DNA from: an uncultured Caulobacterales bacterium
GTDB taxonomy: Bacteria > Pseudomonadota > Alphaproteobacteria > Caulobacterales > Caulobacteraceae
Direction: 5' to 3'
Assembly: GCA_903858685.1 (NCBI GenBank)
Contig: CAIOJR010000166.1
Location: 1 to 64,000 of the forward strand
DNA length: 64,000 bases
The stretch's first letter is position 1; every line of letters begins with the position of its first letter. This document shows, piece by piece, positions 1-64,000 of the stretch. Below the pieces are notes generated by a model. That model made no database searches, had not been told where the DNA came from, and saw only the letters and a list, made by a program, of their open reading frames with translations. A program made the position numbers and the translations under genes.

Positions 1-182
1 GGCGGGAGTGACCCGCTGATTCAGGCGCATTTGACCCAACTTGAGACGCACAAGGTTCCAGAGCCTTTGCGATGCAAAAGCCCTGCCGATCTGCGTCTGA
101 AGGATGTCGCCAGATTGAGGATGATCCGCCTCTGGCCGGGCCGCCTCGCGTTCGGGCGCTACTCGCCCCGGCGAAGGATCGA

Positions 183-267
183 TGGTGCGGTCGAGAAGAC
201 TCGAACTTCCACGGGTTGCCCCACAGCGACCTCAACGCTGCGCGTCTACCAATTCCGCCACGACCGC
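183..267 (-). tRNA. tRNA-Leu (anticodon GAG)
   Basis: Reverse complement reads GCGGTCGTGGCGGAATTGGTAGACGCGCAGCGTTGAGGTCGCTG...GTTCGAGTCTTCTCGACCGCACCA. It has an acceptor stem, D-loop, long variable arm, TTCGA T-loop and encoded CCA. Confidence 0.95.
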
Positions 268-331
268 TCGCATCGGAGCGCGTGGGTAGCAAAGCTCGCA
301 GCGCTTGTGAAGAGCGCTTACGCTTTTATTC

Positions 332-586
332 TCAGCGAATGCCGCCCGCCATGAAATCATAGACATCGGCAGGGCCTGTCACACAGATGGCGATCCGGTC
401 CTCGTTGATCTGGATTTCACCGCGCGCCACCGGATGATTGTTGGCCAGGATCCAGACCTCTTCGTTTTCGCCGGCGTCCAGAGGGATCACAGCGCCCCGC
501 CCCATGCGCAACAATTGCTGCATGGGCAGCACGCTACGCCCCAGAAGTACGGAAATCTCGACATTGACGGCGTTGACCTGGCTCAC
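332..586 (-). CDS. fliN: FliN-family flagellar motor switch protein (SpoA domain); GTG start proposed at 586
   Basis: Translation VSQVNAVNVEISVLLGRSVLPMQQLLRMGRGAVIPLDAGENEEVWILANNHPVARGEIQINEDRIAICV has a typical SpoA/FliN C-terminal signature. Confidence 0.85.
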   Translation of the reverse strand: MSQVNAVNVEISVLLGRSVLPMQQLLRMGRGAVIPLDAGENEEVWILANNHPVARGEIQINEDRIAICVTGPADVYDFMAGGIR

Positions 587-664
587 TGCGTATAACTTCC
601 CTTGGACAAATCGCGGCAGGCAGGGTTTGAGTCGCGCCCTCTGCAGACTTACATTGGCGGGCAC

Positions 665-1390
665 ATGCTTGACCCATTGTTAACCCCCGAACAGGTTCCA
701 CCATTTCATCGCGTGGACCGCCGCCCTGTAGCGTGGGCGCGGTCGAGCGGCTATGTCGACTACCCACAGGCTGTTGCGGCGATGGAGGCGCGGGCGGCCG
801 CGATCGCGAATGGAGACGCACAGGAACTGATCTGGCTGCTGGAGCACCCCCCCATCTACACTGCAGGCGTCTCCGCAAAGAGCGACGATCTGATCCAGCC
901 GGACCGGTTCCCCGTCTATCCGTCAGGTCGCGGCGGACAGTTCACCTATCACGGCCCTGGGCAGCGCGTCGCCTATGTGATGCTGGACCTGCGAGAGCGC
1001 GGCCGCGACGTCCACGGCTTTGTTACGGCTCTGGAGCGTTGGATCATCGGCGCGCTGGACGTGTTCGCGATAAGGGGGGAGATCCGCAAGGACAGGGTCG
1101 GCGTGTGGGTGGAGCGCAAGGCGCCCGGCGCGCCCGCTCGCGAGGACAAGATCGCGGCCATAGGCGTCAAGCTCCGCCGATGGGTCTCCTTCCACGGCGT
1201 GAGCCTGAATGTGGAGCCGGACCTTGGCCATTTTACCGGCATTGTCCCCTGCGGCATAAGGCAGCACGGCGTGACAAGCCTGGTGGACCTTGGCCATACC
1301 GTCACCCTGGATGACGCAGACCAAGCCTTGAAAACCAGTTTTCAGACCGTGTTCGGTCCGGTCGCCGACTCAGCGCCCCCGATTTCCTAA
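665..1390 (+). CDS. lipB: lipoyl(octanoyl) transferase LipB
   Basis: Motifs [24 protein letters not shown] and [25 protein letters not shown] at 665. Confidence 0.93.
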
Positions 1391-1794
1391 GCCGTTGCTG
1401 TGGCCTTCTGCGGATTGGCGCCGAAACGATTGGCCCCCTCCTCACCCGGCATCAGGCCAAGCTCCACCACCGACCAGACAATCACCAGCAGAAACAGCGA
1501 ACGCAGGCCCGAGGGTTGCGGCCAGACCATGCCAAAGGCCAAGAGGACCAGCGCGGCCCACCAGCCCGACCGCCCACGATCATGCAGCCGCTTCGACAGG
1601 ACGCAGGCCGAGCTGAACAGAAGGCCCGCATAGAAGAACAGCGCCGTGAGATTTTGCACGATCTGGGGCGCGGCGTTCTCGAACAACAACAGCGCGCCGA
1701 TGATCACCGCCATGGCCACCAGAAAGGGCAGCCGGGGCATGCGCCCGCTGGATGAGAAAAAGAGTAGCCCCCAGTCAAACGGTCCGCCGTTCAT
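1387..1794 (-). CDS. DUF805 family membrane protein
   Basis: Small hydrophobic protein with the [13 protein letters not shown] motif typical of DUF805. Confidence 0.85.
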
Positions 1795-1983
1795 AAATCC
1801 TGCGCCTCATGATTCCCGACGCCGACGCGCAGGGGTGCAAACGAGAGTTTGTCCGGGAAGACGGAAATCCGGCTTTCCCCATACAACCGACGGCCATCCC
1901 GCCAGAGAGACTCTGGCCGGTTCCATTCGAACCTGACAGATTCTAGGCCCTGACGCGCCGAAGGAAAAGCGGTGTGTGGAAAA

Positions 1984-3975
<1,992 letters not shown>

Positions 3976-4127
3976 GGGCGCGTCTTCCCCCTTAAACCTC
4001 TTCAGCAGGCTGGCGCGCACTGAAGCCGGATTGCGAGTTAGACGCGCCAATCGCGCTTGGCAATCATGACGTTACGGCTTGCCTGCCAAAGTCGCGCAAT
4101 CCGCCGCCCGGGATTTGCACACCGTCG

Positions 4128-5993
4128 CTAAAGGTCGGCGTTCACATCCACCCAGGATGCGCCGGTCTGGGTGATGAAGCAGGGCCGTCCGGCAACGGTC
4201 AGCAAAGCCGCCGTCGCATCGACCTGAGCGGATGTCGGCGAGTGGTATGAGGCGCCAAGGGCGGTCAAACTCGCCGTTGTCACCCCGTCCGTGACGGTGA
4301 ACGCGCCGCTCATTGTCACGGTCGGCGTCGTGCGCATCGTCACCGGATGGGGGCCGCCCAACCTGTAAACCGTCCCTGCCCCGGCTGTGACCCCTGTCCA
4401 GTTCGGCGGCGTTGCGCGATAATAGTAACGCTGGCACATCGAAAGCTCCAGCGAGGCGGGCCGCACCTCGAAAGGCGTGGCGACGAGCCCCGGCTCCAGC
4501 TGGATCGCGGCAAGACCGCGTGTCGCGCTCGCGATCGCTCCGAACTGGAACTCGATACCTATGCCCCCCGTTGCAGACGCCGTCAGGGTCGGCGTCACCG
4601 TGAAGCGGTTCCACCCTGCGGTCAGCGCCGCAAGGGTGAAAGTGTGGGTCTGGGTGCGGGTCGCGACCTGGTCCGGCGTGGCGAACGCATAAAGGTTCAA
4701 GGTGACGGACGCCGCAGCCGATGCATAGATATAGCCGGACAGCGTGACCGGCAGGCCCGCCAGGTCGGCGATCATCGCGCTTTCCACCGAATGGGTGATC
4801 GTCATCCCCTGGTTCGCCGGTCCGCCCGTCATCTGGAGGCTGTTGGGCGCGCCGCTCGGCAGGCCCGACGTCGCCGGCTTGACCGTGCAGACCCCGCCGG
4901 AGGTCAGAGCGGCCCACCGATCCGCCGTGAATTGGCTTGTTGCGCCAGACACGGAGAAGCTGGATCCCCTTTGCCAGATGCGAAACCCGCCATTCACAAT
5001 CCGATTGCGAAATCCCGTCGCCGTGGTTGGCGCAACGGCGGCGCCCTGCGGAAAGCTGACCTGACCCGTAGTGCGGTCAATGATCACGGCCTGGGTCCAG
5101 TTCGCGCCGTCCGGCGACACATTGATGTGAAACTGGTCGTCCGCCGTCAGCCCCATCTCTGCCCGACCGCTGAAATTGTCCTGGAACAGGATGGAAGCCG
5201 TATTGGCGCTGGCCGCCTTGCTGACATAGACGCGCATGTCGCCCGTGCCGCCCGGCGTGGAGACCGGTGTCGCTGCAAGCAGGGCCGAATTGGCGCCGAC
5301 GTTCAGAAGATTGGTCGCGCCTTGCGGGAAACTGACCTGCCCGGACGTACGGTCTATGATCAGAGCCTGTTTCCAGTTGGCGCCGTCCGCAGAGACATTG
5401 ATGTGGAACTGATCATCCACCGTCAGGCCCACCTCCGCCCGAGCGCTGAAATTGTCCTGAAACAGCACCGAGGCCGTATTGGCGGCGCTGGCCTTGCTCA
5501 CATAGATGCGGACATCGCCTGTTCCGCCATATTGCGGCGTCGTCGCCGAAAACAGCGATCCATTGGCGTTGACCGTCAAGGGATTTGACGCACTCGCCGT
5601 GGCCCCGACGCCCAGCAGCGGAATGTTCTGATAGCTGACCGGCGGGGCGATACTGGTCCACCCCGTGGCGGAATTGACCACCACAATCGCTTCATCAACC
5701 AGATAGACCATCATTCCCAGGGGCGCAGGCAGCACGCTCCAGCCGCCCGCCTCGTAACGCATCAGGGTTCCAGCGGCGCGTCCCGCCCAGTCCGCGCCCG
5801 TCGCACCTGCGGGAAGCATCCAGATCTGGCCGTCGCCCGGCACGGCAGGTTCGGCCGCGACCTTGCGGCTCTGGACCGTGGTCTGGACCAGACCATCCAG
5901 CACGGCCATGGCCTGATTGAGCGTGACATATTTCTGCGCCTGGCTGGCCGCCAGATAGGGCAAGGACAGGCGGGGCGTGGCGGTGTTGGACAT
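4128..5993 (-). CDS. DUF2793 domain-containing phage-tail/GTA-type protein
   Basis: N-terminus MSNTATPRLSLPYLAASQAQKYVTLNQAMAVLDGLVQ matches DUF2793. Contains two tandem ~90-aa repeats. Confidence 0.8.
   Translation of the reverse strand: MSNTATPRLSLPYLAASQAQKYVTLNQAMAVLDGLVQTTVQSRKVAAEPAVPGDGQIWMLPAGATGADWAGRAAGTLMRYEAGGWSVLPAPLGMMVYLVDEAIVVVNSATGWTSIAPPVSYQNIPLLGVGATASASNPLTVNANGSLFSATTPQYGGTGDVRIYVSKASAANTASVLFQDNFSARAEVGLTVDDQFHINVSADGANWKQALIIDRTSGQVSFPQGATNLLNVGANSALLAATPVSTPGGTGDMRVYVSKAASANTASILFQDNFSGRAEMGLTADDQFHINVSPDGANWTQAVIIDRTTGQVSFPQGAAVAPTTATGFRNRIVNGGFRIWQRGSSFSVSGATSQFTADRWAALTSGGVCTVKPATSGLPSGAPNSLQMTGGPANQGMTITHSVESAMIADLAGLPVTLSGYIYASAAASVTLNLYAFATPDQVATRTQTHTFTLAALTAGWNRFTVTPTLTASATGGIGIEFQFGAIASATRGLAAIQLEPGLVATPFEVRPASLELSMCQRYYYRATPPNWTGVTAGAGTVYRLGGPHPVTMRTTPTVTMSGAFTVTDGVTTASLTALGASYHSPTSAQVDATAALLTVAGRPCFITQTGASWVDVNADL
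5043..5579 (-). repeat. Two tandem ~91-aa (~273-bp) internal repeats within the DUF2793 protein
   Basis: GGTGD(V/M)R(I/V)YVSKA(S/A)(A/S)ANTAS(V/I)LFQDNFS(A/G)RAE(V/M)GLT(V/A)DDQFHINVS(A/P)DGANW(K/T)QA(L/V)IIDRT(S/T)GQVSFPQGA occurs twice. Confidence 0.9.
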
Positions 5994-6077
5994 GGGGCGC
6001 GGGCCTCTGCAGCGGATGAACTCGTCCGCTCAAGAATGCGCGCGCCCTGCTGGCCGGGGATAAGTTTGCCTCGTCGC

Positions 6078-7085
6078 CTATTGCGCCGCCAGCGCGATGC
6101 GCGGCTTGCGGGTCAGCGCCACCTTGGCCGCCAGTTCCTCCTGCGCCTCTTCATATTCCTTGCGCAGTCGGGCGATCATCTCCGCCACCGGCGGCGCCGA
6201 GGTCACCGCGCCGATGCCCTGCCCGCAGCCCCAGATGTCGCGCCAGGCCTTGGCGTCCTGATTGCCGCCCGAACCGAAATTCATCTTCGACGGATCGCTT
6301 TCCGGCAGATGGTCAGGATCAAGCCCGGCCTTGACGATGGACGGCCGCAGATAGTTGCCATGCACGCCGGTGAAGAGGTTCGAATAGACGATGTCATCGG
6401 CGGAGCTTTCGACGATCATGTCCTTGTAACCCTGCGCTGCATTCGCCTCCTGGGTGGCGATGAAGGCGGAGCCGATATAGGCTAGATCAGCGCCCATGGC
6501 CTGGGCCGCCAGGATGGAGCGACCACAGGCGATCGAGCCGGACAAGGCGACCGGACCGTCAAACCACTGGCGGATTTCCTGGATGAGCGCAAAGGGCGAC
6601 AGGGTGCCGGCGTGCCCGCCCGCGCCCGCGGCTACGGGGATAAGTCCATCGGCGCCCTTTTCCACCGCCTTGTGCGCGAAGCTGTTGGTGATCACGTCAT
6701 GCAGCACCACGCCGCCATAGCTGTGGATGGCCTCATTGACCTCTACCCGCGCGCCGAGCGAGGTGATGATGACCGGCGCCTTGTGCTTGACGCAAAGCTC
6801 CAGATCCTGCTCCAGCCGGTTATTGGTCCGGTGCACGATCTGGTTGACGGCGAAGGGCGCCGACAGCTCGTCCGGATGATCACGATCCCAGGCAGCCAGC
6901 TCTTCAGTGATCTGGTGGAGCCACTCGTCCAGCAGAGAGATGGGGCGCGCGTTCAATGAGGGGAAGGAACCGCAGACGCCCGCCTTGCACTGGGCGATGA
7001 CCAGATCCGGCGTGGAGATGATGAACAGCGGCGAGCCGATCACGGGCAGGCGAAGGCGATCACGAAGGACGGGCGGCAGAGCCAT
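6078..7085 (-). CDS. nitronate monooxygenase / 2-nitropropane dioxygenase family
   Basis: LPVIGSPLFIISTPDLVIAQCKAGVCGSFPSLNARP, GAGGHAGTLSPFALIQEIR and ALSGSIACGRSILAAQAMGADLAYIGSAFIAT. Confidence 0.88.
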   Translation of the reverse strand: MALPPVLRDRLRLPVIGSPLFIISTPDLVIAQCKAGVCGSFPSLNARPISLLDEWLHQITEELAAWDRDHPDELSAPFAVNQIVHRTNNRLEQDLELCVKHKAPVIITSLGARVEVNEAIHSYGGVVLHDVITNSFAHKAVEKGADGLIPVAAGAGGHAGTLSPFALIQEIRQWFDGPVALSGSIACGRSILAAQAMGADLAYIGSAFIATQEANAAQGYKDMIVESSADDIVYSNLFTGVHGNYLRPSIVKAGLDPDHLPESDPSKMNFGSGGNQDAKAWRDIWGCGQGIGAVTSAPPVAEMIARLRKEYEEAQEELAAKVALTRKPRIALAAQ

Positions 7086-7265
7086 ATTGTCTCCCTGGAC
7101 ACTTGGTTGGTTATGTTGACGCGGTTAAAGCCCGCCAAATCGAGCTTAACAATGCTCAGATATAGACTTTTGGGCAATGCTGACCAAGGGTCAGATGCTT
7201 GACGCCCGGCGCCAACCGGGGGCAAGTCCGGCGCAATTGGGTTCAATTCAGATCGAGAGGCCCTG

Positions 7266-9091
7266 GTGACACTGGCGGCGACCCCTCTGGCCGGAGATTT
7301 CCCGGCCCCGACGCGTGATGCATGGCTGGCGCTGGTGGAAACGGTGTTGAAGGGACAGCCCTTCGACAAGCGACTGGTGAAACTGTCCGCGGACGGCGTC
7401 GCCGTGCAGCCCCTCTACACGGCTGAAAACTCAAGCCCCCCGGCGGGCCCCCTGACAGCGCCGCGCGATCCCGAACGTCCCTGGGACCTGCGCAGCCAGA
7501 TCGCTCATCCCGACCCCGCCACCGCCAACCAGCAGGGGCTGCACGAACTGGAAAACGGCGCGGCCTCTCTTCTGGTCCGCCTCGACCCGACCGGCCAGAC
7601 TGGCGTGGCGGCGACGGACAGTCTGATCTGGCCAGGGTTCTGGACGGCGTCCTGCTCGACCTGGCGCCTGTTGCGCTTGACGCGGGTTATCTCGGTCCGC
7701 AAGCCGCAGACTGGCTGGGAGAGCTAGGCAAGATGGCGCCCCATGCGCCGCTCGCCTTCCACATGGACCCGCTGAGCGCACTGGCCCAGTCCGGCGCAAG
7801 TCCGGGTCCGGTGGAGAGCCATATCATTCTGGCGGCCCAGACCGGCGCGCGCTGGGCGGTCCCCTATGCTCGGGCCAGCCTGTTCCTGGCGTCCGGTCGC
7901 GTCGTGCACGAGGCCGGCGGATCAGAAGGTCAGGAGCTTGGCTTCGCTCTGGCCACCGCCTTGACCTACGCCAAGGCGCTGGTGCGCGCCGGCCTGCCTC
8001 TGGCCGACGCCTTTGGCCGGATCGTGCTGGGCCTGAGCACGGACGAGACCTATTTCTACAGTCTGGCCAAGGTCCGCGCCGCGCGAATCCTGTGGTCGCG
8101 GATGACGGGCGCCTGCGGCGTGACCGTCGAAGCCCGGATCGAGGCCCGCTCTTCGGCGCGAATGCTGTCGCAGCTTGATCCCTGGGTGAACCTGCTGCGC
8201 CTGACCGCCGCAGGCTTCGCGGCCGGCGTGGGCGGCGCCGATGTCGTCACCCTGGCGCCCTTCACCGAGCCTCTGGGCCGCTCCACCGTCTTCGCCCGCC
8301 GTCAGGCGCGCAACACCCAGCTTGTCCTGATGGAAGAGGCGCAGCTGGGTCGCGTGGCCGATCCCGCCGCAGGGGCCTGGTATCTGGAGACCCTGACCGA
8401 CCAGATGGCCCGCTCCGCCTGGGCGGTCTTCCAGAAGATCGAAACTGCGGGCGGCCTGATCGCGGCCCTGTCGGCGGGCGGATTGCAGTCCGAGGTCCTG
8501 TCGGTCCGTCAAAAGCGCGCCGCCGACATCGCCACGCGAAAGGCCGGCCTGATCGGCGTGACGGAGTTCCCGATCCTGACCGACGCCAGGGTCGAACTGG
8601 ACGAGGTTGATCCCTCCGCCTTCGCCAAACCCTCTCCCCGCGTCCAGATGCCGGGGCCGGACGGCCACTGTTCGCCCCTGCCCGCCTGGCGCGCCGCCGA
8701 AGCCTTCGAGGCCCTGCGCGCACGGGCCGTGGCTCTGGGCGGGCCACAAGCCATATTGGCCACGCTCGGGCCGGTGAAGGATCACGCCGCCCGCCTGGGC
8801 TTCTCCACCAACGCCCTGGCCGCCGCCGGGATCGCCGCGACGTCGCGCGCCGCGACCGACATCACCCTGGCGGAGCATCCTCTGGTGGTCATCTGCGGCG
8901 CGGACGAGGCCTATCTGACCGAGGGCGAATCCGCCGCTCGCGCGCTCAAGGCCGCTGGCGCGCGCCGGGTGGTCATAGCCGGCCGGCCATCCAATTCCGA
9001 AGCCCTGAGCGCCGCAGGCGTCGACAGCTTCATCTTTGCGGGCTGCGATCTGCAGGCTGCCCTGGCTTCTGCACTGGAGGTGTTCGCATGA
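7266..9091 (+). pseudogene. mutA: methylmalonyl-CoA mutase small subunit (MutA), split by an apparent 1-nt frameshift near 7624
   Basis: The ORF at 7266 (GTG) continues as MutA only to about TDSL. The homologous continuation DLARVLDGVLLDLAPVALDAGYLGPQAADWLGELGKMAPHAPLAFHMDPLSALAQSG is in another frame from 7625 onward. Confidence 0.8.
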
Positions 9092-9467
9092 CCCAGACCT
9101 TCACCACCAAGACCTGGGCGCAGGTCAAGCCCTTCACCGGACGCGTCGCCAGTCAGGACGACGTGACGGCGGAACAGGCGGTCTACGCCCTGTCCGACAC
9201 CTTCAACGGCCAGGCCATCGAGGGCGAGTTCCCCCAACCGGTCATCTGGTATGATGATGACGAGGAATATGGCGCGCTGGTCATCCAGGCCGAGGCGCAC
9301 GACACCGAAGAGGGCGAGACCCTCGAAGTTCTGGGCCTGCTCCTGCCCAATGGCGACACGGTGGTCGCCTTTGCCGATGATGTGGACGAGGTGGACGCCA
9401 CGGATCCCTTCTGGGTCGCGCTGGTCGAGGCCTATGACGACTATGACGACGAAGACGGAGACATGCA

Positions 9468-9471
<4 letters not shown>
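9088..9471 (+). CDS. small acidic protein of unknown function encoded between mutA and mutB
   Basis: 127-aa ORF with ATGA overlap to mutA and GTGA overlap to mutB. Very Asp/Glu-rich C-terminus ([14 protein letters not shown]). Confidence 0.8.
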
Positions 9472-11630
<2,159 letters not shown>

Positions 11631-11640
11631 AAGGACACCG

Positions 11641-11675
11641 CCCGCACCTTTCGGCTAGATGGCCGCAGGTGCGGG
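11641..11675. terminator. Large hairpin between convergent mutB and the next gene
   Basis: CCCGCACCT...AGGTGCGGG perfect 9-bp stem with an inner CGGC/GCCG stem. No clear U-tract. Confidence 0.45.
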
Positions 11676-11700
11676 TCTGTGACCGGCGAAAGCGCGAGGA

Positions 11701-12156
11701 TCAGGCGGGCGTCTTCTTCGCGCGCGGCTTGCGCGGCGTGACCGGCTTTTCTGCGGCCCGTTCAGCGACCGGCGCGGGTTCCACGGCCGCCTTTATAACC
11801 GGCTGGATCTCAGCGGGCGCGGCGTCGACTGTGTCTGTCGCAACCGGGTCCGGCGTTTCAACAGGCAGATCGGCGACGGCTTCAAGCGCCGATATCTCAT
11901 CCTTGGCCAGCGCCGTTGTGTCTTCCACGACGCTCATCTCGGCCCCAATCAGCTTGGCCGCCCGTGTCGACGGCCTGGCGCCCATCGTGGCGGCGACCGC
12001 CTCGTTCACCGCAGTCTGACGCGCCAGACTGGCCAGCCACCAATAGGCCATGCCGGTCGTCGCGGCGGCGAAAAAGGTCGGCCAGAGCGGTGAGACCAGT
12101 CCCACGGACAGATTCATGACCCGTGTAGGGTCGACAGACTTCTGATCAATCCACAT
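11701..12156 (-). CDS. hypothetical Ala/Pro-rich protein with hydrophobic N-terminal segment and basic tail
   Basis: MWIDQKSVDPTRVMNLSVGLVSPLWPTFFAAATTGMAYWW...KPVTPRKPRAKKTPA. ATG at 12156 preferred. Confidence 0.6.
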   Translation of the reverse strand: MWIDQKSVDPTRVMNLSVGLVSPLWPTFFAAATTGMAYWWLASLARQTAVNEAVAATMGARPSTRAAKLIGAEMSVVEDTTALAKDEISALEAVADLPVETPDPVATDTVDAAPAEIQPVIKAAVEPAPVAERAAEKPVTPRKPRAKKTPA

Positions 12157-12282
12157 GTGCGCCTCATTGTTTGTCGCAAGAAGGAATGACGACGAAATAT
12201 TGTGCGACGCAACATAACACAGCGCCAATCCTCTCGCATCTGCGAAATCGCAAATTCACGCCATGGCTCTACGCGGCTCAAA

Positions 12283-13128
12283 TCAGGCCCTGAAAGAGGT
12301 CACCCGGGCCAGGGCGCCCGCCTCCCCCAGATGGGTCGCCACCCAGTCGCAGACGGCCTGAGCCTGAGGCGCCACGCCGGTCTCCCCCAGCAGGATGAGG
12401 GCCGTTCCGTTCATTTTCATCGGATTGATCAGGGGCCGCAGCCGCGCCTGCGCCACCAGCCCGCGCCCCTCGGCGAAGGGCTCCAGTCGACGCAAAAGAC
12501 TGTCAAAGGTCTCCAGATCCTTGATCGGCGCCCAGATGGCGACGACGGGCCGGGGCCGCCTCTGCAAAAGCTGGCGCGCGGTCTCCACCAGACGGTCATA
12601 ATCGTCGCCCCGCTCGAACGGCGGATCGATCAGGACCAGCAGTCGCCGCGCCGGATCCATCCTCAAACCCTGCACCGTCTCATAGCCGTCGCTCTGGCTG
12701 GCGGTCCCGTCCGGGCCGTCCGTCCGGCGCAGCTTGCGCAGGGTCTCGCTCAGGGTGCGCGCATCGTCGGGGCGCAATTCGCAACCCAGATAACGGTCAT
12801 TGCACCCCAGAGCGCCCATGCAAAGGGCGGGCGAGCCGGGATAGAGCCGGATGGGGCCGCCTTTGTTCAGCGCGCTCGTCTGGGCGATCAGGGGCGCAAA
12901 GGCGGCTGGCGTTTCGGCGTTCGCCATCAGCCGCAATATGCCTGCCGCCGCCTCGCCCGACCGTGTCGCCTCCTCGCCCAGAAGATCATAGACCCCCGCC
13001 CCCGCATGGGTGTCCACCACGCTGACCGGCTGGCCCTGCGCCTTCAGTTCCGCAATCAGGGCCAATAGCAGGGCGTGCTTGATCAGGTCGGCGAAATTGC
13101 CGGCATGATAGTGGTGGCGGTAGTTCAT
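12283..13128 (-). CDS. rlmJ: 23S rRNA (adenine(2030)-N6)-methyltransferase RlmJ
   Basis: MNYRHHYHAGNFADLIKHALLLALI and VLIDPPFERGDDYDRL. Confidence 0.92.
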   Translation of the reverse strand: MNYRHHYHAGNFADLIKHALLLALIAELKAQGQPVSVVDTHAGAGVYDLLGEEATRSGEAAAGILRLMANAETPAAFAPLIAQTSALNKGGPIRLYPGSPALCMGALGCNDRYLGCELRPDDARTLSETLRKLRRTDGPDGTASQSDGYETVQGLRMDPARRLLVLIDPPFERGDDYDRLVETARQLLQRRPRPVVAIWAPIKDLETFDSLLRRLEPFAEGRGLVAQARLRPLINPMKMNGTALILLGETGVAPQAQAVCDWVATHLGEAGALARVTSFRA

Positions 13129-13203
13129 CGGTCGATTTCCATCAACGCCCTTGCGAAAGCCGGGCGCGCGCTAGATCTAAGGCGCGCACCGCAACATAGG
13201 GAG

Positions 13204-14250
13204 ATGTTCATGCGCTATCGCCAGCTTGGCCGTACAGGCCTTTTTGTATCCGAGATGTGTCTGGGCGCCATGACCTTTGGCGGCGCCGGTCGCTGGCTGG
13301 CCATCGGCCAGCAGGATCAGCAGACCGCCGAGGACCTGATCCAGACCAGCCTGGACCACGGAGTCAATTTCATCGACACCGCCGATGTCTATTCCGACGG
13401 CATGTCGGAGAAGATCCTGGGGCAGGGCCTGAAGAACCTCGGCGTCAAGCGCTCGGACGTGGTGATCGCCACCAAGGTCTATGGCCAGATGGGAACGGGT
13501 CCCAACGATATGGGCGCCAGTCGCGGCCACATCATGGACGGCGTGCAGCGCAGTCTGGAGCGGCTGCAACTGGACCATATCGACCTCTATCAGATCCACG
13601 CCAATGACAGCGTGACCCCGGTCGAGGAAACGGTCCGCGCCCTGGACGACCTGGTAAGGCAGGGTCTGGTGCGCTATGTCGGCGTGTCCAACTGGCAGGC
13701 ATGGAAGATCATGAAGGCGCTGGGCTATGCGGAGCACCGGAACCTGGCCCGGTTCGAAACCCTGCAAGCCTATTATACCATTGCCGGACGCGACCTGGAG
13801 CGCGAGATTGCGCCACTGCTGCAGGATCAGAAGATGGGCCTGATGGTCTGGTCGCCACTGGCGGGCGGATTATTGTCGGGCAAGTTCGGTCCCGGCTCCA
13901 ACGGTCCCGAAGGCGCGCGCCGTGTCTCCTTCGACTTCCCGCCGGTCAATCGCGACAGGGCCTGGGCCTGCGTGGCCGCCATGCGCGAGGTCGCCGCCGC
14001 CCATGACACGTCGGTCGCCCGCGTCGCACTCGCCTGGCTTCTGGCCAAGCCGTGGGTCACAACCGTGATCATCGGCGCCAAGACCCGGGAGCAGCTCGAA
14101 GACAATCTGGCCGCCGCAGAGCTGACACTCACCGATGCGGAACTGGCGAGCCTGGACGCCGTCAGCGCGCTGGCCCCGGAATATCCGGGCTGGATGCTGG
14201 GCGTGCAGGGCGCCGCCCGCCTTCCGCAACCCTTCAAGAAGAAGCCGTGA
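13204..14250 (+). CDS. aldo/keto reductase
   Basis: MRYRQLGRTGLFVSEMCLGAMTFGG, NFIDTADVYSDGMSEKILG and YQIHANDSVTPVEETVRALDDLV. Confidence 0.92.
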   Translation: MFMRYRQLGRTGLFVSEMCLGAMTFGGAGRWLAIGQQDQQTAEDLIQTSLDHGVNFIDTADVYSDGMSEKILGQGLKNLGVKRSDVVIATKVYGQMGTGPNDMGASRGHIMDGVQRSLERLQLDHIDLYQIHANDSVTPVEETVRALDDLVRQGLVRYVGVSNWQAWKIMKALGYAEHRNLARFETLQAYYTIAGRDLEREIAPLLQDQKMGLMVWSPLAGGLLSGKFGPGSNGPEGARRVSFDFPPVNRDRAWACVAAMREVAAAHDTSVARVALAWLLAKPWVTTVIIGAKTREQLEDNLAAAELTLTDAELASLDAVSALAPEYPGWMLGVQGAARLPQPFKKKP

Positions 14251-14257
14251 TCGCGCC

Positions 14258-17200
14258 TCAATGAAAGTCCCGCGATTTCGGGATGACCCGCACATTGCGA
14301 GGGTGGCCGGCGCGCATCGGCGCAGAAACGCCGCGCTTGACCTCGTCTGACGGCGCCAGAAGATCCAGCTGAACGGGTTCGCTCAGCTGGATCAGCTCTG
14401 GGCTGTGGTCGCTCAGCCGATAACATTGCAGGTGCACGATCCCCTCGGGCGAGCGCTGGATGCGCCCCTCCGCCCCCATCAGGCGCGCTGTCATGATCAC
14501 CTTGCGATAGCGGGCGAACACCTCGGGCATGACGACCAGATTGGCCACGCCCGTCTCATCCTCCAGCGTGATGAAGCACACCTTGCCGCCGCCCGGCCTC
14601 TGGCGCACCAGCACCACGCCCGCCGTCGCCGCCCGGTCCCGGTCGCGCATGTCCTTCAGCCTGGCGCAGGTCGCCACCCCGCGTCGCGCAAATTCCTGTC
14701 GCAGAAAGCTCATCGGATGGGCCTTCAGGGACAGATGCGTGGTCTGATAATCCGCCACCACATGCTCCGAGGCCGCCATGACCGGCAGGTCCGGCAGAGC
14801 CTCCTCGTCCGGCAGATGGTCCAGCAGGGGCGCCGCAGCCCCGCCGCCCTCCAGTCCCTTGATCTTCCAGAGCGCCTCGCGTCGGTCCAGCCCCACACCG
14901 CGCAGGGCGTCGGCGTCGGCCAGCCGCAGCATCTGGGCCGGCGTCAGACCCGCCGCCCTCACGAAGCGGTCAAAGCGCGAAAACCGCCCCCCGGCCCGCT
15001 CACGGCCCGCGACCAGACGTTCAGACCAGGCTTGAGAAAAGCCGTCTATCTGTCGAAAACCCAAGCGTAAAATCGGGCCGTTTTCACCCGTCTCCAGCGT
15101 GCAGTCATGCCGACTCGCCTCCACATCGACCGCGCGCACCGCCACGCCGTGCTCGCGCGCATCGCGCACGATCTGGGCGGGCGCATAGAAGCCCATGGGC
15201 TGGGCGTTCAGGAGCGCGCAGGCGAACGCCGCCGGATGATGGCGCTTCAGCCAGGAGGAAACATAGACCAGCTTGGCGAAGCTGGCCGCATGGCTCTCCG
15301 GAAAGCCGTAGGAGCCGAAGCCCTCGATCTGCTTGAAACAGCGCTCGGCGAAATCGCGTTCATAGCCCCGCCCGGTCATGCCCTCGACCAGGGCTGTGCG
15401 ATAGCGCTCGATTGTGCCGGCGTTGCGGAAAGTGGCCATGGCGCGGCGCAGGCCATCGGCCTGGGCGGGCGTGAAGCCCGCCGCCGTAATGGCGATCTGC
15501 ATGGCCTGTTCCTGAAACAGCGGCACGCCCATGGTGCGACCCAGAACATTCTTCAGCTCATCCGGATCCCCCCCCTTGGGACCGGGCAGTTCCGCCCTTT
15601 CGATCCCCTGCCGGCGACGCAGATAGGGATGAACCATGTCGCCCTGAATGGGGCCGGGCCGCACAATGGCCACCTCGATCACCAGATCATAGAAGATGCG
15701 CGGCTTCAGACGCGGCAGCATGCTCATCTGCGCCCGGCTCTCCACCTGGAACACGCCCACCGTGTCGGCCTCGCAAAGCATGTCATAGACGGCGGGATCG
15801 TCGCGGGGGACATCGGCCAGATCAGCTATGCCCAGAAGTGCGAAGGCCTTGCGGATGCAGGTCAGCATGCCCAGGGCCAGCACATCCACCTTCATCAGGC
15901 CCAGAGCCTCGATATCGTCCTTGTCCCACTCGATGAAGGTGCGCTCGGCCATGGCGGCGTTGACCACGGGAACCGTCTCGTCGAGCCGCCCCTGGGTCAG
16001 CACAAAGCCGCCCACATGCTGCGACAGATGGCGCGGAAAGCCGATCAGTTGACCGGCCATGGCGATGGCCTGGGCGATGATCGGGTTGCGCGGATCGAGC
16101 CCGGACTGGCGGATATGCTCTTCCGGCGGCGCCTCGCCCCACGAGCCCCAGACCATCCCGGCGAGAGCGCCCGTCACATCTTCCGACAGGCCGAACACCT
16201 TGCCCACCTCGCGGATGGCGCTACGGGGGCGATAATGGATGACCGTGGCGCAGATGGCCGCGCGGTGGCGGCCATAGCGACCATAGATGTACTGGATCAC
16301 CTCCTCGCGCCGCTCATGTTCGAAATCCACGTCGATGTCGGGCGGCTCGTCCCGCTCGGTCGAGATGAACCGCGCGAACAGCAGATTGTGCTCCGCAGGG
16401 TCCACCGCCGTGATCCCCAGACAGAAACAGACCGCGCTATTGGCCGCCGATCCGCGTCCCTGACACAGAATGTCGCGACTTCGGGCGAACTGCACCACAT
16501 CGTTCACGGTCAGGAAGTAGCGGGCATAGTCCTTCAGGGCGATCAGCTCGAACTCCGACCTTAGGAGCGCACTGACTTTTTCAGGGATTCCATCGGGATA
16601 TCGCCATCTGGCGCCTTGCCATGACAGGGCTTCCAGATGGGCCTGAGGGGTCGCGCCCGCCGGAACCGGCTCATCGGGATATTCGTATTTCAGCTCATCC
16701 AGCTGAAAGCGGCACAGTTCGGCCAGACGCAGCGTCTCAGCTCGAGCGTCAGGATAGTCGCGAAACAGGGCGCTCATCTCGGCGGGCGACTTCAGGCGCC
16801 GCTCGGCATTGACCAACAGTCGCGGTCCCGCCTGAGCCAGGGTCACATGCTCGCGGATGCAGCTCATCACATCATGCAAGGCGCGCCGATGCGCATCATG
16901 ATAGACCACGTCATTGACCGCCAGCAGCGGCGCTCCCGCCTGTTGCGCCATGTCTGACAGCATTGACATGCGACGACCGTCCAGCGCGCCATAGCCCATC
17001 GAAGCCGCCAGCCAGACGCGCCCCGGCGCCAGATCGTGCAGTCTGTGCAACTGCGCGCCAAGCGCTGCGCCCGGCCGCTCCGGCGCCATCAGGGCCAGAA
17101 GCAGGCCGGGCGCATGCTCGGCCAGATCCGGCAGGGTCAGGCGGCACTCGCCCTTCAGCGCATCGTCGCGTGTCGCGCCTTTGGTGATCAGCCGCGACAG

Positions 17201-17467
17201 CCGCCCATAGGCGGCGCGATCGGGCGCATAGGCCAGCACGTCGGGAAAGCCGTCTTCAAAACAAAGCCGCGCCCCGATGATCAGCTTCACCCCGAACCGG
17301 CGCGCCGCCACATGGGCGCGCACCACGCCCGCCAGCGTATTGCGGTCGGTCACGGCGATGGCGGCCAGCCCCATGTCGCGCGCCGTCTCGATCAACTCAT
17401 CGGCTGTGGAGGCGCCGCGCAGAAAGGAATAGGCGCTGGCGACCGCCAGTTCGGCATAGGCGCTCAT
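14258..17467 (-). CDS. dnaE2: error-prone DNA polymerase DnaE2 (ImuC)
   Basis: YAELAVASAYSFLRGAS, the GRGSAANSAVCFCLGI polymerase motif, and position directly downstream of imuB with an ATGA overlap. Confidence 0.96.
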   Translation of the reverse strand: MSAYAELAVASAYSFLRGASTADELIETARDMGLAAIAVTDRNTLAGVVRAHVAARRFGVKLIIGARLCFEDGFPDVLAYAPDRAAYGRLSRLITKGATRDDALKGECRLTLPDLAEHAPGLLLALMAPERPGAALGAQLHRLHDLAPGRVWLAASMGYGALDGRRMSMLSDMAQQAGAPLLAVNDVVYHDAHRRALHDVMSCIREHVTLAQAGPRLLVNAERRLKSPAEMSALFRDYPDARAETLRLAELCRFQLDELKYEYPDEPVPAGATPQAHLEALSWQGARWRYPDGIPEKVSALLRSEFELIALKDYARYFLTVNDVVQFARSRDILCQGRGSAANSAVCFCLGITAVDPAEHNLLFARFISTERDEPPDIDVDFEHERREEVIQYIYGRYGRHRAAICATVIHYRPRSAIREVGKVFGLSEDVTGALAGMVWGSWGEAPPEEHIRQSGLDPRNPIIAQAIAMAGQLIGFPRHLSQHVGGFVLTQGRLDETVPVVNAAMAERTFIEWDKDDIEALGLMKVDVLALGMLTCIRKAFALLGIADLADVPRDDPAVYDMLCEADTVGVFQVESRAQMSMLPRLKPRIFYDLVIEVAIVRPGPIQGDMVHPYLRRRQGIERAELPGPKGGDPDELKNVLGRTMGVPLFQEQAMQIAITAAGFTPAQADGLRRAMATFRNAGTIERYRTALVEGMTGRGYERDFAERCFKQIEGFGSYGFPESHAASFAKLVYVSSWLKRHHPAAFACALLNAQPMGFYAPAQIVRDAREHGVAVRAVDVEASRHDCTLETGENGPILRLGFRQIDGFSQAWSERLVAGRERAGGRFSRFDRFVRAAGLTPAQMLRLADADALRGVGLDRREALWKIKGLEGGGAAAPLLDHLPDEEALPDLPVMAASEHVVADYQTTHLSLKAHPMSFLRQEFARRGVATCARLKDMRDRDRAATAGVVLVRQRPGGGKVCFITLEDETGVANLVVMPEVFARYRKVIMTARLMGAEGRIQRSPEGIVHLQCYRLSDHSPELIQLSEPVQLDLLAPSDEVKRGVSAPMRAGHPRNVRVIPKSRDFH

Positions 17468-19047
17468 GCGAACAAGCCCTGCAAAAACCAGCGCGGCGCT
17501 TCAGGTCCGCCATAAAGACCCTGGCGGAAGACCCAGTAACGACAGCCTTTTTCGTCCTCCAGCCGATAATAGTCGCGCGGCCCGGCTTCCATCTGTTCAA
17601 GCCCGCGCCACCATTCCGGCTCGATCCGCTCCGGCCCCTCGGCGCAGACGATGCGACGCGCCACACGCCGCCAGCGAAACCGCTCCGGCGGCCCCTCCGG
17701 CAACTCAGCCAGCACCTCGATCAGGTGAGGCGGGTGAAACATCCGCAGAGGCCGCAGGGGCGCGCCGTCATGGCTGGGCGGCGGCGGTGCGGCGGCGGCG
17801 CGCTTCAACGGGCGCTGATAGGGCTCGGCGGCCGCGCTTTCTTCGGGCAGGCGACGCTCGGGGTGGTCCACAAACCGGCGCACGGCGCCCTGGCCAAACC
17901 GCGCGGTCAGGCGGTCGGCCAGGGCCGCAAACTCCGCCTCGGCCGCCCCGTGCCGCGGCCCCGCCAGATCAGCCGTCTGCGGCGTCAGGGGCTGCAGGTC
18001 GCGCGCCACAAGCCGCGACTGATCAAAGCCGAAATCGGCTTCCAGCCCCTCATTCAGCCCGGCCAGACGTTCCCGGAACAGGGCCTGGATGCGCGCCGGA
18101 TCGCGCAAGGGTCGACTGGTCATCACCTCCAGCCGCCGGATCGCGCCATCCACCCGGAACAGCTCCAGCAGATAGCGCCGCGCCCCCTGCCCCGCGCCCT
18201 CCATCCGGGGCTCAAGATCACGCGCCAAGTCCATGATGACGCTCAATATATGGTCCTCGTGCGAGATCGGTTCGAGCAGACGGCGCGTCGCCTGCCAGGG
18301 CGCCTGCTCCATCTGCATCAAGAGCGGCGAGGCGCGACGCCCCAGGGCCTGATCCAGCCGGTCGAGAAAAACAGCTCCCAGCCGACGCGCCAGGGCCGCC
18401 CTTGGCATGGCCGACAACTGGGCGATCCGGCGCACGCCCAGACGGTGCAGCAGCTTCAGCGCCTCCGGCTCCAGCCGCAGCGCCGAGGGCGCCAGCGCCT
18501 CCAGCAGCTCCGCTCCCGCCCCGATGGGCGCCGCCCTGTCATGGGTCCAGGCCCTGGCCAGCGCCCAGGCCAGGCCCGGCGTGTCGGCTATGGCCATGCG
18601 CGCGGCATAGCCCGCCCCGCTCACACGACGCCGCAGATCGGCCATCAGTTGCTCCTCGCCCCCGAACAGATGGTCCGCGCCGGTGATGTCCAGCACCACC
18701 CCGTCGGGCGCATCCACCGACAGGGCGGGCGTATAGCGGCGACAGGCCTCGGCGATCTTCTCCAGGCGCGCCGCGTCGGCGGCGGCGTCAGCGCTCAGGG
18801 CGACCACGTCTGGCAGGCGCGCGCGCGCATCGGCCAGGCTGAGGCCCGGACAGAGCCCCTCGCGTTCCGCCACCGCCGTGACGGCGACAAGCCGCAGGGC
18901 GCCGGCCTGCTTGGTCGTCAGCACAAAGGCGTCCGGCAGGGGCGCCCCCTGCGCCTCACGCCACCGCCGCGTCCGGTCGGTGGAAAGCCGCTCCAGCCAC
19001 AGGTGCAGATAGCGCCTCGGGGGCGCGGAAGAGGCGTGTCTCACCAT
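17464..19047 (-). CDS. imuB: ImuB, Y-family polymerase-like mutasome protein
   Basis: RYLHLWLERLSTDRTRR start, DinB-like fold segments, and gene order imuA-imuB-dnaE2. Confidence 0.92.
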   Translation of the reverse strand: MVRHASSAPPRRYLHLWLERLSTDRTRRWREAQGAPLPDAFVLTTKQAGALRLVAVTAVAEREGLCPGLSLADARARLPDVVALSADAAADAARLEKIAEACRRYTPALSVDAPDGVVLDITGADHLFGGEEQLMADLRRRVSGAGYAARMAIADTPGLAWALARAWTHDRAAPIGAGAELLEALAPSALRLEPEALKLLHRLGVRRIAQLSAMPRAALARRLGAVFLDRLDQALGRRASPLLMQMEQAPWQATRRLLEPISHEDHILSVIMDLARDLEPRMEGAGQGARRYLLELFRVDGAIRRLEVMTSRPLRDPARIQALFRERLAGLNEGLEADFGFDQSRLVARDLQPLTPQTADLAGPRHGAAEAEFAALADRLTARFGQGAVRRFVDHPERRLPEESAAAEPYQRPLKRAAAAPPPPSHDGAPLRPLRMFHPPHLIEVLAELPEGPPERFRWRRVARRIVCAEGPERIEPEWWRGLEQMEAGPRDYYRLEDEKGCRYWVFRQGLYGGPEAPRWFLQGLFA

Positions 19048-19846
19048 CCCACTCCACCGTCCATTGTCCCAGGGGCCAGCCCCCCTCAGCGCCCCGCCGG
19101 TTGCGGGTCAGGGCCAGATCGAGGGCAGGCCTGCCCAGACAGGGTCTTCGCAATCCCCGCCGCCGCGCGCGCGCAATCTCGGCCGAACTGGTCGCAGCCC
19201 CTACGGTCCAGCGGGTCATGGCCGCACTGGTTCCAGACTGTTGGCGCGTGACCAGAACCGCCATGACATCATGGAGTTGCGCCGACATATTGAAGCGTCG
19301 CGTCAGGGACAGATCGAGCCGCTCATCCGCCCAGATCTCAGCGGCCACCGCTGCTGCAGCCCCGCTGCGCAGGGCCTCGTCGACCACCCGCAAGGCCTCG
19401 GCCCCGTTGCGCACCCGCACCAGCGCCACACGGTCGGGCGACAGGCCCAGCGCCGCCAGACCGGGACCATAGAGGGCGCCGTTCTCGCCCTCAGGCCCGG
19501 CGGGCTGAACGATCAGTCCCCGCCCCTCCGGTCGCGCCGCCAGCACCCGCGCCATGATCATCAGCGAAAAGCCGACGGCCTGGGTCGGCGCCAGACGCGC
19601 CGCGCCGCCGTCCGCCTCCATCGACAGGGCCGCCGCCTCGTGTACGCCAAAGGGCAGGACCCCGCCCTGGAACCGCGCGTCAATCAGCGCATGGCCCAGC
19701 GCGACGCCGCGCGGACAAACCGCCCCGGCCGGCCCCGGTTCGACAACCAGTCCCTTTTCGATGGACAGGGCCTCGCCCCGCTCCATCTGCACGACCTTGC
19801 GTTTCAGCCTCTCCCAGTCCTGCGCCGCCGCGTCTGCGCTCAGCAT
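18956..19846 (-). CDS. imuA: ImuA, RecA-like SOS mutagenesis protein
   Basis: Position first in the imuA-imuB-dnaE2 cassette. HALIDARFQGGVLPFGVHEAAAL and LAALGLSPDRVALVRVRN are ImuA-like. Confidence 0.88.
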   Translation of the reverse strand: MLSADAAAQDWERLKRKVVQMERGEALSIEKGLVVEPGPAGAVCPRGVALGHALIDARFQGGVLPFGVHEAAALSMEADGGAARLAPTQAVGFSLMIMARVLAARPEGRGLIVQPAGPEGENGALYGPGLAALGLSPDRVALVRVRNGAEALRVVDEALRSGAAAAVAAEIWADERLDLSLTRRFNMSAQLHDVMAVLVTRQQSGTSAAMTRWTVGAATSSAEIARARRRGLRRPCLGRPALDLALTRNRRGAEGGWPLGQWTVEWDGETRLFRAPEALSAPVAGAAFHRPDAAVA

Positions 19847-19860
19847 GATCCACTCTCAAT

Positions 19861-19875
19861 GTTCTACTTTTGTTC
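19861..19875 (-). promoter_or_regulatory. LexA (SOS) box upstream of imuA
   Basis: GTTCTACTTTTGTTC is an exact alphaproteobacterial GTTC-N7-GTTC, 15 nt from the imuA start codon. Confidence 0.9.
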
Positions 19876-19972
19876 TTTTATAAGCCGCATTTCATCAAGG
19901 CGAGTCAAGAGGCTGCGACATCAGCAAAACCCGCATATCGACAGGACGCGCGACGCAGGCTAAGCCACCCCT

Positions 19973-20371
19973 ATGCGAGCCCGCGATCAGACACGATCTG
20001 CAAGCCTGCCCGCCACGGTCGTCTGGGCGTTCCGGGCCATGGCGGCGCTGGCGCTCGCCCTGTTCATTCTGGCGCCGCAAGGCTTCATGGTCTCAGCCTC
20101 GCCTGCGGGCGGCGCTCAGCTTGTCGTCTGTTCCGGTCATGGCGACATGGCCGTGAAGGCCCAGCATGGCAAGGCCGACACCACCGCCAAGCAAACAGTC
20201 TGCGCCTTCGCCGGTCACGGCCTGGGCGACACTGCGGCCGCACCGACGCACCGGATCGCCAGCGCGAACATCACCCATCATGTCGCCCCGACAGCGCCGC
20301 TGAAGCGGCCGTCCGCCCTGGCGCTCGCCGCCCCGCCGCCGCCGTCTCAGGCGCCGCCCGCCTCCATCTGA
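19973..20371 (+). CDS. hypothetical secreted/membrane protein, DUF2946-like
   Basis: One hydrophobic segment, VVCSGHGDMAV...VCAFAGHGLGD, and a Pro-rich tail resembling DUF2946 proteins. Confidence 0.55.
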   Translation: MRARDQTRSASLPATVVWAFRAMAALALALFILAPQGFMVSASPAGGAQLVVCSGHGDMAVKAQHGKADTTAKQTVCAFAGHGLGDTAAAPTHRIASANITHHVAPTAPLKRPSALALAAPPPPSQAPPASI

Positions 20372-20436
20372 TCAAACCTCAAGCGAACGCGCAGCTTTGC
20401 GCGATTTCTTCTGTTTTATCTGATGGATAGCCCAAA

Positions 20437-21366
20437 ATGCTTAACAATCGCATTCTGCGCGCCGCCCTGATCGCGGCCAGCGCCCTCTCCCTTCTTCCCT
20501 CGCTTGCCCAGGCCTGCGCCTGCGGCTGCGGCGTCTTCAGCGTCGGGGCCGGAACCCTGATGGCCGACGACGCCAGGGGATCGGTCTTTGTCGAATACGA
20601 CTTCATGAACCAGAACAAGAACTGGAGCGGGACCAGCAGCGCCCTCGCCGCGGGCAATGCCGACAAGAAGATCCGGACCGACTTTTTCACCCTGGGCGGC
20701 CAGTACCGCCTGAACATGGACTGGAGCGTGTCAGCGGAGATCCCGGTCTGGAACCGCGCCTTCGCCACAGATGATGGGACGGGCGTCAGCACCTTCACCC
20801 ACTCGGCGCTGGGCGATGTGCGTCTGAAGGCCACCTGGACGGGCCTGTCAAAAGATATGGGCACAGGCCTGATCGTCGGCGTCAAGCTGCCGACCGGCGA
20901 CCACGCCTACGCCAATTTCGACCCCGACACCGAAATCTCCTCCGGTTCGACGGACCTGATCCTGGGCGCCTATCGTCAGGGGGCGCTGAACCGCGACAAT
21001 ACGGTCCGCTACTTTGTGCAGGCGCAACTGGAGCAGCCGGTCTCCTCGCTCAGCAGCTACAGGCCGGGACAGGAAATCGACGCCTCAATCGGCGCCTCCT
21101 GGGCGGGCTGGACGCTGGCGGGCGGGCAGATCACGGCGGCGCCCGTCATCCAGCTCATCGGCTCCATCCGCGCCCACGACAGCGGCGGGCAGGCCAATCC
21201 CGGCGATAGCGGCTATGAGCGCCTGGTCCTGTCGCCCGGCGTGGAGTTCCAGGCCGGCGACTGGCGCCTGTTCGCCGACATCGGCGCGCCCGTCTATCAG
21301 CGGGTCAATGGCCAGCAACTCACCGCCCCCCTGCTGTTCAAGACCATGATAACGCGCAGATTCTAA
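20437..21366 (+). CDS. predicted outer-membrane beta-barrel/transporter-like protein with N-terminal Cys cluster
   Basis: Signal peptide followed by AQACACGCGVFSVGAGTL. Alternating beta-strand pattern with terminal aromatic (…MITRRF). Confidence 0.6.
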   Translation: MLNNRILRAALIAASALSLLPSLAQACACGCGVFSVGAGTLMADDARGSVFVEYDFMNQNKNWSGTSSALAAGNADKKIRTDFFTLGGQYRLNMDWSVSAEIPVWNRAFATDDGTGVSTFTHSALGDVRLKATWTGLSKDMGTGLIVGVKLPTGDHAYANFDPDTEISSGSTDLILGAYRQGALNRDNTVRYFVQAQLEQPVSSLSSYRPGQEIDASIGASWAGWTLAGGQITAAPVIQLIGSIRAHDSGGQANPGDSGYERLVLSPGVEFQAGDWRLFADIGAPVYQRVNGQQLTAPLLFKTMITRRF

Positions 21367-21434
21367 ACTTCAGGTCCCTTCATGGCGGCGCCGTCCTTGA
21401 GGCGACGCCGCCGCCCATACACGGGTGCGCGCCC

Positions 21435-23345
21435 TTACCGGATAATGAAATCGTCCGGATTGGGCCTGAGGGTGGCGTTCCAGTAGTCGATCAGGGGAAA
21501 TGGCCAGTTCTGGCTGACGCGGCCCGTGGCGTTCTTGTACCAGCTGCTGACCTGCTTTGCGCCCCAGGCCATCTGGGCGTTGCCGGCGTCCACCTTCTCG
21601 TTGAAGGCGGAATTGACATCGGTGCGGACCTCCAGACTGTGCCGCTTTTCCCGCGCCAGCAGCTCCAGACAGCCCATCAGATAGCGCACGCTGCACTCTG
21701 AAAAGAAGATGATGCTGCCATTGACCACGATGTTCGTATTCGGGCCGTAGAGGATGAACAGGTTGGGAAAACCCGGAACGGTCATGCCCAGATAGGCGCG
21801 CGCATCGCCTTTCCAGACATCGTCATGCAGCGCCTTGCCCTCGCGCCCCACCACCTTGAAGGTGCGCAGGAAATTGCTGGCCTGGAAGCCTGTGCCATAG
21901 ATCAACACCTCGGCCCTGTGCAGGCCTGCGTCGCGCGTCACCACGCCGTCCTCGACAATTTCGACAATCGGGTCGGTGACCAGGTCGACATTGGGCCGCT
22001 TGAGCGCGGATATCCAGACGCCATTGTCGCGAACCGAGCGCTTGCCGCCCATCGGATAGGTCGGCACGACCTTGTCCAGAAGGTCCGGCCGGTCCTGGCA
22101 CTGCTTGGCGATTTCGGCCGCCAGCAGTTCGCGCAGCATGTGGTTCACCTCGCCCACGGCGGTCGGCGGCCCGGCCCAGTCGGGATCGGCGCGCACCCCG
22201 TCATAGATGCCGTCCGTCATGGTCCAGAACATCCAGAACCGATACCAGCGGTCATAGAAGGGCATGTTGTGCAAAAGCCACTTCTGCCCGTCCGGCACCT
22301 TGTCATGATAGTCCGGCGTGGGAGCCAGCCAGGGCGGCGTGCGCTGGAACACATCAAGGTGCGCCGTCCTTGATGCGATTTCCGGCACGAACTGAAAGGC
22401 GCTGGCGCCGGTGCCGATCACGGCCACCCGCTTGCCGGTCAGGTCCACGCCACGGTCCCACCGCGCCGAGTGGAAGGCCGGCCCCTTGAAGGCGCCCACC
22501 CCCTTGATGTCCGGCATGCTGGGCTGGTTCAGCTGCCCCACGGCGGAGACCAGGGCGGTGAAGCGTTCTTCATGGAGGCGGCCATCCCTGTCCTTCAGCG
22601 TGGCGACCCATTGCTGGGTCTGATCGTCCCACCGCGCCTCCTCCAGCTTGGTCTGATAGCGTATCCGGCCGCGCAGGCCGTATCTGTCGGCCACATTGCG
22701 GAAATAGGCGTTGAGCGCATTGCGATCCGAATAATGACTGGGCCAGTCATGGTTGGGCGCAAAGCTGTAGGCGTAGAGATGGCTGGGATTGTCCACCCGG
22801 CACCCCGGATAGACGTTCTCGTGCCAGGTGCCGCCCACATCGGGGTTCATGTCGATGATCTCATAGGCCACGCCCGCCTGATCCAGCCGGATCGCGGTCA
22901 GAAGGCCCGACATCCCCGCCCCCACCACCAGCACCTTGATGGCGGCGGCCTGGGCGCCCAGCTCTGGCGCGCGCCAGTCCGGCTTCTTGTGGTCGGCGCC
23001 GTCCAGCGCCAGCTCTTCCATCATCAAGGGCAGGTAGCGACGAGGGATTTCGGCGCCGGAGATGAAATCCATCATCTTCAGGATCGTCGGCTCGTCAGGC
23101 GCAGGGGCCAGGGGCGCGCCGTGGCGATGAGCCTGGATCGCCGCCTTCACGCGCGAACGCAGGCTGTCCACAAGGTCTGCGGGCAAGCCGCCCTGCCCGT
23201 CGCCAAACATCTCGTACAGCGGTCGCGGACCGTCCAGATCGCTGACGTCGCCGGTCAGATGGATCAGGGCCATCATCAGCGAGGGAACATGCCCCTCGGC
23301 CAGCGCCTGATCCAGATCAGCATGAAGATCGGAGTCCAGAGCCAT
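21435..23345 (-). CDS. flavin-containing monooxygenase / Baeyer-Villiger-type oxidase
   Basis: VLVVGAGMSGLLTAIRLDQAGV, IDMNPDVGGTWHENVYPGCRVDNPSHLYAYSF and AVIGTGASAFQFVPEIA. ATG at 23345 preferred. Confidence 0.88.
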   Translation of the reverse strand: MALDSDLHADLDQALAEGHVPSLMMALIHLTGDVSDLDGPRPLYEMFGDGQGGLPADLVDSLRSRVKAAIQAHRHGAPLAPAPDEPTILKMMDFISGAEIPRRYLPLMMEELALDGADHKKPDWRAPELGAQAAAIKVLVVGAGMSGLLTAIRLDQAGVAYEIIDMNPDVGGTWHENVYPGCRVDNPSHLYAYSFAPNHDWPSHYSDRNALNAYFRNVADRYGLRGRIRYQTKLEEARWDDQTQQWVATLKDRDGRLHEERFTALVSAVGQLNQPSMPDIKGVGAFKGPAFHSARWDRGVDLTGKRVAVIGTGASAFQFVPEIASRTAHLDVFQRTPPWLAPTPDYHDKVPDGQKWLLHNMPFYDRWYRFWMFWTMTDGIYDGVRADPDWAGPPTAVGEVNHMLRELLAAEIAKQCQDRPDLLDKVVPTYPMGGKRSVRDNGVWISALKRPNVDLVTDPIVEIVEDGVVTRDAGLHRAEVLIYGTGFQASNFLRTFKVVGREGKALHDDVWKGDARAYLGMTVPGFPNLFILYGPNTNIVVNGSIIFFSECSVRYLMGCLELLAREKRHSLEVRTDVNSAFNEKVDAGNAQMAWGAKQVSSWYKNATGRVSQNWPFPLIDYWNATLRPNPDDFIIR

Positions 23346-23484
23346 GTGCGCATCGTCCCTTGTTGTTCCGCCAGCGGTGTTTGACCGTCGATTTTGTGCA
23401 GAAGACGTCCCATGGCCCTCTGGCTGGCTTGTGGCCTCGGGCGGACAGGGATTAGCCTCCATCCAACAAGGATAAACCAGAAAA

Positions 23485-25365
23485 TTGGAGGAATATATGG
23501 CGCCGGATGATGCAAATGCGACGGCTTCGACCCTGGGGGTCGACCTCCCCCCGCCCTTCAAGCCTCTGGCCCAGAAGGCGCCCGATGTTGCGGTGACGCA
23601 TCGCAAGGACGGCGCCATCCTGATCACCTCCAACCACCCGCCAGGGCCAGGCCCGCGCTCTATCGCGCATCTTCTGGCTGAGAAGGCCGCAGAACACTCG
23701 GAACGGCCTTATTTGCGTCAGCGCCTGCCGCAGCACGGTCCCTGGCGCGAAGTCACCTATGGCCAGGCCCACGCCGCCGCCCGCAGCATCGCCCAGTGGC
23801 TGCTGAATCTGGGGCTTGGCCCGCAGGACGCCGTCATGGTTCTGTCGGGCAACGCCATCAATCATGCCCTCTTGATGCTGGGCTGCTACAGCGCAGGCGT
23901 GCCGATCGCCCCGATCAGCCCTGCCTACAGCCTGATCTCCACAGACCATTCAAAGCTCAAGCACTGTTTCGCCACGGTCGGGCCCCGCGTGGTCTACGCC
24001 GAACAGGGCGCGCCCTTCGCCCGCGCCTTCGAGACCTTGCGCGCCATGAACCCTGACATCGTGTTTGTGACCGGCGACGGCGAGGGCGGCTTGAAGCTGG
24101 AGGCGCTGACCGCGACCCGGGCCACATCCGATGTCGACGCGGCCATGGACCGGCTGAGTCACGCCAGCGTCGCCAAATATCTGTTCACCTCCGGCTCGAC
24201 CGGCCTGCCCAAGGGCGTGCCCCAGACCCATGGCATGATGGCGGGCGTGATCTCCGGACAGGAGGGGCTGCGCACGGAGGCCCCGGACGGGCGCGTGGCG
24301 CAGGTGCTGGAATGGATGCCCTGGAGCCACATTTCAGCGGGAAACATCAGCTTCAACGGCGTTCTCTGGTCCGGCTCGATCCTGCATCTGGACGAGGGCA
24401 AGCCCATACCCGGCCAGTTCGAGACCACGATCAAGAACCTGTACGAGGTCTCGCCCCGCGTCTTTGGCTCGGCGCCGATCGCCTTTTCCATGCTGGCCGA
24501 GGCGATGGAGCGCGATCCGGTCCTGCGCAAGGCGTTCTTCGCCAATCTGGAGTTTATGGGCTATGGCGGCGCCACCCTGTCGAGCGACCTCTATGACCGG
24601 ATGCAGGCCCTGGCCATCGCCGAGACCGGGCGTCGCATCCCCTTTACCACCATGTATGGCGCGACCGAGACCCAGGGCGTGACCGTGGTCCACTGGGCCT
24701 CGGAGCGGGTCGGGCTGATCGGCCTGCCCCTGCCCGGAACCACGCTGAAGCTCGTGCCCAACGGCGCCAAATACGAGGTGCGGGTCAAGGGGCCGACGGT
24801 GGCCAGCGGCTATCACGGCGATCCGCAGAAGACGGCTGACGCCTTTGACGAGGAGGGCTTCTACAAGCTGGGCGACGCGGTGCGCTTCCTTGATCCCGCC
24901 GCGCCCGAAGCCGGGCTCGTCTGTGACGGCCGGGTGACGGAAGATTTCAAGCTGGACAGCGGCACCTGGGTCTCGGTCGGCGCGCTTCGGCCTGATCTGG
25001 TGGCCGCGTTCAGCCCCTATGTCGCCGATGCGGTCATCACAGGGCAGGACAAGCCCTTTGCGGGCGCGCTGGTCTGGCCCTCGCCGGTCGGGCTGCAGGC
25101 ACTGGCGGCGGCGCCGGGCGAGGCTTCGCCGCTTGAAAAGCTGGCGGCGGTGATCAAATCGCGCCTGCAGGCGTTCAACGCCGCAGCCGGCGGATCGTCC
25201 CGCCGGGTCGGCCGTGTGACCATCCTGACCGAACCGCCCTCCATCGATGCGGGCGAGATCACCGACAAGGGCTATGTGAACCAGCGCGCCACGCTGGACA
25301 GGCGCAGGGCGTTGGTCGATGCGCTCTACGCCAATCCTGCCGGTGATGGCGTGATCGAGGCCTGA
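23485..25365 (+). CDS. AMP-dependent synthetase, feruloyl-CoA synthase-like
   Basis: AMP-binding motif YLFTSGSTGLPKGVPQTH. The overall layout (GNAINHALLMLGCYSAGVPIAPISPAYSL) is typical of feruloyl-CoA synthases. Confidence 0.82.
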   Translation: MEEYMAPDDANATASTLGVDLPPPFKPLAQKAPDVAVTHRKDGAILITSNHPPGPGPRSIAHLLAEKAAEHSERPYLRQRLPQHGPWREVTYGQAHAAARSIAQWLLNLGLGPQDAVMVLSGNAINHALLMLGCYSAGVPIAPISPAYSLISTDHSKLKHCFATVGPRVVYAEQGAPFARAFETLRAMNPDIVFVTGDGEGGLKLEALTATRATSDVDAAMDRLSHASVAKYLFTSGSTGLPKGVPQTHGMMAGVISGQEGLRTEAPDGRVAQVLEWMPWSHISAGNISFNGVLWSGSILHLDEGKPIPGQFETTIKNLYEVSPRVFGSAPIAFSMLAEAMERDPVLRKAFFANLEFMGYGGATLSSDLYDRMQALAIAETGRRIPFTTMYGATETQGVTVVHWASERVGLIGLPLPGTTLKLVPNGAKYEVRVKGPTVASGYHGDPQKTADAFDEEGFYKLGDAVRFLDPAAPEAGLVCDGRVTEDFKLDSGTWVSVGALRPDLVAAFSPYVADAVITGQDKPFAGALVWPSPVGLQALAAAPGEASPLEKLAAVIKSRLQAFNAAAGGSSRRVGRVTILTEPPSIDAGEITDKGYVNQRATLDRRRALVDALYANPAGDGVIEA

Positions 25366-25483
25366 GGCGGGTTTGGGATGGACGCGCGGCGGATCACTGA
25401 TCATTGTTAAGACAAGTCGCCGCGCGGACCGGTCAACGGACCTGATCAGGACAGGCGACGCTTTCAGCCGGACGAGGAAACAC

Positions 25484-26443
25484 ATGGCCATCCGCAATCG
25501 CATCACAGAGCTTCTCGGCGTCGAATATCCGATCATCCAGGCGCCCATGGGCTGGATCGCCCGCGCCCAACTGGCCTCGGCCGTATGCGAGGCGGGCGGA
25601 CTGGGCATTATCGAAACCTCGTCCGGCGACCTGGAGGGCGTGCGCGAGGAGGTGCGCAAGATGCGGACCCTGACCTCAAGACCCTTTGGCGTAAATATCG
25701 CCCAGGCCTTTGTCCGCGACCCCGACATTGTCAGTTTCGTGGTGGACCAGGGCGTGAAGTTCGTCACCACTTCGGCTGGCGATCCAAGGCGTTACTGCGA
25801 ACAGCTGAAGGCCGCCGGCCTGACAGTGTTTCACGTCGTGCCCTCGCTCGACGCGGCGCTGAAGGCGGTGGCGGCGGGTGTCGACGGACTGGTAGTGGAA
25901 GGCGGCGAAGGCGGCGGCTTCAAGAACCCGCGCGAGGTCTCCACCATGGTGCTCCTGCCGCTGATCTGTTCGCAGATCGACCTGCCGGTGGTGGCGGCGG
26001 GCGGGATTACGGACGGCCGTTCCATGGCCGCAGCCTTTGCCCTGGGCGCCGAGGCGGTGCAGATGGGGACGCGCATGGTGTCCGCAGCGGAATCCCCGGT
26101 TCACCAGAACTGGAAGGACGCCATCATTGCGGCGCGCGAAACCGACACGGTGTTCCTGAACCGCTTTGGCCCCGGCCCTGCTCTGCGCGCCCTGCGCACC
26201 GACAAGACCAACGGCTTCGACAAGGCGCCGCCCGCCAATATCATGGCCGAGATGGCCCGCATCCGGGACCTCTATTTCGGCGGCGATCTGGAAAGCTCCA
26301 TCGCCCTGACCGGTCAGGTGGCCGGACGCATCACCGAGGTGAAGCCCGTCGCCCAGATTCTCGCCGAGACCGTGGCGGAGTTCGAACAGGTGACCGCCGC
26401 CCTCGGTCGCCAATATGGCGCGACGGCCAGGGCTGCGGAATAG
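25484..26443 (+). CDS. nitronate monooxygenase / NPD family (second copy)
   Basis: ELLGVEYPIIQAPMGWIARAQLASAVCEAGGLGII and LPVVAAGGITDGRSMAAAFALGAEAVQMGTRM. Confidence 0.88.
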   Translation: MAIRNRITELLGVEYPIIQAPMGWIARAQLASAVCEAGGLGIIETSSGDLEGVREEVRKMRTLTSRPFGVNIAQAFVRDPDIVSFVVDQGVKFVTTSAGDPRRYCEQLKAAGLTVFHVVPSLDAALKAVAAGVDGLVVEGGEGGGFKNPREVSTMVLLPLICSQIDLPVVAAGGITDGRSMAAAFALGAEAVQMGTRMVSAAESPVHQNWKDAIIAARETDTVFLNRFGPGPALRALRTDKTNGFDKAPPANIMAEMARIRDLYFGGDLESSIALTGQVAGRITEVKPVAQILAETVAEFEQVTAALGRQYGATARAAE

Positions 26444-26458
26444 CGTCCAACAGCGGTC

Positions 26459-26483
26459 CGGCGCAGACGACCCGTCTGCGCCG
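26459..26483. terminator. Hairpin between convergent NPD and SDR genes (possible bidirectional terminator)
   Basis: CGGCGCAGACG-ACC-CGTCTGCGCCG perfect 11-bp stem. No strong U-tract. Confidence 0.5.
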
Positions 26484-26495
26484 AAGCCGCAGCGC

Positions 26496-27293
26496 CTATC
26501 GCGTGGTCAGACCGCCGTCGATCACCAGTTCCAGACCGGTGACATAGCGCGACGCGTCCGACGCCAGATAGAGCACGCCGTCGGCGATGTCCTGCGGCGC
26601 GCCCGGCTTGCCCATGGGCGTGATCATGGCCGAGAGCGTGTCCAGATCAGGCCGGTTGGCGCCGGGCGGACCGATGGCGGCGATGCCGGTCGTCTCGACG
26701 ATCGATTCCCAGATCGGGGTGTCGATGATGCCCGGATGGACCGAATTGACCCGCACCCCGTCGCCCGCCGCTGCGCATTCCAGTGCGATGGACTTCGAAA
26801 ACAGGCGAACCGCCCCCTTGGACGCGCAATAGGCGCTCATGCCCGCAGAGCCCTTCAGCCCAGCAACCGAGGACATGTTGATGATAGATCCGCCGCCGCT
26901 GGCCCGCATCAGGGGCAGGCAGTGCTTCACCCCCAGAAACACGCCCTCCACATTGATGGATTGCTGACGACGCCAGCTCTCCAATGTCATTTCCGTAACC
27001 AGTCCGCCAAGACCGATCCCCGCATTGTTGACGAAGATGTCGAGCCGGCCCTGCTGGTCGCGGACCGTCGCCACGACGCCCACCCACTCATCCTCGCTGG
27101 TCACATCGTGATGCAGATAGCTGGCTGAACCGCCGTTCGCCTTGATCCCCGCCACAACCGCGCAGCCTGCCGCATCCTGTATGTCGGTCAGGACCACATG
27201 CGCTCCGGCCCTGGCCAGGGTTTCGGCGCAGGCCCGGCCTATGCCGCTGGCGGCGCCCGTCACAAGGGCTGTCTTGCCTGCAAGATCCGTCAT
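26496..27293 (-). CDS. SDR family oxidoreductase
   Basis: MTDLAGKTALVTGAASGIGRACAETLARAGAHVV, NNAGIG and YCASKGAV. Confidence 0.92.
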   Translation of the reverse strand: MTDLAGKTALVTGAASGIGRACAETLARAGAHVVLTDIQDAAGCAVVAGIKANGGSASYLHHDVTSEDEWVGVVATVRDQQGRLDIFVNNAGIGLGGLVTEMTLESWRRQQSINVEGVFLGVKHCLPLMRASGGGSIINMSSVAGLKGSAGMSAYCASKGAVRLFSKSIALECAAAGDGVRVNSVHPGIIDTPIWESIVETTGIAAIGPPGANRPDLDTLSAMITPMGKPGAPQDIADGVLYLASDASRYVTGLELVIDGGLTTR

Positions 27294-27401
27294 GAATCGT
27301 CTCCCCGTCATTCTGTTTTGCAATTGGTTGTATCGCCACGTTCCCATGCCGCCCGCTGTCGTTCAACATGGTCGTGACGGATTCGCCGTCGGAGTCGCAG
27401 A

Positions 27402-29006
27402 ATGTCGCAACCCCTGATCGATCAGGCGCTGGGCGCGCTCAGCCTTGGCAAGGTCGAGGAGGCTGAGGCACTGGCCAGACGCGCAGTGGACGCCGCCCCG
27501 GATCGGGCGGAGACATGGCGGGCGCTGGGACTGATCCATCAGACCTGCCGACGCTATCATGACGCCTTCGACGCATTCGAACGCGCCCTGGGGCTCAGCC
27601 CCGAAGATGACGGCGTGGCGGCCGCCCTGTCGGCCCTGGCCAGCCGGGTGGGCATGAAGGACGCGGCGCTGGCGCTGGCCATGCATGTGGCTCAGCGTCG
27701 TCCGGGCGACGTGCTGGCCACGGTGGCGCTGGGCGATGCGCTGCTGGCGCTCGACCATGTGTCTCAGGCCTGCGATCTGGCCGAGACGGCGCTGTCGCGC
27801 GCGCCGGACGAACCAGAGCTGATCTGGTATAGCGGCCGCGCCGCCCGGGCGGCGGGCGAACTGGACATCGCCATATCCCTGTTCGAAAAGGTGCTGGTGC
27901 GCCGCCCGAACCATCCGCGCCTGCTCTATGATCTGGCCTGGACGCTGGCCGACGCCGGGCGCCTGGACGAGGCCGTGGCCGCCTGCGACCTGGCGCTGGA
28001 CAACGACCCTGACCCCGACGCCCGCGCCACTACAAGCTTTCTGCGCGCCACGGTTCTGCTGGCCAGGGGCGATCTGAAGGCAGGCTGGCCAGCCTATGCC
28101 TCACGCAATGATCCCGATCTGCACGGAGCCACGCGCTTCACCACCGACCTGCCGCGATGGGACGGAAAAAGCGCGCTGTCCGGCGTGTCAATTCTGGTGG
28201 CGGCGGAGCAGGGTCTGGGCGACGAGCTTCTGTTTCTGGGGCTGATGCCGGACCTTTTGGAGCGCGTCGGCCCCAATGGCCTTGTCACCCTTTCGGTCGA
28301 TGCGCGTCTGGACACGCTGGCCCAGCGCAGCTGGCCCTCGATCCGCCTGGCGGGGCGCCTGACGGAGGAGATCAACGGCCAGCGCCAGCGCAGCTTCACC
28401 GATACGGGCGAGGCGAAGCTCTGGACCCCGCTGGGCGACCTTTTGCCCCTGCTGCGCGCCGATATCGAAGCCTTTGACCAGAAGCCCGGCTATCTGAAGG
28501 CCGACCCGGACCGCGTCGCCCACTGGCGCCGGTGGCTGTCGAAACTGCCCCGTGGGCGCAAGGTCGGACTGGCCTGGCGCAGCGGCAGGATGGTGGCCGG
28601 ACGCAGCCGCAACTTCGCAGCCCTTGACGAGTGGCGTCCCATCCTGACCTTGCCCGGCTCGGTCTTTGTGAACCTGCAATATGGCGATACGGGACCGGAG
28701 CGGTCAGCGCTGGAACAGTCTTTCGGCGCGCGCATCCACCAGCCGCCAGGGCTTGACCTCTATAATGATCTGGACGGTCTGGCCGCCCTGTCGAGCGCGC
28801 TGGATCTGGTGATCGGCTTCTCCAACGCCAGCATCAATATAGCCGGCGCCGTCGGCGCGCCCCTGTGGCTTCTGACCCCGCCCGCGCCCTGGACGGCCCT
28901 GGGCGCGCCCAGATATCCCTGGTATCCTCAGGCAAAGCGTTTCACCGCGCCCGGCTATGCCGACTGGAAGCCTGTGATGATGGCGGCGGCGACAGCGCTG
29001 AGCTGA
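27402..29006 (+). CDS. TPR-repeat protein with C-terminal glycosyltransferase-like region
   Basis: Repeated TPR-like helices at the N-terminus. C-terminal region with LDLYNDLDGLAALSSALDLVIGFSNASINIAGAVGAPLWLL, typical of TPR/heptosyltransferase-like proteins. Confidence 0.8.
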   Translation: MSQPLIDQALGALSLGKVEEAEALARRAVDAAPDRAETWRALGLIHQTCRRYHDAFDAFERALGLSPEDDGVAAALSALASRVGMKDAALALAMHVAQRRPGDVLATVALGDALLALDHVSQACDLAETALSRAPDEPELIWYSGRAARAAGELDIAISLFEKVLVRRPNHPRLLYDLAWTLADAGRLDEAVAACDLALDNDPDPDARATTSFLRATVLLARGDLKAGWPAYASRNDPDLHGATRFTTDLPRWDGKSALSGVSILVAAEQGLGDELLFLGLMPDLLERVGPNGLVTLSVDARLDTLAQRSWPSIRLAGRLTEEINGQRQRSFTDTGEAKLWTPLGDLLPLLRADIEAFDQKPGYLKADPDRVAHWRRWLSKLPRGRKVGLAWRSGRMVAGRSRNFAALDEWRPILTLPGSVFVNLQYGDTGPERSALEQSFGARIHQPPGLDLYNDLDGLAALSSALDLVIGFSNASINIAGAVGAPLWLLTPPAPWTALGAPRYPWYPQAKRFTAPGYADWKPVMMAAATALS

Positions 29007-29012
29007 GGCCCC

Positions 29013-30029
29013 TCACCCCTCCAGAGCCTGACGCACAAAGCCCTGAAAGGCCGCGACCGCGCCCTCATGGCGCAGCGACAGACGACCGACATCATAGACG
29101 CCCGCATCCAGATTGGCCTGCACCGCCTGGACGATCTCGACATCTTCCGACGTCACCGCATCAGACAGGACGAGCGTTTCCGGCGACACCTCAACCCCCT
29201 CGGGCATCAGATAGATATAGTCCAGCCGCGTGCGGCCCGGACCGATCGGACCCATCCGCTCCATCATCAGGCCCAGGCCATAGATGTTGAACCCGGTATT
29301 GGGCCAGAGCCACGCCCATAGGCCCTCATAGACCGGGTTTTCCTGTCTCAACGGGGCCTCGTGGATCGCCACAAGTCCATCCATCGTCACACTGTAGCGA
29401 GAGGCGTCGATCTCTGCGTCGAGCGACGGGTGGATGGAGGGCACGTGATAGCCCTCCAGATAGTTCTCCACATAGGTCTTCCAGTTGCAGTCCATCGGGT
29501 GGTGGCGCACCAGCCGAACTTCAAGCCGACCCCAGTCGCGCCCCTCAAGGCGGCGGTCCAGCGGCGCGACCCAGTCGACGAAGGGCGCGACCTCGGGGCT
29601 GATCGCCACAAAGATCAGCCCGCGCCAGTGCGCCGTCTGAACAGGAATCAGGCCATAGTCGCGCGGATCGAAATCCGTCGACGGGCCAAAGTCGCGCGCC
29701 GCCCTAAGGCGTCCGTCCAGCGTATAGGCCCAGCCGTGATAGCGACAGACCAGCAGTCCGTCGCATCGGCCCTGCTCCGAGTCGGTCAGCGGACCCGCGC
29801 GGTGCCGGCACACATTGTGAAAGCCGCGCAGGACGCCGTCCTGGCCCCGCACGACCAGCAGGGGATAGCCCGCAATCGTCTCGGCCCGCCACTGGCCCGG
29901 CTCGCGAACCGCGCTCTCATGGCCGAACAGTTGCCAGCTTCTGGCGAAGATGGCGTTACGCTCCTTGGCCCACTGATCCGGGTCGTTGCGATAGAGGGCG
30001 GCTGGCAAGGTCATTGGCGCAGATGTCAT
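29013..30029 (-). CDS. Rieske [2Fe-2S] aromatic/quaternary-ammonium ring-hydroxylating-type oxygenase alpha subunit
   Basis: Rieske CRHRAG...CRYHGWAYTLDGRL, and an active-site region NWKTYVENYLEGYHVPSIHPSL. Confidence 0.92.
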   Translation of the reverse strand: MTSAPMTLPAALYRNDPDQWAKERNAIFARSWQLFGHESAVREPGQWRAETIAGYPLLVVRGQDGVLRGFHNVCRHRAGPLTDSEQGRCDGLLVCRYHGWAYTLDGRLRAARDFGPSTDFDPRDYGLIPVQTAHWRGLIFVAISPEVAPFVDWVAPLDRRLEGRDWGRLEVRLVRHHPMDCNWKTYVENYLEGYHVPSIHPSLDAEIDASRYSVTMDGLVAIHEAPLRQENPVYEGLWAWLWPNTGFNIYGLGLMMERMGPIGPGRTRLDYIYLMPEGVEVSPETLVLSDAVTSEDVEIVQAVQANLDAGVYDVGRLSLRHEGAVAAFQGFVRQALEG

Positions 30030-31423
30030 CTCAATTGGCCTCCAGCCGCCCCGGCGCTGCGACGGGACAGCCCATAGACGGCGCAACCTGACAGCAAAAG
30101 GACAGACGAGGCGAACACCAATTTGAACGCCTCGCCCAACTGGTTCGCCGCATCCGGGCTTGGCGTCAGCGTGCAGGCCACCGCCGTCGCCGTAGCGACC
30201 ATGCCGACGCCGCCTATGGCCAGGGCGCCGCGCCGGCCGCCCGGACTGCGCCAGCCCTCCGCGCCCACAGGTCTGGCCTGAACCGCCAGAAAGACAGCGA
30301 ACAGGAACAGAAACGGCAGGGTGTAGGACAGGACGCTCATCGCCACCAGAAAATCATAGGCGCCCTTGAGCGTATCGCCCGCGCGGGACAGATAGATGAA
30401 CAGGGCCACGATCGCCATCTGGGTCAGGATCGAGGTTGTGGGCGCGCCGGTCCTTGGATCACGTCGCCCGAAGGCCCTGGGCAGATAGGCGTCCAGTCCC
30501 GCCGCAAACGGCAATCGGGCCGCCACCCCAAACCAGGCGCTATAGGAGCCCAGGGTCCCCAGAAAGGCGGCGATCAGGACGATTGGCGCCAGCCAGCCCA
30601 GTCCCAGCTGTCCCAGGCCCAGAATGATGGCGTCGGGCAGGCCTGCCAGCCGTGTCGCCGCACCCGGCGACAAAATGGCCAGCATCCCCGCCGTTCCCAT
30701 CACATAGCCGATGATCTGGAACACGGCGACCAGAGCCAGCACGGCCAGTATGGTCTTCATCCCGCCCACGACATCGTTGCGCAGAAAGGCCAGAGCTTCG
30801 CTGCCGCCGACGCCGAACACCATGGTCGCCCACAGGATCGCGCTGCTGGCGTCCGGCTTGAGCAGATAGCTGGCGTGGACGAAGTCGGTCGCAGAACCTC
30901 TGGTCGCCGCCACCACCGCCCCCGCCACAATCAACACCGCCAGCAATAGCAGGTTGGAAAAGCCGCCAATATTGGACAGCCATTTGCCGCTGCCCAGCCC
31001 CAGAAGGTGCAGGCCGCCGACCGCCGTCGACAGGGCCAGAGCCACGATGATGAACAGGGTCGGCTGGTCCAGCATCGGCTTGGCCGCCGGCCCGATGATC
31101 GAGGCGGCCAGCTGCAGCATGAACACCAGCATGGCCGAGAAGAAGGGCAGATTGCAGGTCCAGTAGAGCCAGCCGCACAAAAACCCCCAGAAGGGTCCAA
31201 ACACCTCCCGCGTCCAGGCATAGACCCCGCCCTCGCCCGTGAACCGGGTCGTCAACTCGCCGGTGGCCACGATCAGGGGCAGGGAAAAACACACCACCGA
31301 CACCGCCCAGAAAGGCAGGGAGGCGGGCCCCGACGCCGCGGCGACAGATATCCAGCGGATCGAAAGCGCCATGGACGCCGCATAGAAAAAGAGGTCGGAG
31401 AATTTCAGCGTCCTGGTTCCCAT
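30026..31423 (-). CDS. APC-family amino acid/amine permease
   Basis: Polytopic. TGEGGVYAWTREVFGPFWGFLCGWLYW. ATGA overlap with the Rieske gene. Confidence 0.88.
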   Translation of the reverse strand: MGTRTLKFSDLFFYAASMALSIRWISVAAASGPASLPFWAVSVVCFSLPLIVATGELTTRFTGEGGVYAWTREVFGPFWGFLCGWLYWTCNLPFFSAMLVFMLQLAASIIGPAAKPMLDQPTLFIIVALALSTAVGGLHLLGLGSGKWLSNIGGFSNLLLLAVLIVAGAVVAATRGSATDFVHASYLLKPDASSAILWATMVFGVGGSEALAFLRNDVVGGMKTILAVLALVAVFQIIGYVMGTAGMLAILSPGAATRLAGLPDAIILGLGQLGLGWLAPIVLIAAFLGTLGSYSAWFGVAARLPFAAGLDAYLPRAFGRRDPRTGAPTTSILTQMAIVALFIYLSRAGDTLKGAYDFLVAMSVLSYTLPFLFLFAVFLAVQARPVGAEGWRSPGGRRGALAIGGVGMVATATAVACTLTPSPDAANQLGEAFKLVFASSVLLLSGCAVYGLSRRSAGAAGGQLR

Positions 31424-31609
31424 TGCGCTGAACGCCTCCCATGGCCTGATCTGCGAAAAGTTTCGGCGGCGCGTCTTTCGCAGCGCGCTTCCCATGGGCC
31501 CATTGATCTTCGCCAAGCAGGCGCGGTCAAGCCAGCCCTTGCTCTTCGACGCCGAATTCGCGAGGGACAGGGGCGCGCGCCGTCGCCTGGCTCAGAGAAT
31601 CCCCATCCC

Positions 31610-33148
31610 GTGACCTCGAACCTTCGCAATCTGATCAGGGCGAGCCTGCGTATCGCAGCCGGAGCGGCGATGTTGCTGGCGGTGGTGGCGGTGAATGGGC
31701 GCCCGGTCGTGTTCGCCGACACCAATATCTATTACTGGATGGGCCAGTTGGAGATGCGTCCGGTGCGCTACGCCCTGGCGCCCCTGATCGGCGGTCCGAC
31801 CTCGCAGGCCAGCGACCCGGACGCCGCTGACGAATCGCCAGCCGAGATGCAGATGCGCCGGACTGAAATGGCCGCTCGCTCGCCCTGGTTCGGGCTGTTG
31901 CTGTATGGCGTGGAGTCCTTGGGCGGGCTTTGGCTGCTGGCCGGACTTCAGGCCGCAGCGGCCAGCTTCGCCATCCACGCCCTGTGGCGGGCCGCAGCGC
32001 CCAAGGCGGGCGCGTGGACGTGGCTGGGCCTGATGGCGGGCCTGAGCGTGACCTCCACCCTGCCCTTCTTCGCCGGCTTCGCCATGCCCGATCTGTGGGC
32101 GGGCGCAGGGCTTTGCGCCCTGGCCGTGCTGGCCCTCTATCCGGATCGCCTGAGACCCGCGACCCGCGCCGGCCTGTTCCTGCTGGTCTTCGCCGCCATG
32201 GCCTTTCACAAGACCAATGGCGCCGTCGCGGCTGGCGCCCTGTGCGCCCTGGCGATCCTGAACCTGGCCATGCGCCGCCCCTTGAAACGCTTGGCCCTGG
32301 CGGCCCTGATGCTGCTGGGCGCCATGGTCGTGTCCGTGCTGCTCGACGCCGCCTATGCGGGAGCGATCCGCTCGGCGACCGGAGAAACATTGCGCGCCCC
32401 CCCCTTTCTGGCGGCGCGCCTTCTGGCCGACGGTCCGGGCCGGACCTATCTGAGAGCCGCTTGCGCCCGTGGAGAGCCATGGGAGCTGTGCCGCTATGCG
32501 CAGCGTCCCCTCGATGATTCTCAGGACATCCTGTGGTCCGGCGATCCGAAGAAGGGCGTGTTCGGGGTGGCGACCGCCGCCCAGCGCATCCGCATCGACG
32601 AGCAGCAGACCCGTTTCGTCCTCAGCGTCGTGCGCGCCTACCCCCTGCAGGCGGCTGAAGCGGCGCTGCGCAATGGCGTGACGGAGCTTGGACTGGTCTA
32701 TCTGGACGACCCGGTGCGAGATCCGCATTTCTACCTGACAGACCCGGACTGGCGCGACACCTTCATCGCCGACATGGTTCACCGAATGAGCGATTGCGGC
32801 GACCATGAGACCGGTTGCAAGCCGCGTTTCGACCGTGCGCAGTCCATGGTCTGGCACAGCGCCTTCTTCGCAATGGCCGCCCTGTTCAGTCTGATGCGTC
32901 TCTGCGCCCGCGATATCCGCACCGCGCTCGCCCGCCGCGACGAACAGACGACGCGGCTCGTGCTGCTGGCCGGGTTTATGATCTGTGCGACCGTGATCAA
33001 CGCCGCCGTGACCGGCGCACTGTCGGGCACATTTGCGCGGTATCAGGCCCGCATTTCGTGGCTCATCCCCATGCTGGCGCTCATCATGAGCGCGGTGTTT
33101 GGCGCGAGGCAGGCGAAAAGGTTTGGCCGCACGGGCGCAGACGTCTAA
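31610..33148 (+). CDS. polytopic membrane protein of unknown function (paralog A; GtrC-like candidate)
   Basis: GTG at 31610. Many TM helices. Shares an ordered set of motifs with the protein at 34985-36529. Confidence 0.75.
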   Translation: MTSNLRNLIRASLRIAAGAAMLLAVVAVNGRPVVFADTNIYYWMGQLEMRPVRYALAPLIGGPTSQASDPDAADESPAEMQMRRTEMAARSPWFGLLLYGVESLGGLWLLAGLQAAAASFAIHALWRAAAPKAGAWTWLGLMAGLSVTSTLPFFAGFAMPDLWAGAGLCALAVLALYPDRLRPATRAGLFLLVFAAMAFHKTNGAVAAGALCALAILNLAMRRPLKRLALAALMLLGAMVVSVLLDAAYAGAIRSATGETLRAPPFLAARLLADGPGRTYLRAACARGEPWELCRYAQRPLDDSQDILWSGDPKKGVFGVATAAQRIRIDEQQTRFVLSVVRAYPLQAAEAALRNGVTELGLVYLDDPVRDPHFYLTDPDWRDTFIADMVHRMSDCGDHETGCKPRFDRAQSMVWHSAFFAMAALFSLMRLCARDIRTALARRDEQTTRLVLLAGFMICATVINAAVTGALSGTFARYQARISWLIPMLALIMSAVFGARQAKRFGRTGADV

Positions 33149-33168
33149 GCAAGCCGTCCGCGCAAGGA

Positions 33169-33639
33169 ATGCCCATGTCGATTGAAGACCTTATGGAGCT
33201 GGTGATTTCTCACCTGCCCAAACCGCTGCAAAGACTGGCGCGCCTGATTGATCCCGCCTTTATCCGGTTCGGCTTTGTCGGCGGCACGGGATTTATCGTG
33301 GACTGGATCGGTCTCAGCCTTCTGGTCCGGTTTGCACACTGGACGCCCTATAACGCCCGCTACCTGTCCTTTACCGTGGCCGTCGCCGCCACCTGGCTGT
33401 TGAACCGGACATGGACCTTCAAGCGCGCAAGCTCCAAGCCGACCCTGAAAGAGGTCGGCAGCTATGTCGCGGTGCAGCTGACCGGCGGCGTGGCCAATAT
33501 CGGCGCCTATGCCCTGGCCCTGCATTTTGCGCCCGGGCTCAAGACCCTGCTGGTCGTGCCGCTCATCATCGGTTCCGCCATCGGCCTTTGCCTGACCTTC
33601 GCCGGATCGAAATATTGGGCCTTCAAGCGCGTCGCCTAG
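33169..33639 (+). CDS. GtrA family flippase-like protein
   Basis: FIRFGFVGGTGFIVDWIGLSLLV, YLSFTVAVAATWLLNRTWTFK and GSKYWAFKR. Confidence 0.9.
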   Translation: MPMSIEDLMELVISHLPKPLQRLARLIDPAFIRFGFVGGTGFIVDWIGLSLLVRFAHWTPYNARYLSFTVAVAATWLLNRTWTFKRASSKPTLKEVGSYVAVQLTGGVANIGAYALALHFAPGLKTLLVVPLIIGSAIGLCLTFAGSKYWAFKRVA

Positions 33640-33760
33640 TCCCAGACTTACAAATATTTCAGTTAGGCAATTCGCCGCTGACACCCATAACGAAATTGTG
33701 ATAGTGCGCTGCAACAGATTGCACCGCCCGCCATCCGCCCCTCATTCACGGATTTTCAAC

Positions 33761-34969
33761 ATGGCCGTTGTCGCCCTGAAGCCGCATGAAGTCACCAGCA
33801 CGCTGCACGTCATCGAGCCGACGAGCCTGGAACTCACCATCCTGATGCCCTGCCTGAACGAGGCGGAAACCATCGAGATCGTGGTGAACAAGGCCATGAC
33901 CTGGCTGAAGGCGTCCGGCCTGTCTGGCGAGGTGCTGATCGCCGACAATGGCAGCCGCGACGGCTCGCAGGCCATGGCCGAGGCGCTGGGCGCCCGCGTG
34001 GTGGCCGTGCCGGAAAAGGGTTATGGCGCAGCCCTGATGGGCGGCATCCGCGCCGCCCGCGGCAAGTATGTCATCATGGGCGATGCTGACGACAGCTACG
34101 ACTTCTCCAAGCTCGACGCCTTTGTGGAGCGCCTGCAGGACGGCGCCGATCTGGTCATGGGCAACCGCTTCAAGGGCGGGATCGAAAAAGGCGCCATGCC
34201 TCCGCTGCATTACTGGCTGGGCAATCCCGTCCTGTCCTTCCTCGGCCGCCTGCTCTATTCCATTCCTGTGGGCGACTTCCACTGCGGACTGCGCGGCTTC
34301 GACCGCGACGCCATCCTGGCCCTGGGCCTGAAGAGCCCGGGCATGGAGTTCGCCAGCGAAATGGTGGTGAAGGCTTCTCTGGCCAAGCTGCCCATGGCCG
34401 AAGTGCCCACCACGCTGAAGCCCGACGGCCGCAGCCGGGCGCCGCACCTGAAGACCTGGCGCGATGGCTGGCGCCACCTGAAGTTCCTGCTGCTGCACAG
34501 CCCGAAATGGATGTTCATCTATCCGGGTCTGGCCCTGATGGCGGCGGGTCTGTTCGGCTCCATCCTGCTGGCGCCCGGCGCCGTGGCGATCACGCCGACC
34601 GTCGAACTCGACATCCATTCGCTGGTCGTGGCCTGCTTCGCCGTGCTGATCGGCACGCAGCTTGTCATGTTCGGCGCCCTCGCCCGTCGCTACGCCATGC
34701 TCGAAGGCGTTCTGCCCAATCCGTCCAGCTTCAAGAAGATCCTGCTGGGCATGGAGCTGGAGCCGATCCTGCGCGTTGCGGGCGTCATCTTCGCCGCGGG
34801 CGCCATTGGCGCTGTCTGGGCAGTGTCGACCTGGGCCGCCAACGGCTTTGGCCCGATTGTCTACAACAACGTGATGCGCGGCCTCGTGATCTCGTTGACG
34901 GCGATCACCGTTGCAGTGCAGATCGGGGCTGCAGGCGTTCTGGCCTCCATGCTGAACATCCGTCGCTGA
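33761..34969 (+). CDS. family 2 glycosyltransferase, polyprenyl-phosphate (GtrB/DPM1-like)
   Basis: LTILMPCLNEAETIE, GYGAALMGGIRAARGKYVIMGDADDSYDF, two to four C-terminal TM segments. Confidence 0.9.
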   Translation: MAVVALKPHEVTSTLHVIEPTSLELTILMPCLNEAETIEIVVNKAMTWLKASGLSGEVLIADNGSRDGSQAMAEALGARVVAVPEKGYGAALMGGIRAARGKYVIMGDADDSYDFSKLDAFVERLQDGADLVMGNRFKGGIEKGAMPPLHYWLGNPVLSFLGRLLYSIPVGDFHCGLRGFDRDAILALGLKSPGMEFASEMVVKASLAKLPMAEVPTTLKPDGRSRAPHLKTWRDGWRHLKFLLLHSPKWMFIYPGLALMAAGLFGSILLAPGAVAITPTVELDIHSLVVACFAVLIGTQLVMFGALARRYAMLEGVLPNPSSFKKILLGMELEPILRVAGVIFAAGAIGAVWAVSTWAANGFGPIVYNNVMRGLVISLTAITVAVQIGAAGVLASMLNIRR

Positions 34970-34984
34970 CGAGGTCATCCATTC

Positions 34985-36529
34985 ATGCACAGGCTTCTGA
35001 GGCGATCTTGGGTACAGGTCGTAATTGGAACCCTGTTGCTGATGGCGGTCATTCTGGTGAACGGCCGCCCTTCGGTCTTCACCGATACTGACGACTATTA
35101 CGCACAGGGGCGCGGCGCCGCTCACGCGGTCAAGCCGCTGGTTCAGCCGCTCGTCCACGCCCTCTTTCATCCCAAGAGCGCGCCGGACGACGACCGGACC
35201 TATCTGCAGGCGGAGGCCGACGAGGACCACACCTCCATGGCCGCCCGCTCGCCCTATTACGGCGTGTTCCTCTATGCGAGCTACAAGGCGGGCAGCCTGT
35301 GGATGCTGGCCCTGATCCAGTCGGCGATCGCCGCCTGGACCGTCTACACCGTCATTCTGGGCGTTGTCCGAGACCTGAAGGTCTGGACCTATCCGGCCAT
35401 CATGCTGGGGCTGAGCCTCTTGTCCACGCTGCCCTTCTTCACCGGCTTCGCCATGCCTGACGTGTTCGCCTCATTGGGCGCGCTGGCGACCATCGGACTG
35501 GCGGTCGGCTGGACGCGCTATGGCTGGCTTCAGCGCGTCGGTCTGTTCGGCGTGATCACCATGTCCTTGTGGTTCCACACGTCGCATGTCCTGCTCGAAC
35601 TGATCCTGGTCGTGTCGCTCTGCGCCGTGCTCTGGTGGTTCCATGCGGACACCAAGCGCATGGCCTTGACGGCCGGCGTCCTGATCGCCGTTGTAGCGTC
35701 CGCCTTCGCCTCGGACCGCGCCTATCATGACCTGGTGAAGTTCCGCACAGGCGAGGACCTGCACCGACCGCCATTCCTGATGGCGCGCGTTCTGGCGGAC
35801 GGACCGGGCAGGCTCTATCTGCGCGACGCCTGCGCCAAGGCCACGCCCTATGTTCTGTGCCGCTACAAGCGCAACCCGCTGGACAATTCCGACGAGATCC
35901 TGTGGGCCGACGACCCGGCGCGCGGAATATTCAACGCCTCCAAGATCCCTGTGCGCATCGCATTGGAACGTGAGGAAAAGGCGTTCGTCATCGGGACCTT
36001 GACCCATTATCCGGTGTCGCAGCTCGCAGCCTCCCTGTCGAACTGGTGGGAACAGCTCAGCCTGATCGACCTGGCCGAGCCCCTGCGCGATCCGACCTAT
36101 TATTTCGCCAATATCTATTGGAAGGACACCAGCCTGCCGGGCCTGATCCCGGGAGGACTGAAATGTGTGAAAACGCCGAAACTGTGCCGCCCCAACCTGA
36201 ACATGGATGCGCTGGAATGGGTGCACGGCCTGACCATTCTGGCGTCCAGCCTCTTCCTTTTGTGGCGCTTTACGCGCCGCGACCTGATCGAGGCGCTGGC
36301 CGGACGCGAAGCGCTCAGCGTCGGTTCACGGCAATCCATCGTGGCCATGGCGGCGCTGGTGGTGGTGGCGGTGATCATGAATGCGGGCGTGACCGGCATA
36401 TTGTCCGGCCCCTTCTCCCGCTATCACGCACGTATGGTCTGGCTGATCCCGGCATTGGCGTTTACGGTTCTGGCGAGTCACGGGCTGGGCTTCAACATCT
36501 TCAAAAAGACGGACGATCCGACGCCATAG
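34985..36529 (+). CDS. polytopic membrane protein of unknown function (paralog B; GtrC-like candidate)
   Basis: Begins 15 nt after the GT2 gene. Shares NGRPxVFxDTxxYY, MAARSP, STLPFFxGFAMPD, RPPFLxARxLADGPGRxYLR and LSGxFxRYxARxxWLIPxLA with 31610-33148. Confidence 0.75.
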   Translation: MHRLLRRSWVQVVIGTLLLMAVILVNGRPSVFTDTDDYYAQGRGAAHAVKPLVQPLVHALFHPKSAPDDDRTYLQAEADEDHTSMAARSPYYGVFLYASYKAGSLWMLALIQSAIAAWTVYTVILGVVRDLKVWTYPAIMLGLSLLSTLPFFTGFAMPDVFASLGALATIGLAVGWTRYGWLQRVGLFGVITMSLWFHTSHVLLELILVVSLCAVLWWFHADTKRMALTAGVLIAVVASAFASDRAYHDLVKFRTGEDLHRPPFLMARVLADGPGRLYLRDACAKATPYVLCRYKRNPLDNSDEILWADDPARGIFNASKIPVRIALEREEKAFVIGTLTHYPVSQLAASLSNWWEQLSLIDLAEPLRDPTYYFANIYWKDTSLPGLIPGGLKCVKTPKLCRPNLNMDALEWVHGLTILASSLFLLWRFTRRDLIEALAGREALSVGSRQSIVAMAALVVVAVIMNAGVTGILSGPFSRYHARMVWLIPALAFTVLASHGLGFNIFKKTDDPTP

Positions 36530-36605
36530 AGGCGGACGGATAAACTCACACGATTGCAAGACGCGTTACATCAAAACGTAGTTCAGGGACGATAAGTCGG
36601 GCGGC

Positions 36606-39600
36606 ATGCCAGGATACGTGTTTCACGACCCAAGCGGCCGCCGGGCCCGTAATGTCCGCCTGCTCAGCGGGGTTGCGGTGGCGTTGGTCTTCGCCATTTT
36701 CGCCGCCTTCGCCGCCAGTCTGGCCTTTGCGCCCCATGTGCCCGAAGTGCGCTTTCGCGACCCGCACACGCTCAAGGCGCTGAACGTCAAGATCCCGCAC
36801 GGCCCCACGCCCTGGACCCGCCTGCCCCGCCCGCCCAAATCGCGCGGCTCAGGCCAGCGCCCCCTGTCGGTCGGCTTCTATGTCAGCTGGGACGAGCAGT
36901 CGGCCCAGGCCCTGCACGACCACATGGCAGAGCTGGACGTGATCGCGCCGCAATGGATTCTGGTCGATACGCCAGACGGGCAGGTCAATGTCACCGCCGA
37001 CCCGCGCGCCGACGACATGCTGCGGCGCGCCAAGAAGCGCCCCGCCGTCATGCCCGTGGTTCACAACGCCAGCGATGGAACCTGGAACTCAAAGCCCATT
37101 GAGCAGCTGTTGCGCAATCCCAAGGCGCGCGCCGCCCTGATCCACAACCTGATCACTCTGGCTGAGCAGCGCGGCTATTCGGGCTATGTGTTCGACTTCG
37201 AGAACCTGTCGCCCGAGGCGCTGGCCCTCTACCCGGCCTTTATCTCCGACGTGAATACCGCCTTTAACCCCAGCGGTCGTGAAATCTGGGTGACCGTGCC
37301 CGTGGACGATACGGACTGGCCGCTCAAGGCGCTGCAAAACGCCTCCGACGCCATCATGCCCATGATGTATGACGAGCACTGGCAATCCGCCACGCCGGGG
37401 CCGGCCGCCTCCCAGGCCTGGTTCCAGGCCAAGCTGTCGGAATATCTGCGCGGCCTTGATCCCAACAAGATCATCCTGGCCCTGGGCTCATACGGATATG
37501 ACTGGACCAGGGGCGCAAATCTGGCCCAGGCCATCACCTTCCACGAGGCGATGCAGGCGGCCCATGACGCCTCGGTGCCGGTCACCTTCGACCGCACCGC
37601 GCTCAATCCCATGTTCCGTTACGCCGATGACAAGGGCAAGGCTCACGAGGTCTGGTTCCTCGACGCCGCCACCATGTACAACCAGATCCATGTCGCCGAC
37701 GCCTGGCGTCTGCGCGGATACGCGGTCTGGCGCATGGGCTCCGAGGATCCCGGCGTCTGGTCCCTGCTGGGTCGCAGCTACGACACGGCCAACATCAACA
37801 ACCTGCCCGAAATGCCCGCAAGTCAGGACATTGACTTCAATGGCTTCGGAGAGGTGATGAATGTGTCCGAAAAACCGGCGCCGGGGCGTCGTCGACTGAC
37901 GCTGGACAAGCCGACCGGCCTGGTCACCAACGAGATTGTCGATATCTATCCCTCCGCCTGGGTGGTGCAGCGTCTGGGGCAGAGCCCCGGCAAGGTCGCC
38001 CTGACATTTGACGACGGACCGGACCCGCGCTGGACCTCGAAAATTCTCGACATTCTGAAGGAGAAGCAGGTCAAGGCCACCTTCTTCGTCATCGGGCGAA
38101 ACATGGAGGACTATCCCGAACTGGTCGCGCGCGAGGTGAGCGAGGGCCACATTGTCGGTAGCCACAGCTTCACCCATCCCAATATAGCCGAAGAGCCGCC
38201 CAGCGCCGTACCGCTGGAGTTCAATCTGACGCAGCGACTGTTTCAGGTCGTCACGGGCAAGACCCTGCGCTTTTTCCGCCCGCCCTATCTGGGCGACGCC
38301 TCGCCCTCGACGGCGGCGGAACTGGCGCCGCTGCTGATCGCTGAAAAGCTCGGCTATGTGACGGTGGGCCTGAGGATCGACCCGGACGACTGGAACCGGC
38401 CCGACGCCGATCTGATCGTCAGCCGCACCCTGGCGCGACTTCAGGACGACAATCCGGAGACGGGTGGACAGGTAGTTCTGCTGCACGATTCCGGCGGCAA
38501 TCGCAGCCGCACCATCGCCGCCCTGCCCAAGCTGATCGACGCGCTGCGCGCTCATGGCTATCAGATCGTCACGGTCGCGGACCTGATCGGCATGCCTGCG
38601 GCCCAGGCCATGCCGCCCGCCACCCGCGACCCCTTCCAGTTGACGCTTGATCGCACCGTGTTCAGCACCGTGCGCGGCTTTGACAAGTTCATCGCGGCGC
38701 TGTTCCTTTCAGCCATTCTGATCGGCCTTGCGCGCCTGATCTTCCTGGCCGTGCTGGCGCTCTATCACCGCGCTGTCATCGACCGGCGCACGCCGGAGGA
38801 GATCCCGCCCGGGACGGGTCCCTTCGTCACCGTGCTGATCCCCTGTTATAATGAAGAGGCGGTGATCGTCTCCTCGATCCGCCAGGTTCTGGACTCCCAC
38901 TGGACCAACATGGAAGTCCTCGTCATAGACGACGGCTCCAAGGACAACACCTCAGCCGAGGTTCAGAAGGCCTATAGCGATCATCCCATGGTGCGGTTGC
39001 TGCGGTTCGAGAACGGCGGCAAGGCCATGGCGCTCAATCGCGGTCTGGCCCTGGCCAAGGGCGATATTGTCGTGGCGCTCGACGCTGACACCCTGTTCGC
39101 CAAGTCGACGATCGGACGGCTGGCCCGCTGGTTCCGCGACCCGCGCGTGGGGGCCGTGGCGGGCAACGCCCTGGTCGGCAATCAGGTCAACACGGTCACG
39201 CGCTGGCAGGCGCTGGAATATGTCTCCGCCCAGAATCTGGAGCGTCGCGCCCTGGCGGCGCTGGGGACGGTGACCGTTGTGCCCGGCGCGGTCGGCGCCT
39301 GGCGGCGTCAGACCCTGGAAGCCCTTGGCGGCTTTCCCCATGACACGCTGGCGGAGGATCAGGACCTGACGCTCGCCGCCCAGTCGGCCGGCTGGGTGGT
39401 CGAGTTCGACCCCGAGGCTGTGGCCTTTACCGAGGCGCCCGAAACGGTGGCGGGACTTCTGAAACAGCGCTTCCGCTGGTCGTTCGGCACGCTGCAATGC
39501 GTATGGAAACACCGCAAGGACCTGTTCAATCCCAGGCGCCCCGCTCTGGGCTTTCTGGCCCTGCCGCAGATCTGGCTGTTCCAGATCTTCCTGACCACCG

Positions 39601-39989
39601 CGGCGCCTCTGGTCGATCTGGCGGCCATATTCAGTCTGATTTCTGCGGGCTTTGACCGCCTGTCGCATCCGGGCGAGTGGAACAGCGAGGGTCTGACCCG
39701 CGCGCTGCTCTACTGGGCGGCCTTTGTGCTGGTCGATCTGGCGGCGGCCTCCATCGGCATGGCGCTGGAGCGCCGCGCGCCCTGGAGCAGCCTGGCCTGG
39801 CTTCCGGCGCAACGATTCGGCTATCGGCAACTGATGTATTATGTGGTGGTCAAGGCCGTGGTCAGCGCGATCCATGGGCGCCGGGTCGAGTGGGGCTCGC
39901 TCCAGCGCACCGCCAGCGCCGTGGTGGACACCCGCGGCGACAGCGCCGGCGCCGACAAGGCGCAAGCCAAACCGGGCGCCCCTGCGTAA
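36606..39989 (+). CDS. tri-domain GH18-like / polysaccharide deacetylase (CE4) / processive GT2 fusion
   Basis: GH18-like region with GYVFDFENL; CE4 motifs VALTFDDGPDP and SHSFTHP; GT2 motifs VTVLIPCYNEE, ALDADT, EDQDL and QRFRW. Confidence 0.88.
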   Translation: MPGYVFHDPSGRRARNVRLLSGVAVALVFAIFAAFAASLAFAPHVPEVRFRDPHTLKALNVKIPHGPTPWTRLPRPPKSRGSGQRPLSVGFYVSWDEQSAQALHDHMAELDVIAPQWILVDTPDGQVNVTADPRADDMLRRAKKRPAVMPVVHNASDGTWNSKPIEQLLRNPKARAALIHNLITLAEQRGYSGYVFDFENLSPEALALYPAFISDVNTAFNPSGREIWVTVPVDDTDWPLKALQNASDAIMPMMYDEHWQSATPGPAASQAWFQAKLSEYLRGLDPNKIILALGSYGYDWTRGANLAQAITFHEAMQAAHDASVPVTFDRTALNPMFRYADDKGKAHEVWFLDAATMYNQIHVADAWRLRGYAVWRMGSEDPGVWSLLGRSYDTANINNLPEMPASQDIDFNGFGEVMNVSEKPAPGRRRLTLDKPTGLVTNEIVDIYPSAWVVQRLGQSPGKVALTFDDGPDPRWTSKILDILKEKQVKATFFVIGRNMEDYPELVAREVSEGHIVGSHSFTHPNIAEEPPSAVPLEFNLTQRLFQVVTGKTLRFFRPPYLGDASPSTAAELAPLLIAEKLGYVTVGLRIDPDDWNRPDADLIVSRTLARLQDDNPETGGQVVLLHDSGGNRSRTIAALPKLIDALRAHGYQIVTVADLIGMPAAQAMPPATRDPFQLTLDRTVFSTVRGFDKFIAALFLSAILIGLARLIFLAVLALYHRAVIDRRTPEEIPPGTGPFVTVLIPCYNEEAVIVSSIRQVLDSHWTNMEVLVIDDGSKDNTSAEVQKAYSDHPMVRLLRFENGGKAMALNRGLALAKGDIVVALDADTLFAKSTIGRLARWFRDPRVGAVAGNALVGNQVNTVTRWQALEYVSAQNLERRALAALGTVTVVPGAVGAWRRQTLEALGGFPHDTLAEDQDLTLAAQSAGWVVEFDPEAVAFTEAPETVAGLLKQRFRWSFGTLQCVWKHRKDLFNPRRPALGFLALPQIWLFQIFLTTAAPLVDLAAIFSLISAGFDRLSHPGEWNSEGLTRALLYWAAFVLVDLAAASIGMALERRAPWSSLAWLPAQRFGYRQLMYYVVVKAVVSAIHGRRVEWGSLQRTASAVVDTRGDSAGADKAQAKPGAPA

Positions 39990-40130
39990 CGCCTCGACAG
40001 GGGCCGTGGAGCGTGTAGCATTCGCCCTGATCTGAACCTGAGGGGGCGTCCAGCGGGTTCAGCGACATTGCTTGACGCACCGGCGCCAATGACCGGTGCG
40101 CATGGGAAGGAAAACGACGTGGGCAAACCG

Positions 40131-42260
40131 ATGAGCCGGGCTGGTAAACTTCTTTGTGCGGTCGCTGCTGTGGCCCTGGCGGGGACGGTCGTCACCCTGT
40201 CAGGTTGCGGTCAGGGCAAGGGCGCCGCTCAGGTCGATCAGGCCAGACTGCTGGCCGCCGACAAGGAGCCGGGCAACTGGATGAGCCATGGCCGCACCTG
40301 GTCCGAGCAGCGTTTCTCGCCGCTCGACAAGGTCAATGCCAGCAATGTGGGCAATCTGGGCCTGGCCTGGAGCTTCCAGCTCTCCACCAACCGCGGCGTG
40401 GAGGTGACGCCCGTCGTCGTCGACGGGACCATGTATGTCACCTCGTCCTGGAGCGTGGTCTACGCCCTGAACGCCAAGACCGGCGCGCTTCTGTGGAAAT
40501 ATGACCCGCAGGTCCCGCGTGAGACCGGCAAGTTCGCCTGTTGCGACGTGGTCAATCGCGGCGTCGCCGTCTGGAAGGGCAAGGTCTATGTCGCCGCCCT
40601 GGACGGCCGTCTGATCGCGCTGGACGCCAAGTCCGGCCAACCGGCCTGGAGCGTCAACACCACCGACCCCAAGCTGCCCTACACCATCACCGGCGCCCCG
40701 CGCGTCTTCAAGGACAAGGTGGTGATCGGCAATGGCGGCTCTGAATATGGCGTGCGCGGCTATGTCACCGCCTATGACGCCGCAGACGGCAAGCAACTCT
40801 GGCGCTTCTATACAACGCCGGGCGACCCGTCCAAGCCGCAGGAGTCGAAGGCCCTGGAGATGGCCGTCAAGACCTGGCAGGGCGACTGGTTCAAGCAGGG
40901 CGGCGGCGGCGGATCACCGTGGGACTCCATGTCCTACGACCCCGATCTGAACATGCTCTATTTCGGCACCGGAAACGGCGCCCCCTGGGACCAGACCTCG
41001 CGCTCCAAGGGTCAGGGGGACAATCTGTTCCTGTCCTCGATCGTGGCGGTGGACGCCGATACGGGCGAATACAGGTGGCACTATCAGACTACGCCGGGCG
41101 ACACCTGGGACTTCGACTCCACCCAGACCGTCACCCTGGCGGACCTGACCATCGACGGCCAGCCGCGCAAGGTGCTGATGCAGGCCGCCAAGAACGGCTT
41201 TTTCTATGTGATCGACCGGACCAACGGAAAGCTGCTCAGCGCCCATAATTACGTGACCACCAGCTGGGCCAGCAGCGTCGATCCGGCGACAGGCCGTCCC
41301 ATCGAACAGGGCGACCCGCGTTACAAGAAGGGGCCGGCCATCGTCATGCCGTCCAGCTTCGGCGGACATAACTGGCATCCCCAGTCCTTCAGCCCCAAGA
41401 CGGGTCTGGTCTATCTTCCGGCGCAGGACGTGCCGGGCGTCTATGGCACGGACGACAAGTACGCCTACAAGAACGGCGAGTGGAACACGGCCAACGACAC
41501 CAGGCTGAACAGTCTGCCGGACGACAAGAAGGCCCGCGCGGCCATGAAGAACTCCATGCGCGGCATGCTCGTGGCGTGGGATCCGGTCGCTGGCAAGGAA
41601 GCCTGGCGCGCCGAGCACAAGGGCCCCTGGAACGGCGGCACCATGGCCACAGCCGGTGGTCTTGTCTTCCAGGGCACGCTGGACGGCAAGTTCAACGCCT
41701 ATGACGCGTCCAACGGCAAGCCGCTCTGGACGACCGACGCCTATGCCGCCGTCCTGGCTGGGCCCATGACCTATGAGGTCGACGGCGAACAGTATGTGGC
41801 CGTGGGCGCAGGCTTCGGATCCGTCTTCTATCTGGTGGCGGGCTTTGCGCTCGACCATCCGGGCAACCCGGAAAATGGCCGCATTCTGGTCTACAAGCTG
41901 GGCGGAACGGCCACCCTGCCCAAGCCCGACATGACCAAGATCGCCGTGCCCAAGCCGCCAGCCGACGCCGCCTCGGCCCAGATCGTGGCGACCGGTCATG
42001 CGACCTACAACAAGTATTGCCTGGTCTGCCATGGCTATAACGCCATTGGCGGCGGCGTGATCCCGGACCTGCGCTATTCCAGCCTGATCGGCGACGATAC
42101 GGGCTTCAAGGGCGTGGTGCTGCGCGGGGACCGCAAGTCCAATGGCATGGTCAGTTTCGCCAGCACCCTGTCGGCGACCGACGCGGACGCCATCCGCGCC
42201 TATCTGATCCATGAGGCCAACGGCGCCTATGCCGCGGAACAGGCTCCGGCAGCCAAATAG
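40131..42260 (+). CDS. PQQ-dependent alcohol dehydrogenase with C-terminal cytochrome c domain
   Basis: PQQ beta-propeller repeats, WDFDSTQ active-site segment, CLVCHG heme motif. Start is 40131 (ATG) or 40119 (GTG). Confidence 0.9.
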   Translation: MSRAGKLLCAVAAVALAGTVVTLSGCGQGKGAAQVDQARLLAADKEPGNWMSHGRTWSEQRFSPLDKVNASNVGNLGLAWSFQLSTNRGVEVTPVVVDGTMYVTSSWSVVYALNAKTGALLWKYDPQVPRETGKFACCDVVNRGVAVWKGKVYVAALDGRLIALDAKSGQPAWSVNTTDPKLPYTITGAPRVFKDKVVIGNGGSEYGVRGYVTAYDAADGKQLWRFYTTPGDPSKPQESKALEMAVKTWQGDWFKQGGGGGSPWDSMSYDPDLNMLYFGTGNGAPWDQTSRSKGQGDNLFLSSIVAVDADTGEYRWHYQTTPGDTWDFDSTQTVTLADLTIDGQPRKVLMQAAKNGFFYVIDRTNGKLLSAHNYVTTSWASSVDPATGRPIEQGDPRYKKGPAIVMPSSFGGHNWHPQSFSPKTGLVYLPAQDVPGVYGTDDKYAYKNGEWNTANDTRLNSLPDDKKARAAMKNSMRGMLVAWDPVAGKEAWRAEHKGPWNGGTMATAGGLVFQGTLDGKFNAYDASNGKPLWTTDAYAAVLAGPMTYEVDGEQYVAVGAGFGSVFYLVAGFALDHPGNPENGRILVYKLGGTATLPKPDMTKIAVPKPPADAASAQIVATGHATYNKYCLVCHGYNAIGGGVIPDLRYSSLIGDDTGFKGVVLRGDRKSNGMVSFASTLSATDADAIRAYLIHEANGAYAAEQAPAAK

Positions 42261-42297
42261 GCTCCGGCGACCCGGGACTCAACCCTCTGACGGACAG

Positions 42298-42330
42298 GGC
42301 CCCCTCTCTTCACCGGGAGGGGGCCTTTTT
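42298..42330 (+). terminator. Rho-independent terminator after the PQQ dehydrogenase
   Basis: GGCCCCCTC-loop-GAGGGGGCC followed by TTTTT. Confidence 0.92.
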
Positions 42331-42338
42331 CCTGGCGT

Positions 42339-42974
42339 CTATCTCTCGTCCGGATCGGCGTCGCCAAAGCCCGGCAGAGACCAGCCCAGAGCCAGCCCGC
42401 CGCCGCGCAGACCAAAGGTGATCAGGGCGCCGATCAGGCCCGCCATATATTCTTCGGCCCCGATCAGGGTCAGGCCGACAAAGACGCTGGCCCCCAGGGC
42501 GGCGGCGGAGACATAGATCTCCCGGCTGAGCAGGATCGACGGCCGCCCCGCCAGAACGTCGCGCACAATCCCGCCGAATGAGCAGGTCAGCACCCCCATC
42601 ACCACGCTGACCAGCGGCGGCGCGCCATATTCGGCTGCCTTGGCCGTGCCGATCACGGCATATGCGGCCAGGCCCAGAGCGTCCAGCCAGAGCAGCACAG
42701 GCACGTTCCAGCGTCTGGCGCCCAGCGCCCAGACCAGTCCCGCGACGGCGATGCACACGGCCACATAGCGCGGATCATGCACCCAGAAGACTGGCGCGCC
42801 GAGCAGAAGGTCGCGCAGCGTCCCGCCGCCAACGCCGGTCACGGCGGCGAAAAAGGCGAAGGTGACAATGGTCTGCCCCCGCCGCGCCGCCGCCAGGGCG
42901 CCCGTGGCGGCAAACACAGCGACGCCGGCATAGTCGAGCAGCGCCAGAACCGACGCACTGGGCGCAATTGTCAT
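42339..42974 (-). CDS. TRIC/UPF0126 (YicG-like) membrane protein
   Basis: GVAVFAATGALAAARRG, GVGGGTLRDLLLG and FGGIVRDVLAGRPS. Confidence 0.92.
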   Translation of the reverse strand: MTIAPSASVLALLDYAGVAVFAATGALAAARRGQTIVTFAFFAAVTGVGGGTLRDLLLGAPVFWVHDPRYVAVCIAVAGLVWALGARRWNVPVLLWLDALGLAAYAVIGTAKAAEYGAPPLVSVVMGVLTCSFGGIVRDVLAGRPSILLSREIYVSAAALGASVFVGLTLIGAEEYMAGLIGALITFGLRGGGLALGWSLPGFGDADPDER

Positions 42975-43415
42975 CTACCAGACGCCCTCATTGACCATGT
43001 CTTTCCAGGGCGCGGCGGGCGCCAGGGCTGCGCCCTTCTGCAACAGTTCGACCGAAATCCCGTCCGGAGAACGGACAAAAGCCATATGACCGTCGCGCGG
43101 CGGACGATTGATCGTGACGCCAATGGCCGACAGCCTTTCGCAGGCGGCGTAGATATCGTCGACCTCATAGGCCAGATGGCCGAAATTGCGGCCGCCGTCA
43201 TAGGCCTGTTCATCCCAGTTATAGGTCAGCTCCACCAGCGGCGCCTGATCGGCCCGGGCCCGCTCCAGGTCCTCCGGCGCGGCCAGAAACACAAGGGTGA
43301 ACCGCCCGCCAGCATTCTCGTAACGCTTCACCTCCACCAGACCCAACCCGTCGCAATAGAAGCGCTTGGCCGCGTCAATATCGGTCACGCGGACCATGGT
43401 ATGCAGATACTTCAT
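42975..43415 (-). CDS. gloA: lactoylglutathione lyase (glyoxalase I)
   Basis: MKYLHTMVRVTDIDAAKRFYCDGLGLVEVKRYEN, VELTYNWDEQAYDGGRNFGHLAYEVDDIY. Confidence 0.93.
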   Translation of the reverse strand: MKYLHTMVRVTDIDAAKRFYCDGLGLVEVKRYENAGGRFTLVFLAAPEDLERARADQAPLVELTYNWDEQAYDGGRNFGHLAYEVDDIYAACERLSAIGVTINRPPRDGHMAFVRSPDGISVELLQKGAALAPAAPWKDMVNEGVW

Positions 43416-43441
43416 CGAAAAGACTCCAGTGACATCAGAAA

Positions 43442-45280
43442 TCAGGCTTCGCGGGTCTGCTTGCGCCAGAGCGAGGCATATTCCCCGTCTCTCGCCAGCA
43501 GGTCATCATGTCGGCCCTGTTCGACCACGCGGCCGGAACGGATCACCAGGATGAGATCGGCGTCGGCGACGGTGGACAGGCGGTGGGCCACAACCACCAT
43601 GGTGCGCCCTGCTCGCGCGCGCCTCAAGGTCTGCTGGATGGCGGCTTCGGTGCGGCTGTCCAGGGCGCTGGTTGCCTCATCGAGGATCAACACCCGCGGA
43701 TCGGCCAGAAGCGCGCGGGCGAGCCCCACCCTCTGACGCTCCCCGCCTGACAGTTTCAGGCCGCGCTCGCCGACCTTAGTGGCCAGCCCCTCCGGCAGGG
43801 CGCGAATGAAGGGGCCCAGCTCGGCCGCCTCCGCCGCCGCCCAGATCTCATCCTCGCCAGCCTCAGGACGGGCAAACGCGATATTGGCGCCAAGACTGTC
43901 ATTGAACAGGGCCACATCCTGCGGCACCAGCGATACTGCCCGGCGAAGGTCCTTCAGCCGAACCTTGCGCAGATCCACCCCGTCCAGCGTGACCGCGCCT
44001 TCCTGGGGGTCGATCAGCCGCAGGGCCAGGCGCACCAGGGTCGTCTTGCCTGCGCCGGAAGGGCCGACAAAGGCAACTGTCTGGCCGGGCTGCACCTCGA
44101 AGCTGATATCAGACAGCCCCTCGACCCGCGCGCCATGGCGAAAGCTGACATGATCAAAGGCCAGCCGTCCGCCGCGCCCCGCATCGGCGGGCGGCAGCCC
44201 CACGGCGTCCGGCGCATCGGCGATGTCCAGCTTCTGCTGGGTCAGGTCCAGCATGGCCTCCATATCGATCATGGACTGCCGGATTTCACGATAAGCGAAG
44301 CCCAGTATGTTCAGCGGCTGATAGAGCGAGATCAGGATCAGGATCGAGGCCGTCACATCGCCCGGCCCCATGCGCCCGCTGGCCGCCTCCATGCCGGCAA
44401 GGATCGCCATGACGGCCAACCCAAGGCTCATGATAGCGCCCTGGACCATGTTCAACAGCGCCAGAGACACATTGGCCTCGTTCGACGCCGCGCCATAGAC
44501 TTCCAGCGCCCGCTCATAGCCCGCGCTGGCCCGGCCTTCCGCGCCAAAGGCCTTGACGGTTTCATAGTTCAACAGCGCATCCACCGCCCGGCCCGACGCC
44601 TCGGAATCGGCCTCGTTCAATCGTCTGCGGTGCGAAATGCGCCAGTCAGAGATTGCAAAGGTGAACACGCCATAGATGAAGACCGTGACCACCGCCGTCG
44701 CGGCAAAGCGCCAGTCATAGGCCTTGGCCAGAACGCCCGCTGCGAAGATCAGCTCAAGCGCCGTTGGCGCCAGGTTGAACACCAGCACCCGCAGCAGGAA
44801 ATCCACCGCCCGCGCGCCGCGATCCACGGTGCGAGACAGGGCGCCGGTGCGCTTGGTCTGGTGGAAATCGATAGACAGGCGCAGGGCATGCTCAAACGCC
44901 TCTGCACCCGCCCGGCGCTGGGCCGCGATCGCCACCTTGCCAAAGACGATGTCTCGCAATTGCGGCGCAGCGGCGGACAGGAAACGGATCACCGACCAGC
45001 CGATCGCCAAGGCCGCGAAACTCCAGCCCAGCTGCACTGCTGCATGGGCGTGGCGCGTCAGGCTGTTGACGGCCCGGCCCAACAGAAGGGGCGCCATGAC
45101 GCCGGTCAGCTTGCCCGCGACCGTCAGCACCAGAGCGACCGTCAACCGCAAGCCCAGTTGCGGCGCGTGCGAGCGCAGCACCAGCCGCGCCAGATCCATC
45201 ATGGCGCGCGAAAAGACCAGACGCGGCCGGGCGTCTGGCGTTTCTCCCTTGGGCATGTTGCGTCTCATGGACCCGCTCAT
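43442..45280 (-). CDS. ABC transporter, Atm1/HMT1-type fused permease-ATPase
   Basis: Walker A GPSGAGKTT, signature LSGGERQRVGLARA, and TM domain VFGKVAIAAQRRAGAEAFEHALRLSIDFHQTKRTG. Confidence 0.93.
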   Translation of the reverse strand: MSGSMRRNMPKGETPDARPRLVFSRAMMDLARLVLRSHAPQLGLRLTVALVLTVAGKLTGVMAPLLLGRAVNSLTRHAHAAVQLGWSFAALAIGWSVIRFLSAAAPQLRDIVFGKVAIAAQRRAGAEAFEHALRLSIDFHQTKRTGALSRTVDRGARAVDFLLRVLVFNLAPTALELIFAAGVLAKAYDWRFAATAVVTVFIYGVFTFAISDWRISHRRRLNEADSEASGRAVDALLNYETVKAFGAEGRASAGYERALEVYGAASNEANVSLALLNMVQGAIMSLGLAVMAILAGMEAASGRMGPGDVTASILILISLYQPLNILGFAYREIRQSMIDMEAMLDLTQQKLDIADAPDAVGLPPADAGRGGRLAFDHVSFRHGARVEGLSDISFEVQPGQTVAFVGPSGAGKTTLVRLALRLIDPQEGAVTLDGVDLRKVRLKDLRRAVSLVPQDVALFNDSLGANIAFARPEAGEDEIWAAAEAAELGPFIRALPEGLATKVGERGLKLSGGERQRVGLARALLADPRVLILDEATSALDSRTEAAIQQTLRRARAGRTMVVVAHRLSTVADADLILVIRSGRVVEQGRHDDLLARDGEYASLWRKQTREA

Positions 45281-46143
45281 CCGGCGCTTCCCGTCAGGGC
45301 GCGCTGCGCGGAATCAAATATCAGGGTCGATTGCTGGCCGCCGCCGGGCGTTCGCCAGTCCAGGCGCCAGGCGCCGTCTTCCCGCGTCGCACGATAGACT
45401 CCATTGAGGGGAGCTGACGCCTTGACCAAAAGCTGAAGATCCGCAGCGCCTTCGGGGGTCTGCACCTGCACCCGGTGAGCGCCAAGCGTCAGGGGACGAT
45501 TGACCGCCGGCGTGGCGAAGCGGCCCATGGCGTCGGCCTTGCCAGACCCCGCCGCCTCATCATCCACAAACAGGCGAACCGTTGAACCGGGCTTGGCCAT
45601 GCCAGAGGCCACCGCCCCGCCGCCGCCGTCAAAATCCAGCCCCACAATGACGGGGCGGGCGACAGGATTGGCCACCGCGAGTGCGCCATAACCGGCCCGC
45701 GCCACAACGCCAGCCAGGGCGCCGGCCGGCAGCAGGATCACCGCGCCCTCCGCATGGACATCGCGCCCCGCCCGTTCCGCCGTCAGGGCCAGCATACGCG
45801 GCTCGCGCGATACAGGTATGGTGAAGCTCCAAGCCCCGTCCGGACCCGATGTCATGCCCCAGGACTGTCCTTCCGGAGACGACAGACGCACAATCGAATC
45901 CGGGGCCGCGCGCCCGGTCAGTGTGACCATGGCGTCAGAGGTGTGAACAGCCGTCTGGACCGTCGGCGCGACCACATAGTCTGACGCCTGGGGATCGCCC
46001 GACGCCTCGCTCGCCACCTGATTGTCGCTTCCCCGGCTCTGGCCGCAGCCGCAGAGGGGCAGGATCAGGACAGCAACCGACAGGGCAAGCTCAGCAATGC
46101 GGCGGGGCTGCGCCGCTTTCTGGCATCGGACGGTCGTCATCAT
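45277..46143 (-). CDS. putative lipoprotein with Ig-like/carbohydrate-binding-type repeats
   Basis: Lipobox LPLCGC, two beta-rich PGSTVRLFVDDEAAGSGKADAMGRF / APDSIVRLSSPEGQSWGMTSGPDGAWSF units. ATGA overlap with the ABC transporter. Confidence 0.7.
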   Translation of the reverse strand: MMTTVRCQKAAQPRRIAELALSVAVLILPLCGCGQSRGSDNQVASEASGDPQASDYVVAPTVQTAVHTSDAMVTLTGRAAPDSIVRLSSPEGQSWGMTSGPDGAWSFTIPVSREPRMLALTAERAGRDVHAEGAVILLPAGALAGVVARAGYGALAVANPVARPVIVGLDFDGGGGAVASGMAKPGSTVRLFVDDEAAGSGKADAMGRFATPAVNRPLTLGAHRVQVQTPEGAADLQLLVKASAPLNGVYRATREDGAWRLDWRTPGGGQQSTLIFDSAQRALTGSAG

Positions 46144-46286
46144 AGGATTGAGCGGTCCCTGTCATGTTCGGCGCGCAAAAAATCAGGTGCGCTGCATATG
46201 TGGTAAATCATCTTCAATCGAAAGGATGCAAGCTAAGGCCCACGATTTGAAGATCGCCAACGCGCTCCGACCGCAGAAAGCTTGAG

Positions 46287-46919
46287 ATGGATAGCCAGAC
46301 CGCCTCCGACCAGACCACCGCGCCCCAGACCTCAAGCCTGTCGGTATGCCTGTTCTGTGGATCGTCAAATACGACCGACCCCGCCTATCTGGAGGGGGCG
46401 GCGCAATTTGGCCAGATCCTTGCGGCCGAAGGCGTGCGTCTGGTCTATGGCGGCGGCGGCGTGGGCCTGATGGGCAAGGCGGCGCGCGGCGCCCATGACG
46501 CCGGCGGCAAGGTCTACGGCATTATCCCCGAGTTTCTGCGCACCCGGGAAGTCATATATGACGAGGTGGAGACCCGCGTCGTGGCGAACATGCATGAACG
46601 CAAGCGCCTGATGTATGAGGCCTCTGACGCCTTTGCCGTCTTTCCGGGCGGAATCGGCACCTTGGAAGAGGTGGTGGAGCTCATCTCCTGGCGCCGCCTC
46701 GATCTGCACCGCAAGCCGATCATCTTTGCGGACCTGAACGGCTTCTGGCAGCCCTTCTTTGATCTGATCGACCACACCATCGCCCACAAGGTCACGCCCG
46801 ATTGGGTGCCGTCGACCTGGGCTTCGGTCGGCGCGGTGGACGAGGTCCTGCCCGCCATCCGGCGTTTGCTGGCCCAGGCGCCCGGCAATGGACCGGACTC
46901 GGTGCTGTCTCGCGCCTGA
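46287..46919 (+). CDS. LOG family / TIGR00730 Rossmann-fold protein
   Basis: PGGIGTLEEVVELISW and VYGGGGVGLMGKAARGAHDAGGKVYGIIPEFL. Confidence 0.94.
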   Translation: MDSQTASDQTTAPQTSSLSVCLFCGSSNTTDPAYLEGAAQFGQILAAEGVRLVYGGGGVGLMGKAARGAHDAGGKVYGIIPEFLRTREVIYDEVETRVVANMHERKRLMYEASDAFAVFPGGIGTLEEVVELISWRRLDLHRKPIIFADLNGFWQPFFDLIDHTIAHKVTPDWVPSTWASVGAVDEVLPAIRRLLAQAPGNGPDSVLSRA

Positions 46920-46924
46920 GCCAT

Positions 46925-46956
46925 AAAAAAACGGCGGGCCCAAAGGCTCGCCGTTT
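46925..46956. terminator. Bidirectional terminator between convergent LOG gene and dksA-like gene
   Basis: AAAAAAACGGCGGGCC-CAAA-GGCTCGCCGTTTCT hairpin with A-run and T-run flanks. Confidence 0.8.
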
Positions 46957-46983
46957 CTCTATGTCAGTGAAGCGGCCTTGCGC

Positions 46984-47391
46984 TCAGTCGTCCCGGTGGA
47001 CGCGCTCGCGACGCTCATGCCGCTCCTGGGCCTCCAGGCTCAGTGTGGCGATGGGTCGCGCATCCAGACGCGCCAGACCAATCGGCTCGCCGGTCTCTTC
47101 GCAATAGCCATAGGACTGGTCTTCTATTCTGCGGATGGCGGATTCGATCTTGGAAATCAGCTTTCTCTGCCGATCCCGCGTGCGAAGTTCCAACGCACGG
47201 TCCGTCTCAGAAGAAGCACGGTCCGCCAGATCCGGGTGGTTTTCCGTTTCAGTCTGAAGGTGGCTCACTGTCTCGCGGGATTCCCGAAGGATATCCTCTT
47301 TCCAGTTCAACAGCTTGTTTTTGAAGTATTCAAGCTGACGGTCGTTCATAAACGGCTCGTCTTCATGGGGCCTGTAATCATCAGTGGACAT
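46984..47391 (-). CDS. dksA: DksA/TraR-type RNA polymerase-binding protein
   Basis: MNDRQLEYFKNKLLNWKEDILRESRETV, DLADRASSETDRALELRTRDRQRKLISKIESAIRRIEDQSYGYCEETGEPIGLARL. Confidence 0.95.
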   Translation of the reverse strand: MSTDDYRPHEDEPFMNDRQLEYFKNKLLNWKEDILRESRETVSHLQTETENHPDLADRASSETDRALELRTRDRQRKLISKIESAIRRIEDQSYGYCEETGEPIGLARLDARPIATLSLEAQERHERRERVHRDD

Positions 47392-47542
47392 GGTGGCCCC
47401 GACTACACTTTTTACTGCCGCGGTCGTCTGCATTCGACAGTCTCACGCTATGGAAACGCGCCCCCTACAAGCGCGCGGCTGCTTATACCATCTAATTTTG
47501 AGTGATCAACGCGGCGATAGCGTCACACGAAATTGTCACCGA

Positions 47543-47980
47543 TCAAATCGCACGCTGGGACATTTCCTGCTTGGCCAGCTCCACAGCGGCGCGGGTCTCG
47601 ATTTCGTTCAGAACCTGCTCCAGCTGCGGATCGGCCGTATCGCCGCGCGCTTCCTGCACCGCGCCCGCCAGATCGCTCAGCGCGCTGACGGCGCCGGCGC
47701 CATTGTCCAGAATGGCCAGCTTGATCCTGTCTAACTGGTCCAGGATCTTGCTGGCGCGACGCACGGCGCGCTTGCGACGCTCCAGGGGACCTGTAGCCTC
47801 CTGCATGGCCAGAAGCGCATCCAGCCCGGCGATGGGCGCAGCGTCCGCCGTCCGCGCCGCCGGGGCTGTCGCGCCCGGAGCGCGCGCATCGGCGACCGAA
47901 AAGCCTTCGCCGGAGGCTCGCGCCCGCCCGCCTGCAGCAGGCGCGACGCCGCCACTGGATGATGGTCCATTCACCTTCAT
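47543..47980 (-). CDS. fliX: flagellar assembly regulator FliX
   Basis: MKVNGPSSSGG...GLDALLAMQEATGPLERRKRAVRRASKILDQLDRIKLAIL. Divergent from flgI as in Caulobacter. Confidence 0.88.
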   Translation of the reverse strand: MKVNGPSSSGGVAPAAGGRARASGEGFSVADARAPGATAPAARTADAAPIAGLDALLAMQEATGPLERRKRAVRRASKILDQLDRIKLAILDNGAGAVSALSDLAGAVQEARGDTADPQLEQVLNEIETRAAVELAKQEMSQRAI

Positions 47981-48119
47981 GCTGAAGCTATCCCTTGCAT
48001 GGGGCAAGAATTGCGCCCGGAGGCTTGCACATTTGTTAACAGAGGGAAAAACTTGCCGAGCGGAAGGTTTCGTTAACCTTTAAGGCTGTTGTTTTTACTA
48101 CATTTTTCTTTTTTTGAAC

Positions 48120-48135
48120 TGGCATGAAAGTCGCA
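48120..48135 (+). promoter_or_regulatory. candidate sigma54 promoter for flgI
   Basis: TGGCATGAAAGTCGCA resembles TGGCAC-N5-TTGCA with correct TGGC-N7-tyGC spacing, 63 nt upstream of the flgI ATG. Confidence 0.7.
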
Positions 48136-48197
48136 AGCCAGCTGACACACGCCACGCTCCTCAAAGGACGCGGCCAGTAAACTGAGGCTTTCGGATC

Positions 48198-49304
48198 ATG
48201 GCAAAACTCTGGCTGAGTCTGTCGCTTGCGCTGATGGTGGCCCTTGGCCTGACTGGCGCCGCGAACGCGCGCTCCAGAATCAAGGACATTGTCAGCTTTG
48301 AAGGCGTGCGCTCCAACGAACTGGTGGGCTATGGACTGGTGATGGGCCTGAACGGCACGGGCGACAGCCTGCGCAACGTGCCCATGACCAAGCAGAGCCT
48401 GGCCTCGATGATGGAGCGGATGGGCGTCAACACCCGCGACGCCAATATCGACACCAAGAACATAGCCGCCGTCATGGTCACGGCCAAGCTGCCGGCCTTC
48501 GCCGCGACCGGCTCCAAGATTGATGTGAACGTCTCCTCCATGGGCGACGCCAAGAGCCTGCTTGGCGGCACGCTGCTGGTCACCTCTCTCATGGGCGCCG
48601 ACGGCGAGGTCTATGCGGTCGCCCAGGGCACGGTGGAGACCGGTTCGGTCTCGGCGTCCGGCGCCTCAGGCACCTCCTTCACCCGCGGCGTGCCCACCGC
48701 CGGTCGCATCGCCAGCGGCGCCGAGGTGGAGCGTGAAGTGGGCTTCAAGCTCGGCAGCATGGAAAAGATGCGCCTTTCCCTGCGCAATCCGGACTTCACC
48801 ACCGCGCGGCGCATCGCTGAAGAGATCAACCGCAACTATCCGGGCGTCGCCGCCGCCGACAATCCGACCATTGTCACCGTCACCCTGCCCGCCTCGGGCA
48901 ATCTGGTCAGCTTCATCACCTCCATCGAACAGCTGGAGGTCGAACCCGACAGCCCGGCCAAGGTGGTGATCAACGAGGTCGACGGCGTGGTCGTGGTCAC
49001 GGGCGAGGTCCGGGTCTCCAAGGTGGCGATCGATCAGGGCAATCTGTCGATCAGCGTTTCAGAAAAGCCTCAGGTCAGCCAGCCCGGCGCCTTCAGCCAG
49101 GGACAGACCACGGTGACGCCCAACTCCGCCGTCAAGGTCGATGAGGAAAAGGGCAAACGCTTCATGATCATGCAGGCGGGCGTCTCGCTTGAAAGCCTGG
49201 TCAAGGGTCTGAACGCACTGGGCGTCACGCCGCGCGACATGATCTCCATCCTGCAAAGCATCAAGGCGGCGGGCGCGCTGCAAGCCGATATCGAGGTGCT
49301 GTAA
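48198..49304 (+). CDS. flgI: flagellar P-ring protein FlgI
   Basis: [45 protein letters not shown]. Confidence 0.97.
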
Positions 49305-49750
49305 TGTCCGACCCGACCCTGACGCCGGATATCAGCCTGTCCATCCCTGCCGGCCTGAGCGCTGTTCGCACGGGCCCGGACGCCACGCGCTCAAGGATCG
49401 CCAGTACGGCCAAGCAGTTCGAGGCCACATTCCTGTCCTCCATGCTTGGCTCCATGTTCCAGGGCCTGTCGACGGAAGGCATGTTTGGCGGCGGCGCCGG
49501 CGAGCAGGCCTTCCGCTCCTTCCTCACCGACGCCATGTCCAAGCAGATGGTCAATCATGGCGGCGTGGGTCTAGCCCCCGCCATTCAGAAGGAAATGCTG
49601 CGGTTACAGGGCCTGAGCGACACGCCTCAAACCGGCGCGGCCCGATCGGCCGGCCCTGTTCCTTCCACTAATAAATCAACCATTTCAAAAACTTACGGGT
49701 CAGGCGCGAGCGAAAAAGCAGCGCGCGCGGCCTATGCAGGAGCGCATTGA
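49304..49750 (+). CDS. flagellar rod-binding protein (FlgJ N-terminal-like)
   Basis: [57 protein letters not shown] coupling with flgI. Confidence 0.88.
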
Positions 49751-50190
49751 TGAGTATCTCAGCCCATAACGCCGAAGACCGGATCGACCAGATCATCATC
49801 CTGACAGAGCGCCTGACGGATATGATCGCCGCTGAAACCCGCGCCTTCGAGGCCAACCGCCCGCAAGACGTGGCCGCCACGGTCGGCGAAACCGCCAAGC
49901 TCGCCAATATCTATCGCATGGAATCGGCGCGCCTGAAGCAGGACCCGGCCCTGCTGCACAAGGCGGATCTGAAACAGCGCGTCGCGCTGGTGAGGGCGAC
50001 GGAAGCCTTCGACGCCGTCCTGGCGCGCCACGGTCGGGTGCTGGAATCCGCCAAAAGCATTACAGAAGGTCTGGTTCAGGCCATCGCCAAGGAAGTCGCC
50101 TCGACCCGGGTCAAGGCGGCAGGCTACACAGATCTGGGCCGCGCCACGCCCGTCAATGGCACCGCCATCACATTGAACAAGCGCGCCTGA
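49750..50190 (+). CDS. flagellar FlbY/FlgN-like protein
   Basis: Helical protein (RIDQIIILTERLTDMIAAETRAFEANRP) immediately downstream of the flgI-flgJ genes. Confidence 0.65.
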   Translation: MSISAHNAEDRIDQIIILTERLTDMIAAETRAFEANRPQDVAATVGETAKLANIYRMESARLKQDPALLHKADLKQRVALVRATEAFDAVLARHGRVLESAKSITEGLVQAIAKEVASTRVKAAGYTDLGRATPVNGTAITLNKRA

Positions 50191-50261
50191 CGCGATCGCC
50201 GCGGGGGTGGCTCGCGCCCTCCCGCGGTCATTCCCGGGCCCGGCGCAGGCCCGGCTTGCGG

Positions 50262-50359
50262 ATAATCCGATCTGACTGGATCGGATCTTGGTCATAAACC
50301 TCTATAATCAGATCAATTTCTGCGACGGACCGGTATCGGCGCCGTCGGAAACAGCTCTA
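50262..50359 (-). repeat. Intergenic two-hairpin repeat, copy 1 (downstream of the ParA-like gene)
   Basis: On the minus strand: TAGAGCTGTTTCCGACGG...ACCGGTCCGTCGCAGAAATTGATC...TTTATGACCAAGATCCGATCCAGTCAGATCGGATT. Matches copies 2 and 3. Confidence 0.85.
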
Positions 50360-51055
50360 GGACACCATGAACAGGTCGCCGTCTTCCCGGCCCAGAACCG
50401 GTTGCGGGACCTGACTGGGCCACAGCTCGCCCGTCAGCCAGTCCCACATGCCGTCGATCTCGAAGGCGGCCAGGCTATCTGGATCATATTCGGTCACCGT
50501 CTTGCCGTAACGCACCGCATTCTGGAAGGCCGCCCGATACCGCAGACCAATGGGCGCCACAGGCAGGCCCAGTTCGATCAAGGTCTGATAGGTGTCCAAA
50601 ATCACCTTGGGTTCGTCACCGCCGCGCCGCGACGGCGCCTGATTGATGACGAACATCGCCTTCTTGTTCATCTTGGTGACCAGTTCCACCGTGCGCACGA
50701 TGGCGGTCAGGTCGAAATAGGCTGGCCGCACCACCACAAGGCAGGCATCAGCCCAACGTATGGCCTCGATACATTCCATGTCCGTGGAGGGGCGCGTGTC
50801 GATCACCATCAGATCGTAACCCTGACGGGACGCCGCCAGCCGATGGGTGAACAGGCCGCCGGTCGTGACAGAGGTGACTTCAGGGGTCTGGGTGTGCTTG
50901 CGTCGTTCCGCGTACCAGGCGCAGGCTGAGGCCTGTGGATCAATATCGGCCACAATTGTTTTGTAACCTGCAGCCTGGGCGGCGACCGCCATGTGCACAG
51001 CGACAGTGGTTTTGCCCGTCCCACCCTTTCGCGAAAGCACTGCTAAGGTCCGCAT
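50357..51055 (-). CDS. ParA/MinD-family ATPase (orphan)
   Basis: LAVLSRKGGTGKTTVAVHMAVAA (deviant Walker A) and YDLMVIDTRPSTD. No ParB adjacent. Confidence 0.9.
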   Translation of the reverse strand: MRTLAVLSRKGGTGKTTVAVHMAVAAQAAGYKTIVADIDPQASACAWYAERRKHTQTPEVTSVTTGGLFTHRLAASRQGYDLMVIDTRPSTDMECIEAIRWADACLVVVRPAYFDLTAIVRTVELVTKMNKKAMFVINQAPSRRGGDEPKVILDTYQTLIELGLPVAPIGLRYRAAFQNAVRYGKTVTEYDPDSLAAFEIDGMWDWLTGELWPSQVPQPVLGREDGDLFMVS

Positions 51056-51230
51056 GTTAGTCCTCTAAAGGGCGACAGGCGCCGTAATTGCGGCACAAAG
51101 AAACGCCGCGGATGAATCAGGTCATCCGTTGCACAAGCCCCGTCGCCATTGACCGAGTCGTACAACGCGGTGTGTTACTGGACGAATCTCTTCGCCTAAT
51201 TGGGTTAACGATTTATGCCGACCGGTTAAG

Positions 51231-51256
51231 GTTCACCTATTGTTCTGGTGCAGTTG
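51231..51256 (+). promoter_or_regulatory. LexA (SOS) box upstream of uvrA, with a third half-site
   Basis: GTTCACCTATTGTTC exact GTTC-N7-GTTC (51231-51245), and the second GTTC is followed by N7 and GTTG (51253-51256). Confidence 0.88.
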
Positions 51257-51360
51257 GGGCGTTACCATCCCTACATCTGCGGTCTCACATTACACCACGC
51301 TGCCGTCTTTTGGCGACTCTACCCTCCGGCCCTTCCACACGATTTCGAGCTGGTCTGCGC

Positions 51361-54321
51361 ATGTCTGATCCTACGTCCTTCATCCGGGTGCGCGGCGCGC
51401 GCGAGCACAATCTCAAAGGCGTGGACGTCGATATACCGCGCGGACAGCTGGTCGTGCTGACGGGCCTGTCCGGATCGGGCAAAAGCTCGCTGGCTTTCGA
51501 CACCATCTATGCCGAGGGCCAGCGTCGCTATGTAGAGAGCCTGTCAGCCTATGCCCGGCAGTTTCTGGAACTGATGGGCAAGCCGGACGTCGATCTGATC
51601 GAAGGCCTGTCTCCGGCCATCTCCATCGAGCAGAAGACGACCTCCAAGAACCCTCGCTCCACCGTGGGCACGGTCACGGAGATCCACGACTATATGCGCC
51701 TTCTGTGGGCGCGGGTGGGCGTGCCCTATTCCCCCGCCACCGGCCTGCCGATCGAGAGCCAGACCATCAGTCAGATGGTCGACAAGATCACCGCCCTGCC
51801 CGACGGCGTTCGCCTGAACCTGCTGGCCCCCGTGGTGCGCGGCCGCAAGGGCGAATATCGCAAGGAAATGGCGGAGTGGCAGCGCGCGGGCTTTCAGCGC
51901 GTCAAGATCGACGGGACCCTCTATCTGATCGAGGAGGCGCCCGTCCTCGACAAGAAGTTCAAGCACGATATCGACATTGTGGTCGACCGGGTGGTGGTCA
52001 AGTCGGGCATCGACCAGCGTCTGGCCGACAGCCTGGAAACGGCGCTGCGTCTGGCCGATGGTCTGGCCACCGCCGAATATGCCGACCTTCAGCCGGGCGA
52101 GACCGAGCCTAGGGTGATCCTGTTTTCGGAAAAGTTCGCCTGTCCTGTGTCGGGCTTTACGATCACCGAGATCGAGCCCCGGCTCTTTTCCTTCAACAAC
52201 CCCTTCGGCGCCTGCCCGACCTGCGACGGGCTGGGCCAGAAACTGACCTTCGACCCGGACCTGATCGTTCCCGATGCGGACAAGAGCCTGCATCACGGCG
52301 CCGTCGCCCCCTGGGCGCGCGGCCCCTCCCCGCTCTATACCCAGACCCTGCAGGCCCTGGCGGCGCACTACGCCTTTTCCATGGACGCCCCCTGGCGCGA
52401 TCTGTCCGAGGCGGCGCGCAAGGTGGTGCTGCAGGGGACGGGCGCGGAAAAGGTCAAGTTCGTCTATGACGATCAGGCCCGCCGCTATGAGGTGGTCAAG
52501 CCTTTCGAGGGCGTCATGCCCAATCTGGAGCGACGCTGGCGCGAGACCGATTCGGCCTGGGTGCGCGAGGAACTGGGCCGCTACCAGTCCAACACGCCTT
52601 GCGAGGCCTGCGGCGGCCAGCGTCTCAACCCCGAGGCCCTGGCGGTCAAGGTCGGCGCCCACTCCATCGCACAGGTCTCGGCCCTGTCCATCAAGGATGC
52701 GCGCGGCTGGTTCGAAGCGCTGGAGCCCACCCTGTCGCCCAAGGATCTGGAAATCGCGCGGCGCATCCTGAAGGAGATCAATGACCGCCTGCGGTTTCTC
52801 AATGATGTGGGGCTGGACTATCTGAACCTGGCCCGCGCGTCGGGCACCCTGTCCGGGGGCGAAAGCCAGCGAATCCGGCTGGCCTCCCAGATCGGCTCCG
52901 GCCTGACGGGCGTGCTCTATGTGCTGGACGAGCCTTCCATCGGCCTTCACCAGCGCGACAACACCCGCTTGCTGGTCTCTCTGAAAGGCCTGCGCGACCT
53001 TGGCAATTCGGTCCTGGTGGTCGAGCACGATGAAGAAGCCATCATGACGGCGGACTATGTGATCGATATGGGCCCGGCGGCCGGAGTCCATGGCGGCGAG
53101 ATCGTCGCGCAAGGTTCGCCGCAGGACATCATGGACACCCCCGCCAGCGTCACAGGCCAGTACCTGACCGGCGCGCGCGAAATCCCGATCCCCGACATGC
53201 GCCGTCCGATCAACCGGAAGAAGATGCTGAAGGTCTCCGGCGCGCGGGGCAATAATCTGAAAAATGTCACGGGCGAGATCCCCGTCGGGGTCTTCACCTG
53301 CATCACCGGCGTCTCCGGCGGCGGCAAGTCCACCTTTACGCTGGAGACCCTCTACAAGGCCGCGGCGCGACGTCTGAACAACGCCTCCGACGCCCCCGCC
53401 GCTCATGACCGGATCGAAGGGCTGGAGCATTTCGACAAGGTCATCGACATCGACCAGAGCCCGATCGGCCGTACGCCGCGCTCAAATCCGGCCACCTATA
53501 CCGGCGCCTTCGGTCCTATCCGCGACTGGTTTGCGGGCCTGCCGGAATCCAAGGTGCGCGGCTACGGGCCGGGACGCTTCTCGTTCAACGTCAAGGGCGG
53601 TCGGTGCGAGGCCTGCCAGGGCGACGGCGTGATCAAGATCGAGATGCACTTCCTGCCGGATGTCTATGTCACCTGCGACATCTGCAAGGGCAAGCGCTAC
53701 AACCGCGAGACCCTGGAAATCCTTTTCCGGGGCAAGTCCATCGCCGACGTTCTGGACATGACGGTCGAAGAGGCGGCCGAATTCTTCAAGGCCGTGCCGC
53801 CCATCCGCGACAAGATGGCGACGCTGAAGCGCGTCGGTCTGAGCTATGTCAAGGTGGGCCAGCAGGCTACAACCCTGTCGGGCGGGGAAGCTCAGCGGGT
53901 CAAGCTGTCCAAGGAGTTGTCACGCCGCGCCACCGGCCGCACGCTCTACATCCTGGATGAACCCACCACGGGTCTACATTTTGAAGACACCAAGAAGCTT
54001 CTGGAGGTGCTCCACGAACTGGTCGATCACGGCAATACGGTCGTCGTGATCGAGCACAATCTCGACGTGGTCAAGACCGCCGACTGGCTGCTGGATTTTG
54101 GTCCCGAGGGCGGCGATGGCGGCGGTCTGATCGTGGCCAGCGGCACGCCGGAAACGGTGGCCGCCGATCAGGACAGCTGGACAGGACGCTATCTGGCGGA
54201 ATTGCTGGCGCGGCATGAGACGCGACGCCTCGCACGCGTGGCGCAGATCAGGGCCGGGTCCGGCTCAGCCACGAAAACGCCGGCAAAGGCCGGGGCGAGC
54301 CGCAAGCCCCAGACCGCCTGA
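51361..54321 (+). CDS. uvrA: excinuclease ABC subunit UvrA
   Basis: [42 protein letters not shown], and [22 protein letters not shown] at 51361 preferred over the 51088 ORF start. Confidence 0.97.
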
Positions 54322-54347
54322 CCTGGCGCCCTCGACGCGCCGACGCC

Positions 54348-54443
54348 GGGCGCATCATCCGACCAAGCAGACACCGGTGCGTCGCAGAAAATGCCCTCAT
54401 CATATGGGCTTATGAGCGAAATCCGATCCAACCAGATCGGATC
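54348..54443 (+). repeat. Intergenic two-hairpin repeat, copy 2 (downstream of uvrA)
   Basis: CCGACCAAGCAGACACCGGTGCGTCGCAGAAAATGCCCTCATCATATGGGCTTATGAGCGAAATCCGATCCAACCAGATCGGAT. Confidence 0.9.
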
Positions 54444-54448
54444 AGGCG

Positions 54449-55339
54449 CTAGCCCCGCCCCTTCAGCGCGGCGTAGGCGGCCGGCGACGGGGCGGCCATG
54501 ATGATGCGCATCAGCGTGCCGAAAAAGGCCAGCATGGCCGTCGCCGCCACGCTCAGGGGTTGGAACAGGGTGGTGACCGACAGGCCCTTCTCCTTGGCCA
54601 GATCTGCGGCTGACACCCACTGAGACGCCGTCAGCGCGTGCATCAGCATCATGAAGACATTGCCCAGCAGATAGACGAACAGGGCCAGGATCGCCGCCAT
54701 TACATAGACGCCCAGCAGAACCCAGAACCGGCCCTGCGTCAGGCGCCACGCCGCACGCAGATCCGTCCCGCCCTCGGCAAAGACCTGAGGCACGAACAGC
54801 GACAAACGCACCGCAGCATAGATCAGGGCGCATAGGGCGGCGGCGGCGCCAAGGACGGCGAAGATCCCGGCCAGGGGTTGCAGTCCCGCTGCGTTCAGGG
54901 CCACGACCGGCGTGATCAGGGCGATGGCGGCGGTCATGTAATAGAGGATGAACAGGACATAGAGCAGAAGCATCGCGCCAATGACGCGCAGCTCATCGCG
55001 TCCCAGCGACAGGTAATAGAACCGCTTGTCCCCTGGCTTGAGCACGGCCCGGAAAAAGGCGCATTGCAGCACGCTCTGGAACACCAGCCCGACGGGCAGC
55101 AGGACCAGCATGGCGGGGGCCAGGGCGGACATCTTGCTCAGAACCTGTTGCGGGTCCGTCGCGGTGGTCGACGCCGCCATGAAGGCGTTGAGCGCCGGTC
55201 CCGCCATCACTGCCAGAATGGCGAAGCTGACCAGATTATAGACGAACTCGACCACCGACCAGACCAGCACCGGGACCCAGCGCTCCCGTGTCACGCGGAA
55301 GCCTTCCAGCGCTATATCGGTTGCAGAAAACTCAGACAT
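54449..55339 (-). CDS. polytopic membrane protein of unknown function (tandem paralog 1)
   Basis: MSEFSATDIALEGFRVTRERWVPVLVWSVVEFVYN, several TM segments. Paralogous to 55351-56330. Confidence 0.75.
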   Translation of the reverse strand: MSEFSATDIALEGFRVTRERWVPVLVWSVVEFVYNLVSFAILAVMAGPALNAFMAASTTATDPQQVLSKMSALAPAMLVLLPVGLVFQSVLQCAFFRAVLKPGDKRFYYLSLGRDELRVIGAMLLLYVLFILYYMTAAIALITPVVALNAAGLQPLAGIFAVLGAAAALCALIYAAVRLSLFVPQVFAEGGTDLRAAWRLTQGRFWVLLGVYVMAAILALFVYLLGNVFMMLMHALTASQWVSAADLAKEKGLSVTTLFQPLSVAATAMLAFFGTLMRIIMAAPSPAAYAALKGRG

Positions 55340-55350
55340 GCAGGGGGTCC

Positions 55351-56330
55351 TTATGGGGCCGTTTCAGCATCAGGCGACGGGCCTGCGCCCTCGATGACGT
55401 GCAGTGGATTGCGCCGGTCCGACGGCGCCGTCAACTCTCGGTGACAGAAGGCGGCTACGGCGTACATGACGGTGTACTGGACAGTGCCGCCGATGCTGAG
55501 CGGTATGATCGCCACGACCACGGTCGGCGCCAGAGACCAGAAGACTGCGGGCGAGAAGCCGTGCGCAAACAGTCCCACGCCGCCACTCGCGAAAAAGGCG
55601 ATGGCGCCGACAATCACTGTCGCCACCCCGGACGCCATGGCGGCGATCATGCTCAGGATGGAGGCCAGAAAATAGGCCCCCAGCAAGGGCCAGAAAGACC
55701 CGCGCGTCAGGTCCCAGGACTCAAACAGTCTCAGCCGCCCCTCGGCAAAGGTCATGACGCTGGCCAGAGAGAACCGCACCGCCAGCACCACGGCGATGGC
55801 GACAATCACAAGACCGGCAATCAAGAACCACAGGATCCAGGCCCCGCTATGCGAAAAGTCTCTGGGCATGCCCGAGGCCGCCCAGCCAATCGCCAGGAGC
55901 AGGAAGACAGCCAGCATCACCAGCACGACCACAAAAACGGCCAGCAGCGACATCACCAGCCGCAACAGGATCTGGCGCCACTCATCCGGCCCGAACCTCA
56001 TGAAGAATCCCGCCTTGTCGTCGGGCCTGAGCACAGCGCGATAGACGGCGGCGGACAGGACGGACAGGAACACAAGGCCAAGGGGCGACAGACCCAGCTG
56101 AAACAGCCGCACCTTGTTCGCCAGCCCCACCACCAGGGCGGGGTTGGGCGCGACGCCCAGACTGGCGATGTCCGGGCTCCACACAATGCTCAGAAGCGCG
56201 CCCGCGGCGACATAGAAGAACAGATTGAAGGCCGCCACAACCCCAGCCCAGACCAGGATGGCGCGGGGTTGCGCTTGACGACCTGAAAGCCCTCCATGGC
56301 CGCATCGCCGGATGAAAACTTTGCCGCCAT
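55351..56330 (-). pseudogene. polytopic membrane protein (tandem paralog 2), apparent 1-nt frameshift near 56265-56268
   Basis: N-terminus MAAKFSSGDAAMEGFQVVKRNP (start 56330) and continuation RAILVWAGVVAAFNLFFYVAAG lie in different frames. Alignment to paralog 1 bridges the two. Confidence 0.7.
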
Positions 56331-56498
56331 CTGTCGCCTCCCGCCCCGGCCGCCGTCGGCGGCGCGTTCCATCACAGTTTAATCCCGTTTCACGACGCCA
56401 GTTCAATCAAAACTTCAGGCTGTGCATTGGGCGCCAATCCGTCACAGGCCAGGCGAACACCCGGTTGATCCCGGCAAAAACCTGCCTATGGTCGCGCC

Positions 56499-57881
56499 AT
56501 GACAAAACAGCCCATCCATGTCGTCGGCGCGGGTCTCGCCGGTTCCGAAGCCGCCTGGCAGATTGCTCAGGCTGGCGTGCCTGTGATCCTGCACGAAATG
56601 CGCCCGCACCGCGCCACCCCGGTTCACCAGACATCTGGCTTTGCCGAGCTGGTCTGCTCCAATTCCTTCCGCTCAGACGACTGGGAATATAATGCGGTCG
56701 GCCTGTTGCACGCCGAGATGCGCCGTCTGGACAGCGCCATCCTGTGCGCCGCCGACCACCATCAGGTGCCGGCGGGCGGCGCCCTGGCTGTCGATCGCGA
56801 GGGCTATTCGCAAGCCGTGACCACGGCCCTGCGCACCCACCCCAATGTCACCCTGGTCAATGAAGAGCTGGACCGCTGGCCGCCGCAGGACTGGGACAAT
56901 GTGATCATCGCCACCGGCCCCCTGACCTCGCCCGCCCTGTCTGAAGCGATCCTTTCCCAGACGGGCCAGGACGCCCTTGCCTTTTTCGACGCCATCGCTC
57001 CCATCATCCATGCCGACAGCATCAATATGGACATAGCCTGGCGTCAGTCGCGCTATGACAAGGAAGGCCCCGGCGGCGATGCGGCGGCCTATATCAACTG
57101 CCCCATGGACCGCGACCAGTACGGCGCCTTCATCCAGGCCCTGATAGACGGTCCAAAGGCTGAGTTTCGCGACTGGGAAAAGGACACGCCCTATTTTGAC
57201 GGCTGCCTGCCGATCGAGGTCATGGCCGAGCGCGGTCCTGAGACCCTGCGTTACGGCCCCATGAAACCGGTCGGCCTGACCAATCCGCACAATCCCGCCG
57301 TCAAGGCCTACGCCATCGTTCAGCTTCGGCAGGACAATGCTCTGGGCACACTGTTCAACATGGTCGGATTTCAGACCAAGCTGAAGCACGGCGCCCAGAC
57401 CGAAGTGTTCCGCATGATTCCGGGGCTGGAAAACGCCCAGTTCGCGCGGCTGGGCGGGCTGCACCGCAACACCTTCATCCAGTCGCCCAAGCTGCTGGAC
57501 GCCCAGCTTCGGCTGACGTCCCAGCCCCGCATCCGCTTCGCCGGCCAGATCACCGGCGTTGAGGGCTATGTGGAAAGCGCCGCCATGGGGCTGATGGCGG
57601 GACGATTCGCCGCGGCTCAGTGGCTGGGCGCAGAGCTTTCCCCGCCGCCGCCGCACACCGCGCTCGGCGCCCTGATTGCGCACGTCACGGGCGGACATCT
57701 GGCCGACGACAAGGGCAGCTTCCAGCCGATGAACATCAATTACGGCCTTCTGCCCCCCATGGAAGGGCCGCGCCATGACGCCGACGGCAAGCGTCTGAAG
57801 CCGCCCGAACGGGGCCGCGCCAAGAAGCGCCTGATGAGCCAGCGCGCGCTTGAGGCTCTGGAAAGCTGGGTGTCCAGCTAG
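56499..57881 (+). CDS. trmFO: TrmFO, methylenetetrahydrofolate-tRNA (uracil-54-C5)-methyltransferase
   Basis: [54 protein letters not shown]. Confidence 0.97.
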
Positions 57882-57982
57882 AGCCCAGTCCGAGCAGACG
57901 GCATCCGGCGCGAGCTCCATCAATTTGTTTTGATGCGCTTTTTTTCGACCAACGGCATCCACCTGGCCGGGACGCGCTCTAG
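57878..57982. repeat. Palindromic-ended intergenic element (CTAGAGC...GCTCTAG)
   Basis: Ends CTAGAGC (57878-57884) and GCTCTAG (57976-57982) are exact inverted repeats. Internal ACGGCATCC/ACGGCATCC and ATCAATTTGTTTTGATGCGCTTTTTTT. Confidence 0.7.
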
Positions 57983-58719
57983 ATCCGCCCCCGCAGCACC
58001 GCCAGGGTCAAGCGAACACGCCGCGCGATCGGTCCGGCGTTCGGGGTCAGGGCCAGGGCGGCGTGGGCGATGGCCGGAAACGCACCTGGACTGACCGGGG
58101 CGGCTGAGCGCGCCTCATCGACCAGCAGATCAAGCTTGTGGCCAAGATGCGCCGCCACATCCGTATCAGCCGCAGCATCCCAGGCCTGCGGCGTCCAGCC
58201 CGGTCTTGGCGACGTCGCAGCGCGCCGCAAAAGTTGTGAAAAGGCGATCACCCGCCCGGCGGGCCGAACCGCCTCGGCCGCGACCGCCGGATCAAGCCGC
58301 ATCGCCGCCGCCAGGGTCACGCCGGTCAGCCCGTCGAGATAGAGGTCCAGCGCCGGCTCATCGGCAAACCAGACCTCGTCCAGCTCGACATGGCGCGCCT
58401 CAATCGCCGCCAGAAGGGGCGCAATAGGCAGGGCGCCCGACCGGATGGCCGGAACCAGCGCCTCCAGCGCGGGATGGCTGCGCTGGGCCGCGCCGTCGCG
58501 GATCGCCTCAAGCCCTTCCCGCCACCAGGCGAAGCGGATCTCGCCCATCAGCGGGTTGGTCGCCTTGGCCGAGACCGCCGCCAGTTCGTTGTCCAGCCCA
58601 TAGAGAGCGACCAAATCGTCGCGCGCCGCCCCATCCGCGATGAAACGGCTTGACAGCCAGCGGTCGGCGTCCTGAGCCTTCAGGGTCTCTTCCAGAGCCC
58701 CGGCGCCCGTCCTGGCCAT
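57979..58719 (-). CDS. squalene/phytoene synthase-like protein, NDUFAF6-like subgroup
   Basis: ALYGLDNELAAVSAKATNPLMGEIRFAWWREGLEAI: degenerate prenyl synthase fold lacking a canonical DDxxD. ATG at 58719. Confidence 0.8.
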   Translation of the reverse strand: MARTGAGALEETLKAQDADRWLSSRFIADGAARDDLVALYGLDNELAAVSAKATNPLMGEIRFAWWREGLEAIRDGAAQRSHPALEALVPAIRSGALPIAPLLAAIEARHVELDEVWFADEPALDLYLDGLTGVTLAAAMRLDPAVAAEAVRPAGRVIAFSQLLRRAATSPRPGWTPQAWDAAADTDVAAHLGHKLDLLVDEARSAAPVSPGAFPAIAHAALALTPNAGPIARRVRLTLAVLRGRI

Positions 58720-58814
58720 GGCGTCAGACTCCTTCACGCCGGACAGGATTTCTCCGGCCCGGCGCGCATCAGGTTCGCAGGGAATCAGACCGGCCCAAAC
58801 CGGTCCGAAACGCC

Positions 58815-59420
58815 CTAGCCGAAGATGGTCTGGTTCATCGCCATGGCGGTCAGCATGGGGATGGAGAGCAGCGTATTGGTGCGAGAGAACAGCATGGCCA
58901 GACGCGCAGCCTTGGCCTTGGCGTCGGCGTCGGCCTCCACCAGACCCAGAGCGATCTTCTGGTTCGGCCAGATGAAGACCCAGACATTGACGAACATGAT
59001 CGTGGCCAGCCACATGCCGATGCCGATGAAGATGTGGCCCGGAACGGCGAAATGCTCCGTCGCGCCCAGGGTATAGGCTTCCAGCAGATAACCCCGATGA
59101 AAGGCCAGGGCGACGCCCAGCACCCAGGTGGCCAGCGCCGCCCAGCGGAACCAGAACAGGGCTTCGGGCGCGATGTACTTGGACACGCCCGGCTTCAGTT
59201 CAGCCGGAATGGACGGCATGACGCGTATCTGCACGAAATTGAAATAGTAGAGCAGGCCAATCCAAAGGATGCCCGCGAAGGTGTGGGCCCAGCGCAGGAC
59301 CGCCTGGAAATAGATATTGTCCAACGCGCCGTGATGATGCTGGTAACCCACCAGCATCAGGATCGCGAGCAGGACGCTCACAATAATGGTGTTGCGGAAA
59401 TTCGAGAGAAGTCCGGCCAT
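58815..59420 (-). CDS. urate hydroxylase PuuD-like membrane protein
   Basis: VLRWAHTFAGILWIGLLYYFNFVQIRVMP and PGHIFIGIGMWLATIMFVNVWVFIWPNQK. Confidence 0.85.
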   Translation of the reverse strand: MAGLLSNFRNTIIVSVLLAILMLVGYQHHHGALDNIYFQAVLRWAHTFAGILWIGLLYYFNFVQIRVMPSIPAELKPGVSKYIAPEALFWFRWAALATWVLGVALAFHRGYLLEAYTLGATEHFAVPGHIFIGIGMWLATIMFVNVWVFIWPNQKIALGLVEADADAKAKAARLAMLFSRTNTLLSIPMLTAMAMNQTIFG

Positions 59421-59551
59421 GGTCTGCCCGCCCTATAGTTTCGCCAGTGGCGCCGCCGATCGCGCGCCTTAACCATTAGCTATAAGGCGGATTGATCAGA
59501 GTTGCAGCCCGATTTTGCGCTGATTTTTGCGAAGGATCAAATTAGGCCCTC

Positions 59552-59905
59552 TCATACCGGCACGAGCGCCAGGGCGATGCGCCGCCCTTCCCGCGCCAGC
59601 ACATTATAGAGCCGCACAGCCTCGACCGTGGTCATCACCTCAAGGCCCAGGGCGTGGGCCTGCATATGGTCGCGGAGCGGACGCGGCGGCGGACGCATCT
59701 CCACGCCCAGCCCCAACAGGACAAACTCCACCATTGCGCGATCCGCCGCGACCACGTCGGCGAATGCCTCTGGCGTCAGGTCCCCGCTCCAGGCCAGCAC
59801 CTGATCGGCCAGAATCAGCACCGGACCCTCATAGCGCTTGTCGTCGATCCGAAAGCCGCCAGCGCCAAAGGCTGTGACGCCGGGAGGTTGGCGAAGCTCG
59901 CTCAC
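59552..59905 (-). CDS. Mth938/NDUFAF3-like (DUF498) protein
   Basis: VTAFGAGGFRIDDKRYEGPVLILADQVLAW...MVEFVLLGLGVEMRPPPRPLRDHMQAHALGLEVMTTVEAVRLYNVLAREGR. GTG at 59905, or a start at 59941. Confidence 0.85.
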   Translation of the reverse strand: MSELRQPPGVTAFGAGGFRIDDKRYEGPVLILADQVLAWSGDLTPEAFADVVAADRAMVEFVLLGLGVEMRPPPRPLRDHMQAHALGLEVMTTVEAVRLYNVLAREGRRIALALVPV

Positions 59906-59912
59906 GACGGGA

Positions 59913-60911
59913 TCAGGCGGGCTTGCGCCCAGCCTTTGCATCCGCCGCCTTGCGCGCCATGGCCGCCTGAGCCGCAGGCCCGACCATGGCCGCATCATCC
60001 TCATCCCCGCTCTTCACCCCCCACAAAAGGATGATGGGCGAGGCCACATAGATCGACGAATAGGTGCCGACCGTGATGCCGAAGATCAGGGCGATGGCGA
60101 AGGTGCGCAGCGCCTCCCCGCCGAAGAAGGCCAGACCGCCCAGCGCCAGAAGCGCGGTGAGCCCCGTGATGATGGTGCGCGACAGGGTCTCGTTGATCGA
60201 CAGTTCTATCACGTCGCGCAATGGAGACTTGCGGAACTTGCGCAGATTTTCCCGCAGGCGGTCAAACACCACGACCGTGTCGTTCATCGAATAGCCGATA
60301 ATGGTCAGGATGGCCGCAATGGTGGTGAGCGTGAACTCCATCCTGAAGACGGCGAACAGGCCAAAGGTCAGGATCACGTCGTGAAACAGGGCCGCGACCG
60401 CGCCCAGCCCGAACTGCAGTTGATATCGGAACCAGATGAACAGCAGCATCAGGAAGATGGCGATGCCCAGGGCCATGATGCCCGACTTGAACAACTCGCC
60501 CGACACCTTGGGACCGACGACGGACGCATTGGCGAACCTGGCCGCAGGGCCCAGGGTCTGGGTCAGCTTTTGCGTGACCAGGGTGGCGGTGCCCGCCGGG
60601 TCCGCGCCCTTGGGCGTCTGGAACTTGATCTGGACGGCGCCGGCGGTCCCGATGGTCTGCACCTCCACATCGCCAAGCTTCATGCTGTTGAGGGTCGCGC
60701 GCACAAGGCTCGGGTCCACCACCCTGCCCGGGGTCGACACCTCCATGGCGGTGCCGCCCTTGAAATCGATGCCAAGGGTCAGGCCCTGTGTGAAGCACAG
60801 GACGAGCGAGCCGATCACGGCCAGAACCGATATGACGCCCATCAGGGCCGCCACACTGACAAAGTGCAGATTGGTCTTGTGCGGCAGAAGGCGGATCAGG
60901 GGCCAACGCAT
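59913..60911 (-). CDS. secF: protein translocase subunit SecF
   Basis: GLTLGIDFKGGTAMEV and GYSMNDTVVVFDRLRENLRK. Confidence 0.97.
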   Translation of the reverse strand: MRWPLIRLLPHKTNLHFVSVAALMGVISVLAVIGSLVLCFTQGLTLGIDFKGGTAMEVSTPGRVVDPSLVRATLNSMKLGDVEVQTIGTAGAVQIKFQTPKGADPAGTATLVTQKLTQTLGPAARFANASVVGPKVSGELFKSGIMALGIAIFLMLLFIWFRYQLQFGLGAVAALFHDVILTFGLFAVFRMEFTLTTIAAILTIIGYSMNDTVVVFDRLRENLRKFRKSPLRDVIELSINETLSRTIITGLTALLALGGLAFFGGEALRTFAIALIFGITVGTYSSIYVASPIILLWGVKSGDEDDAAMVGPAAQAAMARKAADAKAGRKPA

Positions 60912-60935
60912 GGGCAGGCTCTCTTCTTTACGAGA

Positions 60936-62528
60936 CTAAAGGATCGGCAGGGTCTTCGGCTTGAAGGTCTTGAACCACCAGCCGATGAGGACCTGGGTCA
61001 CGACCACGGCCGTGAACACCGATGTGAAGACGCCGATGCCCAGCGTCCAGGCGAAGCCCTTCACCGTGCCCGACCCGAAGGAGAACATGATGAGCGCAGC
61101 GATCAGGGTGGTGACATTGGCGTCGAAGATGGTCACGAAAGCGCGCCGGAAGCCCGCATCGGCCGCCAGCAAAGGCGTACGCCCCGCCCGCGCCTCTTCA
61201 CGCATGCGCTCATAGGTCAGCACATTGGCGTCGACCGCCACGGCCAGAGTCAGGATCAGACCCGCAATGCCCGGCAGGGTCAGGGTCGCTTGGGTCAGCG
61301 ACATCAGGCCCACGATCAGGAAGCCGTTGACCACCAGGGCCGCCGCCGCAAACACCCCGAACAGCCCATAGGCCAGGATGATGAAGGTGAAGATGGCCAG
61401 AGCCCCGATCGCCAGAGAGCTTTCGCCCGCGCGGATGGAGTCAGCGCCCAGTTCGGCGCCGACAGTCCGTTGCTCCTCCACCTTCAGCGGCGCAGGCAAG
61501 GCGCCGGACCGCAGCAGGTTTGAGGTTTCCGTGGCGCTTTCCTGGGTGAAGCTTCCGGTGATTTCCCCGGAGCCGCCGGTGATCGGCCCCAGAATATTGG
61601 GGGCGGACAGGATGCGTCCATCCAGCACGATGGCGAAGCGCTTGCCCACATTGGCGGTGGTGATCTCGCCGAACCGGCGGGCGCCAAGGCCGTTGAAGCG
61701 CAGGGAAATGGCCGGACGTCCGTTCTGGTCAAAGGACGGCCGTGCATCGGTCAGCATGTCGCCCGACACGTCCACCCGCTTCTTCACCACCACGCCGCGA
61801 GGATCATAGGCCTCGTCTGACGGCAAGAGCACGCTGCCGGGCGGCACGCGACCGGCCAGGGCCTCTTCGATCGTCGTGCCGTCGTCCACCATCTGGAAGG
61901 TCAGCTTGGCCGTCTTGCCAATCACGGCCTTCAGCTTTTCCGGATCGCTCTCGCCTGGCGCCTCGACCACGATGCGGGTCAGGCCGCTGCGGGTGATGGA
62001 AGGCTCGCGCGTGCCCAGCTGGTCGATACGCTTGCGAATGATCTCGATGGACTGCTCCACCGCCTGGTTGGCGGCGGCGGCGTCAGACTGAGCGGGCATG
62101 GACAGGCTGACCGTCTGGTCTGCGCCCTGCAGCACCATCAGGTCCCGCCCGCCGGTTGCAGTGGGCGCAGACAGCTTGTTCAGCTCCGCATAGGCGCCCG
62201 CGACGTCTGCGGCATTGGTGATCCTCGCCACGACCGCGTCATGATTGATGGCCAGGCCCGAAAACGCGATCTGCTTCTGGCCCAGAACACGGCGAACATC
62301 CTCTGTCAGGTTGTTCAGCTTCTCCTGCTTCAGGGCGACCGTGTCGACTTCCAGCATCAGATAGGACCCGCCCTGCAGGTCCAGGCCCAGATTCAGACGC
62401 GCGGTCGGAACCCACGATGGCAGGCCGTCCGTCACCGCGCGCGGCAACAGGTTCGGCAGGGTGAAGACCACGCCGAACACGAAGGCGAAGACGACGAGTG
62501 CGACCTTCCAGGGCCTGAGCTGCAACAT
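60936..62528 (-). CDS. secD: protein translocase subunit SecD
   Basis: LNLGLDLQGGSYLMLEVD and AVAVDANVLTYERMREEARAGR. Confidence 0.97.
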   Translation of the reverse strand: MLQLRPWKVALVVFAFVFGVVFTLPNLLPRAVTDGLPSWVPTARLNLGLDLQGGSYLMLEVDTVALKQEKLNNLTEDVRRVLGQKQIAFSGLAINHDAVVARITNAADVAGAYAELNKLSAPTATGGRDLMVLQGADQTVSLSMPAQSDAAAANQAVEQSIEIIRKRIDQLGTREPSITRSGLTRIVVEAPGESDPEKLKAVIGKTAKLTFQMVDDGTTIEEALAGRVPPGSVLLPSDEAYDPRGVVVKKRVDVSGDMLTDARPSFDQNGRPAISLRFNGLGARRFGEITTANVGKRFAIVLDGRILSAPNILGPITGGSGEITGSFTQESATETSNLLRSGALPAPLKVEEQRTVGAELGADSIRAGESSLAIGALAIFTFIILAYGLFGVFAAAALVVNGFLIVGLMSLTQATLTLPGIAGLILTLAVAVDANVLTYERMREEARAGRTPLLAADAGFRRAFVTIFDANVTTLIAALIMFSFGSGTVKGFAWTLGIGVFTSVFTAVVVTQVLIGWWFKTFKPKTLPIL

Positions 62529-62539
62529 GGGTGTGGTTC

Positions 62540-62899
62540 TTAGCCCTTGGTGTCGTTGGCCACGGTCTCGGTGCGCGCACGCACTTCGGAAACCATGGAC
62601 TTCACGACCTTGATGGTGACATTCGGCGCGATTTCCACCTGCAGCTCGGCATCGTCAACCCTTGCGACCTTGCCGATCACGCCGGAGTTCAGCACCACCG
62701 TGTCGCCGCGCTTCAGACCGCCGACCATGGCCTGGTGATCCTTCACCCGCTTCTGCTGCGGACGCAGGATCAGGAAGTAGAACAGCACGACCATGCCGAC
62801 CATCATGATGATGGGGCTTTGCAGAAGGTCTCCCATACCCCCTGCTGGCGCGCCAGCGGGGGCGCCGGGGGTCTGGGCCTGAGCGGTAGTCGCGAACAT
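62540..62899 (-). CDS. yajC: preprotein translocase subunit YajC
   Basis: VLFYFLILRPQQKRVKDHQAMVGGLKRGDTVVLNSGVIGKV. Confidence 0.96.
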   Translation of the reverse strand: MFATTAQAQTPGAPAGAPAGGMGDLLQSPIIMMVGMVVLFYFLILRPQQKRVKDHQAMVGGLKRGDTVVLNSGVIGKVARVDDAELQVEIAPNVTIKVVKSMVSEVRARTETVANDTKG

Positions 62900-63014
62900 G
62901 GAAGCTCCAGCGAAAGTCAGTGATGGCCCGTCAAGGCGACGGTGCGGAAGGCGCGGAAGCTATGCGTTGCAGTCGCCTTTTGCAATGCGTGCGAAGAGAA
63001 GCTAGTGGGAGTGT

Positions 63015-63854
63015 GTGACCGAGAACCCATTATTCCCCGTTTTAAGCCGCATCGCGGACGCGCTCGACCGCCTGGCCCCTGCTGCGCCGCCCGTCTGGAA
63101 CCTGGACGCGGCGCGTCTGTTTCGCTGCGACCCCGCCAGCTTCGCCCTGACGGCGGCGCCGGACTATCCGTTGCCGGTGGACATGCTCAAGGGCGTGGAC
63201 CGGCAAAAGCGCATCTTCAGCGCCAATCTGGAGCGCTTCGCCAAGGGCCTGCCGTCCAATCCGGCCCTTTTGTGGGGCGTGCGCGGCGGCGGCAAGAGTT
63301 CGCTGGTCAAGGCGGCCTTCATGGCGGCCTGCAAAACTCACCGCGACCTTCGCCTGATCGAGGTGGAGTCCGACCATGTGGAGATCCTGCCGCGTCTGTT
63401 CGAGCGGCTGCGCACCCATGGCGAACGCGTGGTCGTGTTCTGCGACGATCTGTCCTTCGAGGAGGGCGCAGGCGCGGCGAAAGCGCTGAAATCGGCGCTG
63501 GAAGGCGGGGTCGCGGGGCCTCCGCCCAACGTGCTTTTTGTCGCCACCTCGAACCGGCGACACCTCATGCCGCGCGACCATCCCTCAGACGACCGGATCG
63601 CAGCGGCGGAGGACGCCGAAGAGACTGTCTCCGTCTCCGACCGATTCGGCCTGTGGATCAGCTTCACCCCGATGGATCAGCCGACCTATCTGACCTGTAT
63701 CAGCGCCTATGCGCAGGCCTGCGACTTAGTGGAGGAGGATCTTCATTTCCGCGCCCTGCAATGGTCGATCCAGCGCGGCGGACGCTCTGGCCGCGTGGCC
63801 ATGCAATTCATCCGCGATCTCGCGGGCGAACTGGGCCACCCCATTCCGTTCTAG
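63015..63854 (+). CDS. DUF815 family AAA ATPase
   Basis: LLWGVRGGGKSSLVKAAF, VVVFCDDLSFE, TSNRRHLMPRD. GTG start. Confidence 0.9.
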   Translation: MTENPLFPVLSRIADALDRLAPAAPPVWNLDAARLFRCDPASFALTAAPDYPLPVDMLKGVDRQKRIFSANLERFAKGLPSNPALLWGVRGGGKSSLVKAAFMAACKTHRDLRLIEVESDHVEILPRLFERLRTHGERVVVFCDDLSFEEGAGAAKALKSALEGGVAGPPPNVLFVATSNRRHLMPRDHPSDDRIAAAEDAEETVSVSDRFGLWISFTPMDQPTYLTCISAYAQACDLVEEDLHFRALQWSIQRGGRSGRVAMQFIRDLAGELGHPIPF

Positions 63855-63897
63855 GCGGTGACATCCACAGCTTGGCCGCTCATTCCGGCCCGGGCTC

Positions 63898-63996
63898 TTG
63901 AGTATTTTCCGACGAAGTGGACACCGGGTCGTCGTAGAAAATGCTCTAATTATATGGGGTTATGAACAAAATCCGATCCAATCAGATCGGATTTTG
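63898..63996 (+). repeat. Intergenic two-hairpin repeat, copy 3 (downstream of the DUF815 gene)
   Basis: TTGAGTATTTTCCGACGAAGTGGACACCGGGTCGTCGTAGAAAATGCTCTAATTATATGGGGTTATGAACAAAATCCGATCCAATCAGATCGGATTTT. Confidence 0.92.
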
Positions 63997-64000
63997 CTTT

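Follow-up and report, generated by a model that had tools for sequence, protein, structure and literature searches.

Four co-directional genes at positions 31610-36529 of the window (the whole 64,000-nucleotide stretch of DNA from an uncultured Caulobacterales bacterium that was analysed) very probably encode a Gtr-type transmembrane glycosylation module, in which two polytopic paralogs, A and B, are the GT-C transferases. In the proposed mechanism, the GT2 encoded between them would, at the cytoplasmic face, charge polyprenyl phosphate with a sugar, GtrA would aid the sugar-lipid in crossing the membrane, and A and B, with their predicted GT-C fold, would take the lipid-borne sugar on the periplasmic side and transfer it to acceptors. 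Their family is most likely responsible for the last step of Gtr-type glycosylation, the donor being a lipid-phosphate-hexose here and a lipid-phosphate-pentofuranose elsewhere. The fold, topology, invariant residues, operon, fusions and conservation of the pair were computed; catalysis, the roles of residues, the sugar and the acceptors are what we infer.

The operon and its conservation in the genus

The four genes lie on the forward strand as a compact operon with intergenic gaps of 20, 121 and 15 bases. Paralog A (31610..33148, 512 aa, GTG start), whose putative catalytic aspartate is encoded at nt 31718-31720, is followed by a GtrA family protein, a putative polyprenyl-phosphate-sugar flippase (33169..33639; PF04138, E 3.3e-21), by a GT2 polyprenyl-phosphate glycosyltransferase of the GtrB/DPMS/AglJ-like kind (33761..34969, 403 aa; PF00535, E 3.3e-25), and by paralog B (34985..36529, 514 aa, ATG start), in which D34 corresponds to nt 35084-35086 and D159 to nt 35459-35461. 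The best NCBIfam model for the GT2 is AglJ (TIGR04182, E 1.3e-37, under the model cut-off), and its PDB matches are DPMS (5mlz, 2.8e-11), ArnC (2.8e-7) and the GtrB sll0501 (5eke, 5.7e-5). The initial annotation had described this arrangement, with paralogous reading frames around a GtrA-type protein and a polyprenyl-phosphate GT2, and it holds: the PF04138 and PF00535 matches identify the two inner genes, and the seven motifs listed for the outer ones occur once each and in the same order in both proteins. Aligned end to end in a single comparison, A and B share 184 identities over 500 positions (37%; 305 bits, E 2e-102), and they are the whole set, since the genome holds no third copy of the polytopic protein.

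In the Gtr systems that modify O-antigen (GtrA-GtrB-GtrC; PMC11127046, PMC3688519), one operon likewise encodes GtrA, a GT2 that makes the donor and a polytopic enzyme for the last step. The window operon differs in that its last enzyme has no match among Pfam or NCBIfam families and is duplicated, and in that relatives carry it fused to GtrA. Related genomes of the genus (L003, L004, L006 and L007; the contig of L005 begins inside the GT2) retain the order A-GtrA-GT2-B, so the pair is not an accident of assembly; a duplication of that kind is rejected by the recurrence of pair and gene order in other genomes and by the deep divergence of A from B.

Immediately downstream, also on the forward strand, lies a gene (36606..39989) for a protein of 1127 aa that combines GH18, polysaccharide deacetylase and PgaC/IcaA-like GT2 domains (PF00704, PF01522, PF13641) and matches the PgaC model at E 1.9e-58, under its cut-off. 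Within the genus (L003, L004, L005, L007) the gene remains syntenic with the Gtr-like operon, and therefore the polymer made by its product could be an acceptor; the gene is not found beside the GtrA-fused loci of other Caulobacteraceae. The protein could thus be the synthase of an acceptor polymer, without being a proven part of the module.

A new family with a predicted GT-C fold

Homologs were drawn from GTDB species genomes, at the level of the order and the class, and from plasmids. A single-sequence search of the order found the family in 12 of 298 genomes and a profile search of the class in 29 of 386, and three plasmid records carry a member; a profile search across the phylum gave matches in 17 of 399 genomes, all in the same class. 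The phage records searched hold no member, and a viral structure library gave no convincing match. One family gene (L113, G610:C49) is split into several frames and is probably a pseudogene.

Neither paralog has a match above cut-off in Pfam or NCBIfam, and 35 diverse homologs compared with Pfam yielded only fused GtrA domains and stray weak matches, leaving the family itself uncovered. The PMT_2 model (PF13231) in particular has no above-cut-off match in P0001, P0002 or the 35 homologs, and PDB sequence searches with P0002 and with the family profile found no relative. Relative to Pfam, NCBIfam and the PDB sequences, the libraries against which it was compared, the family is new as judged by sequence, as the initial annotation had proposed in calling it undescribed. 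Across the 35 sequences D34, D159, H198, G273, C283, C292, R479, R483 and W486 (P0002 numbering) are invariant, and Y38, R88, W307, N466 and Y480 nearly so.

The AlphaFold model of paralog B, built with 24 sequences as input, reached a pLDDT of 87.8 and a pTM of 0.89. Foldseek against the PDB matched it to AglB (probability 1.00), DPY19 (0.99), ArnT (0.96) and PglB (0.91), with ALG3, OST/PglB and AftA also in the list; the best fold outside GT-C was a membrane pyrophosphatase at 0.13. The E-values of the GT-C matches (0.03-0.3) and their TM-scores (0.25-0.41) are modest, values that a remote branch would be expected to give. A model of a GtrA-fused homolog gave ArnT as its best PDB match (probability 1.00, E 4e-3) and Pmt4 at 0.97. 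It also matched DPMS, which has a GtrA Pfam domain, over a partial stretch of 145-146 columns; this match of the GtrA half aside, the best other fold had a probability of 0.20. GT-C enzymes are therefore the top PDB matches of two AlphaFold models (E 0.004-0.3).

Hydropathy and the model helices, assigned manually, give ten membrane helices with both termini inside, and lysine and arginine are richer in the assigned cytoplasmic loops in 24 of 24 and 34 of 35 rows, the positive-inside check. In this inferred topology all the invariant polar residues (D34, D159, H198, C283, C292, R479 and R483) lie at the periplasmic face. The first extracytoplasmic loop of GT-C enzymes holds a conserved acidic residue; D34, present in 35 of 35 sequences, directly follows helix 1 and is predicted to face the periplasm, which together with the GT-C matches is the outcome that the structure-prediction check sought. 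The catalytic base would probably be D34; D159, H198 and R479/Y480/R483 may line the donor site. The aspartates of the motif NGRPxVFxDT had been put forward earlier as candidate catalytic residues; one of them, D34, is indeed invariant, but it is the only one there, and the invariant D159 (of GFAMPD) and H198 are additional to those candidates. The invariant pair of cysteines in the large loop suits, in the model, an oxidising periplasm.

The family thus resembles ArnT and the PMT_2 enzymes (PF13231) in having a GT-C fold and a catalytic-type aspartate after helix 1. Unlike them it has no Pfam match, and its second periplasmic loop is longer and carries the invariant cysteine pair. A profile comparison with PMT_2 GT-C enzymes of the same genomes pairs D34 with an invariant aspartate and H198 with an invariant lysine; the alignment is weakly significant, with E 0.003 against 0.45 for amino-acid permeases and 0.88 for Wzx-type proteins as controls, and its hhalign probability is just 10.6%.

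GtrA fusions and donor pathways in relatives

We regard the fusions of GtrA at both ends of the family domain, and a run of genes on a Paracoccus plasmid, as the strongest evidence for a Gtr-type role. Caulobacteraceae orthologs carry a GtrA domain at the C-terminus of the polytopic domain (PF04138 E 8e-22, 7e-22 and 1e-16), which is about 45% identical (67/150) to the GtrA of the window, while in a distant lineage (L099 in genome G526) GtrA is fused N-terminally (E 1.5e-18). Just upstream of both kinds of fusion lies a GT2 of the same subfamily. Separate genes occur as FAM-GT2-GtrA in L095 and as GT2-FAM-GtrA in L048, where FAM is the family member, and L023 has a GtrA neighbour. In L008 the GT2 and the GtrA-fused gene have genes for BacA/UppP and an alkaline phosphatase (both Pfam assignments) upstream of them, with genes of the same size in L010 and L014; these neighbours are a hint of a link to undecaprenyl-phosphate recycling.

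Genomes that bear the family hold between none and five GtrA genes, the window genome having four, and we estimate from these counts that chance would place one within 3 kb in well under 1% of cases. Four or more distinct regions of the tree have GtrA within that distance of a family gene. It is absent within 3 kb in 43 of 65 tree rows (L005 and L042 being among them solely because of a contig or record end), so the Gtr link marks several branches and not the entire family. A survey of co-occurrence with GtrA and GtrB, proposed with the initial annotation, therefore bears out the association for several branches and in the fusions, but not for the family at large; the observation named there as refuting, homologs commonly without such neighbours, applies in part. 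In G655 and G301, GtrA adjoins a PMT_2 GT-C and not a family member. Loci L050, L052 and L056 have a GT2 near the family gene and no GtrA nearby; an amine-oxidase/GLF-like flavoprotein lies near the family gene in L050 and L052, and L050 also has an LPG_synthase_TM protein, so that an alternative flippase or a sugar-modifying step is possible in these three.

The majority of the distant alphaproteobacterial homologs have neither a GtrA nor a GT2 neighbour. That they lack GtrA, and that Wzx- and Wzy-type genes share a cluster with the homologs L047, L049 and L053, would agree with polytopic proteins that are Wzy/WaaL-like polymerases or ligases, or transporters, working on the same lipid carrier. 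We consider this very improbable, as the top structural matches are GT-C enzymes, with no other fold above 0.13 for paralog B, and the family member of L047 adjoins a separate Wzy_C protein. A transporter or Wzy fold was rejected by the structure search. The GT-C transferases postulated at the outset agree with the fold comparison, the topology and invariant residues, the GtrA fusions in opposite orders and the recurrent GtrA, GT2 and UbiA neighbours.

A second kind of donor pathway appears in the Paracoccus plasmid and Rhodobacter loci. On plasmid p9146 of Paracoccus aestuarii (L042, NZ_CP067174.1, 9146 bp) the family member, UbiA, HAD and GtrA follow one another across the start of the record with overlapping ends, apparently a complete lipid-pentofuranose transfer cassette as far as its genes indicate. 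In Rhodobacter (L044:7636-10293) a single ORF of 885 aa comprises HAD, an incomplete UbiA-like segment and the family domain, with a complete UbiA and a GtrA downstream. The stand-alone UbiA proteins match decaprenyl-phosphate phosphoribosyltransferase models best, under their cut-offs. In the three-component GT136 system the pentofuranose donor is supplied by a UbiA-type PPPRS and a HAD phosphatase, flipped by a MATE flippase and used by ORF12 of C. youngae (Kelly et al. 2024, PMC11127046). The family members of L042 and L044 likewise have a HAD phosphatase and a phosphoribosyltransferase of the UbiA type as neighbours, and D34/Y38/R479/Y480 of the family recall D31/Y35/R349/Y350 of ORF12, a D-x3-Y and an RY pair compared by the residue numbers of that paper. 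The GT136 system has a MATE flippase where the family loci have GtrA, and its C-terminal CBM is absent from the family. By analogy, these gene sets would follow the pentofuranose pathway logic of PMC11127046 with GtrA replacing the flippase. This donor route is absent from the window operon, which has a GT2, and was found only in the distant L042 and L044.

A proposed division of labour between the paralogs

Each paralog has a supported clade of its own, A with an SH-aLRT of 100. In a quick tree B clusters with the GtrA-fused Caulobacteraceae homologs and those of Sphingomonadaceae, with A outside (SH-aLRT 94); the duplication therefore appears to predate the genus. The two clades are separated by 37 fixed differences; the remaining close relatives side with B at 15 of them and with A at three. 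A lacks D36, D37 and H201, which adjoin putative active-site residues and are retained by B and the other close relatives, and it keeps every family-invariant residue, including the equivalents of D34, D159, H198, R479 and R483.

Most likely the paralogs act with the same sugar on two acceptors or at two positions: the single GT2 donor synthase and single GtrA that serve both A and B favour a difference in acceptor over one in sugar. Of the two kinds of divergence named in the initial annotation, that in acceptor is accordingly the one we prefer, and that in sugar is disfavoured. It is unlikely, in our judgement, that A and B are GT-C transferases using different lipid-linked sugars, one of them made by a donor synthase encoded in trans. 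The fixed differences beside the putative catalytic aspartate (D36, D37) and H198 (H201) fall where the donor-sugar site is expected, the genome contains one or more further GT2/GT-C clusters and a total of four GtrA genes, and the family seems to take varied donors, to judge from its GT2-linked and UbiA/HAD-linked loci; but the operon has one donor synthase, and its order is conserved in the genus. The other cluster of this genome (L151, G000:C87, 3159-10971) is itself Gtr-like, with GtrA, a GT2-like protein and a PMT_2-like GT-C whose Pfam match is under threshold; a further GtrA lies beside a gene named by eye as FAD-dependent oxidoreductase-like. Less probable still is that A has altered or lost catalysis and serves B as a partner subunit, in a heterodimer like Pmt1-Pmt2: its divergence at D36, D37 and H201 would suit such a role, but A keeps all the family-invariant residues and its clade is conserved. 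Two transferases served by one GtrA recall the Gram-positive multi-component systems such as CsdAB/CD/EF with one CflA, where a single GtrA-type flippase likewise serves several GT-C enzymes; in those systems every GT-C is paired with a GT-A of its own (PMC8035078), whereas the two paralogous GT-Cs of the window share one GT2.

GtrA proteins are presumed flippases for which direct evidence of flipping is lacking (PMC11127046). The two GtrA fusions of opposite order argue for a direct hand-over of the lipid-sugar from GtrA to the transferase, and as naturally occurring single polypeptides they would allow flipping and transfer to be examined jointly. We tentatively propose, as a picture that is possible though far from secure, a new GT-C family across the Alphaproteobacteria whose donors have been switched between polyprenyl-phosphate-hexose (GT2) and polyprenyl-phosphate-pentofuranose (UbiA and HAD), to which GtrA hands the lipid-sugar directly, and which in the genus of the window has one supply line and two diverged transferases. 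The family would supply the GT-C component in two types of donor pathway. It could account for hypothetical proteins of numerous genomes in the Alphaproteobacteria, and one of the instances is an apparently complete cassette of four genes on a 9-kb plasmid.
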